A DNA stretch of 64,000 bases. Origin: Wenjunlia tyrosinilytica (GTDB taxonomy: Bacteria > Actinomycetota > Actinomycetes > Streptomycetales > Streptomycetaceae). Shown in pieces: positions 1-64,000 of this stretch. A program made the translations under genes and the position numbers. The stretch is from assembly GCF_014646055.1 (NCBI RefSeq), contig NZ_BMMS01000021.1, forward strand, positions 1 through 64,000, written 5' to 3'. A model generated the notes under the pieces. It had not been told where the DNA came from and did no database searches. It saw only the letters and a list, made by a program, of their open reading frames with translations. How positions within the stretch are numbered: the stretch's first letter is position 1; the number at the start of each line of letters is the position of its first letter.

Positions 1-240
1 AAGGAACGGACGCTTCCTTCAAGACCCTTTCACCGGTCTCTCCGGGCGCTTCCCTTCTTGTTTCTCCAGCTTATCAGATCTTTATCTCGACCCGATTCCC
101 GCCGGCGGGGATTCTTGCTTTTGCTTCGGCTTTTCGACCTCGGCGTGTTTCAGACTCTATCAGAGGTTCTCGGTCTGAATTCCCGCCCCTCTTTGGGCAC
201 ACACGTGTCCGGTGCTCCCTGCGAGGCGGTTGTGCCAACG
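1..240 (-). promoter_or_regulatory. Leader region of a ribosomal RNA operon (16S gene lies left of the window)
   Basis: No convincing protein gene lies here. Read on the minus strand, the region contains segments I recognise from Streptomyces rRNA operon leaders. One is GAAGGGAAGCGCCCGGAG (40-57). Another is AAGGAAGCGTCCGTTCCTT at the very edge (1-19), a 6-bp stem that in known leaders lies a few hundred bases before 16S. The motif TCTGATA recurs at 72-78 and 159-165, the repeated leader and promoter-like pattern of these operons. A perfect palindrome CCCGCCGGCGGG sits at 98-109. The region is richer in A and T than its surroundings. Family recognition is from memory; no 16S sequence is in the window, so this is inference. 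Confidence 0.68.
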
Positions 241-268
241 TACTGGTCCGGCGTCCCAGACGCAAATC

Positions 269-303
269 CGCCCCGGGACCCACCCATTGGGGGTCCCGGG
301 GCG
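269..303 (-). terminator. Terminator hairpin of the RNase J gene
   Basis: Perfect 13-bp inverted repeat: arm CGCCCCGGGACCC at 269-281 and its complement at 291-303, with a 9-base loop. It starts about 25 bases past the RNase J stop codon. It separates that gene from the rRNA-leader-like region further downstream on the same strand, where insulation of a strong promoter would make sense. No T-run follows, as is usual in this group. Confidence 0.75.
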
Positions 304-327
304 CCTGTCGCGCGAGCCGAGGGGGCG

Positions 328-2013
328 TCAGACCTCGACGACCACCGGCAGGATCATCGGCCGGCGGCGGTAGGTGTCCGACACCCACTTGCCGATGGCC
401 CTGCGCATGAGCTGCTGGAGCTGGTGCGCCTCCGCGACACCGTCGGCCGCGGCCCTCGCCAAGGATTCCTCGACCTTCGGCAGCACCTCGGCGAACGCCG
501 AGTCGTCGATACCGGAGCCGCGCGCCTGCACATACGGTCCACCGACGAGCTTGCCGGTGCTGGAGTCCACGACGACGAAGACCGAGATGATCCCCTCCTC
601 GCCGAGGATGCGGCGGTCCTTGAGGGAGCCCTCGGTGATGTCACCGACGGAGAGCCCGTCCACGTAGACATAGCCCGCCTGGACCTTGCCCACGATCTTG
701 GCGACGCCGTCCACCAGGTCCACCACCACGCCGTCCTCGGCGATGACCGTGCGTTCCCTGGGAATGCCCGTCATGACGCCGAGTTCGGCGTTCGCCCTCA
801 GATGCCGCCATTCACCGTGGACCGGCATGAGATTGCGCGGCTTGCAGATGTTGTAGAAGTACAGCAGCTCGCCGGCCGAGGCGTGACCCGAGACATGGAC
901 CTTCGCGTTGCCCTTGTGGACGACATTGGCGCCCCAGCGGGTCAGTCCGTTGATGACCCGGTAGACCGCGGTCTCGTTCCCCGGGATGAGCGAGGAGGCG
1001 AGGACAACGGTGTCGCCCTCGACAATGCGGATCTGGTGGTCGCGGTTGGCCATCCGGGACAGGGCCGCCATCGGCTCGCCCTGCGAGCCGGTGCAGATGA
1101 GCACCACGTCCTCGTCGGGCAGGTCGTCGAGGGTCTTGACGTCGACGACGAGTCCGCCGGGCACCTTCAGATAGCCGAGGTCACGGGCGATGCCCATGTT
1201 CCTGACCATCGAGCGGCCGACGAAGGCGACCTTCCTGCCGTACTCGTACGCCGCGTCGAGCACCTGCTGAATGCGGTGCACATGGCTGGCGAAGCTCGCC
1301 ACGATGATCCGACGGTCCGCCTGGGCGAACACCTGGCGCAGCACCGGGGAGATGTCGCGTTCGGGGGTGACGAAGCCGGGGACCTCGGCGTTGGTGGAGT
1401 CCGAGAGCAGCAGGTCGATGCCCTCCTCGCCGAGCCGGGCGAAGGCCGGCAGGTCGGTGAGGCGGCCGTCGAGGGGGAGCTGGTCCATCTTGAAGTCGCC
1501 GGTGTGCACGACCATGCCCGCGGGGGTGCGGATGGCGACGGCGAGGGCGTCCGGGATGGAGTGGTTGACCGCGACGAATTCGCAGTCGAACGGTCCGATG
1601 CGCTCGCGCTGGCCCTCCTTGACCTCCAGCGAGTAGGGCCTGATGCGGTGCTCCGTGAGCTTGGCCTCGAGGAGGGCGAGCGTCAGCTTGGAGCCGATCA
1701 GGGGGATGTCCGGCTTCTCACGGAGCAAGAAGGGGACGGCGCCGATGTGGTCCTCGTGTCCGTGCGTGAGCACGATGCCGTCGATGTCGTCGAGGCGGTC
1801 CCTGATGGACGTGAAGTCCGGCAGGATCAGATCGACCCCGGGCTGCTCTTCCTCGGGGAAGAGCACGCCGCAGTCGACGATCAGCAGGCGACCGCCGTAT
1901 TCGAAGACGGTCATGTTCCGGCCGATCTCCCCCAGACCGCCCAGGGGGGTCACGCGCAGGCCGCCCTCGGGCAGCTCCGGCGCCGGGCCGAGCTCAGGAT
2001 GCGGATGGCTCAA
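328..2013 (-). CDS. rnj: Ribonuclease J (metallo-beta-lactamase RNase)
   Basis: RNase J is a cytoplasmic 5'-3' exo/endoribonuclease of mRNA decay and rRNA maturation. The metallo-beta-lactamase zinc motif HGHEDH is at residues 84-89. A later HTGDF segment and the HVSGHAS beta-CASP motif near the C-terminal third are also visible. I place the start at a TTG (codon 2013-2011), giving 561 residues, the size I know for the Streptomyces enzyme. A GAGGAGAG ribosome site lies just upstream. The open frame runs further, but that extension does not look like protein. The gene follows dapA in the same direction with a 198-base gap, the arrangement seen in many actinobacteria. A terminator follows at once. 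Family assignment is very secure; the TTG start is well supported. Confidence 0.96.
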   Translation of the reverse strand: MSHPHPELGPAPELPEGGLRVTPLGGLGEIGRNMTVFEYGGRLLIVDCGVLFPEEEQPGVDLILPDFTSIRDRLDDIDGIVLTHGHEDHIGAVPFLLREKPDIPLIGSKLTLALLEAKLTEHRIRPYSLEVKEGQRERIGPFDCEFVAVNHSIPDALAVAIRTPAGMVVHTGDFKMDQLPLDGRLTDLPAFARLGEEGIDLLLSDSTNAEVPGFVTPERDISPVLRQVFAQADRRIIVASFASHVHRIQQVLDAAYEYGRKVAFVGRSMVRNMGIARDLGYLKVPGGLVVDVKTLDDLPDEDVVLICTGSQGEPMAALSRMANRDHQIRIVEGDTVVLASSLIPGNETAVYRVINGLTRWGANVVHKGNAKVHVSGHASAGELLYFYNICKPRNLMPVHGEWRHLRANAELGVMTGIPRERTVIAEDGVVVDLVDGVAKIVGKVQAGYVYVDGLSVGDITEGSLKDRRILGEEGIISVFVVVDSSTGKLVGGPYVQARGSGIDDSAFAEVLPKVEESLARAAADGVAEAHQLQQLMRRAIGKWVSDTYRRRPMILPVVVEV

Positions 2014-2211
2014 AAGTCTCTCCTCACCACGCACGCCACGTGACCCCGGGACCCCCGAGGGCACATGGCGCGCATGACATTCGTGCACTTGTGAAACTGC
2101 GTGCTGTTGTCGGTTCTGCTTTTCTCTCATTCGCGTGCCGTGGCCGTCCCGCCCGGTCGTTCGGCGGTGCTTGGCCGGCGCGCGCACGTCTGTGGTGGTG
2201 CCTCACCGGCA

Positions 2212-3114
2212 CTACTGGAGCTGTACCCCGCCTGCCGCCAGATCCCTCTTCATCTGCTCGGTCTCGTCCTGGTCGAGTCCCACGAGCGGCAGTCGCAGCG
2301 GGCCGCCGGGCAGGCCCTGGAGGGCGAGGGCGGCCTTGGTGGTGATGACTCCCTGGGTGCGGAACATCCCGGTGTAGACGGGGAGGAGGCGCTGGTGGAT
2401 CTCGGCGGCCTTGGCGACGTCGCCGGCGGTGTAGGACTCGACCAGGGCGCGCAGCTCGGGCGAGACCAGGTGTCCGACGACGGAGACGAAGCCGACCGCG
2501 CCCACGGACAGCAGGGGGAGGTTGAGCATGTCGTCGCCGGAGTACCAGGCGAGATCGCTGCGGGCGATGGCCCAGCTGGCCCGGCCGAGGTCGCCCTTGG
2601 CGTCCTTGTTGGCGACGATCCTCGGGTGCCGGCCGAGGCGGACCAGGGTCTCGGTCTGGATCGGCACACCGCTGCGGCCGGGGATGTCGTAGAGCATCAT
2701 CGGAAGCTCGGTGGCGTCGGCGACAGCCGTGAAGTGGCGGTACAGGCCCTCCTGCGGGGGCTTGCTGTAGTACGGCGTGACCGTCAGCAGCCCGTGCGCT
2801 CCGGCGCGCTGCGCCTGCCGGGCGAGCTCCACGGTGTGGCGGGTGTCGTTCGTGCCGACTCCGGCGACGACGAAGGCGCGGTCGCCCACGGCCTCCACCA
2901 CCGCGCGGACGAGCTGCTCTTTCTCCACATCGCTGGTGGTCGGCGACTCACCGGTGGTGCCGTTGACGACCAGGCCGTCGTTGCCTGAGTCCACCAGATG
3001 GGCGGCGAGCCGCTGCGCGCCGTCGAGGTCGAGAGCGCCGTCCGCGGTGAACGGCGTGACCATTGCGGTCAGGACCCGCCCGAAGGGGGTCTGCGGTGTG
3101 GAGGTCGGAGCCAT
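2212..3114 (-). CDS. dapA: 4-hydroxy-tetrahydrodipicolinate synthase
   Basis: Condenses pyruvate with aspartate semialdehyde, the first committed step of lysine and diaminopimelate synthesis, in the cytosol. The 300-residue (beta/alpha)8 protein shows NGTTGES near residue 51, the catalytic Tyr142 in LYDIPGRSG and the Schiff-base Lys170 in ANKDAKGD. The ATG at 3114 gives the usual length; the open frame extends upstream without family-like sequence. It lies between thyX and rnj on the same strand. dapB for the next step is 2.2 kb away on the same strand. A small hairpin (2197-2211) just past the stop could be a weak terminator. Confidence 0.95.
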   Translation of the reverse strand: MAPTSTPQTPFGRVLTAMVTPFTADGALDLDGAQRLAAHLVDSGNDGLVVNGTTGESPTTSDVEKEQLVRAVVEAVGDRAFVVAGVGTNDTRHTVELARQAQRAGAHGLLTVTPYYSKPPQEGLYRHFTAVADATELPMMLYDIPGRSGVPIQTETLVRLGRHPRIVANKDAKGDLGRASWAIARSDLAWYSGDDMLNLPLLSVGAVGFVSVVGHLVSPELRALVESYTAGDVAKAAEIHQRLLPVYTGMFRTQGVITTKAALALQGLPGGPLRLPLVGLDQDETEQMKRDLAAGGVQLQ

Positions 3115-3283
3115 GGGTCCAACGCTACTCGCAGGGAGGGCGGGCGCGCCCCCTCGGGGACCGGTGAAGTGGTGTCGTTCCAGGTGGCGGGGGGTGTGTG
3201 GGGCCCGCCACCGGCCGGCCGGTCCTCCCGGATGCCTCCCGAGGGGCAGGGAAGCGCCGAAGGGAGCCGAAGGAAAGAGGACC

Positions 3284-3319
3284 CCGGTACTGCCTGCTCG
3301 GGGGTCCAAGCAGTACCGG
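3284..3319 (-). terminator. Hairpin downstream of thyX
   Basis: Perfect 10-bp inverted repeat CCGGTACTGC (3284-3293) and GCAGTACCGG (3310-3319), about 50 bases past the thyX stop and upstream of dapA. A second possible stem (GACCCC 3280-3285 with GGGGTC 3301-3306) overlaps it and could compete. It could be a terminator or attenuator in the thyX-dapA gap (3115-3370), where I see no other feature. Confidence 0.5.
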
Positions 3320-3370
3320 AATCCGTTCTTGAAGCGTAGATGAACTACCCGAAAACGCGCAATTCGGACA

Positions 3371-4129
3371 CTACGGCCCGACGCGGCCGTTGGTGTTGAA
3401 GGCCTGGTGGGTCAGGGGCATCAGCTTGGCCCACTCCTCCTCCATCCGCTCCCCCACCATCTCGATCTCGCGCTGCGGGAACGAGGGCACGGTGGCGTCC
3501 GGGTGCTTGGTCCGAAGCGAGAGGAAGTTCATCAGCGAGCGCGCGTTGCAGGTGGCGTACATCGACGAGAACAGGCCCACCGGGAGCACGGCACGGGCGA
3601 CCTCGCGGGCCACACCGGCCGCCAGCATCTCCTGGTACGCGGCGTAGGACTGCCGGTAGGAGGCCTCCATCGCCTCGGCGGTCACCTTCGCCTGCTCGGG
3701 CGTGCCCTCGACGAACTCGTACTTGCCGGGGCGGCCCTGCTGGACGAGCTTGCGGTCGGGGCCGGGGATGTAGAAGACCGGCTCCAGCTCGCGGTAGCGG
3801 CCGGACTCCTCGTTGTACGACCAGCCGACGCGGTGGCGCATGAACTCGCGGAAGACGAAGATCGGGGCGCTGATGAAGAAGGTCATCGAGTTGTGCTCGA
3901 AGGGGCTTCCATGGCGGTCCCGCATCAGGTAGTTGATCAGGCCCTTGGAGCGCTCGGGGTCCTTGGTCAGCTCTTCGAGTGACTGCTCGCCCGCCGTGGA
4001 CACCCGGGCCGCCCAGAGCACGTCGGAGTCGGCGGCGCTGTGCTTGACGAGCTCGACGGTGACGTCGCTGCGGAACGTGGCGGGGGGCTCGGCACCGCTC
4101 CCGCTCTCACTGGGGGAATTGCTCGTCAC
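3371..4129 (-). CDS. thyX: Flavin-dependent thymidylate synthase ThyX
   Basis: Methylates dUMP to dTMP using methylenetetrahydrofolate, NADPH and FAD; it replaces classical ThyA in many actinobacteria. The 252-residue protein carries the ThyX signature starting RHR at residues 98-100 and ending S109-G-R111. By my count there are eight residues between RHR and Ser, one more than the textbook motif; I recall the same in other Streptomyces ThyX. The start is a GTG at 4129. The C-terminal half has CNARSLMNFLSLR, typical of the FAD/dUMP site. It precedes dapA and is divergent from the PH-like membrane gene. Confidence 0.95.
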   Translation of the reverse strand: MTSNSPSESGSGAEPPATFRSDVTVELVKHSAADSDVLWAARVSTAGEQSLEELTKDPERSKGLINYLMRDRHGSPFEHNSMTFFISAPIFVFREFMRHRVGWSYNEESGRYRELEPVFYIPGPDRKLVQQGRPGKYEFVEGTPEQAKVTAEAMEASYRQSYAAYQEMLAAGVAREVARAVLPVGLFSSMYATCNARSLMNFLSLRTKHPDATVPSFPQREIEMVGERMEEEWAKLMPLTHQAFNTNGRVGP

Positions 4130-4282
4130 CTGGTGGTCCTCTCCGAGAAGCGGCGCATGGGGCAGCCGCCCAGCCTAATCGCTGCGCTCCCCGGTGGCCG
4201 CGCGAGCACATGGGCCGATAACCTCACCGGTCACAGAAGTAACACGCCCCGAGCGTCAAACCCCGCGCAGTGGAAAGCAGTG

Positions 4283-4840
4283 GTGATCCAGACCGTGCCT
4301 CTCTCCTTCCTCACCGCGGACAGCAGCCACGACGAGCAGCCGGATGGCGACGTGCTGCCGCACCCCTATCCGGACCAGTGGACGCGCCCCTACCGTCCCG
4401 GTCCCTACCGGGTCGCGGCCGCGGCGCTCCTGCTCATGCTCGCCTCGTACCTGCTCTTCGCCTCGCTGATCGTCGGCCTGTCCGGTGAGCTGCACGGTGC
4501 CGGCGTCATCGTCGCCGCGACCGCCGGGGTCATCGCCTTCACCCTGCGGATCCTGCGCACCGGCGTGTGGGTCAGCGCCGATGGCCTGCGGCATGTGCGG
4601 CTGCTCTACACGACAACGCTGCCGTGGGCGCGGATCCAGGAGGTGCGCACCTCACAGCAGCCTGTGCGCTGGCTGGGCCTGCCGCGGACCGTGCAGGGGC
4701 AGGCGCTCGTGCTCACCCCGGCGCACGGCGGGGAGACCCGCGTCCTGCTGACGGACCACAACGCCGACTTCCTCGGCCGCGTCGAGGCCTTCGACATGGC
4801 CGCCGACGCCATAGAGGACTGGGCGGACCCGGCCCGCTAG
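4283..4840 (+). CDS. Membrane protein with bacterial PH-like domain
   Basis: Function unknown. The roughly 185-residue product has a hydrophilic N-terminus and two hydrophobic segments (roughly residues 37-61 and 70-90). A C-terminal region follows in which GVWVSADGLR, a run of beta-strand-like sequence and TDHNADFLGR resemble the bacterial PH-like fold found in small actinobacterial membrane proteins. Two adjacent GTG codons (4280, 4283) are possible starts; I prefer 4283 because GGAAAG at 4272-4277 is then better spaced. It is divergent from thyX and convergent with the TPR-like gene. The PH call is by fold-like pattern only. Confidence 0.75.
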   Translation: MIQTVPLSFLTADSSHDEQPDGDVLPHPYPDQWTRPYRPGPYRVAAAALLLMLASYLLFASLIVGLSGELHGAGVIVAATAGVIAFTLRILRTGVWVSADGLRHVRLLYTTTLPWARIQEVRTSQQPVRWLGLPRTVQGQALVLTPAHGGETRVLLTDHNADFLGRVEAFDMAADAIEDWADPAR

Positions 4841-4850
4841 GCGTGCCTGC

Positions 4851-4879
4851 CCGGTCCGGCGGCCAGGTCGTCGGACCGG
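4851..4879. terminator. Hairpin between convergent genes
   Basis: Inverted repeat CCGGTCCG (4851-4858) and CGGACCGG (4872-4879) lies in the 41-base gap between two convergent stop codons. It could end transcription from either side. Only an 8-bp stem, so moderate support. Confidence 0.45.
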
Positions 4880-4881
4880 TC

Positions 4882-5334
4882 TCAGACCCGGGCGGCCTTC
4901 CCGGCGCGCAGGGCGATGGCACGCTGCATCGTCTTGCGCGCCCGGGGGGTGTCCCCGGCGTCCCGGTAGGCGACCGCCAGCCGGAACCACGAGCGCCAGT
5001 CGTCCGGAGCGGCCTCGGCCTCGGCACGGTAGCGGTCGAAGACCGCGTCCGCGGAGTCCCGGTCGATCCGCCCATTGGGCAGGCGCACCAGCTCGTCGGG
5101 CGGCAGCCCGCCCTCGGCGGCGAGCTCGTCCGCCAGTCTCTGGCTGCGGGTGACGAACTGGAACGTCCGCCAGAGGAACCAGCACCCCAGCAGCGGCATC
5201 ACCAGCACCGCGAGGCCGAGGACGACGGTGACCAGCCCGCCGTCGCGGATCAGCAGCGTTCCCCGGCTGCCCGCGAGGAAGAAGTAGAAGACCAGCGCGG
5301 CGGACAGGCCGAGGAAGGTGAGTTTCGCCTTCAT
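4882..5334 (-). CDS. Small TPR-like membrane protein
   Basis: Function unknown. The 150-residue product starts with two membrane segments (about residues 5-21 and 33-58). A soluble tail follows in which about residues 105-145 (WRSWFRLAVAYRDAGD, then RARKTMQRAIAL) match a tetratricopeptide-type helix pair. Its ATG is 6 bases after the dapB stop, so it is probably co-translated with dapB. The topology puts the tail on one membrane face as a likely protein-binding platform. No catalytic motif is seen. Confidence 0.82.
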   Translation of the reverse strand: MKAKLTFLGLSAALVFYFFLAGSRGTLLIRDGGLVTVVLGLAVLVMPLLGCWFLWRTFQFVTRSQRLADELAAEGGLPPDELVRLPNGRIDRDSADAVFDRYRAEAEAAPDDWRSWFRLAVAYRDAGDTPRARKTMQRAIALRAGKAARV

Positions 5335-5340
5335 GACGGC

Positions 5341-7569
<2,229 letters not shown>

Positions 7570-7573
<4 letters not shown>

Positions 7574-9801
7574 TTGGCGCTCTCGTCCTTGCCGCCGTCG
7601 GACGCGTCCTTCTCGCCGTCCTCGCCCTCGATCACGGGGATGAGGGACAGCTTGCCGCGCTGGTCGATCTCGGCGATCTCGACCTGCACCTTGCTGCCGA
7701 CCGAGACGACGTCGTCGACGTTCTCCACACGCTTGCCGCCGGCGAGCTTGCGCAGCTGCGAGATGTGGAGCAGGCCGTCCTTGCCCGGGAGCAGGGAGAC
7801 GAACGCGCCGAACGTCGTGGTCTTGACGACCGTGCCCAGGTAGCGCTCGCCGACCTCGGGCATCGTCGGGTTGGCGATGCCGTTGATCGTGGTGCGGGCG
7901 GCCTCGGCGGACGGACCGTCGACGGCGCCGATGTAGATGGTGCCGTCGTCCTCGATGGTGATGTCCGCGCCGGTGTCCTCCTGGATCTGGTTGATCATCT
8001 TGCCCTTGGGGCCGATGACCTCGCCGATCTTGTCCACCGGGATCTTGATGGTGATGATCCGGGGGGCGTTGGGGGACATCTCGTCCGGCGTGTCGATGGC
8101 TTCCATCATCACGTCGAGGATGTGCAGTCGCGCGTCGCGGGCCTGCTTGAGGGCCGCGGCGAGCACGGACGCCGGGATGCCGTCCAGCTTGGTGTCGAGC
8201 TGGAGGGCGGTCACGAACTGCTTGGTGCCGGCGACCTTGAAGTCCATGTCGCCGAACGCGTCCTCGGCGCCCAGGATGTCGGTGAGGGCGACGTAGTGCG
8301 TCTCACCGTCGACCTGCTCCGAGATCAGGCCCATGGCGATACCGGCGACGGGTGCCTTCAGCGGCACACCGGCGTTCAGCAGCGACATGGTGGAGGCGCA
8401 GACCGAGCCCATCGACGTGGAGCCGTTGGAGCCGAGCGCCTCGGAGACCTGGCGGATCGCGTAGGGGAACTCCTCGCGGGTCGGCAGGACGGGCAGGATC
8501 GCCCGCTCGGCCAGCGCGCCGTGGCCGATCTCGCGGCGCTTGGGCGAACCCACGCGGCCGGTCTCGCCGACCGAGTAGGGCGGGAAGTTGTAATTGTGCA
8601 TGTAGCGCTTGCGCGTCTCGGGCGCCAGCGTGTCGAGCTGCTGCTCCATGCGGAGCATGTTCAGCGTGGAGACACCGAGGATCTGGGTCTCGCCGCGCTC
8701 GAACAGGGCGGAACCGTGGACACGCGGGACGACCTCGACCTCGGCGGCCAGCGTGCGGATGTCGGTGACACCGCGGCCGTCGATGCGGACCTTGTCCTTG
8801 ATGACGCGCTCGCGCACGAGCTTCTTCGTCAGGGCGCGGTACGCGGCCGAGATCTCCTTCTCGCGGCCCTCGAACTGCGGGAGCAGCTTCTCGGCGGCGA
8901 GATTCTTCACCCGGTCGAGCTCGGCCTCACGGGCCTGCTTGCCCGCAATGGTGAGGGCCTGCTTGAGCTCGTCGGTGATCGCGGCCTCGAGGGCCTCGAA
9001 CACGTCGTCCTGGTAGTCCAGGAAGCGCGGGAACTCGCCGGTCGGCTTGGCGGCCTTGGCGGCGAGGTCGGCCTGGGCCTTGCACAGAACCTTGATGAAG
9101 GGCTTCGACGCCTCGAGACCGGCGGCGACGACCTCCTCGGTCGGCGCCTCGGCACCGCCCTCGACGAGCTTGATCGTCTTGTCGGTGGCCTCGGCCTCGA
9201 CCATCATGATCGCGACGTCGCCGTCCTCGAGCGCACGGCCGGCGACGACCATGTCGAAGACGGCCTCCTGGAGCTCGCTGTGGGTCGGGAACGCCACCCA
9301 CTGGCCCTTGATCAGGGCGACGCGGACGCCGCCGATCGGGCCGGAGAACGGCAGGCCGGCCAGCTGCGTGGACGCGGAGGCCGCGTTGATCGCGACGACG
9401 TCGTACAGGTGATCGGGGTTGAGCGCCATGATCGTGGCGACGACCTGGATCTCGTTGCGCAGGCCCTTGGCGAAGGACGGGCGCAGCGGGCGGTCGATCA
9501 GGCGGCACGTGAGGACGGCGTCCTCGGACGGGCGGCCCTCACGGCGGAAGAAGGAACCGGGGATGCGGCCCGCGGCGTACATCCGCTCCTCGACGTCCAC
9601 CGTGAGCGGGAAGAAGTCGAGCTGGTCCTTGGGGTGCTTCGAGGCGGTGGTGGCCGACAGGACCATGGTCTCGTCGTCCAGGTAGGCCACGGCGGAACCG
9701 GCGGCCTGGCGGGCCAGACGGCCGGTCTCGAAGCGGATGGTGCGGGTGCCGAAGGCGCCGTTGTCGATGACGGCTTCGGCATAGTGGGTCTCGTTCTCCA
9801 C
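7570..9801 (-). CDS. pnp: Polynucleotide phosphorylase
   Basis: Phosphorolytic 3'-5' exoribonuclease and polyadenylating enzyme of mRNA turnover; the Streptomyces enzyme was first described as guanosine pentaphosphate synthetase. Two RNase PH-like halves are followed by a KH domain ([12 protein letters not shown]) and an S1 domain ([12 protein letters not shown]) near the C-terminus, then an acidic tail. The GTG at 9801, preceded by AAGGAG, gives 743 residues, close to the usual length. The upstream open frame is not conserved-looking. It follows rpsO with a long structured leader and overlaps the M16 gene by 4 bases. Confidence 0.96.
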
Positions 9802-10044
9802 CAGGAAAATCTCCTTGTTTCCATCCTGGTCCCGCTGGGGGATCCAGGATCGTGGCGGAGCGTCCCCGCTTGCCGGCTTGCGGCTCCGTCCGGGCCGGTC
9901 TTCGATCGAAGCCTCCGGGATCTCGCACGGTTGCACGACACCCGGGGGCCACTACCGAGGACCGGCGCCTCCTGGCACCGACACTGGCGGTTGCGGACGC
10001 CCCTCCTCTTCTTTGGGACTCTTCTTTTGATCTGTTGATCTTGT

Positions 10045-10080
10045 GAGCCGCGCCGGAGCACCGCTGGTGCTCCACGGCTC
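10045..10080 (-). promoter_or_regulatory. Two-tier hairpin in the pnp leader (probable RNase III site)
   Basis: Inner perfect stem GGAGCACC (10055-10062) and GGTGCTCC (10066-10073) with a 3-base loop. The outer stem is GAGCCG (10045-10050) and CGGCTC (10075-10080). It lies about 245 bases upstream of the pnp start. The rpsO-pnp hairpin of other species is cut by RNase III to regulate pnp; assigning that role here is inference from position and structure. Confidence 0.7.
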
Positions 10081-10201
10081 TACCACTGCTCTATGCGTTC
10101 TGCATCTCTTCTGCCACTCGGCTCCAGACTACAAAGCTTCTGACGCCCGGACGACGCAAGATCGGAACCGGGGCTGAGTGGCGGTACGCCGGTATGCGAA
10201 A

Positions 10202-10232
10202 GGGAGCGGTCCCCTCCGTGGGAACCGCTCCC
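10202..10232 (-). terminator. Hairpin after rpsO
   Basis: Stem GGGAGCGGT (10202-10210) and ACCGCTCCC (10224-10232), extended inward by CCC/GGG with one bulged base. It begins 12 bases past the rpsO stop. It fits a partial terminator or 3'-end stabiliser that lets some transcripts continue into pnp. Confidence 0.7.
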
Positions 10233-10244
10233 CTTCACGGCGTC

Positions 10245-10532
10245 CTACTTGGCGCCGGCCGCACCGCGGCGGATGCCCAGGCGCTCGACCAGCGCGCGGA
10301 AGCGCGTGATGTCCTTCTTGGCCAGGTACTGCAGCAGGCGGCGGCGCTGGCCGACCAGCAGGAGCAGGCCACGGCGGGAGTGGTGGTCGTGCTTGTGGGT
10401 CTTGAGGTGCTCGGTGAGGTCGCTGATGCGGCGGGTCAGCAGCGCGACCTGCACCTCGGGGGAGCCGGTGTCACCCTCCTTGGTGGCGAACTCGGCCATG
10501 ATCTGCTTCTTCGTTGCAACGTCGAGAGACAC
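10245..10532 (-). CDS. rpsO: 30S ribosomal protein S15
   Basis: Primary 16S rRNA-binding protein of the small subunit platform. The 95-residue product shows the S15 signature in [15 protein letters not shown], then [12 protein letters not shown] and QRRRLLQYL. The GTG start at 10532 is preceded by AAAGGAG and gives the normal length; the longer open frame is not used. It is followed by the pnp leader in the conserved rpsO-pnp arrangement. Confidence 0.97.
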
Positions 10533-10746
10533 TGCGGCTCCTTTGGGGGCTCTTTTCGCCCGAGTGCCCCTGGTCTGCTTCACAGGGATGCTTCGGTGAC
10601 TCGTGCGAGAGTGCGGCCGGTCGGTGCCGCCCGGAACCCGGGCACACGCATACGGCCGCCATCAGGGTACCAGCCGGGTGACAGGGCCTTCACCAGACGT
10701 AGCCCGGGGTGGTCGGCGGCCGAGGCGGCGTCCGGTGGGCGGCGGT

Positions 10747-12417
10747 CTACGACGTGGGGGCGAAGGCGGTCACGCGGGGCCGGCCCTCCAGGGTGGTCAC
10801 CGCGATGGACAGGGCGAGGTTCCCCCGGACAACCACACGGTAGTACTCCGGGGAGACCGCGGTCCCCCCGGGGAAGCGGCCCCCCTTGACCGGTGTGCCG
10901 GAGTCGATCGGTATCCGGTAGAAGCGGCTGCGCGCGGAGGTGTCCCGGCTGCCCACGGCGGCGACCACGGCGCCGCTCCTGACGCCGACCACCTGGAGGG
11001 ACTGCCCTTCGGGGGCGATCTTGCGGTGCCACTTCTCCTTGCCCGTGGACAGGTCGAAGGCCGCCACCGTGTGGGAGCGGCCCTGCGTCAGCGCCAGACC
11101 CACGGTGGCGATCATGGTCGAGCCGTCGAAGGTGTAGTTCGGCAGGCTGTTGAACGAGCTGTCGGCCTCGGGGAGCTTGCCGAACGGCTGGGCGACGGGA
11201 ATCCGAGTGCCGGGCCGGCCCTTGGAGTCGATCCGCATGATGCCGCCGCGGGCGGCCGCGCTGCCCGGATTGACCATCGCCACGGCGGGCCTGGCCGACA
11301 CGACGGTCGCCTCGGCCCCCGGCCCGCCCTCCACCCGGTACTTCCACGCGGCCTTGGCCTTGTCGCGCTCACCGAGGTCGAGCCCGAATATGGTGGTCCC
11401 CTTGTCGCACTGCTCGGCGACCACCACGGCGGACGGCGCGGCCTTCCCCTCCAGGGGGCAGAACTTCGAACCGCCGACCTTCCAGTACCGCTTGCCCTTG
11501 TTGAGGCCGTAGGAGAAGAGCATGTGCGCGGTCGCCGCGTAGACGCGGTTGCGCTTGGCGTCCACGGCGACCGAGGGGTCGCTGAAGCCGGTGTCGGTGT
11601 CGGGGGCGACGTCGTGCGACCACTTGACCCGGCCGGTGCGCATGTCGGCCACGACGAGGAGGGTGCACGGGGAGGTGGTCGAGCTCCCGTCAGGGCGGTA
11701 CAGCACGGCGCCGAGGCCCTCGGAGGTCGCGTTGTCGGACATCTCGCACGGCTTGGCGCCGGAGACCGGGGGCTTGAGCTCCCACTGGCGGCGCCCGGTG
11801 CGCATGTCGTACGAGACGAGGCGGGAGACATCCCCCACCACGACGCTGCGCCTGCCCACCCACTCGCCGATGAGGCTGGTCCGGTTCTGCGGTCCGTGCG
11901 TGGGTCCGGACTCGGTCTTCCACAGCGCCGAGCGGTCGGCGGCGACGTCGAACTTCCCGGCGGCGGTGAGGCGCCGACCGTCGGGCCTGGCGGCCTCCTT
12001 CTTCCGGCCCTTGCCGCCGTCGCCGTCGCCGTCGCCGGACATGAAGTACACGGTTCCGACGCCTGTCAGGGCCAGCGCGACGACACCGGCGACGACACCG
12101 AGGATCACTCCGCGGCGGCGGCCACGGGGAGCGGGGGTGCCGGGGACGGGGGACCCGGGCTGCTGCGGATACGGCTGCGCCTGCGGGTCGCCCGCGTAGG
12201 GGTTGTAGCCGCCCGCCCAGGGCTGCTGGGGTGGGGGCGGCAGGGGCTGCTGCCCCTGGGGGTGGGGCTGCTGGGCCCGCGGCGATGACGGCGGCGGCTG
12301 GGCGTAAGGGTTCCACTGCGGCTGGACCGGCTGCGCGGGCAGCGCCGGGGGCGGCACCTGCGGATAGCCGTAGCCCGGCTGCTGGTTCCGGCTCATGTCT
12401 GTCGGCTCGTCGGCCAT
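10747..12417 (-). CDS. Membrane-anchored PQQ-like beta-propeller protein
   Basis: Function unknown. The 556-residue product has a Pro/Gln/Tyr-rich cytoplasmic tail (residues 1-98), a basic PRGRRR stop and one membrane helix (about 104-126). A large extracytoplasmic domain follows with repeated segments such as YDMRTGRRQWEL, ADMRTGRVKWSH and FDLSTGKEKWHR. These are the blades of a PQQ/quinoprotein-type beta-propeller. No PQQ-enzyme catalytic motif is evident, so binding or scaffold roles are likelier. It sits where the ESX secretion cluster lies in other streptomycetes and is divergent from a second Pro/Gln-tailed membrane gene. Confidence 0.88.
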   Translation of the reverse strand: MADEPTDMSRNQQPGYGYPQVPPPALPAQPVQPQWNPYAQPPPSSPRAQQPHPQGQQPLPPPPQQPWAGGYNPYAGDPQAQPYPQQPGSPVPGTPAPRGRRRGVILGVVAGVVALALTGVGTVYFMSGDGDGDGGKGRKKEAARPDGRRLTAAGKFDVAADRSALWKTESGPTHGPQNRTSLIGEWVGRRSVVVGDVSRLVSYDMRTGRRQWELKPPVSGAKPCEMSDNATSEGLGAVLYRPDGSSTTSPCTLLVVADMRTGRVKWSHDVAPDTDTGFSDPSVAVDAKRNRVYAATAHMLFSYGLNKGKRYWKVGGSKFCPLEGKAAPSAVVVAEQCDKGTTIFGLDLGERDKAKAAWKYRVEGGPGAEATVVSARPAVAMVNPGSAAARGGIMRIDSKGRPGTRIPVAQPFGKLPEADSSFNSLPNYTFDGSTMIATVGLALTQGRSHTVAAFDLSTGKEKWHRKIAPEGQSLQVVGVRSGAVVAAVGSRDTSARSRFYRIPIDSGTPVKGGRFPGGTAVSPEYYRVVVRGNLALSIAVTTLEGRPRVTAFAPTS

Positions 12418-12750
12418 GTCCCCATCCGAATCCGCGCTGCGGGCGCGCGGCTGCTGTCGATGCTGGTGTGAAAGGTCGGTGCTGGTGCAGGGTCAGCCGT
12501 TCGTCATCCCACGGGGGTTGGCATGGACGTCAAGGACCGCCAAGCGGCCAGAGACAATACCGCCCCTCCCGGGCCCCGCCGCGGGGTGGAGGGGGCAGGA
12601 CCTGCGGAGATCTCGTGCAGCTCCGTGAAGAGCGTTGCGGATCCGCCGCCCGCGGTGATGTATTCGCACGGCCGCGAGGGCGTGTACCACCGGCCGGAAT
12701 CACCCGCGGACCCGCCATGTAGCGTATTGCGGCCGACCACGAAGAAGGGC
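12418..12750. other. Divergent intergenic region with two-tier hairpin
   Basis: 333 bases between the divergent beta-propeller and small membrane protein genes, so both promoters should lie here. I see a hairpin with outer stem CCCCTCC (12563-12569)/GGAGGGG (12588-12594) and inner stem CCCCG (12574-12578)/CGGGG (12582-12586). A TTGACG hexamer on the minus strand is visible near 12530-12540, but I find no convincing -10 partner. No coding signal is apparent. Confidence 0.5.
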
Positions 12751-13608
12751 ATGCGTCCCCCCATGAGCCACCACCAACCGCAGCCTCCGCAGCAGGGATT
12801 CGGGCCGCCTCCGATGTACGGCGGCCCTCAGCAGCCGCATCCTCAGCCGAATCCCTACCAGCAGCCGCAGCCGCAGGGCGGCGGGTGGGGTCCGCAGCCT
12901 CCGCAAGCCCCGCCGCACCAGGCGCCGCCCCAGACCCCGCAGTTCCAGCCGCCGGGTCCCCCGCAGCCCGCACCCCGGCGCCGCACCGGCCTGATCCTCG
13001 GTGTGCTCGCCGGCGCCACCGCCCTTCTCGTTGTGGCGGGCATCGTGGGCCTGCCCCTGCTCGACGACTACCTCCACGGCCCCGTATACAGGATGCGCGC
13101 GGCCAAGGAGGTGAGGATCGACGGCAAGCCGTTCTCCCTGCAGAAGACGACCGGCAAGGCCTCGAAGAAGTACCAGGCGGAGGGCGGCCTGACCCCGCTG
13201 AACGCCAACTACACGCCGAGCGGGCTGGATCGGCCGCTCTATGTCGTCACCGGAGCCTACGGTGACATATCGGACCCCGCGAAGGCGATGAAGCGCCAGC
13301 TCAAGGACGGTGTGCGCGGCAGGGGTTTCGTGCCCGTCGACCAGGCCAGGACGTTCGACCCGAAGTCCAAGAACGCCGACGCCAAGGACGTCAGGGTCAG
13401 CTGCAACCTCTACTCCGCCAAGGAGGACCTCTCCCAGGAGAACGCCTCCCAGTTCGCCATCTGCGCGTGGGCCAACAACAGCACTCAGGGAATCGTCGCC
13501 TACTTCCCCGGAACGATCGAGCTGATGCCGGACATCGGCGACGATCTGCGCCAGTACGCGGACGCGACGATCGAGCTGCGCGATCAGATGCAGGTCGCGG
13601 CGGACTGA
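12751..13608 (+). CDS. Pro/Gln-tailed single-pass membrane protein
   Basis: Function unknown. The 285-residue product begins with a Pro/Gln/Gly-rich cytoplasmic tail (about residues 5-75), then APRRR and a membrane helix (about 80-102). A 180-residue extracytoplasmic domain follows, with two cysteines (in VSCNLYSA and FAICAW) that could pair. I chose the ATG at 12751 because GAAGAAGGG lies just before it; ATG 12763 is the alternative. The layout matches the neighbouring beta-propeller protein and suggests a shared membrane complex. No family is recognised. Confidence 0.82.
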   Translation: MRPPMSHHQPQPPQQGFGPPPMYGGPQQPHPQPNPYQQPQPQGGGWGPQPPQAPPHQAPPQTPQFQPPGPPQPAPRRRTGLILGVLAGATALLVVAGIVGLPLLDDYLHGPVYRMRAAKEVRIDGKPFSLQKTTGKASKKYQAEGGLTPLNANYTPSGLDRPLYVVTGAYGDISDPAKAMKRQLKDGVRGRGFVPVDQARTFDPKSKNADAKDVRVSCNLYSAKEDLSQENASQFAICAWANNSTQGIVAYFPGTIELMPDIGDDLRQYADATIELRDQMQVAAD

Positions 13609-13950
13609 CGGCGCGAGCCTCCGGCCGTTCGGGCCGAGCCCGTCCACACCCCGCGGCCCGTCACCCGGTGGTGCCGCCCGCGTCCTCAACAGCTCGTTAC
13701 GGACCTGTTGCACGGTCCACCGAAACGCTTCGTCAGGCGTGAATCAGGGCTTCCACATGCCGTTTCGCGCCTGACGAGGCGTGGTGCGGCCTGCCGTGGT
13801 GTCTCCACGGATGATTAGGCTGGGGCATACAGCGGCAGGACCACTCAGGGGGCACAGGGCCGCTGAAAACGGGAGGGCTCCCGCCGCGCGCATGCCACGT
13901 GCCGGATGTGGCGTGGGCGGAGAAGCAGTAGCAGTACAGGAGGCGCAGCA
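13609..13950 (+). other. Intergenic region with interlocked inverted repeats
   Basis: 342 bases without a gene. Two pairs of inverted repeats interlock at 13721-13777 (reported separately). A possible -10 element TAGGCT is at 13816-13821, but a matching -35 is not evident. A strong AGGAGG ribosome site at 13938-13943 serves the following GTG at 13951. Confidence 0.5.
13721..13777 (+). repeat. Two interlocking inverted-repeat pairs (possible pseudoknot)
   Basis: CGAAACG (13721-13727) is complementary to CGTTTCG (13761-13767). TCGTCAGGCG (13730-13739) is complementary to CGCCTGACGA (13768-13777). The order is A-B-A'-B', so both stems together would form an H-type pseudoknot; either alone is a simple hairpin. 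It lies 113 bases past the small membrane protein and 174 bases before the ATPase start. It could be a terminator or 5'-UTR element. Confidence 0.6.
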
Positions 13951-16338
13951 GTGACCAGCGATCGGGACGACGTCTACGAGGGTGACAACACCCCCGAAGA
14001 GGACGAGGAGTGGTCCGGCGCCGATTACACACCTCCGGCTTGGTACATGCAGAGCGCGAGTGCCGCCCCGGTGGCGCCCCCGCCCCCGGCCACGGCGCCG
14101 ACTCCGCCTCCTGCGCCGTCGGCGCCCGCGCCGGTCGCACCGGCTCCGTCGGACAGTGCGGTGGGGCGGACGCAGCGACGTGACGAGGGGACGGTTCGCT
14201 TCGGTGCGCTGCGCGCGCCGGAGACAAAGCCGGAGTCCGGGTCCGGGACATCGGCCGAGGAGCCCCGGTCCGAACCGGCACCGCGCCGGGACGACGGCAC
14301 CATGCGCTTCGGGGCCTTCCAACCCCCGTCGCCCAAGCCCGAGTCGGAGCCCGCCCAGGCGTCCGGCGGTGACGTCGGCGAGGACGCCGCCGCGGTGGGC
14401 AGCGGGAGGACGGAGCCGGGGCCCGCTCCGGTAGGGGCGCCTCTGCGTGACGACGGGACCGTGCGCTTCGGGGCGCTGCGTGCTCCCAAGCCGGAGGCTG
14501 CAAGTGGGTCGGCGGCTGGGAGTGCATCGGCGGCTGAGAGTGGATCGGCAACTGGGGGCGGGTCGGCGGCGGAGCCGAAGGCTGAGCCCTTCGACGAGCC
14601 GAAGCACGACCCCGAGTCGGCGCCGGAGCCCGCGCCCCTGCCCATGGGTGACGCCTCGTCGCCCCCTGCGATCCCCGCGCCCGCGGCACCGGCCTGGTCG
14701 GATCCGCCCGCAGCGCCCTCCGACGCTCCGCAGGATGCTCCCTGGAACCAGCATGCGGTCCCGCCGCTCCCCCCGCAGTTCCAGGCCGCCGAGCCGTCCG
14801 CCGCCGCACCGCGGCAGTCGGCGCACCCGCACGCGGCGCACCCGCATCCGGCGCCTCAGCAGCCCGCGCCGCCCGCGTTCCCGCACCAGCAGACACCGCC
14901 GCCGGTTCAGTCCCAGCCGCAGGACCAGCCGCAGGGCTGGCCGCCCGTTGCCTCACCGCAGCAGACACAGCAGCCGCAGGCCCAGCCGCAGGAGGGTTGG
15001 CCCGGGCAGGCGCAGCAGCAGCCTCAGCAGCAGCCCGCCGCGCACCCGCAGGCTCCGCCGCGTGGGCAACAGCCGCCCGCCCAACCGCAGCAGACACAGC
15101 AGCCGCAGGCCCAGCCGACGCCGCCGGTCGATCCTCGCCAGGGTGGCTGGCCCGCGCCTCAGCAGGCGCACACGGGTGCTCCCCTTGGCTACACCGCTGC
15201 CGTCGAGCTGTCCTCGGACCGGCTGCTGCGCAAGCAGCCGCAGCCGAAGAGGAACCCCAGCCCGCGCTTCAAGATCGGGGGAAAGGCCGCGGAGGCGGAG
15301 CGCCGAAGGAAGTTGGAGCTCATTCGCACCCCGGTGCTCAGCTGTTACCGCATCGCCGTGATCAGCCTCAAGGGCGGGGTGGGCAAGACCACGACGACCA
15401 CGGCCCTCGGCTCGACGCTGGCAACGGAGCGCCAGGACAAGGTCATCGCGATCGACGCCAACCCGGACGCGGGCACGCTGGGGCGCCGGGTGCGCCGTGA
15501 GACCGGCGCGACGATCCGCGATCTGGTGACCGCGATCCCTTACCTGAACAGCTACATGGACATCCGGCGGTTCACCTCGCAGGCCCCCTCGGGCCTGGAG
15601 ATCCTCGCCAACGATGTCGACCCGGCGGTCTCGACGACGTTCAACGACGAGGACTACCGCAGCGTCATCGACGTCCTCGGCCGCCAGTACCCGATCATCC
15701 TCACCGACTCGGGAACGGGCCTGCTGTACAGCGCGATGCGCGGGGTGCTGGATCTCGCCGATCAGTTGATCATCATCTCCACGCCGAGCGTGGACGGCGC
15801 GAGCAGCGCCAGTACGACGTTGGACTGGCTCTCGGCGCACGGCTACGCGGAGCTCGTCCAGCGTTCGATCACGGTCATCTCGGGGGTGCGGGAGACCGGC
15901 AAGATCATCAAGGTGGAGGACATAGTCTCCCACTTCGAGACCCGCTGCCGCGGTGTCGTGGTCGTGCCGTTCGACGAGCACCTGTCGGCCGGTGCGGAGT
16001 TGGACCTGACGATGATGCGGCCGAAGACGCGGGACGCGTACTTCAATCTCGCGGCGATGGTGGCCGAGGACTTCGCCCGCGCACAGCAGGCCCAAGGCCT
16101 GTGGACGGCCGACGGCAACTCCCAGCCCCCGCACCTGCCCCCGCCGATGCCCTACCAGGCCGACCCGCGGACGGGCACACCCCAGGCGCCCAACCCCGGC
16201 TGGCCCCAGCAGCCCGGGCAGCCCTGGCAGCACCCCCCGGCCCCGGGCTCCTATGGCTACCCCCAGGCCAACCAGCCGGGAAACGACCCGGATCAGCCCC
16301 AGCAACAACCCGGGTACGGCTACCCGCCGCAGCAGTAG
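13951..16338 (+). CDS. MinD/EspI-like ATPase with long Pro/Gln-rich N-terminus
   Basis: A 795-residue protein resembling the MinD-like ATPases found in ESX/type VII secretion loci. Residues 1-420 are low-complexity Pro/Ala/Gln sequence containing three copies of a motif around [10 protein letters not shown] (about residues 77-88, 113-123, 167-176). The ATPase domain starts near 465, with the deviant Walker A KGGVGKTT at 474-481 and LTDSGTG further on. The C-terminal 75 residues are again Pro/Gln/Gly-Tyr-rich. The GTG at 13951 has an ideal AGGAGG site 7 bases upstream. No EsxA/B or EccC gene is in the window, so its partner is unclear. Confidence 0.88.
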
Positions 16339-16345
16339 AACCCCG

Positions 16346-16387
16346 AACCGTCTGTGCCCTCGCCGGGAGGCGAGGGCACAGACGGTT
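16346..16387. terminator. Strong bidirectional terminator
   Basis: A perfect 19-bp stem: the arm at 16346-16364 begins AACCGTCTGTG, and its exact complement is at 16369-16387, with loop GGGA. It starts 7 bases after the ATPase stop and lies between convergent genes, about 100 bases from the ribF stop. It is by far the most stable simple hairpin I noticed in the window. Confidence 0.9.
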
Positions 16388-16450
16388 GACCGGGGAAGGC
16401 TGCCGGGCCGTCGTGGGCGTCGGCAGCAGCGGTCGGCGCCGCTGAACTCC

Positions 16451-16485
16451 GCCGCCGACTCACGGGCGCCGCAGCCCGTGGCGGC
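16451..16485 (-). terminator. Hairpin at the 3' end of ribF
   Basis: Inner stem CACGGGC (16461-16467)/GCCCGTG (16474-16480), flanked by GCCGCC (16451-16456) and a complementary GGCGGC ending at 16485. It abuts the ribF stop codon. It may act with the larger terminator at 16346-16387; support is moderate. Confidence 0.4.
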
Positions 16486-17438
16486 TACTGGGCGTCGAAG
16501 GTGTCCACCAGTTCGCGGGCGCGTTTGACGTCGGCGGCCATGCGTTCCAGGAGGTCGTCGATGCTCGCGAACTTTTCCTGGGTGCGCAGGTACGCCAGGA
16601 ATTCGACGGCCGCGTGGAGGCCGTACAGGTCCAGGCCCACCCGGTCGATCGCGTAGGCCTCGACCGTTCTGGTCCGGCCGTCGAAGGTCGGGTTGGTGCC
16701 GACCGAGATCGCGGCGGGCATGCGTTCGCCGTCCGTGATCAGCCAGCCCGCGTAGACGCCGTCGGCGGGGATGGCGGTGTGCGGCAGAGTCTCCACGTTG
16801 GCGGTGGGGAAGCCGAGTTCGCGGCCGCGCTGGGCTCCGCGCACGACGACGCCCTCCACTCGGTGGGGGCGGCCCAGCACCTCCATGGCGCCCTCGACGT
16901 CGCCCTCGCCGACCAGACGGCGGGTGAGGGTCGAGGAGAACGGGGTGCCGCCGCCCGCCTCGCCGCGCATCACCAGGTCGATGATCTCGACCTCGTAGTC
17001 GTACCTGGTGCCGAGGTCGGCGAGCAGCTCCACATCTCCGGCGGCCTTGTGGCCGAAGGTGAAGTTGGGGCCCTCGACGACCGCCTTGGCGTGCAGCGCG
17101 TCCACGAGCACCTGCCGGACGAACTCCTCCGGCGGGAGCAGGGAGAACTCGGCCGTGAAGGGGAGGATCAGCAACGCGTCCACCCCCAGCTCGGCCATGA
17201 GCTCGGCGCGGCGGTGGTGGGCGGCCAGGAGCGGGGGGTGGCTGCCGGGGCGGACCACCTCGCTGGGGTGCGGGTCGAAGGTGACGACGACGGCCGGGAC
17301 GCCATGGTGGCGTGCCAGCTCCACGGTTCTGCCGATGATCAGCTGGTGACCGCGGTGGACGCCGTCGTAGGAGCCGATGGTGACGACGCTGCGTCCCCAG
17401 TCCTCGGGAACGTCTGCCAAGCCCCGCCAGCGCTGCAC
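16485..17438 (-). CDS. ribF: Bifunctional riboflavin kinase/FAD synthetase
   Basis: Converts riboflavin to FMN and then FAD. The 317-residue protein has the N-terminal FAD synthetase nucleotidyltransferase motif GSYDGVHRGHQ (about residues 22-32) and VTFDPHPSEV. The C-terminal riboflavin kinase signature is GFPTANVE, then GVYAGWL and NPTFDG. The GTG at 17438 follows a GGAGGAG ribosome site; the longer frame upstream is not family-like. It lies downstream of truB, as in most actinobacteria, but is separated from it here by the protease-NTPase gene. Confidence 0.95.
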   Translation of the reverse strand: MQRWRGLADVPEDWGRSVVTIGSYDGVHRGHQLIIGRTVELARHHGVPAVVVTFDPHPSEVVRPGSHPPLLAAHHRRAELMAELGVDALLILPFTAEFSLLPPEEFVRQVLVDALHAKAVVEGPNFTFGHKAAGDVELLADLGTRYDYEVEIIDLVMRGEAGGGTPFSSTLTRRLVGEGDVEGAMEVLGRPHRVEGVVVRGAQRGRELGFPTANVETLPHTAIPADGVYAGWLITDGERMPAAISVGTNPTFDGRTRTVEAYAIDRVGLDLYGLHAAVEFLAYLRTQEKFASIDDLLERMAADVKRARELVDTFDAQ

Positions 17439-17546
17439 TGTGACCGCTCCTCCATGAAAACCACTTCGCATTGTGCAGGATCAAGACTGCCATGCTCGCA
17501 GGCCGCGTCCCGAACCGGCAGGCATCCCCGGAAGCAGTGTGCGACA

Positions 17547-20500
17547 TCACCCGACCCCGGCCGGGGCCTCGGCCGACCTGGAGAGGGTCTCCCATGTGCC
17601 TCGGGCGAACGCGGGTGAAACGGTCGCGAGCCGGCCCAGCCGCCGGTCGAGGTGGGCGGTGCCCTCGGGGGTGCGGCCCAGCAGGAGGGCGGCGCGGAGC
17701 ACCAGCTCGCGGGTGAGCGCGGCCGGGCGGCCCTGGACATGCTCGGCGGCGCCCTGGAGGACGGCGTCGAGGACGTCGACGTTCCGCTCGTGTTCGAGCA
17801 GGACGTCGAGGAGTTCCTGGCGCAGCGGGCGTGAGGCGCGCCCTCCCGGGGTGACGAGTACGGAGGCGAGGCAGCGGCGGACGGCCGGGGGCTGGTCGCG
17901 GACGAGGCCGGTGACGAGCGGCAGGAGGACGGCCCGGGCTTCGGGGCCCTGCTCGAGCCTGCGGTCGAGGTAGGCGGCGACGTGGACGGCGCCCTCGGGG
18001 CGCAGGTCGAGGTAGTCGCGGACCAGTTCCGCGGCGCGGCGGGACAGGGCGGGGGTGCGGACGTCGGCCAGCTCGCGCAGGACGTCGGCCACGGCGGCTC
18101 CGGGCTTCTCGAGCCGGGCCTGGAAGGCGGCGAGGACCTCTTCGGGGTGGGTGGACAGCGCGGCGCCGAGCGCGCTCGCGCAGAGGTTGGGGTCTGCGGC
18201 CTCGAACGCGGCCAGCGCCTGCGGAAGGTGCCGGGACCTGGTGGCGGGGTCGAGGACCAGGAGGGAGAGGGCGGCGCCGTGCACGGAGCAGTCGGTACTG
18301 CGGCCCAGCAGGATCTGGGCGGCGTAGCGCAGCAGGCGGCGGTCCGCGTCGGTCGTGATGTGCGGGGCGGCCCTCAGGCCGTAGGCACCGGCGGCGACAT
18401 GGCGTTCGAGGCGCTCGTCGTGGGACCAGCGGTCGACGGCTCGGCAGACGGCGGAGGGCTCGTCCTCGGCGAGGGCGGCGAGCAGTTCGTCGGCGCGGGG
18501 GTGGGCGGCGGCGACGAGTGCCTCGGTGAGGTCGTCGACGGCGCGGCGGCGGTGCGTGTGCAGCAGGGCCTGGGTGGCGGCGGCGACGGTGGCGGCCGCC
18601 TGGAGGCGGCGCTCGTCGTCGAACCACTCGCACAGGAGCGGCTGAACGGCGCCTGGGTCGTCGGCGAGATACCGGCCGGCGGCGTCGAGGAAGCGGTCCT
18701 CCCCCGCTTCCGAGGGCGGGGCGTCGGCGGGGAGGAGCAGGCGGAGCAGTTCCACCCGTTCGGGGAGGGGCAGGGGCAGCGCCATCCAGAACCGGGGCTC
18801 GAAGCGGCGCAGGCGGGGCGCGTTCTGGAAGCCTCCGATCCTGACGGAGTGGACCGTGATCTGCCGGGCCAGGAGGTGGAGGACGTCGAGATACCGCTCG
18901 GCGTGGGGCAGCTTGAGGAGCGTTCCGGCGAGGAGGTGGGCGGCCCACCAGGCGGATTCCTCGGGGCATGTCCCGTCGCCGTCGAGGGCCTGCGCCAGGC
19001 GTTCCAGGCGGGGGGTGAGAGCGGTGGGGCCCTGGGTCTCGTCGAGGGTGAGGAGTGCTTGGACGACGGGTCCGGCGCGGTGGCGGGGGACGGGGGCGGT
19101 TGGCGGTGCCGGCCGCGTTTCCGGGGGTGGTGGGGCCTTTCGGCCGCGGCGGAAGCGGGAGGGCTTCGGGGGCAGGGGGTCGGGGGACGGCGGGGCCGGA
19201 GGTTCGGCGAGGGCGAGGGTGTCCAGGGCCTCGTCGACGTCGAGGTGCAGGCCCTGGAGCCAGTCGGCGAGTTCCTCGTGGGTGAAGCGGTAGCCGCTGC
19301 CCGCGGGGGTCAGCAGCCTTTCGGTGAGCACAGCGCAGGCCCAGCCGGTACGCCAGGGGAAGAGTTCCTCGAAGGACTCGGCGTCCAGACCGCCCTGTCC
19401 GGGGCCGAGGCAGCGGCGGGCGGCCTCGTGCACCCGGCCGGTGACCTTCAGCGCCAGCATGCGCAGTGGCGTCGGGCTTGGGCTCGCCGTGGATTCGGCG
19501 GACAGGCGGAAGGCGATACGGAGGGCCGCGAGGTCGAGGTGGGCGGTGAACAGCTCGCCACGGCTGGGGGTGGCGTCCTTGGGGAGGTCGGGGACCGCTT
19601 GGCGCAGGTCGGCCAGCAGGCGCAGGGCGAGGGGGTGAGCCTCGTTGTGGCGGGTGAGGGCGTGGGCGGGGACGCCGAGGCGGGTGCGGACGCGTTCGGC
19701 CTGGGTTGCGGAGAGGGCGCCGACGCGGACGCAGGCGGGCAGCCAGGAGGAGGGCGGGCCGCCGTTGCGGGGCCGGTACAGCATCGGGGCGGGGAAGAGC
19801 GCCCCGGCGTGCTCCCAGTATTCGGGGCGGCAGGCGATGGCCAGCCGTACGCCGGATGTGCGCAGCCAGTCCGCGGTGCCGGACGTCCAGTCGGTGAGGC
19901 CCAGGGCCGGGGTGGGCATCTCCTCGGGGCCGTCGAGGACGACGAGGAGGGGGCGCCCTCCGGCCTCGGCGAGGCGGCCGACGGCGTCCGGGCAGGCGCC
20001 CTCGGGAGGCAGGGGGACGCAGGAAGTGGCGGCGACGATGCGGCCTGCGGCGCTGAGGGCCCGCTCGACGGCGTCCTTGAGGCCGTGGTCGTCCGGGTGG
20101 AGATCGGCACCGCGCAGCCACACGGTGGGGGCGGGGTTCTGGCCTTGGGCGCGGCGGATGGTGAGGGCGGCGAGCTCGGTGGTTCGGCCGCAGCCGGGGT
20201 CGCCCACGAGGCCGAGGACAAGGACGCCGGTGGCGGTCGGGGTGTCGTCGGGGGTGGGGACGTCGTTGGCGGTGTCTTTGGTGTGGTGGTTGGTGGTGTG
20301 CTTGGTGGTGCGCTTGGTGGTGTCTCTGGCGGTGTGGTTGGCGGTGTCGTTGGCGGTGCGGTCCGGGGTGTCGGTGACAGCGGGGTCGAGGAAGTGGTCG
20401 AGTTCTTCTTCGATGTCGGCTCGCTCCGAGCGTTCGACGACGGGTTGGAGACCGACGGTGGTGGCGGCGAGCTGGAGGGCACCGGCGAGGTTGAGGTCGG

Positions 20501-21122
20501 GGCCGTAGGCGGGGACGGTGGCCTCGTTGCGGGCCAGGAGGCGGGCCATGGCGCGGGCGGTGACCTGGCGCAGGGGGACGGCGAAGCCGCCGTCGGGGCG
20601 GCTGTCGGGCCCCGCGTGGAGGGCGGTGCCGAGGACCGCGAGGACGGCGCCGGTGTCCCGGTCGATGACGGGGCTGCCGGAGAGTTCGGGGTTGAGCCGG
20701 ATGCCGCCGGGGACCTCGGCGGTGAACTCCATGACGTCAGCGATGAGGTGGAAGCGGTCGGTGGCGGTGTAGGTGACGGTGGCCGTGCCGAGGATGAGCG
20801 CTTCGGCGTCGGGGTCGGCGCCCAGGACGATGTGGCGGGCGCCGCCGGCGGCGGCGATGGGGAGCGGGGATGCGGGAATGCCCTCGGTGCGGACGAGGGC
20901 GATGTCGAAGTCGGGGAGGGGGACGACGGCGGAGGCGTCGATGATGCGGGACTCGCCGGGGGCGGGACCGTGGAGGACGAGTCGGGCGAGGCCGTCGACG
21001 GCTTCGTGGCTGGTGATGACCGTGCCGATGGTGTCGGCGAGGAATCCCGTGCCGCGGGGGCGGCCTGCGAGGTCGCAGATGCGCACCAGCGCCTCGCTCG
21101 CACGGTCGTGCCGCACCGCCAT
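17547..21122 (-). CDS. Trypsin-like protease / NACHT-like STAND NTPase / helical-repeat fusion
   Basis: A 1191-residue multidomain protein, likely a signal-transducing sensor. Residues 10-195 match a trypsin-fold serine protease with a plausible triad: His39 (TSHEAV), Asp73 (DFDIAL) and Ser148 (LSGSPV). A Thr/Asn/His-rich linker spans about 249-299. The NTPase follows: Walker A-like GDPGCGRTT (307-315), Walker B VVLDGPEE (about 394-401) and the NACHT-type ACRP motif (430-433). The invariant Walker lysine is Arg313. The C-terminal 500 residues are Leu/Ala-rich helical repeats like HEAT/TPR. The ATG at 21122 has a GGGGAGG site. Such fusions occur in bacterial conflict (Avs/STAND) systems; that role is inference. 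Confidence 0.85.
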   Translation of the reverse strand: MAVRHDRASEALVRICDLAGRPRGTGFLADTIGTVITSHEAVDGLARLVLHGPAPGESRIIDASAVVPLPDFDIALVRTEGIPASPLPIAAAGGARHIVLGADPDAEALILGTATVTYTATDRFHLIADVMEFTAEVPGGIRLNPELSGSPVIDRDTGAVLAVLGTALHAGPDSRPDGGFAVPLRQVTARAMARLLARNEATVPAYGPDLNLAGALQLAATTVGLQPVVERSERADIEEELDHFLDPAVTDTPDRTANDTANHTARDTTKRTTKHTTNHHTKDTANDVPTPDDTPTATGVLVLGLVGDPGCGRTTELAALTIRRAQGQNPAPTVWLRGADLHPDDHGLKDAVERALSAAGRIVAATSCVPLPPEGACPDAVGRLAEAGGRPLLVVLDGPEEMPTPALGLTDWTSGTADWLRTSGVRLAIACRPEYWEHAGALFPAPMLYRPRNGGPPSSWLPACVRVGALSATQAERVRTRLGVPAHALTRHNEAHPLALRLLADLRQAVPDLPKDATPSRGELFTAHLDLAALRIAFRLSAESTASPSPTPLRMLALKVTGRVHEAARRCLGPGQGGLDAESFEELFPWRTGWACAVLTERLLTPAGSGYRFTHEELADWLQGLHLDVDEALDTLALAEPPAPPSPDPLPPKPSRFRRGRKAPPPPETRPAPPTAPVPRHRAGPVVQALLTLDETQGPTALTPRLERLAQALDGDGTCPEESAWWAAHLLAGTLLKLPHAERYLDVLHLLARQITVHSVRIGGFQNAPRLRRFEPRFWMALPLPLPERVELLRLLLPADAPPSEAGEDRFLDAAGRYLADDPGAVQPLLCEWFDDERRLQAAATVAAATQALLHTHRRRAVDDLTEALVAAAHPRADELLAALAEDEPSAVCRAVDRWSHDERLERHVAAGAYGLRAAPHITTDADRRLLRYAAQILLGRSTDCSVHGAALSLLVLDPATRSRHLPQALAAFEAADPNLCASALGAALSTHPEEVLAAFQARLEKPGAAVADVLRELADVRTPALSRRAAELVRDYLDLRPEGAVHVAAYLDRRLEQGPEARAVLLPLVTGLVRDQPPAVRRCLASVLVTPGGRASRPLRQELLDVLLEHERNVDVLDAVLQGAAEHVQGRPAALTRELVLRAALLLGRTPEGTAHLDRRLGRLATVSPAFARGTWETLSRSAEAPAGVG
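20280..20363 (-). repeat. 12-base tandem repeat inside the STAND gene linker
   Basis: Seven units of 12 bases, on the plus strand of the form GG(T/C)GGTGnnnTT or close variants, run from 20280 to 20363. Because 12 is a multiple of 3 they encode a repeating Thr-rich tetrapeptide linker between protease and NTPase. Unit number is therefore free to change without frameshift. Confidence 0.85.
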
Positions 21123-21632
21123 TCATGAACCTCCCCGCCAAGGGCCCGAGCTCTGACTCCCCCGCGTCGACGGTAGGGGGTTGGGGAACGGGATGACATG
21201 GGATGAGGGGAACGCGCCCCCGCTCGCACCTGGGGTTCGCATCGAGCGCCCGACCATTGGAGTGAATCCCGCCCTGCGGGCGGTGCGAAGAGGTTTGAAC
21301 GCGGCGCGGGGAGCCGGCAGTTGTGCTGCCAGGCGGCGGTCGAACCTGCGCCGCCTCGCACCGAGAGACAGGCAGCCGACGCTGGACCGACGGCCTCGCT
21401 CCCGAACGAAGGTTCACTCCACGCGCTGCCGCGCGCGGCCTGTCCGCGCCCTTGGAGGGGGCCGGGGGTATTGCCCCCTGCCGCCCCAAGGCCGTTGGTC
21501 GGCGCGACGCGGCCTCGCCGCTGCCCGGCAGCGCGGACCCGCCCACCGCCCAACACTCCCCGTTGCCAGGGCCTTTGCCCTTCGCGCGCCGGCGCGGGCG
21601 AGTCACCCGCCGCGGTGCGCCCCGGCGCGCTG
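21123..21632. other. 510-base region without a recognisable gene
   Basis: Lies between the truB stop and the start of the protease-NTPase gene, both on the minus strand. All frames give Arg/Pro/Gly-rich sequence with no family signal. Small inverted repeats are visible, for example CCGCCC TGC GGGCGG (about 21272-21287) and GGGGG/CCCCC around 21470. It should contain the truB terminator and the promoter of the NTPase gene, but I cannot place either with confidence. Confidence 0.5.
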
Positions 21633-22532
21633 CTACACGAACACTGCCAGGATGCGGGCTTGGCCCGTGCGTTCTTCCACCAGGGCCAGGAAGCGTTCTT
21701 CCGGGCCGAAGACGGCGATGGGGCCATCGCCCAAGCCCTCGACCTTCAGACGGACGCCGTTGACCAGCAGGCGGGCCTGTTCCGCGTCCACATCCCACCT
21801 CGGGAAGGCCGCCGCCGCGGCCTCGCTGATGGGCATGTACGAGAACGTCTCCTCCAGCTCGTCCAGCGACTTCGCCATCCCGAGTGTGTACGGACCGACC
21901 CGGGTGCGGCGGAGCGCCGTCAGGTGGCCGCCCACACCCAGCCCCGCGCCCAAGTCACGGGCCAGGGCCCGGATGTACGTGCCGGACGAGCACTCCACCG
22001 TCACATCCAGGTCCAGCACCTCGGTGCCGTCCGCCGGCGCCACCACCCGCACCTCGTGCACCGTGAACGACGAGACGGTGACCGGCCTGGCCGCCAGTTC
22101 CACCTCCTCGCCGGAGCGCACCCTGCTGTACGACCGCTTTCCGTCGATCTTGATCGCGCTGATCTTCGACGGCACCTGCTGGATGTCCCCGGTCAGCTCC
22201 GCGATGCCCTTGTCGATGGCCTCCCGCGTGACGCCGGTCGCCGGGACGGTCTCGGTGACCTCGCCCTCGGCGTCGTCGGTGATCGTCGTCCGGCCCAGCC
22301 GGATCGTCGCGTCGTACGCCTTCTCCGTCAGCGCCAGGTGCCCCAGCAGCCGGGTGGCCTTCTCGACGCCGAGCACCAGCACACCCGTCGCCATCGGGTC
22401 CAGCGTGCCAGCGTGGCCGACCCTGCGGGTGCCCGCGAGGCGGCGCGTGCGCGCCACGACGCCGTGCGAGGTGATCCCGGCAGGCTTGTCGACGATGACA
22501 AGGCCGTCGGGCCCCGTTCCCTTGCGTTTCAT
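21633..22532 (-). CDS. truB: tRNA pseudouridine(55) synthase
   Basis: Makes pseudouridine 55 in the T-loop of tRNAs. The 299-residue protein has the N-terminal DKPAGITSH segment, the TruB catalytic motif GHAGTLDPMATGVL (Asp at about residue 46) and the later SGTYIRALARDLG motif. The ATG at 22532 shares one base with the nrnA stop (TGATG), so the two are translationally coupled. It is part of the nusA-infB-rbfA-nrnA-truB block. Confidence 0.96.
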   Translation of the reverse strand: MKRKGTGPDGLVIVDKPAGITSHGVVARTRRLAGTRRVGHAGTLDPMATGVLVLGVEKATRLLGHLALTEKAYDATIRLGRTTITDDAEGEVTETVPATGVTREAIDKGIAELTGDIQQVPSKISAIKIDGKRSYSRVRSGEEVELAARPVTVSSFTVHEVRVVAPADGTEVLDLDVTVECSSGTYIRALARDLGAGLGVGGHLTALRRTRVGPYTLGMAKSLDELEETFSYMPISEAAAAAFPRWDVDAEQARLLVNGVRLKVEGLGDGPIAVFGPEERFLALVEERTGQARILAVFV

Positions 22533-23638
22533 CAGTCCCTGAGTTCGTTTTCGAGCAGCGTGCGGAAGCGCTCGACCGTCGTCGCCGCGTCGTCGTACGA
22601 GGTGAAGCCCGCCGCGTAGGCGTGGCCCCCGCCGCCGAGCCCGGCGCACACCGCGCCCAGGTCGACCGCGCCCTTGGCCCTCGACGAGCCGTAGAACGAG
22701 CCGTCCTCGCCCTCCTTGAGCACAAGGGCGACCTCGGCCTCCGCGGCCTTGCGGACCACGTCGATGAGCCCCTCGACCTCGTCCATCGCGACGCCGTGCC
22801 GCTCCCTGTCGGCGTGCGGCACCACCGTCCACACCAGGCCCCTGCCCCCGGCCGCCTCCGGCTCGAGGCGGGCCCGCTCCAGCGCCGCCGCCAGCACCTT
22901 GAGATAGCCGAACGACGCCGTGTCCCACAGCTGCCGCGAGATCAGGTCCTGCCGGATCCCCGTGGCCAGCAGCCTGGCGGCGAGCTCATGGGTGGCCGGG
23001 GTCGTGGCGGTGTACTTGAACGACCCCGTATCGGTCGCCACCCCCGTGTACAGGCAGACCGCGATGTCATGGGTCAGCGGCACCCCGAGCCGCCGCAGCA
23101 GCTCGTCCGCGAGGACGGCCGTCGCCGGGGCGGCGGGATCGATCAGGCGGCAGCTCCCGAAGCCGTTGTTCGAGCTGTGGTGGTCGATCACGATGAGCTC
23201 GCGTGCGGCAAGCGCCTTGTCGCACAGCAGCCCGAGGCGGTGCTCGGACGCCACGTCGAAGACGACCACCAGCTCGGGTGCGTCGGGCACCTCGGCCGCC
23301 GGGATCAGCAGGTCCTGGCCCGGCAGGAACGACAGCGAGGCCGGCACCACCTGCGGGTCGTCGCCGAACGAGACAAACGCGTCCACGCCGAGCGAGCGCA
23401 GCGCGAGCCCGGCCGCCAGCGCCGAGCCGAGCGCGTCGCCGTCGGGCGAGACGTGGCAGACCAGGTGGACCTCTCGGGCGGCGCCCACGAGCTTCACGGC
23501 GGTCTCCCAGGCATGCTCCGGGATGGCCGCGCGGGCCCGCCGGGGCGCGGGTGCCGCGGCCTCGTCGACGGCGGAGTCGGCAGCGGGCTCGACGGCGGGA
23601 TCGACGGCGGGCGGCCGACCGGCAGGGTCGCCGGCCAC
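22532..23638 (-). CDS. nrnA: DHH-family oligoribonuclease / pAp phosphatase NrnA
   Basis: DHH/DHHA1 phosphoesterase that degrades nanoRNA and pAp, finishing mRNA decay. The 368-residue protein has the DHH motifs VSPDGDALGS and VIDHHSSN and the C-terminal DHHA1 glycine motif GGGGHAYAAG. The N-terminal 40 residues are Ala/Pro-rich and may be dispensable, so the GTG at 23638 is the longest reasonable start. It follows the rbfA stop by 2 bases and overlaps truB by 1 base. Confidence 0.92.
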   Translation of the reverse strand: MAGDPAGRPPAVDPAVEPAADSAVDEAAAPAPRRARAAIPEHAWETAVKLVGAAREVHLVCHVSPDGDALGSALAAGLALRSLGVDAFVSFGDDPQVVPASLSFLPGQDLLIPAAEVPDAPELVVVFDVASEHRLGLLCDKALAARELIVIDHHSSNNGFGSCRLIDPAAPATAVLADELLRRLGVPLTHDIAVCLYTGVATDTGSFKYTATTPATHELAARLLATGIRQDLISRQLWDTASFGYLKVLAAALERARLEPEAAGGRGLVWTVVPHADRERHGVAMDEVEGLIDVVRKAAEAEVALVLKEGEDGSFYGSSRAKGAVDLGAVCAGLGGGGHAYAAGFTSYDDAATTVERFRTLLENELRD

Positions 23639-23640
23639 GG

Positions 23641-24162
23641 TCAGGAGTCCCTGTCCTTGTCGGCGGCGACGTCCGCGGAAGCGTCGGACGCGGAGGCCTC
23701 GGACGCCGCGGCGCCGGGCTCGCCGCCCTCGTCGTCCGCGTCCTCGCCCGGAACCCGGTACGGGTCCGCCTCGCCCGCGTACTTCGCGCCCGCGGCCGTG
23801 CTGCGCACCTGCTCGTCGGCGGCACGGGCCTTGGCCAGCAGGTCGTCGATGGTGCGGGCGTTGTCCGGGACGGCGTCCAGGACGAACGTCAGCGACGGGG
23901 TGTAGCGCACCCCGGTCTGCCGCCCGACCTCGGAGCGCAGGACTCCCTTGGCGCTCTCCAGCGCCGCGGCCGAGGCCTCGCGCTCGGTCTCGTCACCGAA
24001 GACCGTGTAGAAGACGGTGGCCTCCCGCAGGTCACCGGTGACCCGGGTGTCGGTGATGGTCACGAAGCCCAGCCGGGGATCCTTGATCCGCCGGTCCAGG
24101 GTCTCGGCGACGACGACCCGGATGCGGTCCGCCAGCTTTCGCGCCCGCGCGGTGTCGGTCAC
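23641..24162 (-). CDS. rbfA: 30S ribosome-binding factor A
   Basis: Assembly factor for the 16S 5' end and cold adaptation. The 173-residue protein shows the RbfA KH-like core: [30 protein letters not shown] and [11 protein letters not shown] non-conserved acidic Ala/Ser/Asp-rich tail occupies the last 45 residues. The start is GTG 24162, preceded by AGGAGGAGG. It lies between DUF503 and nrnA in the translation operon. Confidence 0.95.
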
Positions 24163-24299
24163 TGTGAGGTCCTCCTCCTACTGCGAGCGGTCCAGGGCCG
24201 GGCCGTGCTTGCACAGCCGTCCCAACGTACCGCCCGCGCGCCCGAGGGCGCGTTCCGTCTTCGGTTCCTATACATCTGCACGGTGTGCGGACGCGGCCG

Positions 24300-24599
24300 T
24301 CAGTCGCCGTCCCCGCCACCGTGGTACCGCCTCCGTACGGAGAGCAGCTCCACCTCCGGGCGCCCGGCCACGAGCCGCTCGCACCTGTCCAGCACGTCGG
24401 TGCAGTGGCCGACGTCCCCCGAGACCACCGCGAGGCCGATCTCGGCCCTGCGATGGAGGTCCTGGCCGCCCACCTCGGCCGCACTCACCGCGTACTTGCG
24501 CTGGAGCTCGGCGAGGATGGGGCGGACGATCGAACGCTTCTCCTTGAGCGAGTGGACATCGCCGAGGAGGAGATCGAAGGACAGAGTCCCTACGTACAT
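24300..24599 (-). CDS. DUF503 family protein (YlxP-like)
   Basis: Small conserved protein of the infB-rbfA neighbourhood. The 99-residue product starts MYVGTLSFDLLLGDVHSLK, then KEKRSIVRPILAEL, typical of DUF503. The C-terminus is Gly/Asp-rich. In Bacillus the equivalent ylxP lies between infB and rbfA too; a role in ribosome assembly is proposed, not proven. Confidence 0.92.
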   Translation of the reverse strand: MYVGTLSFDLLLGDVHSLKEKRSIVRPILAELQRKYAVSAAEVGGQDLHRRAEIGLAVVSGDVGHCTDVLDRCERLVAGRPEVELLSVRRRYHGGGDGD

Positions 24600-24690
24600 G
24601 CGTATCGGGTCAAGCCGACCCGTGAGGCCTCGTCGTACCGCTCCTTGATCCGGGAGCGGCCATAACCTGTGGAACGGTACACGCTACGAC

Positions 24691-24730
24691 CGGGGCCGAT
24701 CGACGGGAATTCCTCCGCCGACCGGCCCCG
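24691..24730 (-). terminator. Hairpin after infB
   Basis: Stem CGGGGCCGATCG (24691-24702) against CGACCGGCCCCG (24719-24730), 12 bp with one mismatch and a 16-base loop. It starts 15 bases past the infB stop. It may partly terminate infB or stabilise its 3' end before the DUF503 gene. Confidence 0.6.
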
Positions 24731-24745
24731 AATCGCTACCGCGTA

Positions 24746-27700
24746 CTAGACGCGCGGCTTCTCGCGCATCTCGAACGTCTCAATGACATCGTCGATCTTG
24801 ATGTCGTTGTAGTTCGAGAGCTTGATACCGCACTCGAAGCCCTCGCGGACCTCGGTGGCGTCGTCCTTGAAACGGCGCAGCGTGTCGATCGACAGGTTGT
24901 CGGCGACGACCGAGCCGTCCCGGACGAGCCGGGCCTTGGCGTTGCGCCGGACCAGGCCCGAGCGGACCAGGGCACCGGCGATGTTGCCGAACTTGGACGA
25001 GCGGAAGATCTCGCGGATCTCCGCGGTGCCCAGCTGGACCTCTTCGTAGACCGGCTTGAGCATGCCCTTGAGCGCGGCCTCGATCTCCTCGATCACCTGG
25101 TAGATGACCGAGTAGTACCGGACGTCGACACCCTCGCGCTCGGCCAGCGACGTGGCACGCCCCTCGGCGCGCACGTTGAAGCCGATCACGATCGCGTCGG
25201 AACCCGCCGCGAGGTTGATGTCGTGCTCGGTGACCGCACCCACACCGCGGTGCAGGATGCGCAGGTCGACCTCGTCGCCCACGTCGAGCTGCATGAGCGA
25301 GCTCTCGAGCGCCTCGACCGAACCGGACGCGTCGCCCTTGAGGATGAGGTTGAGCTGCTGGACCTGGCCCTCCTTGAGTACCTGGTCCAGGTCCTCGAGG
25401 GAGATGCGGCGGCGGGTCTTGGCGAACGCTGCGTTGCGCTCGCGGGCGGCCCGCTTCTCGGCGATCTGCCGGGCGGTGCGGTCCTCGTCGACGACGATGA
25501 AGTTGTCGCCGGCGCCGGGCACCGAGGTGAGACCGAGCACCAGGACCGGACGGGACGGGCCCGCCTCCTCCAGCGGGTTGCCGTTCTCGTCGAGCATGGC
25601 GCGCACTCGGCCGTAGGCGTCGCCCGCGACCATCGTGTCGCCGACCCGCAGGGTTCCGCGCTGCACGAGGACCGTCGCCACGGCGCCGCGGCCGCGGTCG
25701 AGGTGGGCCTCGATGGCGATGCCCTGGGCGTCCTGGTGCGGGTTGGCCCGCAGGTCCAGGGACGCGTCCGCGGTCAGGACCACGGCCTCCAGCAGGGAGT
25801 CGATGTTGAGACCCTGCTTGGCGGAGATGTCGACGAACATGGTGTCGCCGCCGTACTCCTCGGCCACCAGGCCGTACTCGGTCAGCTGACCGCGCACCTT
25901 CGTCGGGTCCGCGCCCTCGACGTCGATCTTGTTGACCGCGACCACGATCGGCACGTCGGCCGCCTTGGCGTGGTTCAGCGCCTCGACCGTCTGGGGCATG
26001 ACACCGTCGTTCGCCGCCACCACGAGGATCGCGATGTCGGTGGACTTGGCACCGCGGGCACGCATGGCGGTGAACGCCTCGTGACCCGGGGTGTCGATGA
26101 AGGTGATGGCCCGCTCTTCGTCGTTGACCTCGGTGGCGACCTGGTAGGCACCGATGTGCTGGGTGATGCCACCGGCCTCGCCCGCGACCACGTTGGTCTT
26201 GCGGATCGCGTCGAGCAGCCTGGTCTTGCCGTGGTCGACGTGACCCATGACGGTCACGACCGGGGGACGTGCGACGAGTTCCTCGTCGCCGCCCTCGTCC
26301 TCGCCGAACTCGATGTCGAAGGACTCGAGAAGCTCGCGGTCCTCCTCCTCCGGGCTGACGATCTCGACGGCGTAGTTCATCTCGTCGCCGAGCAGGCGCA
26401 GCGTCTCGTCGGACACCGACTGCGTGGCGGTGACCATCTCGCCGAGGTTCAGCATGACCTGGACCAGCGACGCCGGGTTGGCGTTGATCTTCTCGGCGAA
26501 GTCGCTCAGCGACGCGCCACGCGACAGGCGGACGGTCTGCCCGTTGCCGCGAGGCAGCATGATGCCGCCGATGGACGGGGCCTGCTGGGCCTCGTACTCC
26601 TGACGGCGCTGGCGCTTGGACTTGCGGCCGCGCGACGGGCGTGCGCCCGGACGGCCGAAGGCACCCTGCGTTCCACCGCGGCCACCGGGGCCGCCGGGAC
26701 GGCCGCCGAAACCACCGCCGCCGGGACGGCCGGCGAAACCACCGCCGCCGCCACCGCCACCGGGACGACCGGCGAAACCGCCGCCACCGCCACCGGGACG
26801 ACCGGCACCGCCGCCACCGCCACCCGGACGGCCGGCGAAACCGCCGCCACCGGGACGACCGCCGCCACCGCCACCCGGACGGCCCGCGCCACCGGGACGC
26901 CCGGGAGCACCGGGACGGCCGGGAGCGCCGCCACCGGCGGCCGGACGCTGGGGCATCATGCCCGGGTTCGGACGGTTGCCGCCGCCCTGCGGACGCGGCA
27001 TCGCGCCCGGGTTCGGACGGGGACCGCCCGGAGCGCCGCCGCCGGGACGGGGACCGCCGGCCGGAGCGTTGCCGCCCGGACGGGGGCCGCCCGGACGGGG
27101 TGCGCCACCGGGGGCACCACCGGGACGGCCGGGGGCCTGGGGCCGCGGCATTCCGGTGCTGCCGGAGGTGAAGGGGTTGTTGCCCGGACGCGGACCCGCG
27201 GGGCGCGGGGCGCCGGGACGGGAGCCGCCCTGGCCGGGACGGGCGCCGCCGGACTGACCCGGACGCGGGGCACCCGCACCGGGACGGCCGGCGCCGCGCT
27301 GGTCGCCGCCGCGCTGGTCCCCACCGGGACGCGGGGAGGCGGGACGCGGGCCGGGGGTGGCGCCGGGGCGCGGACCGCGCTGGGCCGGAGCCTCGCTCGG
27401 CGCACTCTGGGCCGCGGGAGCGACCGGAGCGGAGGGCGGGGCCTGGAACTCGACCGGGGCCGGAGCCGGGGTCTGCGCCGGCGGGGCGGGCGCGGCCGGA
27501 GCCGGGCGCGGGCCCGGACGCGGGCCTGCCGGGCGCGGGCCGGGCGCGGGCGTCTGGCCGGCGGGCTTGGGGGCCGCCGGACGCGCCGCGGCAGAACCGG
27601 CCGTCGCGGGCTTCGGGCCCGGGGCAGCGGGACGGGCCGTCGCGCTGCCGGGCGTGGCCGGTGCGGACGGCTTGGACGGCGCCGCCTTGCGGGGCGCGGG

Positions 27701-27886
27701 CTTCGCGGAGGAACGGCCGCCGCCGCTCCCCTGCTGGAAAGCATCTGTCAGTTTGCGTACAACCGGCGCTTCGATCGTCGAAGACGCCGAACGTACGAAC
27801 TCACCAAGTTCTTGGAGCTTGGCCATGACGACCTTGCTCTCGACACCGAACTCCTTGGCGAGCTCGTATACCCGGACCTTTGCCAC
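24746..27886 (-). CDS. infB: Translation initiation factor IF-2
   Basis: GTPase that delivers initiator tRNA. The 1046-residue protein begins with the IF2N domain ([15 protein letters not shown]). A Pro/Ala-rich then Gly-rich stretch (about residues 55-415) follows with many GRPGG repeats. The G1 motif GHVDHGKT is at 548-555, then DTPGHEAF and NKID, and domains II-IV with the fMet-tRNA-binding C-terminus. The start is a GTG at 27886 with AGAAGGAG upstream. The long disordered N-terminus is usual in Streptomyces. Confidence 0.97.
26690..26960 (-). repeat. Gly/Arg/Pro-coding repeats in infB
   Basis: Imperfect tandem repeats of about 27-39 bases (on the plus strand, cycles of CCGCCACCGCCACCGGGACG) encode [11 protein letters not shown] units of the IF2 linker. 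Low-complexity coding DNA of this kind is prone to length change. Confidence 0.7.
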
Positions 27887-28022
27887 GTCGCTCCTTCTGG
27901 TCCGGGGTTGGTCGTCCGCCGGACCGTCGCTACTTCACGGGCGTACTCATCGCGTACTCATCGAGTGCTCATCGCAATCTCGACCTACTTCCGACTCGCG
28001 AGGTACCTGACGACCACACGGT

Positions 28023-28364
28023 TCACCGTGCAATCCCTTGCTGTTCTTGCTCTTCGTGCCGCTCTGCCGTGCTCTCGCTCGGCAGCGGGGTCTTGCACTG
28101 TCCGACCCACTCGCGCAGCCCACCCACATCGAGCGGTCCCTGGACCCGGAGGGCCCGCGGGAGCGCCCGACGGCGAACCGCCAGGTCGAGACATGCCTCG
28201 TCGGGGTGCACATATGCTCCCCGACCGGGCAGCGTACCGCGAGGATCAGGGACACACTCGTCCCCGACCGCCACGGTGCGCAGCAGATCGTCCTTGGCCG
28301 CACGCGTTCGGCAGCCCACACAGGTGCGCTCGGGGCATGCACGTGCTCGCGTCCGGCCAGACAC
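28023..28364 (-). CDS. ylxR: YlxR family RNA-binding protein (DUF448)
   Basis: Small nusA-infB operon protein with a GRGAY nucleic-acid-binding motif; the 113-residue product has CVGCR (two Cys) near the N-terminus and GRGAYVHP in the middle. The start is GTG 28364, preceded by GGGAGG at a 10-base distance. The open frame extends further upstream but without family-like sequence. Related proteins affect RNase P or transcription in other bacteria; the role here is unproven. Confidence 0.9.
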   Translation of the reverse strand: MSGRTRARACPERTCVGCRTRAAKDDLLRTVAVGDECVPDPRGTLPGRGAYVHPDEACLDLAVRRRALPRALRVQGPLDVGGLREWVGQCKTPLPSESTAERHEEQEQQGIAR

Positions 28365-28513
28365 TCTCAGTCTACCTCCCCGGGCCTGCGCCGCCCCAAC
28401 GGGATGACGGAAGCACCGGCACTGTGTGATCCGCTGTGTACTCAAACGAACCGTCGGCGATCGTTCCGCATTCCCCGAAGCGCATCATCCGTCTCCGGGG
28501 TCACACGTCTCAC

Positions 28514-28550
28514 ATCCGCCGCCACGACACCAGAAGGTGTCCCGGCGGAT
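28514..28550 (-). promoter_or_regulatory. Two-tier hairpin between nusA and ylxR
   Basis: Outer stem ATCCGCCG (28514-28521)/CGGCGGAT (28543-28550) and inner stem GACACC (28526-28531)/GGTGTC (28536-28541) with loop AGAA. It lies 34 bases past the nusA stop in a 219-base gap. It could attenuate transcription into ylxR-infB or protect the nusA 3' end. Confidence 0.6.
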
Positions 28551-28583
28551 ACGAGCGATACGGGCGTTCGCCTCGACCGGGGA

Positions 28584-29582
28584 TCAGGCCCCGGCGCGGC
28601 CGTCCTCCTGCTCGGTGTCCGGCCGGATGTCGATCCGCCAGCCGGTCAGCCGCGCCGCCAGACGGGCGTTCTGCCCTTCCTTGCCGATCGCCAGCGACAG
28701 CTGGTAGTCCGGCACGGTGACCCGGGCGGAACGGGCCGCCAGATCGACGATCTCGACCTTGCTCACGCGGGCGGGCGAGAGGGCGTTGGCCACCATCTCC
28801 CCCGGGTCGTCCGACCAGTCGACGATGTCGATCTTCTCGCCGTGGAGCTCGGCCATGACGTTGCGCACACGGCCGCCCATCGGGCCGATGCAGGCGCCCT
28901 TGGCGTTGAGGCCGGAGCGCGTGGACCGCACGGCGATCTTGGTGCGGTGGCCTGCCTCGCGGGCGATCGCCGCGATCTCGACGGAGCCGTCGGCGATCTC
29001 GGGGACCTCGAGCGCGAAGAGCTTCTTCACCAGGTTGGGGTGGGTGCGCGAGAGCGTGATGGAGGGGCCGCGCACACCCTTGGCCACCCGCACCACGTAG
29101 GTGCGGATACGGGAGCCGTGCTCGTAGTTCTCGCCCGGCACCTGCTCCTGCGTCGGCAGGATCGCCTCGACCTTGCCGATGTCGACCAGGACGTTGCGGG
29201 GGTCCTTGCCCTGCTGCACGATGCCCGCCACGATGTCGCCCTCGCGGCCGGCGTACTCGCCGAAGGTGATCTCCTCCTCGGCGTCGCGCAGCCGCTGGAG
29301 GATGACCTGCTTGGCCGTGGTGGCGGCGATCCGGCCGAAGCCCGACGGGGTGTCGTCGAACTCGCGCGGCTCGGCGCCCTCCTCCGTCTCGTCCGGGTCC
29401 TCCTGCGCCCACACGGTCACATGCCCGGTGGAGCGGTCGAGCTCGACGCGCGCCTTGTGGCGGCTGCCCTCGGTGCGGTGGTACGCGATGAGGAGGGCCG
29501 ACTCGATCGCCTCGACCAGCAGATCGAACGAGATCTCCTTCTCCCGCACAAGCCCACGCAGAGCGCTCATGTCGATGTCCAC
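28584..29582 (-). CDS. nusA: Transcription termination/antitermination factor NusA
   Basis: RNA polymerase elongation factor. The 332-residue protein has the N-terminal polymerase-binding domain, an S1 domain (about 108-175, [13 protein letters not shown]) and two KH domains ([14 protein letters not shown] and [18 protein letters not shown]). It lacks the acidic repeats of the E. coli protein, as in other actinobacteria. The start is GTG 29582, 2 bases after the rimP stop; an ATG four codons in is an alternative. rRNA antitermination is a known role. Confidence 0.95.
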
Positions 29583-29584
29583 GG

Positions 29585-30244
29585 CTACGCCTCCTCCTTG
29601 TTCTCGTCGTTGGTGCCGCTGTCGGTGTCGGCGCTGTCGGTGTCGGTGTCGGCGCTGTCGTGAGCGCCGCTGTCGTGAGCGCCGCTGTCGTGAGCGCCGC
29701 TGTCCTCGTGGGTATCACGGTCGTCGGCCTCGCTGCCGTCGTCGCCGACCGGGTCGAGCTTGTCGTCGCTCTTGCGGCTGAACTCGACCTCCACCCGGGC
29801 CTTGGCGATCTCGTCGAAGGCGAGCCGGCGCCGCGTGGGCTTGCGCCCCTTCACCCCGGGCACCTCGAGGTCGAGGCCCTCGTCGTCGATGTCCGTGATC
29901 CGGGCGGTCACCTCACCGCCACCGGCGAGCTGCGCCTTGACCATCCTGCCGAGGGCTCGCTTGAAGTGCCGGGGCTCGGTGAGCGGGCGGTCCACTCCGG
30001 GGGAGGTGACTTCGAGGACGTAGGGCGCGCCGCCCATCACGTCGGAGTCGTCCAGCGCCTTCGAGATACCGCGGCTCAGCTCGGCGACCAGATCGAGGGG
30101 GACACCGCCGTCGGAGTCGACCACCACGAGCAGCTGGCGGCGCCTGCCCGCCGTCGTCAGCTTGACCTCTTCCAGCTCGGCACCCGATCGGGAGACGAGC
30201 GGATCCAGCAGTGCACGCAGCCTGTCGCTCTGGGTGGTGCTCAT
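29585..30244 (-). CDS. rimP: Ribosome maturation factor RimP
   Basis: 30S assembly factor and first gene of the nusA-infB operon. The 219-residue protein has a normal RimP core (LELEEVKL-type N-terminus, [14 protein letters not shown]). The last 55 residues are an unusual Asp/Ser/Thr-rich tail with three perfect DSGAH repeats. The usual RimP is about 150-170 residues. It is divergent from the Tat lipoprotein gene, with the operon promoter expected in 30245-30392. Confidence 0.94.
29654..29698 (-). repeat. 15-base tandem repeat in the rimP C-terminus
   Basis: Three identical units GCTGTCGTGAGCGCC (29654-29668, 29669-29683, 29684-29698) followed by a partial fourth. They encode repeated DSGAH pentapeptides in a disordered acidic tail. 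Sequence identity between units suggests recent expansion. Confidence 0.9.
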
Positions 30245-30392
30245 CCGGGTGACTCCTCGGCCGCGTGTGCTGTTGTCGGAAGGTCGCTGTCGCGCTGACC
30301 CAGCCTATCGGGTCATTGCGCCGAGTGCCGATTCCATGCATACGGGCAGGTACTCTCATTCCCGGTGATCACGCCGGCAGAGGACGGGGAAC

Positions 30393-30929
30393 GTGCCGAT
30401 CAGCAAGAAATGCCAGCTCTCCGCAGGTCCAGCAGGTTCCCCCTCCCGCCGCAGTGTCCTGAGGGCCGGAGCGGGCGCGACCGCGCTGACCGCGGCGGGC
30501 GCCGCGGTGGGTGCCGCCGGGCTCACCGCCTGTTCGAACGGGCAGGAGGGGACCGCCGCCGACGGCTCGCGCGGAAACCGGCTGCGCGCACGGGCCGCCG
30601 AGGACGCCGCCGCGCTGATCGCCGCCTACGACGCCACGCTGCGGGCGCACCCGGATCTGGAGAAGGAGCTGCGGCCGCTGCGCGCCGATCTCGTTCTCCA
30701 TCTGGAGGCCTTCGGCGGGCACGGCACGCCGTCCTCGGCCTCGTCGTCCCCGGGTGCGTCGGACGTTCCCGACGGGGCCGTCGCCGCCAAGCGCGCCCTG
30801 GCCCGCACGGAACGGCGCACCGCCGACGCACGGACCGCCGATCTCCTCGACGCACCGCCGGAACTCGCCCGCCTGCTCGCCTCCGTCGCCGCCTCGGGCG
30901 CGGGCCGCGCCCTGCTGCTCAGGAGCTGA
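30393..30929 (+). CDS. Tat-exported lipoprotein, function unknown
   Basis: The 178-residue product has a twin-arginine signal (SRRSVLR, Arg19-Arg20), an Ala/Gly-rich hydrophobic core and a lipobox LTAC with Cys47. It should be folded in the cytoplasm, exported by Tat and lipid-anchored. The mature part is Ala/Arg-rich and helical, with no recognised family. It ends 4 bases before the DUF4439 gene, so the two are probably translated together. The GTG start at 30393 is the only one that includes the Tat motif. Confidence 0.82.
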   Translation: MPISKKCQLSAGPAGSPSRRSVLRAGAGATALTAAGAAVGAAGLTACSNGQEGTAADGSRGNRLRARAAEDAAALIAAYDATLRAHPDLEKELRPLRADLVLHLEAFGGHGTPSSASSSPGASDVPDGAVAAKRALARTERRTADARTADLLDAPPELARLLASVAASGAGRALLLRS

Positions 30930-30933
30930 CGCC

Positions 30934-31434
30934 GTGCCGACACTCACGGGTTCACCGACCACCCAGCCGCCTGGCGCGGTCAAGGCGCTGCAGTCGGCGC
31001 TGGCCGCCGAGCACGCGGCTGTCTACGGGTTCGGGGTGGTCGGAGCGAAGCTCGACGGCGCCCGGCGCACCAGGGCCAGGAACGCGTACGACGCGCACCG
31101 GTCCCGGCGGGACGCTCTCGAGCGGACCGTCCGGGACCTCGGGGCCCAGCCCGCGGCGGCGGCGCCGGCGTACGCGCTGCCGTTCTCGGTCACCGACGAG
31201 GCCGCCGCCCTACGGCTCGCCGCCGTACTGGAGGACCGGGTGGCGGCGGTCTACGCGGATGTGGTGCGCGAGACCAGGGGGCATCTGCGCGAGGAGGCGG
31301 CGCGGGCACTGCGGGAGGCGGCGGTCCGCGCGGTGGGCTGGCGGGGCAGGGGCGTAGCCTTCCCGGGGCTGCCCGAACGGGCGCTCGGCACCTCGACCGA
31401 GGCCTCCCCGAGCGCGTCCCCCGGCGAGCTCTGA
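30934..31434 (+). CDS. Ferritin-like DUF4439 protein
   Basis: The 166-residue, all-helical product has AALAAEHAAVYGFGVVGA near the N-terminus and a later EDRVAAVYADVVRE, the pattern of the DUF4439 ferritin-like family. Such proteins keep the four-helix fold; a metal role is not established. The GTG at 30934 has AGGAGC at 30921-30926. It is paired with the Tat lipoprotein and precedes the APH-family gene. The tail is Ser/Pro-rich. Confidence 0.88.
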   Translation: MPTLTGSPTTQPPGAVKALQSALAAEHAAVYGFGVVGAKLDGARRTRARNAYDAHRSRRDALERTVRDLGAQPAAAAPAYALPFSVTDEAAALRLAAVLEDRVAAVYADVVRETRGHLREEAARALREAAVRAVGWRGRGVAFPGLPERALGTSTEASPSASPGEL

Positions 31435-31588
31435 CGTTCTCGGGGGCGGCGTCCCCAGGGCGGCGTCCTCGGGGGACGGGGATCGGCGGGGCCGGGGCAC
31501 CGGGGCCCCTGCCGCAGCCGCCTCGCCGTTCACCGCAGACATGTTCACAGCCGACCAGCCGCACCGCCGCAGGAGGGACTCGCACGCC

Positions 31589-32536
31589 ATGCCCGTCGTA
31601 CCGCTCACGCCGCCCGAGCATCTCGTGCGCACCGTCTGCGCCTGGGAGGGCGAGGCCGGGCGCGCTTGGGCGCGGGAGCTTCCCCGGCGGGCGCGGAGCT
31701 TCGTCCAAGCGTGGGAGCTGACGCCCGAGAGGGTGCTGGAGCCGGGCGGGAGCATCAGCATGGTGGTGCTCGTGCGGCAGGCGGACGGGACCCCCGCGAC
31801 ACTCAAGCTGGGCATGGTGACGCGGGAGACCGAGCACGAGCCGGGAGCCCTCGCCCACTGGAACGGGGTGGGGGCGGTGCGCCTTCTGCGGGCGGAGCCC
31901 GAGGAGGGGGCGATGCTCCTCGAACGGCTCCAGGGCGATGTGAGCCTGCGTTCGCTGCCCGAGGCGAAGGCGATGCTGGAGGCGGCCGGGGTGGTCCGCC
32001 GTCTGTGGGTCGGGCCCGGTGAGGAGCACCCCTTCACCACCGTCGCCGAGTACACCGCGGGGCTCGTGGAGAAGATGCTCGAACGAGCCGCCGAGCCGTG
32101 GGCGGCCGATGTGCGCCCGCTGGTGGAGGAGGCCCTGACCACGCACGCCGAGCTCATGGCGGGCGAGCCGGAGCGACTGCTGCTGCACGGCGACTTCCAC
32201 CACGGCAATGTGCTGGCGGGAGGGGCCCCGCTGCCCGGAGGCGGGCAGGGCGGGCGGATGCCGTGGCTGGCCATCGACCCCAAACCGCTGGTCGGTGAGC
32301 GCGCCTACGACCTGGCCTGGCTGGTGCGGGACCGGCTGGACACCCTCGCGGCCTCCCCCGGCCCCGGCTCGCTGGCCCGTCGCCGGGTGAAGAAGCTCGC
32401 CGACTCCCTCGACCTCGACCGCGATCGCCTGCGGGGCTGGGCGTTCTTCCGTGCCGTGGAGGCGGGGGTGTGGTCGCTCGCGGTCGGGGACCGCGAGGAC
32501 GGCGAGCTGCTCCTGGAGTTCGCCGGCTGGCTGTAG
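31589..32536 (+). CDS. Aminoglycoside/hydroxyurea phosphotransferase-type kinase
   Basis: The roughly 315-residue protein belongs to the kinase-like APH fold, closest by motif to the APH(6)/hydroxyurea phosphotransferase group. The catalytic loop is LLHGDFHHGNVL and the metal-binding segment is AIDPKPLVGERAYDLAWLV. The natural substrate is unknown; resistance is possible but should not be assumed. I prefer the ATG at 31589 because AGGAGGG lies at 31571-31577; the frame is open from 31541. It is convergent with proS. Confidence 0.87.
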   Translation: MPVVPLTPPEHLVRTVCAWEGEAGRAWARELPRRARSFVQAWELTPERVLEPGGSISMVVLVRQADGTPATLKLGMVTRETEHEPGALAHWNGVGAVRLLRAEPEEGAMLLERLQGDVSLRSLPEAKAMLEAAGVVRRLWVGPGEEHPFTTVAEYTAGLVEKMLERAAEPWAADVRPLVEEALTTHAELMAGEPERLLLHGDFHHGNVLAGGAPLPGGGQGGRMPWLAIDPKPLVGERAYDLAWLVRDRLDTLAASPGPGSLARRRVKKLADSLDLDRDRLRGWAFFRAVEAGVWSLAVGDREDGELLLEFAGWL

Positions 32537-32545
32537 TGGACCGCG

Positions 32546-32577
32546 TGGTGGGCCCGGCCTCCTGACCGAACCCACCA
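32546..32577. terminator. Weak hairpin between convergent APH-like gene and proS
   Basis: TGGTGGG (32546-32552) and CCCACCA (32571-32577) form a 7-bp stem in the 71-base convergent gap. It is the only inverted repeat I saw there. Low to moderate support. Confidence 0.35.
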
Positions 32578-32607
32578 TCGGCCCTGTGAACTCCCCAGGC
32601 TTTGGCC

Positions 32608-34305
32608 TCAGTTGGCCGTCAGGCGGGCCAGCGCGTCGTCGATGGAGATCTCCTCGCGCTCACCCGTCCTGCGGTCCTTCAGCTCGACGACGCCCTCGGC
32701 GGCGCGGCGCCCGACCACCAGGATGGTCGGGATGCCGATCAGCTCGGCGTCGGTGAACTTCACTCCCGCAGAGACCCCGGCGCGGTCGTCCACCAGGACG
32801 CGGACGCGGCCGGCGCCCAGCTTCTCGGCGAGTTCCAGGGCGAGTTCGGTCTGCTGGGCCTTGCCCGCCGCCACGATGTGCACGTCGGCGGGGGCGACCT
32901 CGCGCGGCCAGCACAGCCCGGACTCGTCGTGCGTCTGCTCGGCGAGGGCCGCCACGGCGCGGGAGACACCGATGCCGTAGGAGCCCATGGTCACGCGGAC
33001 CGGCTTGCCCTCGCGGCCGAGCACGTCGAGTTCGAAGGCGTCGGCGTACTTGCGGCCCAGCTGGAAGATGTGGCCGATCTCGATGGCACGGCCGATGGTC
33101 AGCCCCGCACCGCAGCTGGGGCAGGGGTCGCCGGGCAGGACGGTGGCCACGTCCAGGTACTCGTCGACGGTGAAGTCACGGCCGCACACCACATTGCGAA
33201 CATGGTGGTCGGCGCGGTTGGCGCCGGTGATCCAGGCCGTGCCCTCGGCGACCCGGGGGTCGGCGAGGTAGCGGAAGGCCTTGCCCGCCAGGCCCTGGGG
33301 GCCGACGTAGCCGCGCACCAGGTCGGGGCGGCCGGTGAAGTCCTCGGCGGTGACCAGCTCCACCTCGGCGGGGGCCAGCGCCTCGGCGAGCTTGCCCATG
33401 TCGACCTCCCGGTCGCCCGGCACGCCCACCGCGGTGATCTGCCCGTCCACCTTCACCAGGAGGTTCTTCAGCGTCGCCGAGGCGGGCACGCCCAGGTGCT
33501 CGGCGAGGGTCTCGATGGTGGGCGTGGCCGGGGTGGCCAGCTCCTCCATCGGGGGGTGGCCGGCCCCGGTGACGGGCTCGACGACGGCGGTGACGGCCTC
33601 GGTGTTCGCGGCGTAGTCGCAGGCCGGGCAGTCGACGAAGGTGTCCTCCCCGGCCGCGGCCGGGGCCAGGAACTCCTCCGAGGCCGAGCCGCCCATGGCG
33701 CCCGAGACCGCGGAGACGATGCGGTAGTCCAGGCCCAGCCGCTCGAAGACGCGGATGTAGGCGCTGCGGTGCGCCTGGTACGCCTCGCCCAGGCCCTCGT
33801 CGGAGGTGTCGAAGGAATACGCGTCCTTCATCTGGAACTCGCGCCCGCGCAGCACTCCGGAGCGGGGCCTGGCCTCGTCGCGGTACTTGGTCTGGATCTG
33901 ATAGAGGATCAGCGGCAGGTCCTTGTAGGACGAGCACTGGTCCTTCACCAGCTGCGTGAAGATCTCCTCGTGCGTGGGGCCGAGCACATACCTGGCGCCG
34001 CGCCGGTCCTCCAGTTGGAAGAGCAGGTCGCCGTAGGCATCGGCGCGGCCGGTGGCCTCGTAGGGCTCGCGGGGCAGCAGGGCGGGCAGGAGCACCTCCT
34101 GGCCGCCGATGGCGTCCATCTCCTCGCGGACGACGCGGGCCACGTTGTCCAGCACGCGCTTGCCGAGCGGCAGCCACGTCCACACTCCGGCACTGCTACG
34201 GCGTACGTACCCGGCTCGGACGAGCAGCTTGTGGCTGGCGGTCTCGGCGTCGGCCGGGTCGTCGCGCAGCGTCTTGAGCAGGAGCCGGGACATGCGCTGG
34301 ACCAT
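32608..34305 (-). CDS. proS: Proline-tRNA ligase
   Basis: Class II aminoacyl-tRNA synthetase charging tRNA(Pro). The 565-residue protein has motif 1/2 regions ([21 protein letters not shown]), the editing insertion domain and the motif 3 region ([14 protein letters not shown]). The C-terminal anticodon-binding domain follows. The ATG at 34305 is preceded by GGAGA and gives the usual bacterial length. It is the last gene of a minus-strand series dxr-rseP-ispG-GNAT-GNAT-proS. Confidence 0.95.
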
Positions 34306-34386
34306 GGATTCTCCAAGGGATGGAACGGATTCCACCGAGGATATCCGGGCCGAGCGGGGCGGTGCGACGCCGTTCGCCCCAGGCCG

Positions 34387-34938
34387 CTAGCGCTCGGCGG
34401 AGCCGGTCCTCGGCAGGGGAAGGTGCGCGCCCATCACCACGTAGAGGCTGGGGGCGCTGGGGAAGCGCACCGACCGGGCCAGGTCGACATAGCCGAGGGA
34501 GTGGTACAGCCTGCGGGCCCGGCTCGGCCCCTCGATCGCGGACAGGATGCTGCGGCTCTGCTCGACGCCGTCGGTGAGCCGGGTGATGAGCGCGCGGCCG
34601 AGGCCGTGTCCCTGGAATCCGGGCAGGACGTGCAGCTCTGTGACACCGAAGACGTCGTCGAGCCAGTCCTCGTGACCGACGGCGACGAGGTACGGCTCGA
34701 TGACGGTGCTCCACCAGTGGGCGCGGTCGTTGGGCATGCCGTAGGTGAAGCCGACGAGCGCGCCGTCGGCCGTGAACGCGCCGAAGGCCCGGGTGCCCCG
34801 GTAGGCGGCGTGCCGCAGGACGATCTGCCTGCGGATGTGGATCTCCTCGTCGTTGAGGCCGAAGGCGAGTGCCTGCACGGCGAGCGCGTCGTCCACGCGC
34901 GCGACGAGGTCGATCGGCCCGATGAGGAGTTCGTCCAT
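34387..34938 (-). CDS. GNAT family N-acetyltransferase
   Basis: The 183-residue protein has the GNAT acetyl-CoA-binding pattern: VTELHVLPGFQGHGLGRALI, then ARRLYHSLGYVDL. Strand and helix order fit one GNAT domain. The substrate is unknown. The ATG at 34938 fits the family; the frame is open much further, but upstream sequence reads as antisense of the next gene. It lies 68 bases after the second GNAT gene. Confidence 0.85.
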   Translation of the reverse strand: MDELLIGPIDLVARVDDALAVQALAFGLNDEEIHIRRQIVLRHAAYRGTRAFGAFTADGALVGFTYGMPNDRAHWWSTVIEPYLVAVGHEDWLDDVFGVTELHVLPGFQGHGLGRALITRLTDGVEQSRSILSAIEGPSRARRLYHSLGYVDLARSVRFPSAPSLYVVMGAHLPLPRTGSAER

Positions 34939-35006
34939 GGGCGGGGACCCTACTGCCTGGGGATACCGGCCGGGCAGATCACCCGGGCGCGGGGTGCGGG
35001 GGCCGC

Positions 35007-35852
35007 TCAGAACAGGACGCTCATGAAGGAGCCCACCTCGGAGAACCCGACACGGCGGTAGGCGGCGCGGGCTGGGGCGTTGTAGTCGTTGACGTAGAGG
35101 CTGACCACGGGGGCGACCTCGCGCAGCGCGTACTGCAGGACGGCGGCCATACCGGTCTCGGACAGGCCCTCGCCCCGGCGGTCGGGGGCGACCCAGACGC
35201 CCTGGATCTGGCAGGCGTGGTCGGTGACGGCGCCGATCTCGGCCTTGAAGACGACACGGCCGTCCTCGATCCGGGCGAACGCCCGCCCGGTGGTGACGAG
35301 TTCGGCGATGCGCGCCTGGTAGAGCAGCCCGCCGTCGCCCGTCATCGGGGAGACGCCGACCTCCTCGGTGAACATGGCCACGCACGCGGGCATGATCGCG
35401 TCCATCTCGTTGCGGCGCACCCGGCGCACCAGCGGGTCCGGCGCGATCCCCTCCGGCATGGACCGGGTGACCATCAGCGGCTGGTGGGCGCGGACCTCGC
35501 GGGCGGGCCCCCAGGCGGGTTCGAGGTGGGCCCAGAGCTCGGCGGTGGCCTCGGCGGGACCGACGATGGACGAGCAGCTGCGGCCACTGCGGCGGGCCCG
35601 GTCGGCGAAGGCCCGCACCGCTTCGGCGGTGGCGCAGATGGGCACGAGGTTGGCCCCGGCGTAGCACAGCGACTCCAGGCGGCCGGAGGCGTACCAGCCC
35701 CACAGCTCACCGCCGAGCCGCCACGGGTCGAGCCCGGCGGTGCGGATGCGGGAGGCCACGAAGGCGTTGGCCACCGGGTCGCGGTCCAGCACCTCCAGAG
35801 CGGCGTCGAGGTCGCCGGGCTCCAGAACCCTGGTGGTCGTCTTCGTCAACAC
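35007..35852 (-). CDS. GNAT family N-acetyltransferase with extra N-terminal domain
   Basis: The 281-residue product has a degenerate N-terminal half (LEVLDRDPVANAFVASR, SSIVGPAEATAELW) and a standard C-terminal GNAT half (IQGVWVAPDRRGEGLSETGM, NDYNAPARAAYRRVGF). Homologues sit beside ispG in many actinobacteria. The substrate is unknown. I chose GTG 35852 because the family starts with LTKTTTRVLEP; a longer start at 35951 is less likely. The downstream neighbour is another GNAT. Confidence 0.87.
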   Translation of the reverse strand: MLTKTTTRVLEPGDLDAALEVLDRDPVANAFVASRIRTAGLDPWRLGGELWGWYASGRLESLCYAGANLVPICATAEAVRAFADRARRSGRSCSSIVGPAEATAELWAHLEPAWGPAREVRAHQPLMVTRSMPEGIAPDPLVRRVRRNEMDAIMPACVAMFTEEVGVSPMTGDGGLLYQARIAELVTTGRAFARIEDGRVVFKAEIGAVTDHACQIQGVWVAPDRRGEGLSETGMAAVLQYALREVAPVVSLYVNDYNAPARAAYRRVGFSEVGSFMSVLF

Positions 35853-35965
35853 TGTGGGAGCCTCACCATGCCCGTGCCCGTGCGGGACGCCCCACCCTCG
35901 TGGCGCTCCCCCGCACTGTACTGCGCCGTTCACCCGTACGCCCATCGTCATGTGGGGCCGGTGGA

Positions 35966-37120
35966 TCAGGTGATGGAGACGGTGGGCTCGCCGGAGGCGG
36001 CGCCCTCCTTCTCCATCTGCTCGGCGATCTTGAGCGCTTCCTCGATGAGGGTCTCCACGATCTTGGACTCGGGAACGGTCTTGATGACCTCGCCCTTGAC
36101 GAAGATCTGGCCCTTGCCGTTGCCGGAGGCGACTCCGAGGTCGGCCTCGCGGGCCTCACCGGGGCCGTTGACGACGCAGCCCATGACCGCCACGCGCAGC
36201 GGGACCTCCATACCCTCCAGACCGGCGGTGACCTGGTCGGCGAGCTTGTAGACATCCACCTGGGCGCGGCCGCAGGAGGGGCAGGAGACGATCTCGAGGC
36301 GGCGCTGTCGCAGGTTCAGCGACTCCAGGATCTGGATGCCGACCTTGACCTCCTCCGCCGGTGGGGCCGACAGGGAGACGCGGATGGTGTCGCCGATGCC
36401 CTCGGCGAGCAGGGCGCCGAACGCGACCGCGGACTTGATGGTGCCCTGGAAGGCGGGGCCCGCCTCGGTCACGCCGAGGTGGAGGGGGTAGTCGCACTTC
36501 TCCGCGAGCAGGCGGTAGGCGTTGACCATGACCACGGGGTCGTTGTGCTTGACCGAGATCTTGATGTCGCGGAAGCCGTGCTCCTCGAACAGGGAGCACT
36601 CCCACAGCGCGGATTCGACCAGCGCCTCGGGAGTCGCCTTGCCGTACTTCTCCAGCAGGCGCTTGTCGAGGGAGCCGGCGTTGACGCCGATGCGGATCGG
36701 GGTGCCCGCCTCTGAGGCCGCCTTGGCGATCTCCTTGACCTTGTCGTCGAACTGCCGGATGTTGCCGGGGTTGACGCGCACGGCCGCGCAGCCGGCGTCG
36801 ATGGCGGCGAAGACGTACTTCGGCTGGAAGTGGATGTCGGCGATCACCGGGATCTGCGACTTGCGGGCGATCGTGGCGAGGGCGTCGGCGTCGTCCTGGC
36901 TGGGGCAGGCCACCCGGACGATCTGGCAGCCGGAGGCGGTCAGCTCGGCGATCTGCTGGAGCGTGGCGCCGATGTCGGCGGTGACGGTGGTCGTCATGGA
37001 CTGGACCGAGATCGGGGCGTCTCCACCCACAGCCACCGATCCGACCTGGATCTTCCGGCTCCGGCGGCGGTCGGCCAGCTTGAGCGGCACGGACGGCATT
37101 CCGAGCGAGATGGCTGTCAT
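35966..37120 (-). CDS. ispG: (E)-4-hydroxy-3-methylbut-2-enyl-diphosphate synthase
   Basis: 4Fe-4S enzyme of the MEP isoprenoid pathway, turning MEcPP into HMBPP. The 384-residue protein has the TIM-barrel N-terminus (SVQSMTTT) and the cluster cysteines in SCPSCGR and [11 protein letters not shown]. It lies downstream of dxr and the site-2 protease in the conserved dxr-rseP-ispG arrangement, so two MEP genes share this transcript. Confidence 0.97.
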
Positions 37121-37285
37121 CAGGTGTGCATCCCCAGGTATGGCTCAAAGGATCCGGCAGAGCGAAGTTCGACCCCTAACGGTACGGCACCGCACCTGGC
37201 TCGGGCACATCTCGCGCCCCAGTGAAACCGGGCGGACACCTTCCGTGCCCGCCCGGTTGCCCGCTCTTCCACCGCTGTTCGAGCG

Positions 37286-38587
37286 CTAGCCGATGCGCAC
37301 CGGATTGATCACGTCGGCCACAAGCACCAGCAGGGTGAAGCAGATGAACACCCCGGCCACCACGTACGCCACGGGCATCAGCTTGGCCACGTCGAACGGT
37401 CCGGGGTCCGCGCGGCGGAAGACCCGCGCGGCGTGTCGCCTGATCGACTCCCACAGGGCGCCGGCGATGTGCCCGCCGTCGAGCGGCAGCAGGGGGAGCA
37501 TGTTGAACAGGAAGAGCGACAGATTGAAACCGGCCACGAGGAAGAGCATCGTGGCGAGCTGCTGCTGCGGCGGGATGTCGAGGGTGAACACCTCACCGCC
37601 GACCCTGGCCGCTCCCACGACACCCATCGGCGAGTCGGGCTTGCGCTCCTCGCCCTGGAAGGCGGCGCCCCACAGCGCGGGGACCTTCTTCGGCAGGTCG
37701 ATGAGGTTCTGCACCCCGTTGACGACCATGTCACCCATCCAGTCGGCGGCCTGGGCGGGCGTCTGCTTGACGACACCCCTCGCAGGGGTGAAGCCGAGGA
37801 AGCCGGCCTTCTGGGTCTCGCCCTGGACGTAGTGGCCGCTGCCGTCGATCTTCGGCACGGTGTTCTTGATGAGGTTCGCGTGCAGGACGACGGGCCTGCC
37901 CTGGCGCTCGACCTCGATGGTGGCCGGGCCGATGGTGCGCCGGATCTGCTTCTGCAGGGCGTCCCAGTCCTTGACCTGGTGACCGTTGAACGCGACGAAC
38001 TTGTCGCCCGCCTTCAGCCCCGCCGCCAAGGCGGGTGATTCCTCGGCGTCCTTGGGGCACCGGTCGGTCTTGGCGGTGGCCGCGACCACGCAGGCGTTGA
38101 CGGACTGCACGCTGGTGGTCGTGGTCTGGATTCCGAAGCCCATCAGGACTGCGGAGAAGACGGCGACGGCCAGGATGAGGTTCATGAACGGCCCGGCGAA
38201 CATCACGATGACGCGCTTCCACGGCTTGCGTGTGTAGAACATCCGCGTCTCGTCGCCGGGCTTGAGCTCCTCGTACGCTGCCGAGCGCGCGTCCTCGATC
38301 ATGCCCCGCCAGGGGGAGGTCGAGCGGGCGGTGACCTTGCCGTCCTCGCCGGGCGGGAACATCCCGATCATGCGGATGTAACCGCCGAGCGGGATCGCCT
38401 TGACCCCGTACTCGGTCTCGCCCTTGTGGCGGGACCAGATGGTGGGGCCGAAGCCCACCATGTACTGCGGCACACGGATGCCGAAGAGCTTGGCCGTCGA
38501 GAGGTGGCCGAGCTCGTGCCAGGCGATGGAGAACAGCAGTCCGACAACGAAGACGACTATGCCGAGAACCGTCATCAGTGCCGTCAT
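37286..38587 (-). CDS. Site-2 zinc metalloprotease (RseP-like, M50)
   Basis: Membrane-embedded protease that cleaves substrates within the membrane, for example anti-sigma factors. The 433-residue protein has HELGH at residues 24-28 in the first membrane helix, a PDZ-like region (about 150-240) and the second-half motif PLDGGHIAG. About four membrane helices are visible. Its ATG overlaps the dxr stop (ATGA). The target is unknown here. Confidence 0.94.
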
Positions 38588-39837
38588 ACGGTCACCCCTG
38601 CTTTCGTCTTCACGAGTTCACGGGCCCGGGCACGTGCCCATGCCTCGGCTTCCAGGACGTCCCCCAGAGTGAGCTGGTTTCCCGTTCGGGGCGTTCCATG
38701 CTCCTCGACCGCCTGGGCGACGGTGTCCACAATGCCGTTGAACGGCAGTCGGCCGCCGAGGAACGCGTCAACGCACTCCTCGTTGGCCGCGTTGAACACC
38801 GCCGGGGCCGTGCCTCCGAGGCTACCGACATGCCGGGCGAGCGCCACCGAGGGGAAGGCCTCGCCGTCCAGCGGAAGGAACTCCCACGTCGACGCCTTGG
38901 TCCAGTCGAATCCCGGGGCCGCGTCCGGGACCCGGTCCGGCCAGCCGAGGCCCAGCGCGATCGGCATCCGCATGTCGGGAGGGCTCACCTGGGCGAGCGT
39001 GGAGCCGTCGGTGAACTCCACCATCGAGTGGACGTAGGACTGCGGATGGACCACGACCTCGATCCGCTCGAAGGGGATGTCGTAGAGCAGGTGGGCCTCG
39101 ATGACCTCCAGTCCCTTGTTGACCAGGGTCGCCGAGTTGATGGTGATCACCGGGCCCATGGCCCAGGTGGGGTGGGCGAGCGCCTGCTCCGGGGTGACCT
39201 GGGCCAGTTCCTCTCGGGTGCGGCCGCGGAACGGGCCCCCGCTGGCGGTGACCACGAGCTTGCGCACCTCGCCGCGGGTGCCGCCGAGCATCGCCTGGAA
39301 CAGTGCCGAGTGCTCGGAGTCGACCGGCACGATCTGCCCGGGCTTCGCGATGGCCCGCACGAGCGGGCCGCCGACGATCAGCGACTCCTTGTTGGCCAGC
39401 GCCAGCATGCGGCCGGCCCGGAGCGCGGCCAGGGTCGGCGCGAGGCCGATGGAGCCGGTGATGCCGTTGAGGACGGTGTCGCACTCGGCCGCGGCCACCG
39501 CACTGGCGGCGTCGGGACCGGCGATGACCTCGGGGGCGGGCTCGGTGCCGAAGCGCTCGCGCAGCGCCTCCTCCAGCGGGGCCGCGGCGGCCTCGTCGGC
39601 GACGGCCACGAGGCGGACGCCGAGCTGGTGCGCCTGGTCGGCCAGCAGCTGCACCCGGCCGCCCGCCGCGGACAGGGCGACCACCCGGAACCGGTCCGGG
39701 TTGCGCAGGACGACGTCGACGGCCTGGGTGCCGATCGAGCCGGTGGAGCCGAGGATCACGATGTCCCGGTGGCCGCCGCCGTCTGCGGCGGCCACCGGGA
39801 AGCGAAGGTGAGGGTTGGCCAGCGAGGTCTCCGTCAT
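38584..39837 (-). CDS. dxr: 1-deoxy-D-xylulose 5-phosphate reductoisomerase
   Basis: Second enzyme of the MEP pathway, making MEP with NADPH. The 417-residue protein has the NADPH motif GSTGSIG (30-36), [11 protein letters not shown], the metal-site segment [10 protein letters not shown] and [13 protein letters not shown]. The ATG at 39837 gives the normal length. It starts the dxr-rseP-ispG cluster and follows the acyl-CoA dehydrogenase gene by 148 bases. Confidence 0.96.
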
Positions 39838-39896
39838 GCCCCCATTGTGGCCTTGGACGGCTCGTGCACGTGCACCGGCCGCCGATCCACACGCTG

Positions 39897-40022
39897 GTGG
39901 ACCGGCGGCCGGTGGACGCCGTACGAGTGCCTGGCCCCCTGCCGCGCCTGGGCGGCGCGGCGGTCGGTGGACGGGGTGGTGGACGTCAGTGCACGGGGCG
40001 GTGGACGTTGGGAACCGTGGAC
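39897..40022. repeat. Six scattered copies of GTGGAC
   Basis: GTGGAC occurs at 39897, 39912, 39967, 39979, 40001 and 40017 within 126 bases spanning the acyl-CoA dehydrogenase 3' end and the dxr upstream gap. Spacing is irregular. It may reflect a protein-binding cluster or simple sequence bias. Confidence 0.45.
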
Positions 40023-41998
40023 GGTCCGGGAGTGGCGTCGGCGATCCACGGCCCATCGCCGGAGGTGTCGAGCACACCCTCCTCGAGCCAGGTGTAGCGG
40101 CCCGCCAGGATCCCCCGGACGGCCCGGTTGTCCAGGTCGTCGGTGTTGTGCCACAGCCGGTCGAACAGCTCCTCCACCCGCAGCCTGGCCTGGCGGCAGA
40201 ACAGGTCGGCGAGCTCGTAGGCCGCCTTCCCGTTCTCCCCGCGCGAGCGGAGCATCTCGGCACGCACGCAGGCCGCGCTCATGGCGAACAGCTCGGCGCC
40301 GATGTCCACGATGCGGCTGAGGAAGCCCTGCTTGCTCTCCATCCGGCCCTGCCAGCGGGACATGGCGTAGAACGTGGAGCGGGCGAGCTTGCGCGACCCG
40401 CGCTCGACATAGCGCAGGTGGGCCGCGAGGTCCGGGTGCCCGGAGGGGTTGAACTCCGCGAAGGAGTTCGGCAGCTGACCCGGTCCCGTGACCAGCTTGG
40501 GCAGCCAGCGGGCGTAGAAGCCGCCCGCCTTGGCCCCCGCCTTGGCCTTGTCGGTGAGGGTCTTGTCCGGGTCGATGAGGTCGCCGGCGACCGACAGGTG
40601 GGCGTCGACGGCCTCACGGGCGATGAGCAGGTGCATGATCTCCGTCGAGCCCTCGAAGATCCGGTTGATGCGCAGGTCGCGCAGCAGCTGCTCGGCGGGG
40701 ACGGCCCGCTCGCCGCGGGCGGCGAGGGACTCCGCGGTCTCGAACCCGCGGCCGCCGCGGATCTGGACGAGCTCGTCGGCCATCAGCGAGGCCTTCTCCG
40801 AGGAGTAGAGCTTGGCCAGCGCCGCCTCGATCCGGATGTCGTTGCGGTCCTCGTCCGCCATCTGGCTGGCGAGGTCCACCACGGCCTCGAGGGCGAACGA
40901 GGTCGCGGCGATGAAAGCGATCTTCTTGGCCACCGCCTCGTGCTTGGCGACCGGCTTGCCCCACTGCTCGCGGGCCGAGGACCACTCACGGGCGATCTTC
41001 AGGCACCACTTGCCCGCCCCGGCGCACATGGCGGGCAGCGACAGGCGGCCGGTGTTCAGCGTGGTCAGCGCGATCTTGAGCCCGGCGCCCTCGGGGCCGA
41101 TGCGGTTCTCGGCGGGGACGATGACCCGGTGGAAGCGGGTGACACCGTTCTCCAGGCCGCGCAGGCCCATGAAGACGTTGCGGTTCTCCACCGTGATGCC
41201 CTCGGAGTCGGCCTCCACCACGAACGCGGTGATGCCGCCCTTGTGGCCCTCGCCGCGCGGCACACGGGCCATGACCACGAGCAGGTCGGCCACCACCCCG
41301 TTGGTCGTCCACAGCTTCACCCCGTCCAGGACATAGGCGCTGCCGTCCTCGGTGGGAACCGCGGTGGTGGCCAGGCGTGCGGGGTCGGAGCCGACGTCGG
41401 GCTCGGTGAGGAGGAAGGCGGAGATGTCCGTACGGGCGCAGCGCGGAAGGAACGTGTCCTTCTGCTCCTGCGTGCCGAACATCTTCAGCGGCTGGGGGAC
41501 ACCGATGGACTGGTGGGCCGAGAGCAGGGCGCCGATGGCGCCGTTGACGGACCCGGCCAGGGCCAGGGCCTTGTTGTAGTACACCTGCGTGAGCCCGAGC
41601 CCGCCGTACTTGGGGTCGATCTTCATGCCGAAGGCGCCGAGCTCCTTCAGACCGAGGATCACCTCGTCCGGGATGCGGGCCTCGCGCTCGATGAGGCGGC
41701 CGTCGACCTTCTCCTCGCAGAACTCCCGCAGGCGCTTGAGGAACTGCTCGCCCCTGGCGGTGTCGTCGGGGGCGGGCGAGGGGTGCGGGTGGATGAGGTC
41801 GAGCCTGAAGCGGCCGAGGAACAGCTCCTTGGCGAAGCTGGGCTTGCGCCAGTCCTGCTCGCGGGCGGCCTCGGCGACCTGGCGGGCTTCGCGCTCGGAG
41901 ACCTTTGGCCGGTCGGTGCGGGGGCCGGCGGCCTTGGGCTCGCCTGGTCCTGATCCTTCGGGCTTGGGCTCGCTTCGTGGGGCGGATGGTGCCGTCAT
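39986..41998 (-). CDS. Large acyl-CoA dehydrogenase
   Basis: FAD-dependent dehydrogenase of fatty acid or branched acyl-CoA oxidation. The 670-residue protein is longer than the usual 380-400. The N-terminal 60 residues are Pro/Lys-rich, the core has [13 protein letters not shown] and [12 protein letters not shown] (FAD and substrate loops), then [17 protein letters not shown] and [13 protein letters not shown] 170-residue helical extension follows, as in very-long-chain or FadE-type enzymes. The ATG is at 41998. It has its own upstream region and precedes dxr. Confidence 0.92.
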
Positions 41999-42148
41999 GG
42001 GGGCTCTCCCTCGCCGCTGGTCCGGTGGTCCGGTGGTCCGAGTGGGGGCCGGTTGCCGGGCATTCGGGTTACCGGCTGGTACTACTTGGCCGTATTACCC
42101 ATATTCGGGCCGTCGTACCAGGTCTCTCACCGGACAGGCGGAAAGGGG

Positions 42149-42182
42149 AAGAAGGGCGTCCCCCGCACGGGACGCCCTTCTT
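42149..42182 (-). terminator. Terminator of the aldehyde dehydrogenase gene
   Basis: Perfect 14-bp stem AAGAAGGGCGTCCC (42149-42162) and its complement at 42169-42182, loop of 6 bases. It lies 47 bases past the 42230 stop and upstream of the acyl-CoA dehydrogenase, so it should separate the two transcripts. Confidence 0.85.
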
Positions 42183-42229
42183 GGTCTGTCTGGCCCTGCG
42201 GCCGCTCCGGGCCGGGCCGACCGCGCGGC

Positions 42230-43672
42230 CTACAGGTCGAGGCCGGTGAGCACGAGGACGCGCTCGTAGGTGTAGTCCTCCATCGCGTAGCGCACGCCCT
42301 CGCGGCCCACGCCCGACTGCTTGGCGCCGCCGTACGGCATCTGGTCGGCGCGGTAGGAGGGGACGTCGCCGACGATGACGCCCCCGACCTCGAGTTCGCG
42401 GTGGGCGCGGAAGGCGGTCCGCACGTCGTGCGTGAAGATGCCGGCCTGGAGGCCGTACTTGGAGTCGTTGACGGCGGCGAACGCGGCGTCCGTTCCGTCG
42501 ACGCGGGCGAGGGTCAGCACCGGGCCGAAGACCTCCTCGCAGGAGAGCGTCACATCGGCGGGCACGTCGGCGAGCACGGTCGGGGCGTAGGTCGCGCCCT
42601 CGCGCTTGCCGCCGGCGAGCAGCCGGGCGCCCGCGGCGACGGCCTCGTCCACCCAGGACTCGACACGCTTGGCGGCGTCCTCGTTGACCAGCGGGCCGAC
42701 GTCCACGGAGTCGTCGGAGGGGTCACCGGTGACCTGGGCCCCTACCCTGGGGACGACCTTCTCCACCAGGCGGTCGTAGACCGAGGCGTCGGCGACGACA
42801 CGCTGCACCGAGATGCAGGACTGGCCGCCCTGGTAGTTGGCGAAGGTGGCGATGCGGGTCGCCGCCCACTCCAGGTCCTGCTCGGAGGACCAGTCGGCGA
42901 GGACGACGGCCGCGGCGTTGCCGCCGAGCTCCAGGGTGCAGTGCTTGCGCGGCACCGAGTCCAGGATCTGGTAGCCGACCTTGTCCGAACCGGTGAAGGA
43001 AATGACCGGAAGTCGCTCGTCCTTGACCAGTGCGGGCATCCGGTCGTTCGGCACGGGCAGGACGCTCCAGGACCCGGCCGGGAGGTCGGTCTCGGCCAGG
43101 ATCTCGCCGAGGACGAGGGCGCTCAGCGGGGTGGCGGGCGCGGGCTTGAGGATGATCGGGGCGCCGACGGCGATGGCCGGGGCGACCTTGTGCGCGACCA
43201 GGTTGAGCGGGAAGTTGAACGGCGCGATGCCCAGCACGGCGCCGCGCGGGAAGCGGCGGGTGATGGCGAAACGGCCGGTGCCGCCCGCGTCGGTGTCCAG
43301 GCGCTGCGTCTCACCGTTGGTGCGGCGCGCCTCCTCGGCGGCCCAGCGGAAGACGGAGACCGCACGGCCGACCTCGCCGCGGGCCCACTTGATCGGCTTG
43401 CCGTTCTCGGCGGTGATCAGGCGGGCTATCTCCTCGGTGCGCTCGGCGAGGCGCTTCGAGACGTGGTCGAGGGCGGTGGCGCGAACGTGGGCCGGGGTGG
43501 CGGCGAACTCGCCCGCCACGGCGGCAGCGGCGGCGACCGCCTCCTCCACCTGGGCCTCGGTCGGGACGCTCACCTCTGCCACGACGGTGCCGTCCCAGGG
43601 GTGGTGGACCTCGAACGTGCCCTCGCCGGTGGCCTGTCGGCCGGCGAGCCAGAAAGCGTGGGTGGTGGTCAC
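42230..43672 (-). CDS. Aldehyde dehydrogenase (likely succinate- or aminobutyraldehyde type)
   Basis: NAD(P)-dependent aldehyde dehydrogenase. The 480-residue protein has NFPLNLVAHKVAPA, the catalytic Glu segment TLELGGN and the catalytic Cys in GGQSCIS. Family alone does not fix the substrate. Its position beside a PucR regulator and near gabT suggests succinate-semialdehyde or a related GABA-pathway aldehyde. The start is GTG 43672, just downstream of three 14-base repeats. Confidence 0.92.
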   Translation of the reverse strand: MTTTHAFWLAGRQATGEGTFEVHHPWDGTVVAEVSVPTEAQVEEAVAAAAAVAGEFAATPAHVRATALDHVSKRLAERTEEIARLITAENGKPIKWARGEVGRAVSVFRWAAEEARRTNGETQRLDTDAGGTGRFAITRRFPRGAVLGIAPFNFPLNLVAHKVAPAIAVGAPIILKPAPATPLSALVLGEILAETDLPAGSWSVLPVPNDRMPALVKDERLPVISFTGSDKVGYQILDSVPRKHCTLELGGNAAAVVLADWSSEQDLEWAATRIATFANYQGGQSCISVQRVVADASVYDRLVEKVVPRVGAQVTGDPSDDSVDVGPLVNEDAAKRVESWVDEAVAAGARLLAGGKREGATYAPTVLADVPADVTLSCEEVFGPVLTLARVDGTDAAFAAVNDSKYGLQAGIFTHDVRTAFRAHRELEVGGVIVGDVPSYRADQMPYGGAKQSGVGREGVRYAMEDYTYERVLVLTGLDL

Positions 43673-43710
43673 AGTGGATCCCGGCCCTTCCCGCGGTGAA
43701 GTGGTTGCTG

Positions 43711-43752
43711 CTCGGTGGTTACTTCTCGGTGGTTACTTCTCGGTTGTTACAC
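43711..43752 (-). promoter_or_regulatory. Three 14-base tandem repeats upstream of the aldehyde dehydrogenase
   Basis: CTCGGTGGTTACTT occurs at 43711-43724 and 43725-43738, with a degenerate third copy at 43739-43752. They lie 39-80 bases upstream of the aldehyde dehydrogenase start and after the PucR gene. Array and position suggest an operator, perhaps for the adjacent PucR protein. Confidence 0.6.
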
Positions 43753-43812
43753 GGTAGGACCGCGTGGGCGGGTTGGGTGTTGTCCGGGAAGGAGCAGTGG
43801 CCCGCCGGCTTT

Positions 43813-45375
43813 CTACGAGTTGGAGCAGGCACGCAGGGCGAGCCACAGCTCCATGCGCACATCGGCGTCGTCGAGGGAGCGGCCGAGCAGTTCCTCGACA
43901 CGGCGCATGCGGTAGCGCAGGGTGTGCCGGTGCACTCCGAGGTCGGCCGCGGCGGCGTCCCACTGGCCGTGGTGGGACAGCCAGGCGTTCAAAGAGGCGA
44001 CGAGGTCCCCGCGCGAGGTGGCGTCGTGGTCGCGCAGGGGGCGCAGGAGGCCGTCGGCGAAGGCGCGGACCGCGTCACCGTGCAGAAGCGGGAGGACGGA
44101 GCCGGTGCCGACCTCGTCGTGGCCGACGAACGCCCGCGCTCGGCGAAGGGCCACGGCCAAGGCTCTTTCGGCCTGTTCATGGGCGGTGGCGGCCTGGTCG
44201 GGGGGCAGGGCGGCGGACATGCCCACGGCGATGCCCTCGGCGTCGTCGGTGTGGGCGACACAGGCGCGGTGCACCGCTCCCCCGTCGGCGGCCAGAACGG
44301 TGAGCCGGTGGTCGCCGCGCACCAGCAGGGCGGGCTCGGCGGCGCGGGCGGCGGTGTTGTCGAGGTGGTCGCCGAGGGCGGCGAGCGGGTCGCGGGCTCC
44401 GGAGGGGTTGGGTCCGGGCTCCGCGATGAACAGGCGCGCGGGGGCGCCGGCATCGAACAGCGTGCCGTAGAGCCGCTCGGCGACGGCGCGGGCGTGCACG
44501 GCCTCCCCGGCGAGCAGCATGCGCAGGAGCGCGGCGCCGAGCCGTTCCCCGGCCTGCTGAAGGGTGCGCGACTGCTCGAGGGCGAGTGTCAGCAGGGCGG
44601 CGGCGGAGTGGACGACGTAGCGCTGACTGGTGGTCAGGCGCTGCTCGGTGCCGACGGCGAGGAACCCGCGGGGGCGGCGGCCCGCCCCCAGGGACTGGAG
44701 CTCCACGCAGTCGGTGGCGTCCTCGCTGTCCCCGGCGGGCTCCTGGACGGCCGCGGCGGAAGGGGCGGGGCGGTCGCGAAGCCGTTCCACCTCGGCGGTG
44801 AGCCGCTCGACCCGGCGGCCGGCCCAGTCGGGGGCGGCGTGCACGACCTGGCCGGCGGCATCGTAGAGCGCGGCCCAACCGTCGAGCCGCTGGGCGAGCC
44901 GACGCAGCATCGCGGCGGTGCCGTCCTTGCCGAGGGCGGCGCGGGTGAGCTCCTGCTGTGCCTCGTAGGTGGTGGTGACGGCCTTGTACTGCTCGGCGGC
45001 CAGCGCGGCGGAGACCGCCTTGCTGATGGCGATGAACGGGGTGGGCTGCGGAACCTCGAGCAGCGGCAACCCCCGCTCGGCGGCGGCCTGGACGATGGGC
45101 TCGGGCACCCGCTCGTGGGTGAGCCCGATGCCGACCCCGAGCCCGACGACTCCGGCGTCGGCGAGGCGGTGGACATAGGCCCTCAGGGACTCGGGATCGG
45201 GAGCGAACTTGATCCCGGTGGTCAGCAGGAGCTCCCCGCCTTCGAGAAAAGGCGCCGGATCGTCGAGCTCACTGGTGTGCACCCACCGCACGGGAGCGTC
45301 GAGCCGCTCCCCGCCCGCCAGAACGGTGAGGCGGAGCGCGGGAGCACGAACAAGCGAGGCGAGCGTGGGAGGCAT
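43813..45375 (-). CDS. PucR family transcriptional regulator
   Basis: The 520-residue protein has the N-terminal purine catabolism regulator-like sensor (RWVHTSELDDPAPFLEGGEL) and a central GGDEF-like region. The C-terminal PucR helix-turn-helix is AADLGVHRHTLRYRMRRVEELLG (shown here as AADLGVHRHTL then RYRMRRVEELLG). Ligand and targets are unknown; location next to the aldehyde dehydrogenase suggests control of that gene. It is a paralogue of the regulator at 59976. Confidence 0.92.
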   Translation of the reverse strand: MPPTLASLVRAPALRLTVLAGGERLDAPVRWVHTSELDDPAPFLEGGELLLTTGIKFAPDPESLRAYVHRLADAGVVGLGVGIGLTHERVPEPIVQAAAERGLPLLEVPQPTPFIAISKAVSAALAAEQYKAVTTTYEAQQELTRAALGKDGTAAMLRRLAQRLDGWAALYDAAGQVVHAAPDWAGRRVERLTAEVERLRDRPAPSAAAVQEPAGDSEDATDCVELQSLGAGRRPRGFLAVGTEQRLTTSQRYVVHSAAALLTLALEQSRTLQQAGERLGAALLRMLLAGEAVHARAVAERLYGTLFDAGAPARLFIAEPGPNPSGARDPLAALGDHLDNTAARAAEPALLVRGDHRLTVLAADGGAVHRACVAHTDDAEGIAVGMSAALPPDQAATAHEQAERALAVALRRARAFVGHDEVGTGSVLPLLHGDAVRAFADGLLRPLRDHDATSRGDLVASLNAWLSHHGQWDAAAADLGVHRHTLRYRMRRVEELLGRSLDDADVRMELWLALRACSNS

Positions 45376-45508
45376 GGCACCTGGAACGGCGGAGAGCGGA
45401 CGGCGTTGGTGGGGATTGCGCCGTTGGGGAGGAACTGCTGGTTCGATTCTGCCTCAATGTACAGCGCGGCCCGGTGGGAGAGGCTCAGGAGCGTCGGCGC
45501 TCCTCGTT

Positions 45509-45634
45509 GCTCCAGTCCTTTGCGCCAGTCCCTTTGGCGCCAGTCCCTTTTGCACCAGTCCTTTCCTCCAGTCCTCCAGTCCTCCAGTCCTCCAGTCTCC
45601 ACTCCCCAGTCTTCACTCCGTCCTCACTCCAGTT
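45509..45634. repeat. Array of CCAGTCC repeats (GGACTGG on the minus strand)
   Basis: About ten copies of CCAGT(C/T)C occur between 45509 and 45634. Four in the middle (45567-45597) have an exact 8-base period, and the first four are spaced 12-15 bases. The period is not a multiple of 3, so it is not a coding repeat. It lies between the 3' end of the VirD4-like ATPase gene and the PucR start, both on the minus strand. Confidence 0.85.
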
Positions 45635-45636
45635 CC

Positions 45637-47733
45637 CTACTCCAGCAAATTCACCAGGACCGGGGGGACATGCTCGCCGGAGGCGGTGGTCAGGGAGAGG
45701 ACGGCGTGGCCGGGGGGGACCGAGTGGGCGAGTTCGGAGGCGGACCAGCGTTCGCGTTCGACCTGGCGGACGGTGATGGACTCCGTGGTGGCAGCCTCGC
45801 CGGTGACGAGCTTGCGGGCGAGGCGCAGGCCGCGGCGCAGGGCGCCGCCCGAGCGGTCCGGGGTGCGGGTGACCGCGCTCTCGTCCACCCAGGTGGTGCC
45901 CCAGGCCTCGGCGAAGCGCTTGCCGTCCCAGGTGGTCACTCCGGACAGCGCCATCTGGCAGCCGACCGCCCCCAGCAGCGCCGTGCGCAGTGACTCGGGA
46001 ACGTCGTCGAGGGTGCGCAGGCCCAGCACGACGCCGGCGTTGCCGGAGCGCAGCCGTTGCAGATCGCGGACGGTCTGCGCGGAGACGGCGTGCGCCGCGT
46101 CGTCCAGGACCAGGCAGGTGAACAGGGAGCGGTCGGCGCGGGCCGCCACCGACGCGGCGAACTGCGCCAGCACCAGCCGGGCGATGATCCGGCACGCCTC
46201 GGCGTGGGCACGTGCGGGCAGGGCGATACGGACCCGCAAGGGGTGTTCCAGCGCCCGCAGGGAGAAGGGGCGGCCGCGGCCGGAGACGTCGAAGAACCCG
46301 GCGAAGGCCGGCCGGGTCAGCAGGGCGACCCGGTCGGCCAGCAGGGGCCCCACGTCGTCGGGTCGCCCGTGCAGCCGCCGGCGGGCGTCGAGTTCGCGCT
46401 GGTGGCCGTGGGCGCCCGCCTCGTCCAGCGCCTCACGGAGCATGGCGAGGGCGGTCGGGGTGCCGTCGAGCAGTTCCCGCAGCTCGCTGACCGCAGGGTA
46501 GCGGCCGTGGGCGGCGTGGAAGGGGCCGATCACCTGGCTGAGCGCGGTCTGCGCCCGGCGGCTGTCCACCTCGCCCTCGGGCAGCAGTGCCTCGGCCAGG
46601 CAGGCGGCGGCCTCGTCGGGATCCACGGCGCCGCCGTAGAGGTCGAGGTCGTAGGCGGATTCGGGGTCGCCGAGCGCGATGACGACATCGAAGGAGTCAT
46701 TCGGCCCGAGGTCGGCGTCGGCGCTGCCCACGGCGACCACGCAGGCGGTGCCGGACAGGGCTTGGAGGCACATCGCCTCCACGACGGGGCGGATGATCCG
46801 GCGGGTCTTGCCGGAGCCGGGCGGGCCGACGAGGAGGAGGGAGGTGCCGAGGAGCCCGGGGTCGAGGGCGATGCCCGCTCCGCGGTGGGCCCAGGGGTTC
46901 TTCTCCTGGTCGGGTGCGGCGCCGATGCGCACCTGCCGGGTGACCAGGTCGTGGCGTGCGGTGCGCACGGGCAGGTCGCGGCTGCCCGAGGGGTGGGCGC
47001 AGGCCCCGGCGCCGTGCCGGCGCACGGCCTCGACGAAGGCATGGGTGCGGTCGGGGCGCAGCTCGATGCCTTCCCAGGCACGGGTGAGGCGGGCGTAGTC
47101 GACGTCGTTCATGCGCCCGGCCCGCAACTCCGCATCGAGCCGCTCGGCCGCCTCGTACTGCCCCGCCTGCCTCAACCGCGGCCAGGCGGTGGGGGGAGAC
47201 TGCTGGTCATCCCCTTCCACCGGGGTGGAGGCGGTCGACATCTCCTCACCGAGGGGTTTGAGGAAGCGCCGGTAGATCTCACCCCAGCGCCCTGACCGCT
47301 TGAAGAGCGCGAGGATCAGGACGGCCGTGACCAGGTAGACGGTGTTGGAGACGAAGACGAACGAGGTGTCGGTGGGCTGGAGGGAGTCCGGCGCGATCTT
47401 GAAGACGATCCACCACACCGGTCCTACGTCCTTGACCACCACGACCCACCACACGACGAAGGCAGCGATCAGGGACAGGACCGCTCCTCTGAGCAACTGC
47501 CGGTTCGATACCCGGTTCGGGTCGTACGGAGGTCTTGGGGTGTGGGCGTAGCCGAAGATGCCGGGGGCGGGGATGGCGCGTTTGGTGTGGGCCCAGGCGG
47601 CCACGTCGTTCTCGCGGTGGGCCGTCGGGGGGCGGCCCGGCATCGGGGGTGGGCCCGCCGGGGGCGGTACCGCCGGACGGGGGACCGGGCTCGCGTGTGT
47701 CTCCCGAGAGCCGTGGCTGCCGCCAGCGTCCAT
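45637..47733 (-). CDS. VirD4/FtsK-like membrane ATPase, orphan
   Basis: Function unknown. The roughly 698-residue product has a Pro-rich N-terminal tail and two membrane helices (about residues 80-105 and 125-145). A P-loop ATPase follows with Walker A GPPGSGKT (about residue 300) and a later LFTCLVLDDAAHAV (Walker B-like). The layout resembles type IV coupling or conjugation ATPases. No secretion partners lie nearby. The frame is open from 47949; I prefer the ATG at 47733 because GGAGGG lies about 10 bases upstream. It is divergent from gabT. Confidence 0.82.
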   Translation of the reverse strand: MDAGGSHGSRETHASPVPRPAVPPPAGPPPMPGRPPTAHRENDVAAWAHTKRAIPAPGIFGYAHTPRPPYDPNRVSNRQLLRGAVLSLIAAFVVWWVVVVKDVGPVWWIVFKIAPDSLQPTDTSFVFVSNTVYLVTAVLILALFKRSGRWGEIYRRFLKPLGEEMSTASTPVEGDDQQSPPTAWPRLRQAGQYEAAERLDAELRAGRMNDVDYARLTRAWEGIELRPDRTHAFVEAVRRHGAGACAHPSGSRDLPVRTARHDLVTRQVRIGAAPDQEKNPWAHRGAGIALDPGLLGTSLLLVGPPGSGKTRRIIRPVVEAMCLQALSGTACVVAVGSADADLGPNDSFDVVIALGDPESAYDLDLYGGAVDPDEAAACLAEALLPEGEVDSRRAQTALSQVIGPFHAAHGRYPAVSELRELLDGTPTALAMLREALDEAGAHGHQRELDARRRLHGRPDDVGPLLADRVALLTRPAFAGFFDVSGRGRPFSLRALEHPLRVRIALPARAHAEACRIIARLVLAQFAASVAARADRSLFTCLVLDDAAHAVSAQTVRDLQRLRSGNAGVVLGLRTLDDVPESLRTALLGAVGCQMALSGVTTWDGKRFAEAWGTTWVDESAVTRTPDRSGGALRRGLRLARKLVTGEAATTESITVRQVERERWSASELAHSVPPGHAVLSLTTASGEHVPPVLVNLLE

Positions 47734-47981
47734 CGCCCGTTGTCCCTCCGCACCCGTTCCCGCTCCGAACTGCGACTCAATGTAGTGGAGCGGCAACCCG
47801 CTGCCGAGGCCGCTCCCGCGTGTCGGACGCCACCGCGCGCTGTCCGCGGCGTCCAACTCCGTACCCGCCACTGCTACCGATCGGCGCATGCCTGTCCACC
47901 GCCACGCGCCGTAGCCTGCGGGAAAGACCGTCAATCCGCCCAGGCCCACCCAGCACCAGGCCCACCCACAGGAGTGCCCTC

Positions 47982-49331
47982 ATGACCGAGCTGCCCGGCG
48001 GCCCGTCGCTCCCCCAGGAGCGCCGCCTCGTCACCTCCATCCCCGGCCCGAAGTCGCAGGAACTGCTGGCCCGCAAGACCGCCGCGGTCGCCGCGGGTGT
48101 GGGTACGGTCCTGCCGGTGTTCGTCACGCGCGCCGGCGGCGGCGTGGTGGAGGACGTGGACGGCAACTCCCTGATCGACTTCGGTTCCGGCATCGCCGTG
48201 ACCTCGGTCGGCAACAGCGCCGGGGCCGTGGTGAAGCGTGCCGCCGAGCAGCTCGAGCGTTTCACCCACACCTGTTTCATGGTCACCCCCTACGAGGGCT
48301 ACGTGGCCGTGGCCGAGCAGCTCAACGAGCTCACCCCCGGGGACCACGAGAAGCGCTCCGCGCTGTTCAACTCCGGCGCCGAGGCCGTCGAGAACGCGGT
48401 GAAGATCGCCCGCGCGTACACCAAGCGCCAGGCCGTCGTCGTCTTCGACCACGGCTACCACGGCCGCACCAACCTCACGATGGCGCTGACGGCCAAGAAC
48501 ATGCCGTACAAGCACGGCTTCGGCCCGTTCGCCCCCGAGGTCTACCGGATGCCGCTGGCCTACCCCTACCGCTGGCTGACCGGCCCCGAGAACTGCGCCG
48601 AGGAGGCCGCGGCCCAGGCGATCGACCAGATCACCAAGCAGGTCGGCCCGGAGAACGTCGCCGCCATCGTCATCGAGCCCATCGCGGGTGAGGGCGGCTT
48701 CATCGAGCCGGCCAGGGGCTTCCTGCCGAGGATCGCCGAGTTCGCCGGGGACAACGGCATCGTCTTCGTCGCGGACGAGATCCAGACCGGTTTCTGCCGT
48801 ACCGGCGAGTGGTTCGCGTGCGAGGACGAGGGTGTCGTGCCCGACCTGATCACCACCGCCAAGGGCATCGCGGGCGGTCTGCCGCTCGCGGCCGTCACCG
48901 GCCGTGCCGAGATCATGGACGCCGCGCACGCGGGCGGCCTCGGCGGCACCTACGGCGGCAACCCGGTGGCCTGCGCCGCCGCGCTCGGCGCCATCGAGAC
49001 GATGCGCGAGCTGGACCTCAATGCGAAGGCCAAGCGCATCGAGGAGGTCATGAAGGGCCGCCTGCTGGCGCTCCAGGACAAGTTCGACGTGATCGGCGAC
49101 GTCCGCGGCCGTGGCGCGATGATCGCCATCGAGCTGGTCGAGCCGGGCACCAAGGACCCGAATCCGGCCGCGGCCGCCGCGCTCGCCAAGGCGTGCCACG
49201 CCGAGGGTGTCGTGGTGCTGACCGCGGGCACCTACGGCAACGTCCTGCGCTTCCTGCCGCCGCTCGTCATCCCCGAGGAGCTGCTGGTCGAGGGCCTGGA
49301 CATCCTCGAGAACGCCTTCAGCAACCTCTGA
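47982..49331 (+). CDS. gabT: 4-aminobutyrate aminotransferase
   Basis: PLP-dependent class III aminotransferase moving the amino group of GABA to 2-oxoglutarate. The 449-residue protein has FVADEIQTGFCRTG and the PLP lysine K294 in TTAKGIAGGLP. The ATG at 47982 has GGAG at 47971-47974. It is divergent from the VirD4-like gene and forms the core of the GABA/polyamine catabolic region with the flanking aldehyde dehydrogenases and importer. Confidence 0.93.
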   Translation: MTELPGGPSLPQERRLVTSIPGPKSQELLARKTAAVAAGVGTVLPVFVTRAGGGVVEDVDGNSLIDFGSGIAVTSVGNSAGAVVKRAAEQLERFTHTCFMVTPYEGYVAVAEQLNELTPGDHEKRSALFNSGAEAVENAVKIARAYTKRQAVVVFDHGYHGRTNLTMALTAKNMPYKHGFGPFAPEVYRMPLAYPYRWLTGPENCAEEAAAQAIDQITKQVGPENVAAIVIEPIAGEGGFIEPARGFLPRIAEFAGDNGIVFVADEIQTGFCRTGEWFACEDEGVVPDLITTAKGIAGGLPLAAVTGRAEIMDAAHAGGLGGTYGGNPVACAAALGAIETMRELDLNAKAKRIEEVMKGRLLALQDKFDVIGDVRGRGAMIAIELVEPGTKDPNPAAAAALAKACHAEGVVVLTAGTYGNVLRFLPPLVIPEELLVEGLDILENAFSNL

Positions 49332-49446
49332 GGAACCCCCTGATCGGCGGGGGCGTCCCCCTTCGGTGAAGAACCTGTGCGGGCATGATGGTGGACGGGT
49401 GATCCGGCTCGAATCCGCGCCCCGGCTGCCGTACGGTCTTCACCAG

Positions 49447-50320
49447 ATGGCTGAAACACCCAGCTCGCAGCAGTTGGCGGGCGACACCCCGCCGGTGGTT
49501 CCCCACCACCGGCACAGCAGTGCCCTCGCGCACGACGCCGTGGCCCCCAGCCTCGGCACCACCCGCCGATCGGCAGACCGTTCGTCCCACACCCCCCGGG
49601 GCGCTCGGAAAAACGATCGTCGCAGCCGCCCCGGAACTCTCCCCCCTGTTCCGGGGCGGCTCTTGTGCGTCCTCGGGGCCCTTCTCGTTCCCCTGCTCCT
49701 CATCACCGGTCAGGTGGTGGGCGACGGGCCTATGCTCGCCCTCGACAGGGACGCCCGGGACGCCGCCGCGCGGCTGAGGGCCACCGGCGCGGGCTCGCAT
49801 CTCGATCCGCTCGCCCAGTTCCTCGCCGACCTCGGCGGGGGTGCCGTCGCCGGGTCGGTCCTGGCCGTCGTGGCCGTGTACACCGCGTGGTGGCGCCGCC
49901 GCCGGGGAGCCGCCCGCTGGTGGTGGCCTCCCGCGGTCGCCGCGGCCGCGGGAGCCGTCGTTCCCGCCCTGGTCGTACCGGCGAAGGCGCTCATCGGCCG
50001 CACGGGACCCGAGGGCTGGCCTCTCGGCCCCGACCAGCTCGGCTTCTATCCGTCGGGCCACACCACCACGGCCGCGGTCTGCTACGGCACGGCCGCCCTG
50101 CTGATGCCGTACCACCGCCGGGTGTTCGCGGCCGTGGCGGCGCTGGTGAGCTTCGCGGTCGGCCCCGCCCTGGTGTGGTGCGGCTATCACTGGGCGCTGG
50201 ACGTGGTGGCCGGCTGGTGCCTGACCGGGATGGTGCTGACCGTGCTGTACGCCGTCCACGCACGGTTGACGGCGCCCGGCCCCGCCGAGGCGGGACCGGG
50301 CGCGCCGGCCACGAGGCCGT

Positions 50321-50349
<29 letters not shown>
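49447..50349 (+). CDS. PAP2-type membrane phosphatase
   Basis: Lipid or undecaprenyl-phosphate phosphatase family. The roughly 300-residue protein has a polar N-terminus and about five membrane segments. The phosphatase motifs are KALIGRTGP, YPSGHTTTA and GYHWALDVVAG (His and Asp). The first motif has GRTGP where GRxRP is common. The ATG at 49447 is one candidate; a GTG at 49366 is open too. The 3' end overlaps the mmsA stop region by 29 bases. Confidence 0.85.
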
Positions 50350-51832
<1,483 letters not shown>

Positions 51833-52025
51833 GGCGTGGGCCTTCCTCTCGAGACTGACTCCCAGTCTCGTCAGCGCTGCCCCGCCCCCTCAACCACCAA
51901 CCTGTCGTTCGTGTGCCGTCCGGCCTTACACCTTGGCCCCCCGGTGAATGGCACCTTGGTCCCCGCGGTGGATGCCCGCCCACCGGATCACCGTCCGGCC
52001 ACCGGCGAGTGCGCACCGGCCGGAA

Positions 52026-52475
52026 TCACCGTCCGGCCAGCCGGGCCGCCGCCTCGTGCATCGACAGTTCCAGCATCACCGGGTCCACGAGGGTGCCCGA
52101 GCCGTCCGGCGGGACCAGCCAGCGCACTCCCCCGCTGCTGCGGCCGGGGTAGGGCACCACGATCCAGGTGCCCCGCCCCGCGCCCCGCACCCCCGTGCCG
52201 ATCCACCGCTCCACCGTGCCCGGTGGCACGAAGAAGCCCATCCGCGAGTCCCCGAAGTCGGCGAGGACCGGCCCGGTGTGGGTGACACACCGGGTGAGCA
52301 CGTCCAACGTGGGGTAGCCGAGCCTCGCCGGAAGGATCAGCACATCCCATATCCGCCCGGCGGGCAGGAGCGTCACCCCCAGGGGGTTGCGCTCCCACTC
52401 CCACCGGCACCCTTGCGGATCCGCAGCCGCCGAAACCAGCCACTCCACCGCGCTTCCCGCCCCGGCGCCGTCCAT
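52026..52475 (-). CDS. Small protein resembling the primase/polymerase N-terminal family
   Basis: The 149-residue product has WEWERNPLGVTLLPAGRIWD, VLILPARLGYPTLDVL and FFVPPGTVERWIG. This pattern resembles a short Streptomyces family named after bifunctional DNA primase/polymerase domains. Clear catalytic Asp pairs are not visible to me, so it is probably not an active primase. The start is ATG 52475. Standing alone between mmsA and the FAD oxidase gene, its role is unknown. Confidence 0.72.
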   Translation of the reverse strand: MDGAGAGSAVEWLVSAAADPQGCRWEWERNPLGVTLLPAGRIWDVLILPARLGYPTLDVLTRCVTHTGPVLADFGDSRMGFFVPPGTVERWIGTGVRGAGRGTWIVVPYPGRSSGGVRWLVPPDGSGTLVDPVMLELSMHEAAARLAGR

Positions 52476-52612
52476 GGCGCGCCCCCCTTGCTCCCGCCCC
52501 CTGCCACCGATGTGGCACAGGGAAGAGCCAGGTCGGGACGTTTCATTACGCGTGTTCTCGCGCGCGGTTCGCCGGCCCGCGCCGGCTTGTCCGCCCGGAC
52601 CGGCTCCGCGTC

Positions 52613-54007
52613 TCAGCTGTCGAAACCCATGCCCAGCCGGTCCAGCGACTTCAGCCACAGATTGCGGCGGCCGCCTCGCCGGTCCGCCCGCGCCAGCGAG
52701 CGGCGGGTCAACTCGATGCCCGCCCACCGCAGCGGCTCCGGCGGGAACGGCACCGGTTTGCTGCGCACCATCTCCAGCGAGGTCCGCTCGGTGGTCTCCC
52801 CGGACAGCAGGTCGAGCATCACATCGGCGCCGAACCGGGTGGCGCCCACCCCGAGTCCGGTGAAGCCCGCGGCGTAGGCGACGCGCCCGCCGTGCGCGGT
52901 GCCGTAGAACGCGCAGAAGCGGCTGCACGTGTCGATGGCCCCGCCCCAGGCGTGGGTGAAGCGCATCCCTTCGAGCTGCGGGAACGCGGTGAAGAAGTGC
53001 TCGGCCAGCCGCCGGAAGGTCTCCGGGCGCTGGTCGTGCTCGGCGCCGACCTTCCCGCCGTAGGTGTAGACCGCGTCGTAGCCGCCCCACAGGATCCGGT
53101 TGTCGGCGGTGAGGCGGAAGTAGTGGAACTGGTTGGCGCTGTCGCCGAGCCCCTGCCGGTTCTTCCAGCCGATCTCGGACATCTGCGTGTCGGTGAGCGG
53201 CTCCGTCACCAGCGCGTAGTCGTAGACCGGCACCACGAAGGAGCGCACCCGCTTGACCAGCGACGGGAAGACATTGGTGCCGAGCGCGACATGGCGGGCG
53301 AAGACCCGGCCGTAGTCGGTGCGCACGGCCACCTCGCCGCCGTTGGAGGCGAGACCGGTGGCGCGGGTGTGCTCGTAGATCCGGACACCGTGGTCCAGGC
53401 ATGCCTGCTTGAGCCCCCAGGCGAGCTTGGCCGGGTGCACCATCGCCACGCCGTCCTTGTCCCAGGAGCCCGCCAGGAACGTCGGCGAGTCCACCTCGGC
53501 GCGCACCTCGTCGCGGTCGAGCAGGACCGGGCCCCGCCCGTGCCTGGCCGCCTCCTCGGCGGCCTCGCGCAGCCACTCGACCTGGTGCCACTCGGTGGCC
53601 ACGTCGAGTTCGCCGGTGCGCTCCCACTCGGCGTCGATGCCGTGCTCGGCGACGGTGTCCTCGATGGCCTGGAGGTTCTCGCGGCCGAGCCGCTCCAGGG
53701 TGTCCATCTCACCGGGCCAGCGGTCGAGGCCGTTGTCGAAGCCGTGGGTGAGGCTGGCGGCGCAGAAGCCTCCATTGCGGCCGGACGCCGCCCACCCCAC
53801 CTCGTTGCCCTCGACCAGGACCACGTCCCGCCCCGGGTCGCGCTCCTTGGCGATCAGGGCGGTCCACAGCCCGCAGTAGCCTCCTCCGACGACCAGCAGG
53901 TCGCAGCGCTCGTCCCCCACCAGCGCGGGCCGCGCCCTGGGCCTGCCGGGGTCCTCCAGCCAGAAGACGGTCGGCGAGGCGTCGACGAGAGAACGGGCTG
54001 GGTCCAT
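52613..54007 (-). CDS. FAD-dependent amine oxidoreductase (PuuB-like, DAO family)
   Basis: The 464-residue protein has the N-terminal FAD-binding fold (CDLLVVGGGYCGLWTAL), SGRNGGFCAAS, and the C-terminal YAAGFTGLGVGATRFGADVM. Related enzymes oxidise gamma-glutamylputrescine or other amines. The ATG at 54007 is preferred over TTG 54010. It lies 33 bases after potC, in an operon with the polyamine importer, so a polyamine-derived amine is the likely substrate. Confidence 0.9.
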   Translation of the reverse strand: MDPARSLVDASPTVFWLEDPGRPRARPALVGDERCDLLVVGGGYCGLWTALIAKERDPGRDVVLVEGNEVGWAASGRNGGFCAASLTHGFDNGLDRWPGEMDTLERLGRENLQAIEDTVAEHGIDAEWERTGELDVATEWHQVEWLREAAEEAARHGRGPVLLDRDEVRAEVDSPTFLAGSWDKDGVAMVHPAKLAWGLKQACLDHGVRIYEHTRATGLASNGGEVAVRTDYGRVFARHVALGTNVFPSLVKRVRSFVVPVYDYALVTEPLTDTQMSEIGWKNRQGLGDSANQFHYFRLTADNRILWGGYDAVYTYGGKVGAEHDQRPETFRRLAEHFFTAFPQLEGMRFTHAWGGAIDTCSRFCAFYGTAHGGRVAYAAGFTGLGVGATRFGADVMLDLLSGETTERTSLEMVRSKPVPFPPEPLRWAGIELTRRSLARADRRGGRRNLWLKSLDRLGMGFDS

Positions 54008-54040
54008 CAACTATCACCCTTGTCGGGATCGGTGGTTCGT

Positions 54041-54838
54041 TCAGGCGCGGGCCTTGCGCTTGCTGCCCAGCACCTGGCCGACGAGGACGCACAGCACCGC
54101 AACGACGAACATCGCGGTGCCGATGACGTTGATCTGGACGGGCGTGCCGCGCTGTGCGGAGCCCCAGACGAACATCGGGAAGGTCACCGTCGAGCCGGCG
54201 TTGAAGTTGGTGATGATGAAGTCGTCGAAGGAGAGGGCGAAGGCGAGCAGCGCGCCGGAGGCTATGCCCGGGGCGGCCAGGGGCAGGGTCACCCGGAAGA
54301 ACGTCTGCGCCGGGGTGGCGTAGAGGTCCTGGGCGGCCTGCTCCAGCCGCGGGTCCATGCTCATCACACGTGCCTTGACCGCCGTGACGACGAAGCTCAG
54401 GCAGAACATGATGTGCGCGATGAGGATGGTCCAGAAGCCGAACGGGATGCGCATGTTGAGGAAGAGCGTCCCCAGCGAGGCGGCCATGACCACCTCGGGC
54501 ATCGCCATCGGCAGGAAGATGAGCATGTTGGTCGCGCCCTTGCCGCGGAAGCGGTAGCGGGCGAGCGCGAAGGCGATCATGGCGCCGAGCACGGTGGCGC
54601 CGACGGTGGCGTAGACGGCTATCTGCAGGCTCAGCGAGAGCGAGTCGCACATGTCGGCGACGCCGCAGGGGTTGGTCCAGGCGTCCGTGGAGAACGCCTG
54701 CCACTCGTAGTTGAAGCGGCCCGTCGGGTTGTTGAAGGAGAAGACCATCACCACGACGTTGGGCAGGATCAGGTAGGCCAGCGCGAGCGCGCCCGCGATG
54801 ACGACCAGGTGCCGCCGGATCCAGTTGACGACGGGCAT
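54041..54838 (-). CDS. potC: Polyamine ABC transporter permease
   Basis: Inner-membrane permease of a spermidine/putrescine importer. The 265-residue protein has six membrane helices and the EAA loop ([22 protein letters not shown]). The ATG at 54838 shares one base with the potB stop (TGATG). It is downstream of potB and upstream of the FAD oxidoreductase in one operon. Confidence 0.92.
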
Positions 54839-55767
54839 CAGACGAGCTCCTCCGTCCCCGCCTTGCGGATGTAGAGGGTGACCATCACGAGGATCACCGC
54901 CATGAGGATGAAGGACAGCGCGGCCGCGGTGGGGTAGTCGAGCACCCGCAGGAACTGCGACTGGATCACGTTGCCGACCATCTTCTGGTTGGTCGTGCCG
55001 AGCAGTTCGGCGTTGATGTAGTCGCCGGTCGCCGGGATGAAGGTGAGCAGGGTGCCCGCGACCACGCCGGGCATGGACAGCGGGAAGGTCACCTTGCGGA
55101 ATGTGGTCAGGGGCTTGGCGTACAGGTCGCCGGAGGCCTCGTGCAGCCGTGGGTCGATCCGCTCCAGGCTGGTGTAGAGCGGAAGGATCATGAACGGCAG
55201 GAAGTTGTACGTCAGACCGCACACGACCGCCAGGGGCGTGGCGAGGACGCGGTGGCCCTCGGTCAGCCCGATGGAGGAGGTCAGGTCCAGCAGGCCGAGG
55301 GTGTCGAGGCCGGAGACCACGGGCCCGCCGTCGGACAGGATCGTCTTCCAGGCCAGGGTGCGGATCAGGAAGCTGGTGAAGAACGGGGCGATGACCAGGA
55401 CGAGGAGCACATTGCGCCAGCGTCCGGCCCGGAAGGCGATGGTGTACGCCAGGGGGTAGCCGATCAGCAGGCACAGCGCGGTCGCGCTCCCGGCGTAGAG
55501 CACCGAGCGCAGGAAGTGCGGGTAGTACTCGGTCAGGGCGTCGGTGTACGTGGCGAAGTGCCAGGTGACCTTGAAGCCCTTCTCCAGGGATCCGGTCTGC
55601 ACCGAGGTGGACGCCTGGTAGATCATCGGCGCCACGAAGAAGATCAGCAGCCAGGCCAGGCCCGGGAAGAGCAGCAGGTAGGGCACCCTGCGTCGGCGCC
55701 GGGCCGCCGGGGACCTCTCCGGATCCGCCGGCTTGACGGGCGCGGGCGCCTGTGCGACGGCCGTCAC
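54838..55767 (-). CDS. potB: Polyamine ABC transporter permease
   Basis: Second permease of the importer. The 309-residue protein has about six membrane helices and the EAA loop ([22 protein letters not shown]). The GTG at 55767 overlaps the potA stop (GTGA). The N-terminus has a basic RRRRR before the first helix. Confidence 0.92.
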
Positions 55768-56927
55768 TGGTCGGCCTCCAGGTCCGCGGTGCCCGCCTCG
55801 ATGTCCTGCCCGGCGTCGAGGCCGAAGGTGTGCGCGGGGTTCCAGTGCAGGACGACCGGGGCGCCCGGGATGAGCCGGTGGTCGCGCTCGACGTTCTGCT
55901 CGAAGACGGCCAGCTCCGGACAGGCGGGGGTGGAGACCACGTACTGGGTGGAGACGCCGATGAAGCTGGAGTCGACGATCGTGCCGTTCATGCGGTTGCG
56001 GCCGTCGTCGATCGCGTCGGTGTCGTCGGCGTGCGCGAGGGTGATCTTCTCCGGGCGCACCCCGGCCAGCACGCGGGTGCCCACCTCGGTGCTGCGCGCG
56101 GAGCACCGCTCGGCGGGCAGGGCCAGGCGCCCGTCGCCCACCTTGAGGAGGAGGTCGCCGCCGCTCTTGCCGGTGATCTCGGCCTCGATGAGGTTGGACT
56201 GGCCGAGGAAGTTGGCCACGAACGTCGAGGCGGGGTTCTCGTACAGGTCGGCTGGGGCGCCGAGTTGCTCGACGCGGCCCGCGTTCATCACGGCGACCGT
56301 GTCGGCCATCGTCATGGCCTCCTCCTGGTCGTGCGTGACATGGACGAAGGTGATGCCGACCTCGGTCTGTATTCGCTTCAGCTCCAGCTGCATCTGGCGG
56401 CGCAGCTTGAGATCGAGGGCGCCCAGGGGTTCGTCGAGCAGGAGGACCTGGGGGTGGTTGATCAGGGCGCGGGCCACGGCGACACGCTGCTGCTGGCCGC
56501 CGGAGAGCTGCTGGGGCTTGCGGCGGGCGAAGCCGCCGAGCTGCACCAGTTCGAGCATCTCGTCGACCTGCTTCTTCACCGACTTGACGCCGCGGCGGCG
56601 CAGACCGAACGCGACATTCTCGTAGATGTCGAGGTGCGGGAAGAGCGCGTAGTTCTGGAAGACGGTGTTCACCGGCCGCTTGTACGGCGGCAGGCCGGTG
56701 ACCTCCTTGTCGCCGAGCAGGACGGTGCCGGACGTGGGCCGCTCAAGACCGGCGATCATCCGCAGGGTCGTGGTCTTGCCGCAGCCGGACGCGCCGAGCA
56801 GGGCGAAGAACGAGCCCTGGGGGACGGTCAGGTCGAGGGGGTGCACGGCGGTGAACGAGCCGTAGGTCTTGCTGATGCCGGTGAGGCGGACCTCGCCACC
56901 GGAAGATGCGTTCATGGTTGCTGACAT
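55764..56927 (-). CDS. potA: Polyamine ABC transporter ATP-binding protein
   Basis: ATPase of the importer. The roughly 387-residue protein has Walker [10 protein letters not shown] (45-53), the signature LSGGQQQR, Walker [12 protein letters not shown] and a C-terminal TOBE domain. I chose the ATG at 56927; ATG 56915 is an alternative. It is 31 bases after potD and overlaps potB. Confidence 0.94.
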
Positions 56928-56932
56928 CTCTC

Positions 56933-56964
56933 GTTCAGGCACTTGTTCAGGCCGTGGTTCAGGC
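56933..56964 (-). repeat. 12-base direct repeats between potD and potA
   Basis: GTTCAGGC (GCCTGAAC on the coding strand) at 56933-56940, 56945-56952 and 56957-56964, with an exact 12-base period across the potD stop and the potA ribosome region. Each unit carries TGA, and the third provides the potD stop. Confidence 0.65.
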
Positions 56965-58188
56965 GCCGATGAGCTTGGAGAACTTCTGCTCGAACCGCTT
57001 CTCTTCCTCGGCGGTCAGGGCGCGGAACTCGTGCGCCTTGGCGGCCATGGCGGCGTCGGGGAGGATCAGCGGGTTGTTGGCCGCCTCCTTGTCGAGCTTG
57101 AGCAGTTCCTCGCGCGCTCCCCGTACCGGTGAGACGTAGTTGACGTAGGCGGCGAGCTCGGCGGCGACGTCCGGGCGGTAGTAGTGGTCGATGAGCCGCT
57201 CGGCGTTCTTCTTGTGCTTGGCCTTGGCGGGGACGAGGAGGTTGTCGGTGGACGTCATGTAGCCGGCGTCGGGGACGACGTACTTGATGTGCGGGCTGTC
57301 CGCCTGGAGCTGGATGAGGTCGCCGCCCCATGCCACGCAGGCCGCGATGTCGCCGGAGGCGAGCTCCTGCCCGTACTCATTGCCGGTGAACTTGCGGATG
57401 TGCTTGCTGTCCACGGACTTCTGGATGCGGGCGATCGCGGCGTCGTACTGGTCCTCGGTGACCTTGGCCGGGTCGACGCCCATGTCGAGCAGGGTCAGGC
57501 CCACGGTGTCGCGCATCTCGGTGAGCATGGTGACCCGGCCCTTGAGGGAGGACTCGCTCAGCATCTGGGAGATGCTGGTGATCTTCTTGCCCTTGGTGGC
57601 CTTCTCGTTGTAGGCGATGACCGTCTGGATGCCCGCCCACGGATAGGAGTAGGCGCGTCCCGGGTCCCAGGCGGGGTTGCGGAAGCGCTGGTCGAGGTTG
57701 GTGAAGGCATGCGGCATGTTGGCCGGGTCGAGCTTTTGCACCCAGCCGAGCCGGATGAGCCGGGAGGCCATCCAGTCGGTGAGCACCATCAGATCGCGGC
57801 CGGTGTCCTGTCCGGCGGCGAGCTGCGGCTTGATCTTGCCGAAGAACGCGTCGTTGTCGCTGATGTCCTCGGTGTAGTCGACCTTGATGCCGGTCTGCTT
57901 GCTGAAGGCGCGCAGGGAGGGCCGGAGGTTCTCGTCCTTGTCGTCGACGTCGATGTACAGGGGCCAGTTGGAGAAGTGCAGCACCTTCTCCTTGTCGGAC
58001 CTGTCCTCGGTGCTCCCGCTGTTGGTGCTCGTCGCGGCGGGAATGCCGCAGGCGCTGATCGCGCCGAGGCCGAGCGCGGCGCCGCAGGCGCCCACCAGGG
58101 ACCGGCGGGTCAGCGCCGCCCGCCCCGAGGTCAGACTGCGCTCCATCGCCGCGCGCACCGGCGGCGACAGGGTCTCGAAACTCTCCAT
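56959..58188 (-). CDS. potD: Polyamine ABC transporter substrate-binding lipoprotein
   Basis: Captures putrescine or spermidine outside the membrane. The 409-residue product has a Tat-type RR at residues 28-29 and a lipobox ISAC (Cys47). The PotD-like core includes VLHFSNWPLYID, AWGGDLIQLQ and YVVPDAGYM. Tat export of a lipoprotein is common in Streptomyces. It lies 29 bases after the aldehyde dehydrogenase and starts the transporter genes. Confidence 0.94.
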   Translation of the reverse strand: MESFETLSPPVRAAMERSLTSGRAALTRRSLVGACGAALGLGAISACGIPAATSTNSGSTEDRSDKEKVLHFSNWPLYIDVDDKDENLRPSLRAFSKQTGIKVDYTEDISDNDAFFGKIKPQLAAGQDTGRDLMVLTDWMASRLIRLGWVQKLDPANMPHAFTNLDQRFRNPAWDPGRAYSYPWAGIQTVIAYNEKATKGKKITSISQMLSESSLKGRVTMLTEMRDTVGLTLLDMGVDPAKVTEDQYDAAIARIQKSVDSKHIRKFTGNEYGQELASGDIAACVAWGGDLIQLQADSPHIKYVVPDAGYMTSTDNLLVPAKAKHKKNAERLIDHYYRPDVAAELAAYVNYVSPVRGAREELLKLDKEAANNPLILPDAAMAAKAHEFRALTAEEEKRFEQKFSKLIGA

Positions 58189-58217
58189 ACGTACAGCCCT
58201 CTCCGGCCGGCTCGCGG

Positions 58218-59732
58218 CTATCTGTCCCCGAAGATCGTCCGGTGCCAGTCCTTGCGGGCGACACCGGTCGTGTCCTGCATGACGTGCTTGATCTGCGTGT
58301 ACTCGTCGAAGGAGTACTGCGACATGTCCTTGCCGTAGCCGGAGGCCTTGCAGCCGCCGTGGGGCATCTCGCTGATGATCGGGATGTGGTCGTTGACCCA
58401 CACGCATCCCGCCTTGATCTCCCGGGTGGCGCGCAGCGATCGGTAGACGTCGCGGGTCCACGCGGAGGCGGCCAGGCCGTACGGGGTGTCGTTGGCCAGG
58501 GCCACTGCCTCGTCGTCGCCGTCGAAGGGCAGGACGACGAGTACGGGTCCGAAGATCTCCTTCTGCACGATCTCGCTGTCCTGGGCGGCGTCCGTGACCA
58601 GCGTCGGCCGGTAGTACGCGCCCTTGGCCAGCTCGCCGCCGGGGGCCCCGCCGCCGGTGACGACGGTCGCGTAGGAGCGGGCCCGGTCGACGAATCCGGC
58701 CACGCGGTCCGCCTGGCTCTGGGAGATCAGCGGCCCGAGGTCGGTGCTCGGGTCGAACGGGTCGCCGAGGCGGACCTGGCCGAAGAGGTCGGCGACGCCG
58801 GAGACGAATGCCTCGTAGAGCGGGCGCTGCACATAGGCGCGGGTCGCGGCGGTGCAGTCCTGGCCGGTGTTGATCAGGGAACCCGCCACCGCCCCGTTGA
58901 CGGCGGCCTCGAGGTCGGCGTCGTCGAAGACCACGAACGGGGCCTTGCCGCCCAGCTCGAGGTGGAGCCGCTTGACGGTGCGGGTGGCGATCTCGGCGAC
59001 CCGGCGGCCCACGGCGGTGGAGCCGGTGAAGGAGGTCATGGCCACGTCCGGGTGGCCGACCAGGCGCTCCCCGGCGTCCGGTCCGGCGCCGGTCACGACA
59101 TTCACCACGCCGTCCGGGATGCCCGCCTCCTTGGCGGCCCGCGCGAACATCACCGAGGTCAGCGGGGTCAGCTCGGAGGGCTTGAGGACGATGGTGTTGC
59201 CCGCGGCGATCGCCGGGAGGATCTTCCAGGCGGCCATCTGCAGCGGGTAGTTCCAGGGCGCGATGGAGCCGACCACGCCGATGGGCTCACGGCGCACGTA
59301 CGAGGTGTGGTCGCCGGAGTACTCGCCCGCGGCCCTGCCCTCGAGGCTGCGGGCGGCGCCCGCGAAGAAGGCGGCGTTGTCGACCGTGCCGGGCACGTCG
59401 AACTCGGTGGAGAGCTTGATCGGCTTGCCGCACTGAAGGGTCTCGGTGCGGGCGAACTCCTCCGCCCGCGCGTCGATGGCCCTGGCCAGCGCGGTCAGCG
59501 CGGCCGAGCGCTCACCGGGAGTGGCGCCCGCCCAGCCGGGCAGCGCTTCCTTGGCCGCGGCGACCGCTTCCTCCACGTCCTGCGCACCGGCGAGCTCGAA
59601 GCCGAGGACCGCCTCACCGGTGGCCGGGTCGACCACGTGGTGGCGCACCCCGGACGAGCCGTCGCGAAGCCGTCCCCCGATGTACTGGGCTCCTTCGGCG
59701 AACCGGGCACTCACATCCTGCCGGTCGTCCAT
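58218..59732 (-). CDS. Aldehyde dehydrogenase, likely gamma-aminobutyraldehyde type
   Basis: The 504-residue protein has APWNYPLQMAAWKILPA, the Glu segment LHLELGGKAP and the Cys in NTGQDCTAATR. The operon context (potDABC and an amine oxidoreductase) points to gamma-aminobutyraldehyde, which it would oxidise to GABA. Substrate assignment is inference. It is the first gene of the minus-strand operon and divergent from a PucR regulator. Confidence 0.93.
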   Translation of the reverse strand: MDDRQDVSARFAEGAQYIGGRLRDGSSGVRHHVVDPATGEAVLGFELAGAQDVEEAVAAAKEALPGWAGATPGERSAALTALARAIDARAEEFARTETLQCGKPIKLSTEFDVPGTVDNAAFFAGAARSLEGRAAGEYSGDHTSYVRREPIGVVGSIAPWNYPLQMAAWKILPAIAAGNTIVLKPSELTPLTSVMFARAAKEAGIPDGVVNVVTGAGPDAGERLVGHPDVAMTSFTGSTAVGRRVAEIATRTVKRLHLELGGKAPFVVFDDADLEAAVNGAVAGSLINTGQDCTAATRAYVQRPLYEAFVSGVADLFGQVRLGDPFDPSTDLGPLISQSQADRVAGFVDRARSYATVVTGGGAPGGELAKGAYYRPTLVTDAAQDSEIVQKEIFGPVLVVLPFDGDDEAVALANDTPYGLAASAWTRDVYRSLRATREIKAGCVWVNDHIPIISEMPHGGCKASGYGKDMSQYSFDEYTQIKHVMQDTTGVARKDWHRTIFGDR

Positions 59733-59975
59733 TGCGCGTACTCCTCGGTTGTACGGGTGGCTGTGCGGGGTGTGGCTCTCAGCGGAGATGATGGCTGATC
59801 CTGACAGAATGACCTCACCTCAACAAGGGATTCCGTAGTTGCCATTTGGTTACGCGACGGAATCTGTCTTCTGCGGATACTCGCCAGGCAGGCCCGGCGA
59901 TGCAAGTGCGCACTTCGCAAACCGATGCGAGAGCGGCTTTACACTTCGCCAAAAGCACAAGCCCGGAGGTCGCCC
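59733..59975. promoter_or_regulatory. Divergent control region with palindrome and direct repeats
   Basis: 243 bases between the aldehyde dehydrogenase operon and the PucR gene. A perfect palindrome AAGTGCGCACTT lies at 59904-59915. CACTTCGC occurs at 59911-59918 and 59942-59949, 31 bases apart (about three helical turns). These are plausible PucR operators. A GGAGG at 59965-59969 serves the PucR start. Confidence 0.6.
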
Positions 59976-61694
59976 GTGTTCCCCACCGTCGCGCAGGTCC
60001 TCAAGCTCGGCGCCCTGCGGTCCGGGGCGCCTGAGGTGGTCGCCGGGGCCCAGGGGCTGCAGCGTCCCGTCCGCTGGGTGCACATCAGCGAGCTCGCGGA
60101 CATCGCCGGGATGCTGCACGGCTCCGAGCTCGTCCTCACCACCGGAATCGCCCTTCCGGAGGACAAGGAGGCACTGGCCCGCTACATCAACGAGCTGTCC
60201 GAGGTGGGCGCCGCCGGGCTCGTGGTGGAGCTGGGCCGCCGCTACGCCGACGAGCTGCCCCGGCCCCTGATCCGCGCCGCCGACCGCCGCGGCCTGCCGC
60301 TGATCGCCCTGCGCAACGAGGTCAGGTTCGTCGCCGTCACCGAGGCCGTGCACGCCCATGTGGTCAACTCCCAGCTGACCGAGCTGCGCGCCTCCGAGTC
60401 GGTGCACCAGACCTTCAACGAGCTGTCCGTCGAGGGGGCGGAGCCGGAGGAGGTGGTCCGCGAGGTCGCCAGGATCGCCCAGGGCCCGGTGGTGCTGGAG
60501 AACCTCGCCCACCAGGTCCTCGCCTTCGACCCGGCCGGCCAGGAGCCGAGTGTGCTGCTGGACGGATGGGAGCGGCGCTCGCGAGGGGTACGGCCCGCCG
60601 GGCGGACCGGCCGCGATCCGCGCAGCGGCTGGCTGGTCACGGCGGTGGGCGCCCGCGGCCAGGACTGGGGGCGCCTGGTGCTCGTGGACGCCCCCTCGGA
60701 CGCCCCGCGCTACAGCGTCGTGCTGGAACGGGGCGCGGCCACCCTCGCGCTGAACCGCCTGCTGGAGCGGGACCGGGAGAGCCTGGAGCGGCAGACCCAC
60801 CGCACCCTGCTGTCGGGCATCCTCACGCACGCGCTCACCGTGTCCGACGTGGCGCTGCGGGCCCGGGCGCTGGGGGTGCCGCTGGAGGGCCGCAGGCTGG
60901 TGGGGGTGGTGCTGCGCCGCCGGGGCGGTCCGGCGTCGGCGGCGCTGGAGGCTCAGGCCAGGCTGCGCGACTTCACCGAGACGGTGGCGGTGGCGGCGCG
61001 CGACCAGCGGCTGAGCGCGCTCATCGGCTCCCTCGACGACGACGGCGTGGGCATGCTGATCTCGCTGGGGCCGCACGACGGCGAGCACAAGGCCCTGGAG
61101 GGGTTCGCCGCCGGTCTCGACGCGCTGTGCGGCAGCGGCGAGGACAAGGGACCGGCCTTCATCATGGCGGCCGGGTCCTCCGTGGGGTCGCTGCGCGATG
61201 CCCGGCGCAGCCTGCTGGAGGCCGCGCAGGTCGCGGACGCGGCGCTGCACGGCGGCCGGAAGGCGGGGACCTACTACCGGCTGCCGGACGTACGGCTGCG
61301 CGGACTGCTGCACCTGCTGCGCGACGACGCGCGGATGCAGACCTATGTCGAGCGGGAGCTGGGCCCGCTGCTCACCCATGACGCGGAGCACGGCACCGAC
61401 CTGGTGCGGATACTGGCCGTCTACCTCGACCACGGCCGCAACAAGTCGGCGGCCGCCGACGCGGCGCACCTGTCCCGGCCGTCGTTCTACGACCGGCTGC
61501 ACCGGGTGGAGCGCATCCTGGGCGTGGACCTGGATCAGGTCGAGTCGTGCCTGTCGCTGCACGTGGCGCTGCTGGCGCTGGAGGCGGTGCGCAGCGTGGG
61601 GTCGGCGGGAGCAACAGGGACGGTGGGGCAAGGGGGAGCAGTAGGGCAAGGGGGAGCAGTGGGACAGGCGGGAGCGGTGGGCCCGACGGGTTAG
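59976..61694 (+). CDS. PucR family transcriptional regulator
   Basis: The 572-residue regulator has the PucR sensor (RWVHISELADIAGMLHGSEL) and the C-terminal helix-turn-helix (NKSAAADAAHLSRPSFYDRL). The last 25 residues are a Gly/Gln/Ala-rich tandem repeat. The start is GTG 59976, after GGAGG at 59965-59969. Being divergent from the polyamine operon suggests it senses a polyamine-related ligand and controls that operon and itself. Confidence 0.93.
   Translation: MFPTVAQVLKLGALRSGAPEVVAGAQGLQRPVRWVHISELADIAGMLHGSELVLTTGIALPEDKEALARYINELSEVGAAGLVVELGRRYADELPRPLIRAADRRGLPLIALRNEVRFVAVTEAVHAHVVNSQLTELRASESVHQTFNELSVEGAEPEEVVREVARIAQGPVVLENLAHQVLAFDPAGQEPSVLLDGWERRSRGVRPAGRTGRDPRSGWLVTAVGARGQDWGRLVLVDAPSDAPRYSVVLERGAATLALNRLLERDRESLERQTHRTLLSGILTHALTVSDVALRARALGVPLEGRRLVGVVLRRRGGPASAALEAQARLRDFTETVAVAARDQRLSALIGSLDDDGVGMLISLGPHDGEHKALEGFAAGLDALCGSGEDKGPAFIMAAGSSVGSLRDARRSLLEAAQVADAALHGGRKAGTYYRLPDVRLRGLLHLLRDDARMQTYVERELGPLLTHDAEHGTDLVRILAVYLDHGRNKSAAADAAHLSRPSFYDRLHRVERILGVDLDQVESCLSLHVALLALEAVRSVGSAGATGTVGQGGAVGQGGAVGQAGAVGPTG
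61626..61679 (+). repeat. 18-base tandem repeat at the PucR 3' end
   Basis: Three units based on GGGCAAGGGGGAGCAGTA (61626-61643, 61644-61661, 61662-61679 degenerate), encoding GQGGAV hexapeptides. They extend the protein past the normal PucR C-terminus and suggest local expansion. Confidence 0.85.
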
Positions 61695-61714
61695 CGTCGC
61701 CACCATCGGGTTGA

Positions 61715-63112
61715 TCACGCCGCCTCGGACAGCTGCGGCACCGCGGTCGCGGGGGTGCGGGCCGGGCGCATGCTGACCTGGGCGGACTCGCGGCGGCGGT
61801 GCGCCAGCAGGCCCGCGCCGATGGCACTGGCGGTGACCAGACCGCCGAGGACCAGGGCGCCCCGGGCACCCGCGAACTCCAGCAGGAGGCCGAGCACGGG
61901 CGGACCGGCGAGGCTCCAGCCGGTGCTCACACTGCGCCACACACCGAGGACACGGCCGCGCATGTGCGCGGGCGGGTCGGTCTGCAGGACCGTGGTGCCC
62001 GCGGTGTCGGAGACGGACTCCGCGACGGCCATCGGCACGACCAGCAGGATCAGCGGCATCAGCGTCGGGGACAGCCCCGCGAAGACCTGGAGCACGGCCC
62101 CGGCGGCGGCCAGCACGCCGACGAGGCGCACGGACGGGCGGCGCAGGCGTCCGGCGAGGACCGCCCCGGCGATGCCTCCGGCGGCCAGCACGGTGGAGAC
62201 CGCGCCGAACGCCCCGGAGCTGCCGTGCAGCGGGCCGGTGACCAGGACGGCAAGGGTCAGCGCGTAGTTGCGCCCGAAGACCGAGCTCAGGCCGGTGATC
62301 GCCGCGAGCGCCACGAGCCGGGGGCGGCGCAGGAAGAACGCCAGCCCCTCGCGGGCGGCGCCGCCCTTGGGTGCCCGGTCCTCGGCGGCGAGGTCCTTCC
62401 GCGGCTGCGGAGCCGCGGGAGTCGCCGGGGCGGCCTCGGGCTCGCTCCGGGGCTCCTCGGCGGGGGCTCGCAGCGCGTTGTCGACCGGGCGCAGGAAGGG
62501 AATGACGGAGGCGACGAACAGGAAGGACAGGCCGTCGGCCACATAGGCGGAGGCGGTGCCGAACACCGCCACGGCGACGGCGGCCATCGCCGTTCCGGCC
62601 AGGCGGCCGACGCTGTGGACGACGGAGCCCAGCGCGATCGAGGACGGCACGTCCTCGGTCTCGACCAGGTCGTTGCCGAGCAGCGCGCACGCCGGGCCGT
62701 CCACGGTGGCGACCAGGCCGGTCACGGCGGCCAGCACCATCAGTAGCGTCACATTGAGCTGCCCGAACGCCACGAGGGCGGCCGTGGTGAAGGCCACCAG
62801 CCCCAGGACCGCCTGGCTGACGGCGGCGGTGAGCTTGCGCGGCCAGGCGTCGACCGCGGTACCCCCGACGAGGCCGAGCAGCAGGCCGGGCGCGGCCTGC
62901 ACGGCCAGCGACAGACCGGTGGCCGCCGCGGAGCCGGTGATCTGGAGGACGAGCAGGTTCTGGACGGTGAGCTGCATCCACGTGCCCGCGTTGGAGACGA
63001 GGTTGGCGACGGACCACCAGCGCATGCTGCGGTAGCGCAGGCAGCGCCAGGGCGCACGGTCCTCGCGCTCGCCCGTCCTGCGGAAGCGGGCGGGGACAGG
63101 GAAAGAAGGCAT
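61715..63112 (-). CDS. MFS transporter
   Basis: The roughly 465-residue membrane protein has about 11-12 helices, with a long polar loop (residues 220-255) between the halves. The pattern GGTAVDAWPRK resembles the MFS DRxGRR loop, and the protein resembles enterobactin-exporter-like members. The substrate is unknown. The ATG at 63112 is preferred over a longer start at 63283. It is convergent with pucR, only 20 bases away. Confidence 0.88.
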   Translation of the reverse strand: MPSFPVPARFRRTGEREDRAPWRCLRYRSMRWWSVANLVSNAGTWMQLTVQNLLVLQITGSAAATGLSLAVQAAPGLLLGLVGGTAVDAWPRKLTAAVSQAVLGLVAFTTAALVAFGQLNVTLLMVLAAVTGLVATVDGPACALLGNDLVETEDVPSSIALGSVVHSVGRLAGTAMAAVAVAVFGTASAYVADGLSFLFVASVIPFLRPVDNALRAPAEEPRSEPEAAPATPAAPQPRKDLAAEDRAPKGGAAREGLAFFLRRPRLVALAAITGLSSVFGRNYALTLAVLVTGPLHGSSGAFGAVSTVLAAGGIAGAVLAGRLRRPSVRLVGVLAAAGAVLQVFAGLSPTLMPLILLVVPMAVAESVSDTAGTTVLQTDPPAHMRGRVLGVWRSVSTGWSLAGPPVLGLLLEFAGARGALVLGGLVTASAIGAGLLAHRRRESAQVSMRPARTPATAVPQLSEAA

Positions 63113-63335
63113 GGTGGGGGTTCTCGCCGGAGCACGGCGGGGCAGGGGGCGGAGTCGTTCGGCACGCGAGAACCCCGACACGGGCCTGCCGGTCGAGGCT
63201 CTTTGGCGCAGTGCCATTCTCAGCACCGTTTGGCCCGCCGAAGAAGCGCCGATCGAGCGCCCCGGGACGGTCCCTGGCGCCAACTCCCCACCCCGGCAGG
63301 AGCCGTGGGGCGGTGGTGGCGTTGCTCACAGGGCC

Positions 63336-64000
63336 CTAGGTCCCGGGCCGCCTCAGGTCGAAGTACCAGTAGGCGCTGTCGTAGTGCCACCCCGGAGCGA
63401 GCTCGAGGTCCAGGACCTGTTCCTCTTGCGGCACGCTGAACGCGAAGTCGGCCGTCGCCGACCTTCCCGGCCCCACCGTCGCGGGGAGGCCCTGGCCGAC
63501 GCGGTCGGTGTCCGACCAGATCTGGTCGAGCTGCGCCTCGTCACCGCCCTCGGCGAGCACGTGGTAGCGGGTCGTGTCGATGTCCCGGTCGCCCTCGTTG
63601 CGCACGGTGACGGAGATCCGGTAGGCGCGCTCCCCCAGAGTCCGGCCGCGGACCCCTGCCGCGGGGGTGAACTCCTTCGGGGCCGAGACCGTGACGTGCA
63701 GGCCGCCCCGGTACGTGGCGGTGCCGTTGTCCCCGAGGGGGCGGGAGACCGTGCCCTGGGCGCCGGTGAGCGGGACCGCGTCGAACTCGTCCATGAGCGT
63801 GCCGACCGCCAGCACGCCGATGGCCGCGGACAGCAGCAGCCCGCCCACCCCGAGGAGGACTGCGGTGAGCGCCATGGGTCCGTTGGTCGCCCGGCCCTTC
63901 TTCGCCCGGGCCCGGCCCATGAGGCCGAGGATGAGCGCGAGGGCGCCGAGGACCACGCCGATGAAGAAGAACAGGACGCTGCACGCGGCCAGGACCGAGA
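63336..64000 (-). CDS. Membrane protein with DUF4190-like N-terminus (truncated by the window)
   Basis: Partial: the frame runs through the right edge, so the start is outside the window. The visible 221 residues begin SVLAACSVLFFFIGVVL then GALALILGLMGRARAKKGRA, matching the DUF4190 two-helix pattern. A second membrane segment follows. A domain of beta-strand-like sequence comes next (HVTVSAPKEFTPAAG, YRISVTVRNEGDRDID), similar to lipoprotein-type DUF4352 domains. Function is unknown. Confidence 0.8.
   Translation of the reverse strand, partial: SVLAACSVLFFFIGVVLGALALILGLMGRARAKKGRATNGPMALTAVLLGVGGLLLSAAIGVLAVGTLMDEFDAVPLTGAQGTVSRPLGDNGTATYRGGLHVTVSAPKEFTPAAGVRGRTLGERAYRISVTVRNEGDRDIDTTRYHVLAEGGDEAQLDQIWSDTDRVGQGLPATVGPGRSATADFAFSVPQEEQVLDLELAPGWHYDSAYWYFDLRRPGT

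What the first reader, a model, noticed from the sequence alone, without database searches (positions are those of the whole stretch)
17547..21122. Single-gene protease-STAND NTPase fusion placed inside the translation block
The sequence shows a trypsin-like domain with a plausible His39/Asp73/Ser148 triad, a NACHT-like NTPase with Walker A, Walker B and ACRP motifs, and a long helical-repeat C-terminus. Protease-STAND fusions are known from bacterial conflict systems, where repeats sense a ligand and the NTPase activates the protease. Here the gene sits between truB and ribF with no other effector or partner. It could be a stand-alone immune or stress sensor, or a domesticated regulator of translation genes.
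Basis: partly seen in the sequence, partly recalled or inferred. Interest (0 to 1): 0.8.

Follow-up and report, generated by a model that had tools for sequence, protein, structure and literature searches.

The report
Streptomyces NLR-like protein with dead protease
A gene wedged between two housekeeping genes in most Streptomyces relatives encodes a protein built like animal inflammasome receptors (NLRs), but its protease-like front end has lost the active-site histidine in every relative checked, so it is probably a long-resident scaffold or sensor and not a protein-cutting immune weapon.

Summary
The gene is real: a 1191-residue minus-strand ORF (17547-21122) between truB and ribF. The architecture is confirmed by a good AlphaFold model. 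Residues 1-198 are HtrA/trypsin fold (Z 19), 204-795 a NACHT module like NLRP3/NOD2 (Z 20), and 684-1182 a HEAT-like solenoid.

The "plausible triad" is wrong. Ungapped alignment to HhoA, Deg1 and HtrA proteins puts the catalytic His opposite Glu40, not His39. In 53 intact homologues that position is Glu, Gln or Asp, never His; Asp73 is usually Gly and Ser148 is Ala, Pro, Thr or Val in 30. The Walker A lysine is Arg in 53/53, while the Walker B acids are invariant.

The gene is not a roaming immune cassette. It is found, nearly always single-copy, in 124 of 150 Streptomycetaceae genomes; all 63 loci examined lie beside truB, 60 with ribF downstream. Its tree matches the TruB+RibF tree (26 of 29 strong splits). 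Seventeen of 20 non-carrier loci show truB directly followed by ribF. It is under purifying selection (dN/dS about 0.28) yet lost or frame-broken in some lineages.

Best reading: a vertically inherited, dispensable pseudoprotease-NACHT-HEAT switch or scaffold. Its ligand and pathway are unknown; protease-less immunity is not excluded.

The parts
17547..21122 (-). CDS of protein X (1191 aa): pseudoprotease - NACHT - HEAT
   Evidence: ORF and codon-position GC; 124 of 150 family genomes carry it
20529..21122 (-). residues 1-198: trypsin/HtrA-fold domain, catalytic site degenerate
   Evidence: Pfam Trypsin_2 E 2.8e-7; VIA Z 19.2 Rv3671c and Deg1, 19.1 MamO; HMMER vs HhoA E 3.7e-9
21003..21005 (-). 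Glu40 codon, at the position of the catalytic His
   Evidence: ungapped HMMER alignment to HhoA/Deg1 and hhalign to HtrA homologues; Glu 50, Gln 2, Asp 1 of 53 intact homologues
20904..20906 (-). Asp73 codon, at the position of the catalytic Asp
   Evidence: Asp in 12 of 53, Gly in 38
20679..20681 (-). Ser148 codon, at the position of the catalytic Ser
   Evidence: Ser in 23 of 53, Ala in 24, Pro 3, Thr 2, Val 1
20232..20351 (-). residues 258-297: Thr/Asp-rich linker, disordered in the model
   Evidence: pLDDT < 50
19773..20225 (-). residues 300-450: NACHT-type nucleotide-binding domain
   Evidence: NLRP3/NOD2/NLRC4 match Z 19-20; NACHT matched by 21 of 26 homologues, more than any other Pfam family
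20181..20204 (-). Walker A GDPGCGRT (307-314) with Arg instead of Lys
   Evidence: Arg in 53 of 53 intact homologues
19917..19946 (-). Walker B LVVLDGPEEM (393-402)
   Evidence: Asp397, Glu400, Glu401 in 53 of 53
19203..19745 (-). residues 460-640: helical/winged-helix part of the NLR-type module
   Evidence: covered by the NLRP3/NOD2 alignment 204-795; most conserved part, mean identity 0.61
17577..19073 (-). residues 684-1182: HEAT/ARM-like alpha-solenoid, putative sensor or docking arm
   Evidence: domain-only AF2 pLDDT 94.8; Foldseek PP2A-A, karyopherins, AP2
21636..22532 (-). truB, conserved upstream neighbour
   Evidence: Pfam TruB_N/TruB_C; found in all 63 loci
16485..17471 (-). ribF, conserved downstream neighbour
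   Evidence: NF004160 above cut-off; found downstream in 60 of 63 loci

Best explanation
X is a cytoplasmic NLR-architecture protein (pseudoprotease - NACHT - HEAT solenoid) that entered the truB-ribF gap in an ancestor within Streptomycetaceae and has been inherited vertically as a resident, non-essential host protein. Proposed working: the HEAT solenoid binds a host ligand or partner; binding changes the nucleotide state or oligomerisation of the NACHT module; the N-terminal trypsin-fold domain does not cut but binds a peptide or protein in its old substrate cleft and thereby recruits or holds a client. Shown: domain architecture, degenerate catalytic site, invariant Arg in Walker A with intact Walker B acids, vertical inheritance, fixed slot, purifying selection, recurrent loss. 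Inferred: the switch/scaffold mechanism, slow or absent hydrolysis, the nature of ligand and client.
For: Fold: AF2, VIA matches to NLRP3/NOD2/NLRC4 for 204-795 and to HtrA-type proteases and the MamO pseudoprotease for 1-198, HEAT-like C-terminus. No catalytic His: HMMER vs HhoA/Deg1, hhalign vs HtrA homologues, counts. NTPase motifs: Arg313 53/53, Asp397/Glu400/Glu401 53/53. Conservation and slot: 124 of 150 genomes, truB upstream in 63 of 63 and ribF downstream in 60 of 63, same strand. Empty sites in 17 non-carriers and a C-terminal remnant in one. Tree congruence: Mantel r 0.69 against 0.75 for TruB vs RibF, 26 of 29 strong splits shared. Constraint: pooled dN/dS of 13 close pairs 0.195 protease domain, 0.245 NTPase, 0.267 C-term, TruB 0.178. 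Contrast: the canonical trypsin-NACHT type of this genome occurs in 60 of 101 genomes at up to 6 copies.
Against: No biochemical or genetic data. The frame is broken in 11 of 63 loci, so in some lineages the gene may be decaying. NLR architecture is typical of immunity, and effector-less bNACHT proteins do defend (PMC12169576).
Confidence: 0.55

Rival explanations
1. X is a core-genome immune sensor that works without proteolysis: phage ligand binding by the HEAT arm makes the NACHT module oligomerise, and the oligomer or an unlinked partner recruited by the pseudoprotease stops growth.
For: NLR architecture; effector-less clade 14 bNACHT proteins are reported to defend (PMC12169576); nearly all trypsin domains fused to vWA components of ternary conflict systems are reported to be inactive (PMC7159879).
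Against: Vertical inheritance and fixed housekeeping slot; C-terminus about as conserved as the rest, not hypervariable (mean identity 0.54 against 0.51-0.61); no significant PADLOC match; none of nine flanking genes tested belongs to an evident defence system, their weak hits being to generic domains.
Confidence: 0.22
2. X regulates or assists the neighbouring functions (pseudouridylation, flavin synthesis or ribosome maturation), e.g. as a scaffold on ribosomes or TruB.
For: Invariant position next to truB and ribF on the same strand; the block holds rbfA, infB, nusA.
Against: truB-ribF runs without X in 17 related genomes; separate upstream gap of about 350 bp; proximity alone is weak evidence.
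Confidence: 0.12
3. One reading: an active trypsin-like protease switched on by the NACHT module.
For: Window retains His39, Asp73 and Ser148; Trypsin_2 above Pfam cut-off; canonical trypsin-NACHT proteins with complete triads exist in the same genome.
Against: His39 lies one residue before the catalytic His position, which is Glu40; no homologue has His there; Asp and Ser are lost in many.
Confidence: 0.06
4. X is a selfish or relic insertion in slow decay without present function.
For: Frame breaks in 11 of 63 loci against 0 of 62 truB, 0 of 60 ribF and 0 of 21 DHH; remnant in G072; absent from the one other genome of its genus.
Against: dN/dS about 0.28 overall, 0.20 in the pseudoprotease domain; invariant Walker B acids and Arg313; retained in 124 of 150 genomes.
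Confidence: 0.05

Closest known systems
Bacterial NACHT / NLR-related proteins (bNACHT; Kibby 2023, Conte 2025 PMC12169576)
   Same: tripartite order N-terminal module - NACHT - C-terminal helical sensor; NLR-type NACHT fold
   Different: Walker A Lys is Arg in all homologues; vertically inherited at one housekeeping slot; no demonstrated defence; N-terminal domain is a degenerate protease
Animal NLRs NLRP3, NOD2, NLRC4
   Same: NACHT module of residues 204-795 aligns at Z 19-20
   Different: HEAT-like solenoid where NLRs have leucine-rich repeats (animal side from general knowledge); trypsin-fold instead of CARD/PYD; 11-13% identity
Canonical trypsin-NACHT fusions of the same genome (L009, L013)
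   Same: N-terminal trypsin fold followed by NACHT in one chain
   Different: they keep the catalytic His (TAAH), GMSGAA Ser motif and GxxGSGK[ST], occur as tandem genes and in multiple copies
MamO and other HtrA-fold pseudoproteases (PMC4794232)
   Same: HtrA/trypsin fold kept under selection after loss of catalysis; VIA Z 19.1 to MamO
   Different: MamO is a magnetosome protein with metal-binding function; not fused to NACHT
Inactive trypsin domains of vWA-MoxR ternary conflict systems (PMC7159879)
   Same: trypsin-fold domains reported as mostly inactive, proposed peptide-binding or dominant-negative
   Different: fused to vWA proteins with MoxR partners; X has neither vWA nor MoxR beside it
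CARD-NLR-like LypABC of Caulobacter (PMC13236601)
   Same: trypsin-like and NLR-like modules; an immune-type system co-opted for a host process
   Different: three separate genes, active peptidases required; drives lysis for gene transfer agents

Membership tests
Bacterial NACHT / NLR-related (bNACHT) | NLR-type NACHT fold | tested here: met
   VIA Z 20.1 to NLRP3 (6npy_A, 415 residues, 4.4 A), 19.3 NOD2, 18.8 NLRC4
Bacterial NACHT / NLR-related (bNACHT) | Pfam NACHT above curated cut-off | tested here: inconclusive
   window core 16.6 bits against 26.7; 21 of 26 homologues match NACHT, best E 1e-7
Bacterial NACHT / NLR-related (bNACHT) | Walker A GxxGxGK[ST] | tested here: not met
   Arg at the Lys position in 53 of 53 intact homologues
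Bacterial NACHT / NLR-related (bNACHT) | Walker B with following acids | tested here: met
   Asp397, Glu400, Glu401 invariant in 53 of 53
Bacterial NACHT / NLR-related (bNACHT) | tripartite N-module / NACHT / C-sensor | tested here: met
   models and fold searches
Bacterial NACHT / NLR-related (bNACHT) | protects against phage | not testable with these tools
   needs a plaque assay
Trypsin-like (S1) serine protease | trypsin/HtrA double-barrel fold | tested here: met
   VIA Z 19.2; HMMER E 3.7e-9 to HhoA
Trypsin-like (S1) serine protease | catalytic His | tested here: not met
   Glu40 in its place; never His in 53 homologues
Trypsin-like (S1) serine protease | catalytic Asp and Ser | tested here: inconclusive
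   present in the window copy, absent in most homologues (Asp 12 of 53, Ser 23 of 53)
AVAST/Avs and other catalogued defence systems | significant match to a defence-system model | tested here: not met
   best PADLOC E 0.0063, in the helical repeats only
vWA-MoxR ternary conflict systems | MoxR and vWA partner genes alongside | tested here: not met
   flanks are translation and RNA genes, none MoxR or vWA by Pfam

The most novel reading that the evidence does not exclude
A whole bacterial lineage domesticated an inflammasome-like receptor: an ancestral immune protease-NACHT protein lost its protease chemistry and its Walker lysine, became fixed in the translation operon, and now serves the host's own physiology (translation state, development or stress) as a nucleotide-gated scaffold.
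Probability: 0.25. Interest if true: 0.8.

Novelty: new variant of a known kind. Interest (0 to 1): 0.55.

Why it matters
NLR-like proteins in bacteria are studied as mobile antiphage receptors. This one behaves like a resident gene of the antibiotic-producing Streptomyces family: one slot, nearly always one copy, vertical descent, protease chemistry gone but fold kept under selection, and an arginine fixed in the nucleotide loop. If confirmed it gives a tractable case of immune-type machinery turned into a host protein, and a warning that 'trypsin-like peptidase' annotations in such fusions can be wrong. Deletion in a model Streptomyces would test this directly.

Tried and rejected
Mobile-element or prophage origin: no relative in viral contigs. 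RNA element in the 510-bp truB-X gap: no Rfam match. Membrane anchoring: maximum 19-residue hydropathy 1.2, no transmembrane segment. Sequence-only comparison of the 4-sequence profile with the canonical trypsin-NACHT pair aligned only part of the protease domain, so the relation was tested by fold. PDB search with the NACHT-core profile gave only generic P-loop matches. NG86 dN/dS over all pairs was inflated by GC3 saturation (TruB itself 0.36), so only close pairs were used. Relatives outside the family: only weak generic STAND hits in 198 genomes of the class; a missing hit is not proof of absence. Viral fold library: only proteases and polyproteins, no full-length match. Several genome-search runs with the full-length query failed; the 151-residue NACHT core was used instead. 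Literature: no open paper holds SCO5710 or SCO5717.
Full report
Observation. The ORF at 17547-21122 is on the minus strand and reads 1191 codons from ATG at 21122. Codon-position GC of 0.79/0.55/0.92 fits a coding frame of this 71.5% GC window. The block reads nusA - infB - DUF503 - rbfA - DHH - truB - X - ribF on one strand, with rpsO and pnp further on.

Domains. Pfam gives Trypsin_2 at residues 24-163 (E 2.8e-7) and nothing else above cut-off. A 42-sequence AlphaFold2 model has mean pLDDT 88 and pTM 0.77. VIA-align places residues 204-795 on the NACHT modules of NLRP3 (Z 20.1, 415 residues, 4.4 A), NOD2 (19.3) and NLRC4 (18.8), and residues 1-198 on HtrA-type proteases (Deg1 19.2, Rv3671c 19.2) and the MamO pseudoprotease (19.1). 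The C-terminal part modelled alone (pLDDT 94.8) is a paired-helix solenoid like PP2A-A and karyopherins. For the NTPase core, NACHT is the Pfam family hit by most homologues (21 of 26, best E 1e-7), though the window sequence itself scores below cut-off.

The triad. Residues 39, 73 and 148 are indeed H, D, S. But the HMMER alignment of the family profile to HhoA is ungapped over GTGF..D..G....T..VDG and puts the HhoA catalytic His (TNAHVVDG) opposite Glu40 (TSHEAVDG); Deg1 (TNYHVIRG) agrees, as does hhalign against HtrA homologues of the same genome. In 53 homologues with intact frames this position is Glu 50, Gln 2, Asp 1; Asp73 is Asp in 12 and Gly in 38; Ser148 is Ser in 23 and Ala in 24. 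On the housekeeping tree the Asp state changes about 8 times and the Walker Arg never. The trypsin fold is therefore kept without the chemistry. Canonical trypsin-NACHT proteins of the same genome (L009, L013) keep TAAH and GMSGAA, which shows that the degeneration is specific to X.

The P-loop. The Walker A is GxPGxGR[ST] or a close variant, with Arg in 53 of 53; Asp397, Glu400 and Glu401 are invariant. Arg for Lys usually impairs hydrolysis while sometimes allowing binding (general knowledge), so a slow or nucleotide-locked switch is inferred, not shown. Some NB-ARC/TPR STAND proteins of the family also have GR[ST].

Distribution and inheritance. The core was found in 124 of 150 Streptomycetaceae genomes, nearly always once, and in 9 of 17 genera; in 198 genomes of the class no strong match lay outside the family. 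Of 63 loci read, truB is upstream in all (only partly inside the fetched stretch in L100) and ribF is downstream in 60; in the other three it was not found in the stretch available, which ends right after X in L001. Of 20 non-carrier loci read, 17 have truB directly followed by ribF (gap about 90-330 bp), one (G072) holds a C-terminal remnant of X, one (G133) in fact holds the start of X at a contig end, and one (G073) has no readable flank. The one other genome of the window's genus is an empty-site genome. X and TruB+RibF distances correlate (Mantel r 0.69, 0 of 2000 permutations; TruB vs RibF control 0.75) and 26 of 29 well-supported housekeeping splits recur in the X tree. By contrast a canonical trypsin-NACHT core finds matches in 60 of 101 genomes, up to six per genome, at many places.

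Selection and loss. Pooled over 13 close pairs dN/dS is 0.195 (protease domain), 0.245 (NTPase), 0.267 (C-terminus), 0.277 (whole), against 0.178 for TruB. The frame is broken in 11 of 63 X loci and in none of 62 truB, 60 ribF and 21 DHH genes. By my estimate equal error per codon would give about six breaks in the neighbours, so part of the breaks are probably real losses; GC-rich linkers could still attract sequencing errors. X is thus constrained but dispensable.

Interpretation. The simplest account is a vertically inherited NLR-architecture protein whose N-terminal domain is a pseudoprotease, likely a binding module, coupled to a NACHT switch and a HEAT sensor arm. Precedents for parts of this exist: MamO (PMC4794232), the largely inactive trypsin domains of vWA ternary systems, proposed to bind peptides (PMC7159879), and an immune-like NLR system co-opted by Caulobacter for gene transfer agents (PMC13236601). 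An immune role without proteolysis remains open, because effector-less bNACHT proteins defend (PMC12169576). A link to translation rests on position only.

Limits. That X is SCO5710 in S. coelicolor is inferred from locus order (SCO5703 rimP and SCO5707 DUF503 are given in PMC3716926 and PMC7157823) and was not verified.

Noticed in passing
L009 and L013 (G000:C13:116-122 kb, same genome): Two tandem canonical trypsin-NACHT genes (about 1128 and 1074 aa) with catalytic His/Ser motifs and GxxGSGK Walker A; better candidates for protease-STAND immunity than the window gene.
   Followed up: partly
L139, L140, L141, L143: A conserved STAND/TPR family in Streptomycetaceae also carries Arg in place of the Walker A Lys (HGAPGSGRT), so K-to-R P-loops recur in STAND proteins of this family.
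   Followed up: no
window 10747-16338: Between ribF and rpsO lie a BamB-like PQQ protein, a Pro-rich protein and a MinD/ParA-like ATPase with a weak match to NCBIfam SCO5717_Nterm (growth-regulating ATPase); from memory this is where S. coelicolor has its ESX/type VII locus.
   Followed up: no
63 loci of X, e.g. L062, L070, L099, L105, L106, L114, L115: X is frame-broken in 11 of 63 loci while truB, ribF and DHH are never broken.
   Followed up: partly
window 20748-20774 (residues 117-125): Motif T-Y-x-A-T-D-R-F-H inside the pseudoprotease domain is strongly conserved (Tyr118 45 and His125 46 of 53) although catalytic residues are not; possible binding surface.
   Followed up: no
L187:2619-5870: 1083-aa fusion of a KGGTGR ParA-like ATPase, a TIR-like region, a NACHT domain and membrane helices in a related genome; the closest non-orthologous NACHT hit to X.
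   Followed up: no

Follow-up and report, generated by a model that had tools for sequence, protein, structure and literature searches.

What does a membrane ATPase of the conjugation type do on a chromosome, beside genes for the use of 4-aminobutyrate (GABA)? This question is raised by a gene in the window, which here means the whole stretch of 64,000 nucleotides that was analysed. The first-pass annotation described the gene product as an orphan VirD4/FtsK-like P-loop membrane protein that might export substrates, act in hyphal DNA transfer, or be the remnant of an integrative element. The explanation favoured here, with modest confidence, is that the protein serves the chromosomally encoded Cmd machine as a membrane-anchored coupling subunit of the VirD4/TrwB type, encoded by a core gene of the window's family and a sister family.

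The gene, its neighbours and the predicted fold

The open frame spans positions 45637-47949 on the minus strand, and the ATG at 47733 agrees with the conserved N-terminus of the family. A chance frame is ruled out, as tens of genomes encode homologues that are 37-66% identical along most of the protein. The GC content of the gene is about that of its surroundings.

45637..47733, minus strand: gene for a predicted VirD4/TrwB-type coupling protein, 698 aa (open reading frame; model and fold search; family; SCO5677 counterpart by gene order)
47734..47981, no strand: 248 intergenic bases separating this gene from the divergent gabT (start codons located)
47982..49331, plus strand: gabT, 4-aminobutyrate transaminase, a neighbour outside the machine (NCBIfam; start located)
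43813..45375, minus strand: PucR-type regulator, downstream neighbour (Pfam PucR and HTH_30)

The regulator gene lies 261 bases downstream. No tRNA was found in the window with ARAGORN, and no relaxase, VirB or pilus protein among the twelve other window proteins scanned, which are metabolic, housekeeping or regulatory, one being without a match. Because relaxase and type IV secretion (T4SS) genes are absent among these twelve, the window protein was not classed as a conjugation protein. The word orphan holds locally but not elsewhere in the genome, where the cmd operon and tgdA are its likely partners. A gene at 7573-9936 considered for an FtsK identity is instead a polynucleotide phosphorylase.

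In Pfam and NCBIfam, no model reaches its cut-off on the window protein. Among 44 relatives, weak matches to coupling-protein models were obtained for TraG-D_C (6/44) and TrwB_AAD_bind (3/44), both at E 0.1 or better, and for T4SS-DNA_transf (three), as well as to DUF87 (HerA; three), and six relatives carry DUF2510. No meaningful match came up when the PDB was searched by sequence with the window protein, its profile and one relative from the family f21, and PHROGs gave nothing beyond weak matches. The window protein has no match in PADLOC; as a separate observation, mad8 of the MADS defence system matches 14 of the 44 relatives (best E 5.8e-12), which hints that mad8 may be distantly akin to this protein family.

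The structural model, predicted from the 44 relatives, has a pLDDT of 89 and a pTM of 0.85. Foldseek placed TrwB first (E 6.7e-12), followed by Cag-beta and then HerA. Against TrwB of R388 (PDB 1e9s), VIA gave a Z of 28.2 over 363 residues, with an rmsd of 3.1 and about 15% identity. Lower scores were obtained for DndH-C (24.3), the Legionella pneumophila T4CC (23.3), VirB4 (23.3) and HerA (20.8), and the lowest for FtsK (16.5), TcpA (15.9) and EccC (15.2). The window protein is thus predicted to have the VirD4/TrwB coupling-protein fold. The earlier description as a VirD4-like P-loop membrane protein is borne out, with a real reading frame, TrwB as best fold match and a Walker A motif; its FtsK part has to be narrowed, as FtsK and EccC, both well below TrwB, belong to the same superfamily but stand further off. 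An identity as FtsK, TcpA or EccC was rejected on these scores. TraB, also proposed for comparison, does not appear in the fold-match lists shown, and the rejection covers FtsK, TcpA and EccC.

47437..47505, minus strand: predicted membrane helix 1, residues 77-99 (helix in the model and hydrophobic sequence)
47290..47370, minus strand: predicted membrane helix 2, residues 122-148 (helix in the model and hydrophobic sequence)
46804..46827, minus strand: Walker A GPPGSGKT, residues 303-310 (Lys309 in 27/36 f1 and 13/13 f3 genomes)
46291..46620, minus strand: predicted all-helical insert of the nucleotide-binding domain, residues ~372-481 (model; region covered by the TrwB alignment)
46096..46122, minus strand: Walker B strand with Asp544-Asp545 (Asp545 in 99/102 aligned family members)
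46015..46017, minus strand: Arg573 at the position of the Gln in TrwB GLQST (Arg in 101/102 family members)

The two long hydrophobic helices form a putative N-terminal membrane anchor, and the helical insert occupies the place of the TrwB all-alpha domain. The Walker A motif is intact. In the Walker B sequence LVLDD (residues 541-545), the second Asp stands where TrwB has Glu (DE), and Arg replaces Gln further on. These positions vary between the window's family (f1, taken as Streptomycetaceae from its named relatives) and a sister family (f3, assigned to Catenulisporaceae by a guess made partly from kinship). Of the 36 f1 genomes with the gene, 27 have Lys at residue 309, seven Glu and two Arg; 33 have Asp at residue 545, and 35 have Arg at residue 573. 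In the 13 readable f3 genomes, residue 309 is always Lys and residue 573 always Gln, and residue 545 is Asp in nine and Glu in four. All 72 named loci of the alignment, which are the closest relatives of the window protein, have Lys309.

Distribution, synteny and mobile relatives

Among 61 genomes, the gene was matched in 36/37 of f1, 0/1 of f2, 14/14 of f3 and 0/9 of the others; in one f3 genome (G051) the match is a C-terminal piece alone, at a contig edge. On GTDB contigs, 239 relatives were confirmed by a scan; the best 80 of the 239 belong nearly all to Streptomyces or close genera. A sample of 148 genomes of the class yielded 22 with a match, namely 11 of f1, eight of f21 (taken as Micromonosporaceae, likewise a guess made partly from kinship) and three weak ones; two f21 genomes (G069 and G150) had none. 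Genes were compared at 105 loci, many of them cut by contig ends, with a simple purpose-built gene caller. The window protein was called in 95 of these, and the divergent gabT was the next called gene in 71 of the 95, so that the proposed check of synteny came out in favour of a conserved setting. Among f3 loci, the divergent gabT was seen at L111, L112, L114, L119 and L120.

This setting invites a function tied to the GABA or polyamine use of the neighbours, and a polyamine regulator is reported to bind the gabT promoter in Streptomyces coelicolor (PMC8998196). Such a function is nonetheless highly improbable. The fold suggests no such role, the neighbours differ for the f21 homologues, and the published mutants came from pigment and aerial-growth effects (PMC6585502).

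No internal stop codon was found among the matches listed. The dN/dS of the core is 0.10-0.30 within genera that lack Lys309 and 0.08-0.37 within genera that have it; it reaches 0.49-0.55 in pairs with one genome (G031) and is below 1 in all pairs measured. Judged by these ratios, the gene is still under selection, relaxed in G031. The VirD4 fold and relatives on nine plasmid records could be taken for the mark of an integrative or conjugative element, a remnant of which was retained by chance. This earlier suggestion has next to no probability left. Almost every genome of the family has the gene, mostly in a conserved gene order; it has no internal stop among those matches, shows dN/dS below 1 in all pairs measured and has in SCO5677 a probable counterpart with a published phenotype. 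It is a core chromosomal gene of f1 and f3, not a mobile remnant.

The plasmid neighbourhoods were examined for five of the nine records. Streptomyces plasmids, small or large (L156, L158 and L159), carry copies of the window gene with 47-53% identity, and the copy on L156 has no Walker A motif. Within a few genes of each copy lies a P-loop-like gene of 681-746 aa. Against AAA_10, that of L158 scores above the cut-off, that of L159, weakly TraB-like, below it, and that of L156 not at all; these genes were not counted as Cmd relatives.

The f21 homologues are found directly downstream of a same-strand M48 metalloprotease gene, which was called in five of six loci. The gaps are about -1 to +12 bases in L143, L144, L145 and L148, and the two genes overlap by 7 bases on a Saccharothrix plasmid (L155, 10663-13370) and by 4 bases on a Nocardiopsis plasmid (L157, 14898-17512). 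Pfam confirms M48 in L143, L148, L155 and L157. The M48-linked relatives (f21, L155 and L157) seem to be without membrane helices. These loci raise the alternative that the protein is an ATPase with a coupling or docking task for some other partner, for instance a membrane protease, and that its ancestral job may have been the handling of membrane or exported proteins. For the window gene this is regarded as unlikely: no M48 gene lies beside it in f1, and a single query without a positive control found no f21-type M48 relative in the window genome.

The cmd operon and hyphal development

The gabT gene of S. coelicolor is SCO5676, and SCO5679 encodes a semialdehyde dehydrogenase (PMC8998196); the window gene corresponds by gene order to SCO5677, of which it is the probable counterpart. 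Overproduction of actinorhodin is published for insertion mutants of SCO5677 and equally for mutants in cmdBCDEF and in tgdA (Xu et al. 2019, PMC6585502), and all of these genes have a published tie to aerial hyphae (PMC6585502). In the literature found, SCO5677 is an unnamed ATP/GTP-binding membrane protein, and neither VirD4, VirB4 nor "type IV" is mentioned for it. The literature search found no link between VirD4 and Streptomyces aerial hyphae, most subscription papers being outside its reach. For the cmd cluster, poor sporulation was reported for a cmdB deletion and a wild-type appearance for a cmdA deletion (Xie et al. 2009, PMC2782261). The same study described segregation defects in cmd mutants, found transfer of an SLP2-derived plasmid unaffected by the cluster, and suggested a possible type-IV-like channel in sporulation. 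If the window gene is SCO5677, as gene order says, these published mutants support a role in mycelium and sporulation.

The cmd operon of the window genome is on another contig (L164), where a divergent SLT and NlpC/P60 gene is followed by cmdF, E, D, C, B and A, the names being assigned from gene order and from resemblance to the operon described in print. CmdC belongs to the SCO6880 family (179 bits, cut-off 60), and CmdB matches AAA_10 (43.7 bits, cut-off 27.5), with VirB4-type NCBIfam matches under their cut-offs. With these two, its membrane proteins and the nearby transglycosylase gene, the operon resembles those for plasmid transfer. Window gene and operon share a contig in the nine genomes measured, and there 0.5-2.3 Mb separate them. 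CmdC orthologues (at least 790 bits) are present in 37/37 genomes of f1, 1/1 of f2, 14/14 of f3 and one of f10 (G058), and CmdB keeps GESGNGKS in all 53 cmd-bearing genomes. The f21 genomes of the class sample have CmdC matches of 91 bits at most and no orthologue. Genomes of f20 often have a CmdC relative of ~100 bits, and one of them (L197, G190) carries a diverged operon with tgdA-, cmdD-, cmdC- and cmdB-like genes at 23-42% identity.

CmdA of the window genome exceeds the TraG-D_C cut-off (34.7 vs 22 bits), and its model (pLDDT 85, pTM 0.68) aligns to TrwB with a Z of 27.6 over 331 residues (rmsd 4.5). On this model, CmdA is a second VirD4-like protein; it shares 27% identity with the window protein over a short stretch. 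In the 53 cmd-bearing genomes, CmdA is long in 27 and shortened in six (about 120-130 matched residues), cmdA is absent after cmdB in 18 (four of f1 and 14/14 of f3), and in two (G023 and G058) its state is obscured by contig ends. The Walker A motif is missing from 26 of the 27 long CmdAs, the exception being that of the window genome (L164, 9237-11051, plus strand). At the second Walker B residue 22 have Asp, three Asn and two Gln, and in every one of the 27 Arg stands in the place of the Gln, a replacement thus found in both VirD4-like proteins of the window's family. From its motifs, CmdA looks like a pseudo-ATPase. Its predicted VirD4 fold and its Walker A loss are new here, as CmdA was earlier described as a membrane protein only.

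A further VirD4-like gene of the window genome (L165, contig C36, 13816-16803, minus strand) belongs to another T4SS-like cluster and scores above the TraG-D_C cut-off. By eye, an intein-like stretch seems to split its Walker A motif; no Pfam intein model was matched at E 0.001.

Plasmid-transfer machines possess a VirD4 coupling subunit. By content and order, Cmd (the VirB4-like CmdB, CmdC-F and the transglycosylase TgdA) would be a machine for plasmid transfer that has been put to developmental use. In aerial or sporulating hyphae, the window protein would receive a substrate, either chromosomal DNA or a protein, and pass it to a membrane channel powered by CmdB. It would have taken over, or would share, the coupling role of CmdA, since the nucleotide site of CmdA is mostly lost, the P-loop of the window protein is mostly kept, and cmd in f3 is without cmdA. 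It is also the better candidate for a working subunit because CmdA resembles a pseudo-ATPase and because no visible change was published for the strain deleted for cmdA. In f3, no cmdA follows cmdB in 14/14 genomes, while the motifs of the window gene are intact in 13/13 readable ones. Two genomes (G014 and G035) are without cmdA after cmdB and, in a search that covered PF12696, without any genome match to this model; their window gene keeps the Lys.

We infer the Cmd partnership and the substrate, and the shared phenotype in print, the fold and the layout of the cmd operon were counted for the partnership. The shared phenotype of the SCO5677, cmdBCDEF and tgdA mutants could be indirect. Against the partnership stand three genomes with cmd and without the window gene (G033, G037 and G058), and the f21 relatives beside an M48 protease, which have no CmdC orthologue. 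So do other coupling-type genes, which PF12696 matched in 10 of the 12 genomes examined with it, CmdA included where present. Of the nine f1 genomes (out of 36) without Lys309, seven also have CmdA shortened or missing (G002, G005, G015, G018, G020, G028 and G030), from which it follows that an active VirD4 motor is dispensable in some cases.

Window gene and cmd are both nearly universal in f1 and f3, with exceptions in both directions; the presence patterns follow phylogeny and, by simple frequencies, are not better than chance. On a quick tree of CmdB and CmdC, at least three changes account for the Lys309 losses and at least four for cmdA, and the linked decay of the two has no significance, as there are two independent pairs on well-supported branches (three in all). 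At least one of the two VirD4-like genes is present in 52 of the 53 cmd genomes, counting the G051 fragment, with G058 obscured; as ~1.5 exceptions are expected by chance, this gives no support.

A stand-alone DNA pump, which like FtsK/SpoIIIE would carry chromosomal DNA across the sporulation septa as they close, without Cmd, is considered unlikely. Its predicted membrane helices, a motor of the FtsK-HerA superfamily, the f21 relatives in genomes without cmd orthologues and the segregation defects of cmd mutants (PMC2782261) are consistent with it. The nearest fold, however, is a coupling protein and not FtsK, the phenotype is that of the cmdBCDEF and tgdA mutants (PMC6585502), and Lys309 is gone in 9/36 family genomes, a loss that a lone motor should not tolerate.

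The coupling subunit of Cmd stays the preferred reading, and a bolder, unlikely version of it is also put forward. Here the two VirD4-like proteins, the SCO5677 type and CmdA, would form a mixed, nucleotide-locked ring that serves as gate or dock, while CmdB powers the passage of chromosomal DNA or an envelope effector across the sporulation septa, as a domesticated type IV secretion machine inside the mycelium. Both proteins would have swapped Gln for Arg and mostly Glu for Asp, and would have lost ATP turnover to differing degrees.

Comparison with known systems

If the SCO5677 counterpart and CmdA are both of the VirD4 type, the former with a nucleotide site intact in most genomes and the latter with a site ruined in most, the missing coupling subunit of Cmd would be supplied. 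It also becomes a testable question whether a conjugation apparatus moves chromosomal DNA or proteins inside the sporulating mycelium. In addition, the pair would exemplify conserved coupling proteins that drift towards pseudo-ATPases.

The closest known system is TrwB/VirD4 (R388 TrwB, PDB 1e9s), with which the window protein has in common the N-terminal membrane-like helices, a P-loop domain with a helical insert and the top structural match. In contrast to TrwB, it is encoded by a chromosomal core gene with no relaxase or pilus genes nearby among the proteins scanned, the Walker B Glu is replaced by Asp and the Gln by Arg, and the Walker A Lys is lost in 9/36 family genomes. With FtsK/SpoIIIE, TcpA and EccC, the P-loop core of the FtsK-HerA superfamily is shared, at lower VIA scores.

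The cmdABCDEF cluster (PMC2782261) shows the same antibiotic overproduction and tie to aerial hyphae as SCO5677 and is kept in the same families. It differs in that the window gene is at a separate locus and that the cluster's own products include the VirB4-like CmdB and a further VirD4-like protein, CmdA. Operons in cmd-like order on plasmids (L257-L260) end with a TraM-recognition coupling gene and likewise combine a VirD4-like gene with VirB4-like and SCO6880-type genes. The positions of Glu and Gln are fixed by a sequence alignment of one plasmid homologue with TrwB (E 6.7e-5); six coupling homologues of such operons (those of L257-L260 and of L199 and L200 in other genomes) retain both residues, and five of the six have GKT, L200 having GKG. 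The coupling genes of L257-L260 thus differ from the window gene in being plasmid-borne, in adjoining the VirB4-like gene and in having Glu, Gln and GKT in 4/4.
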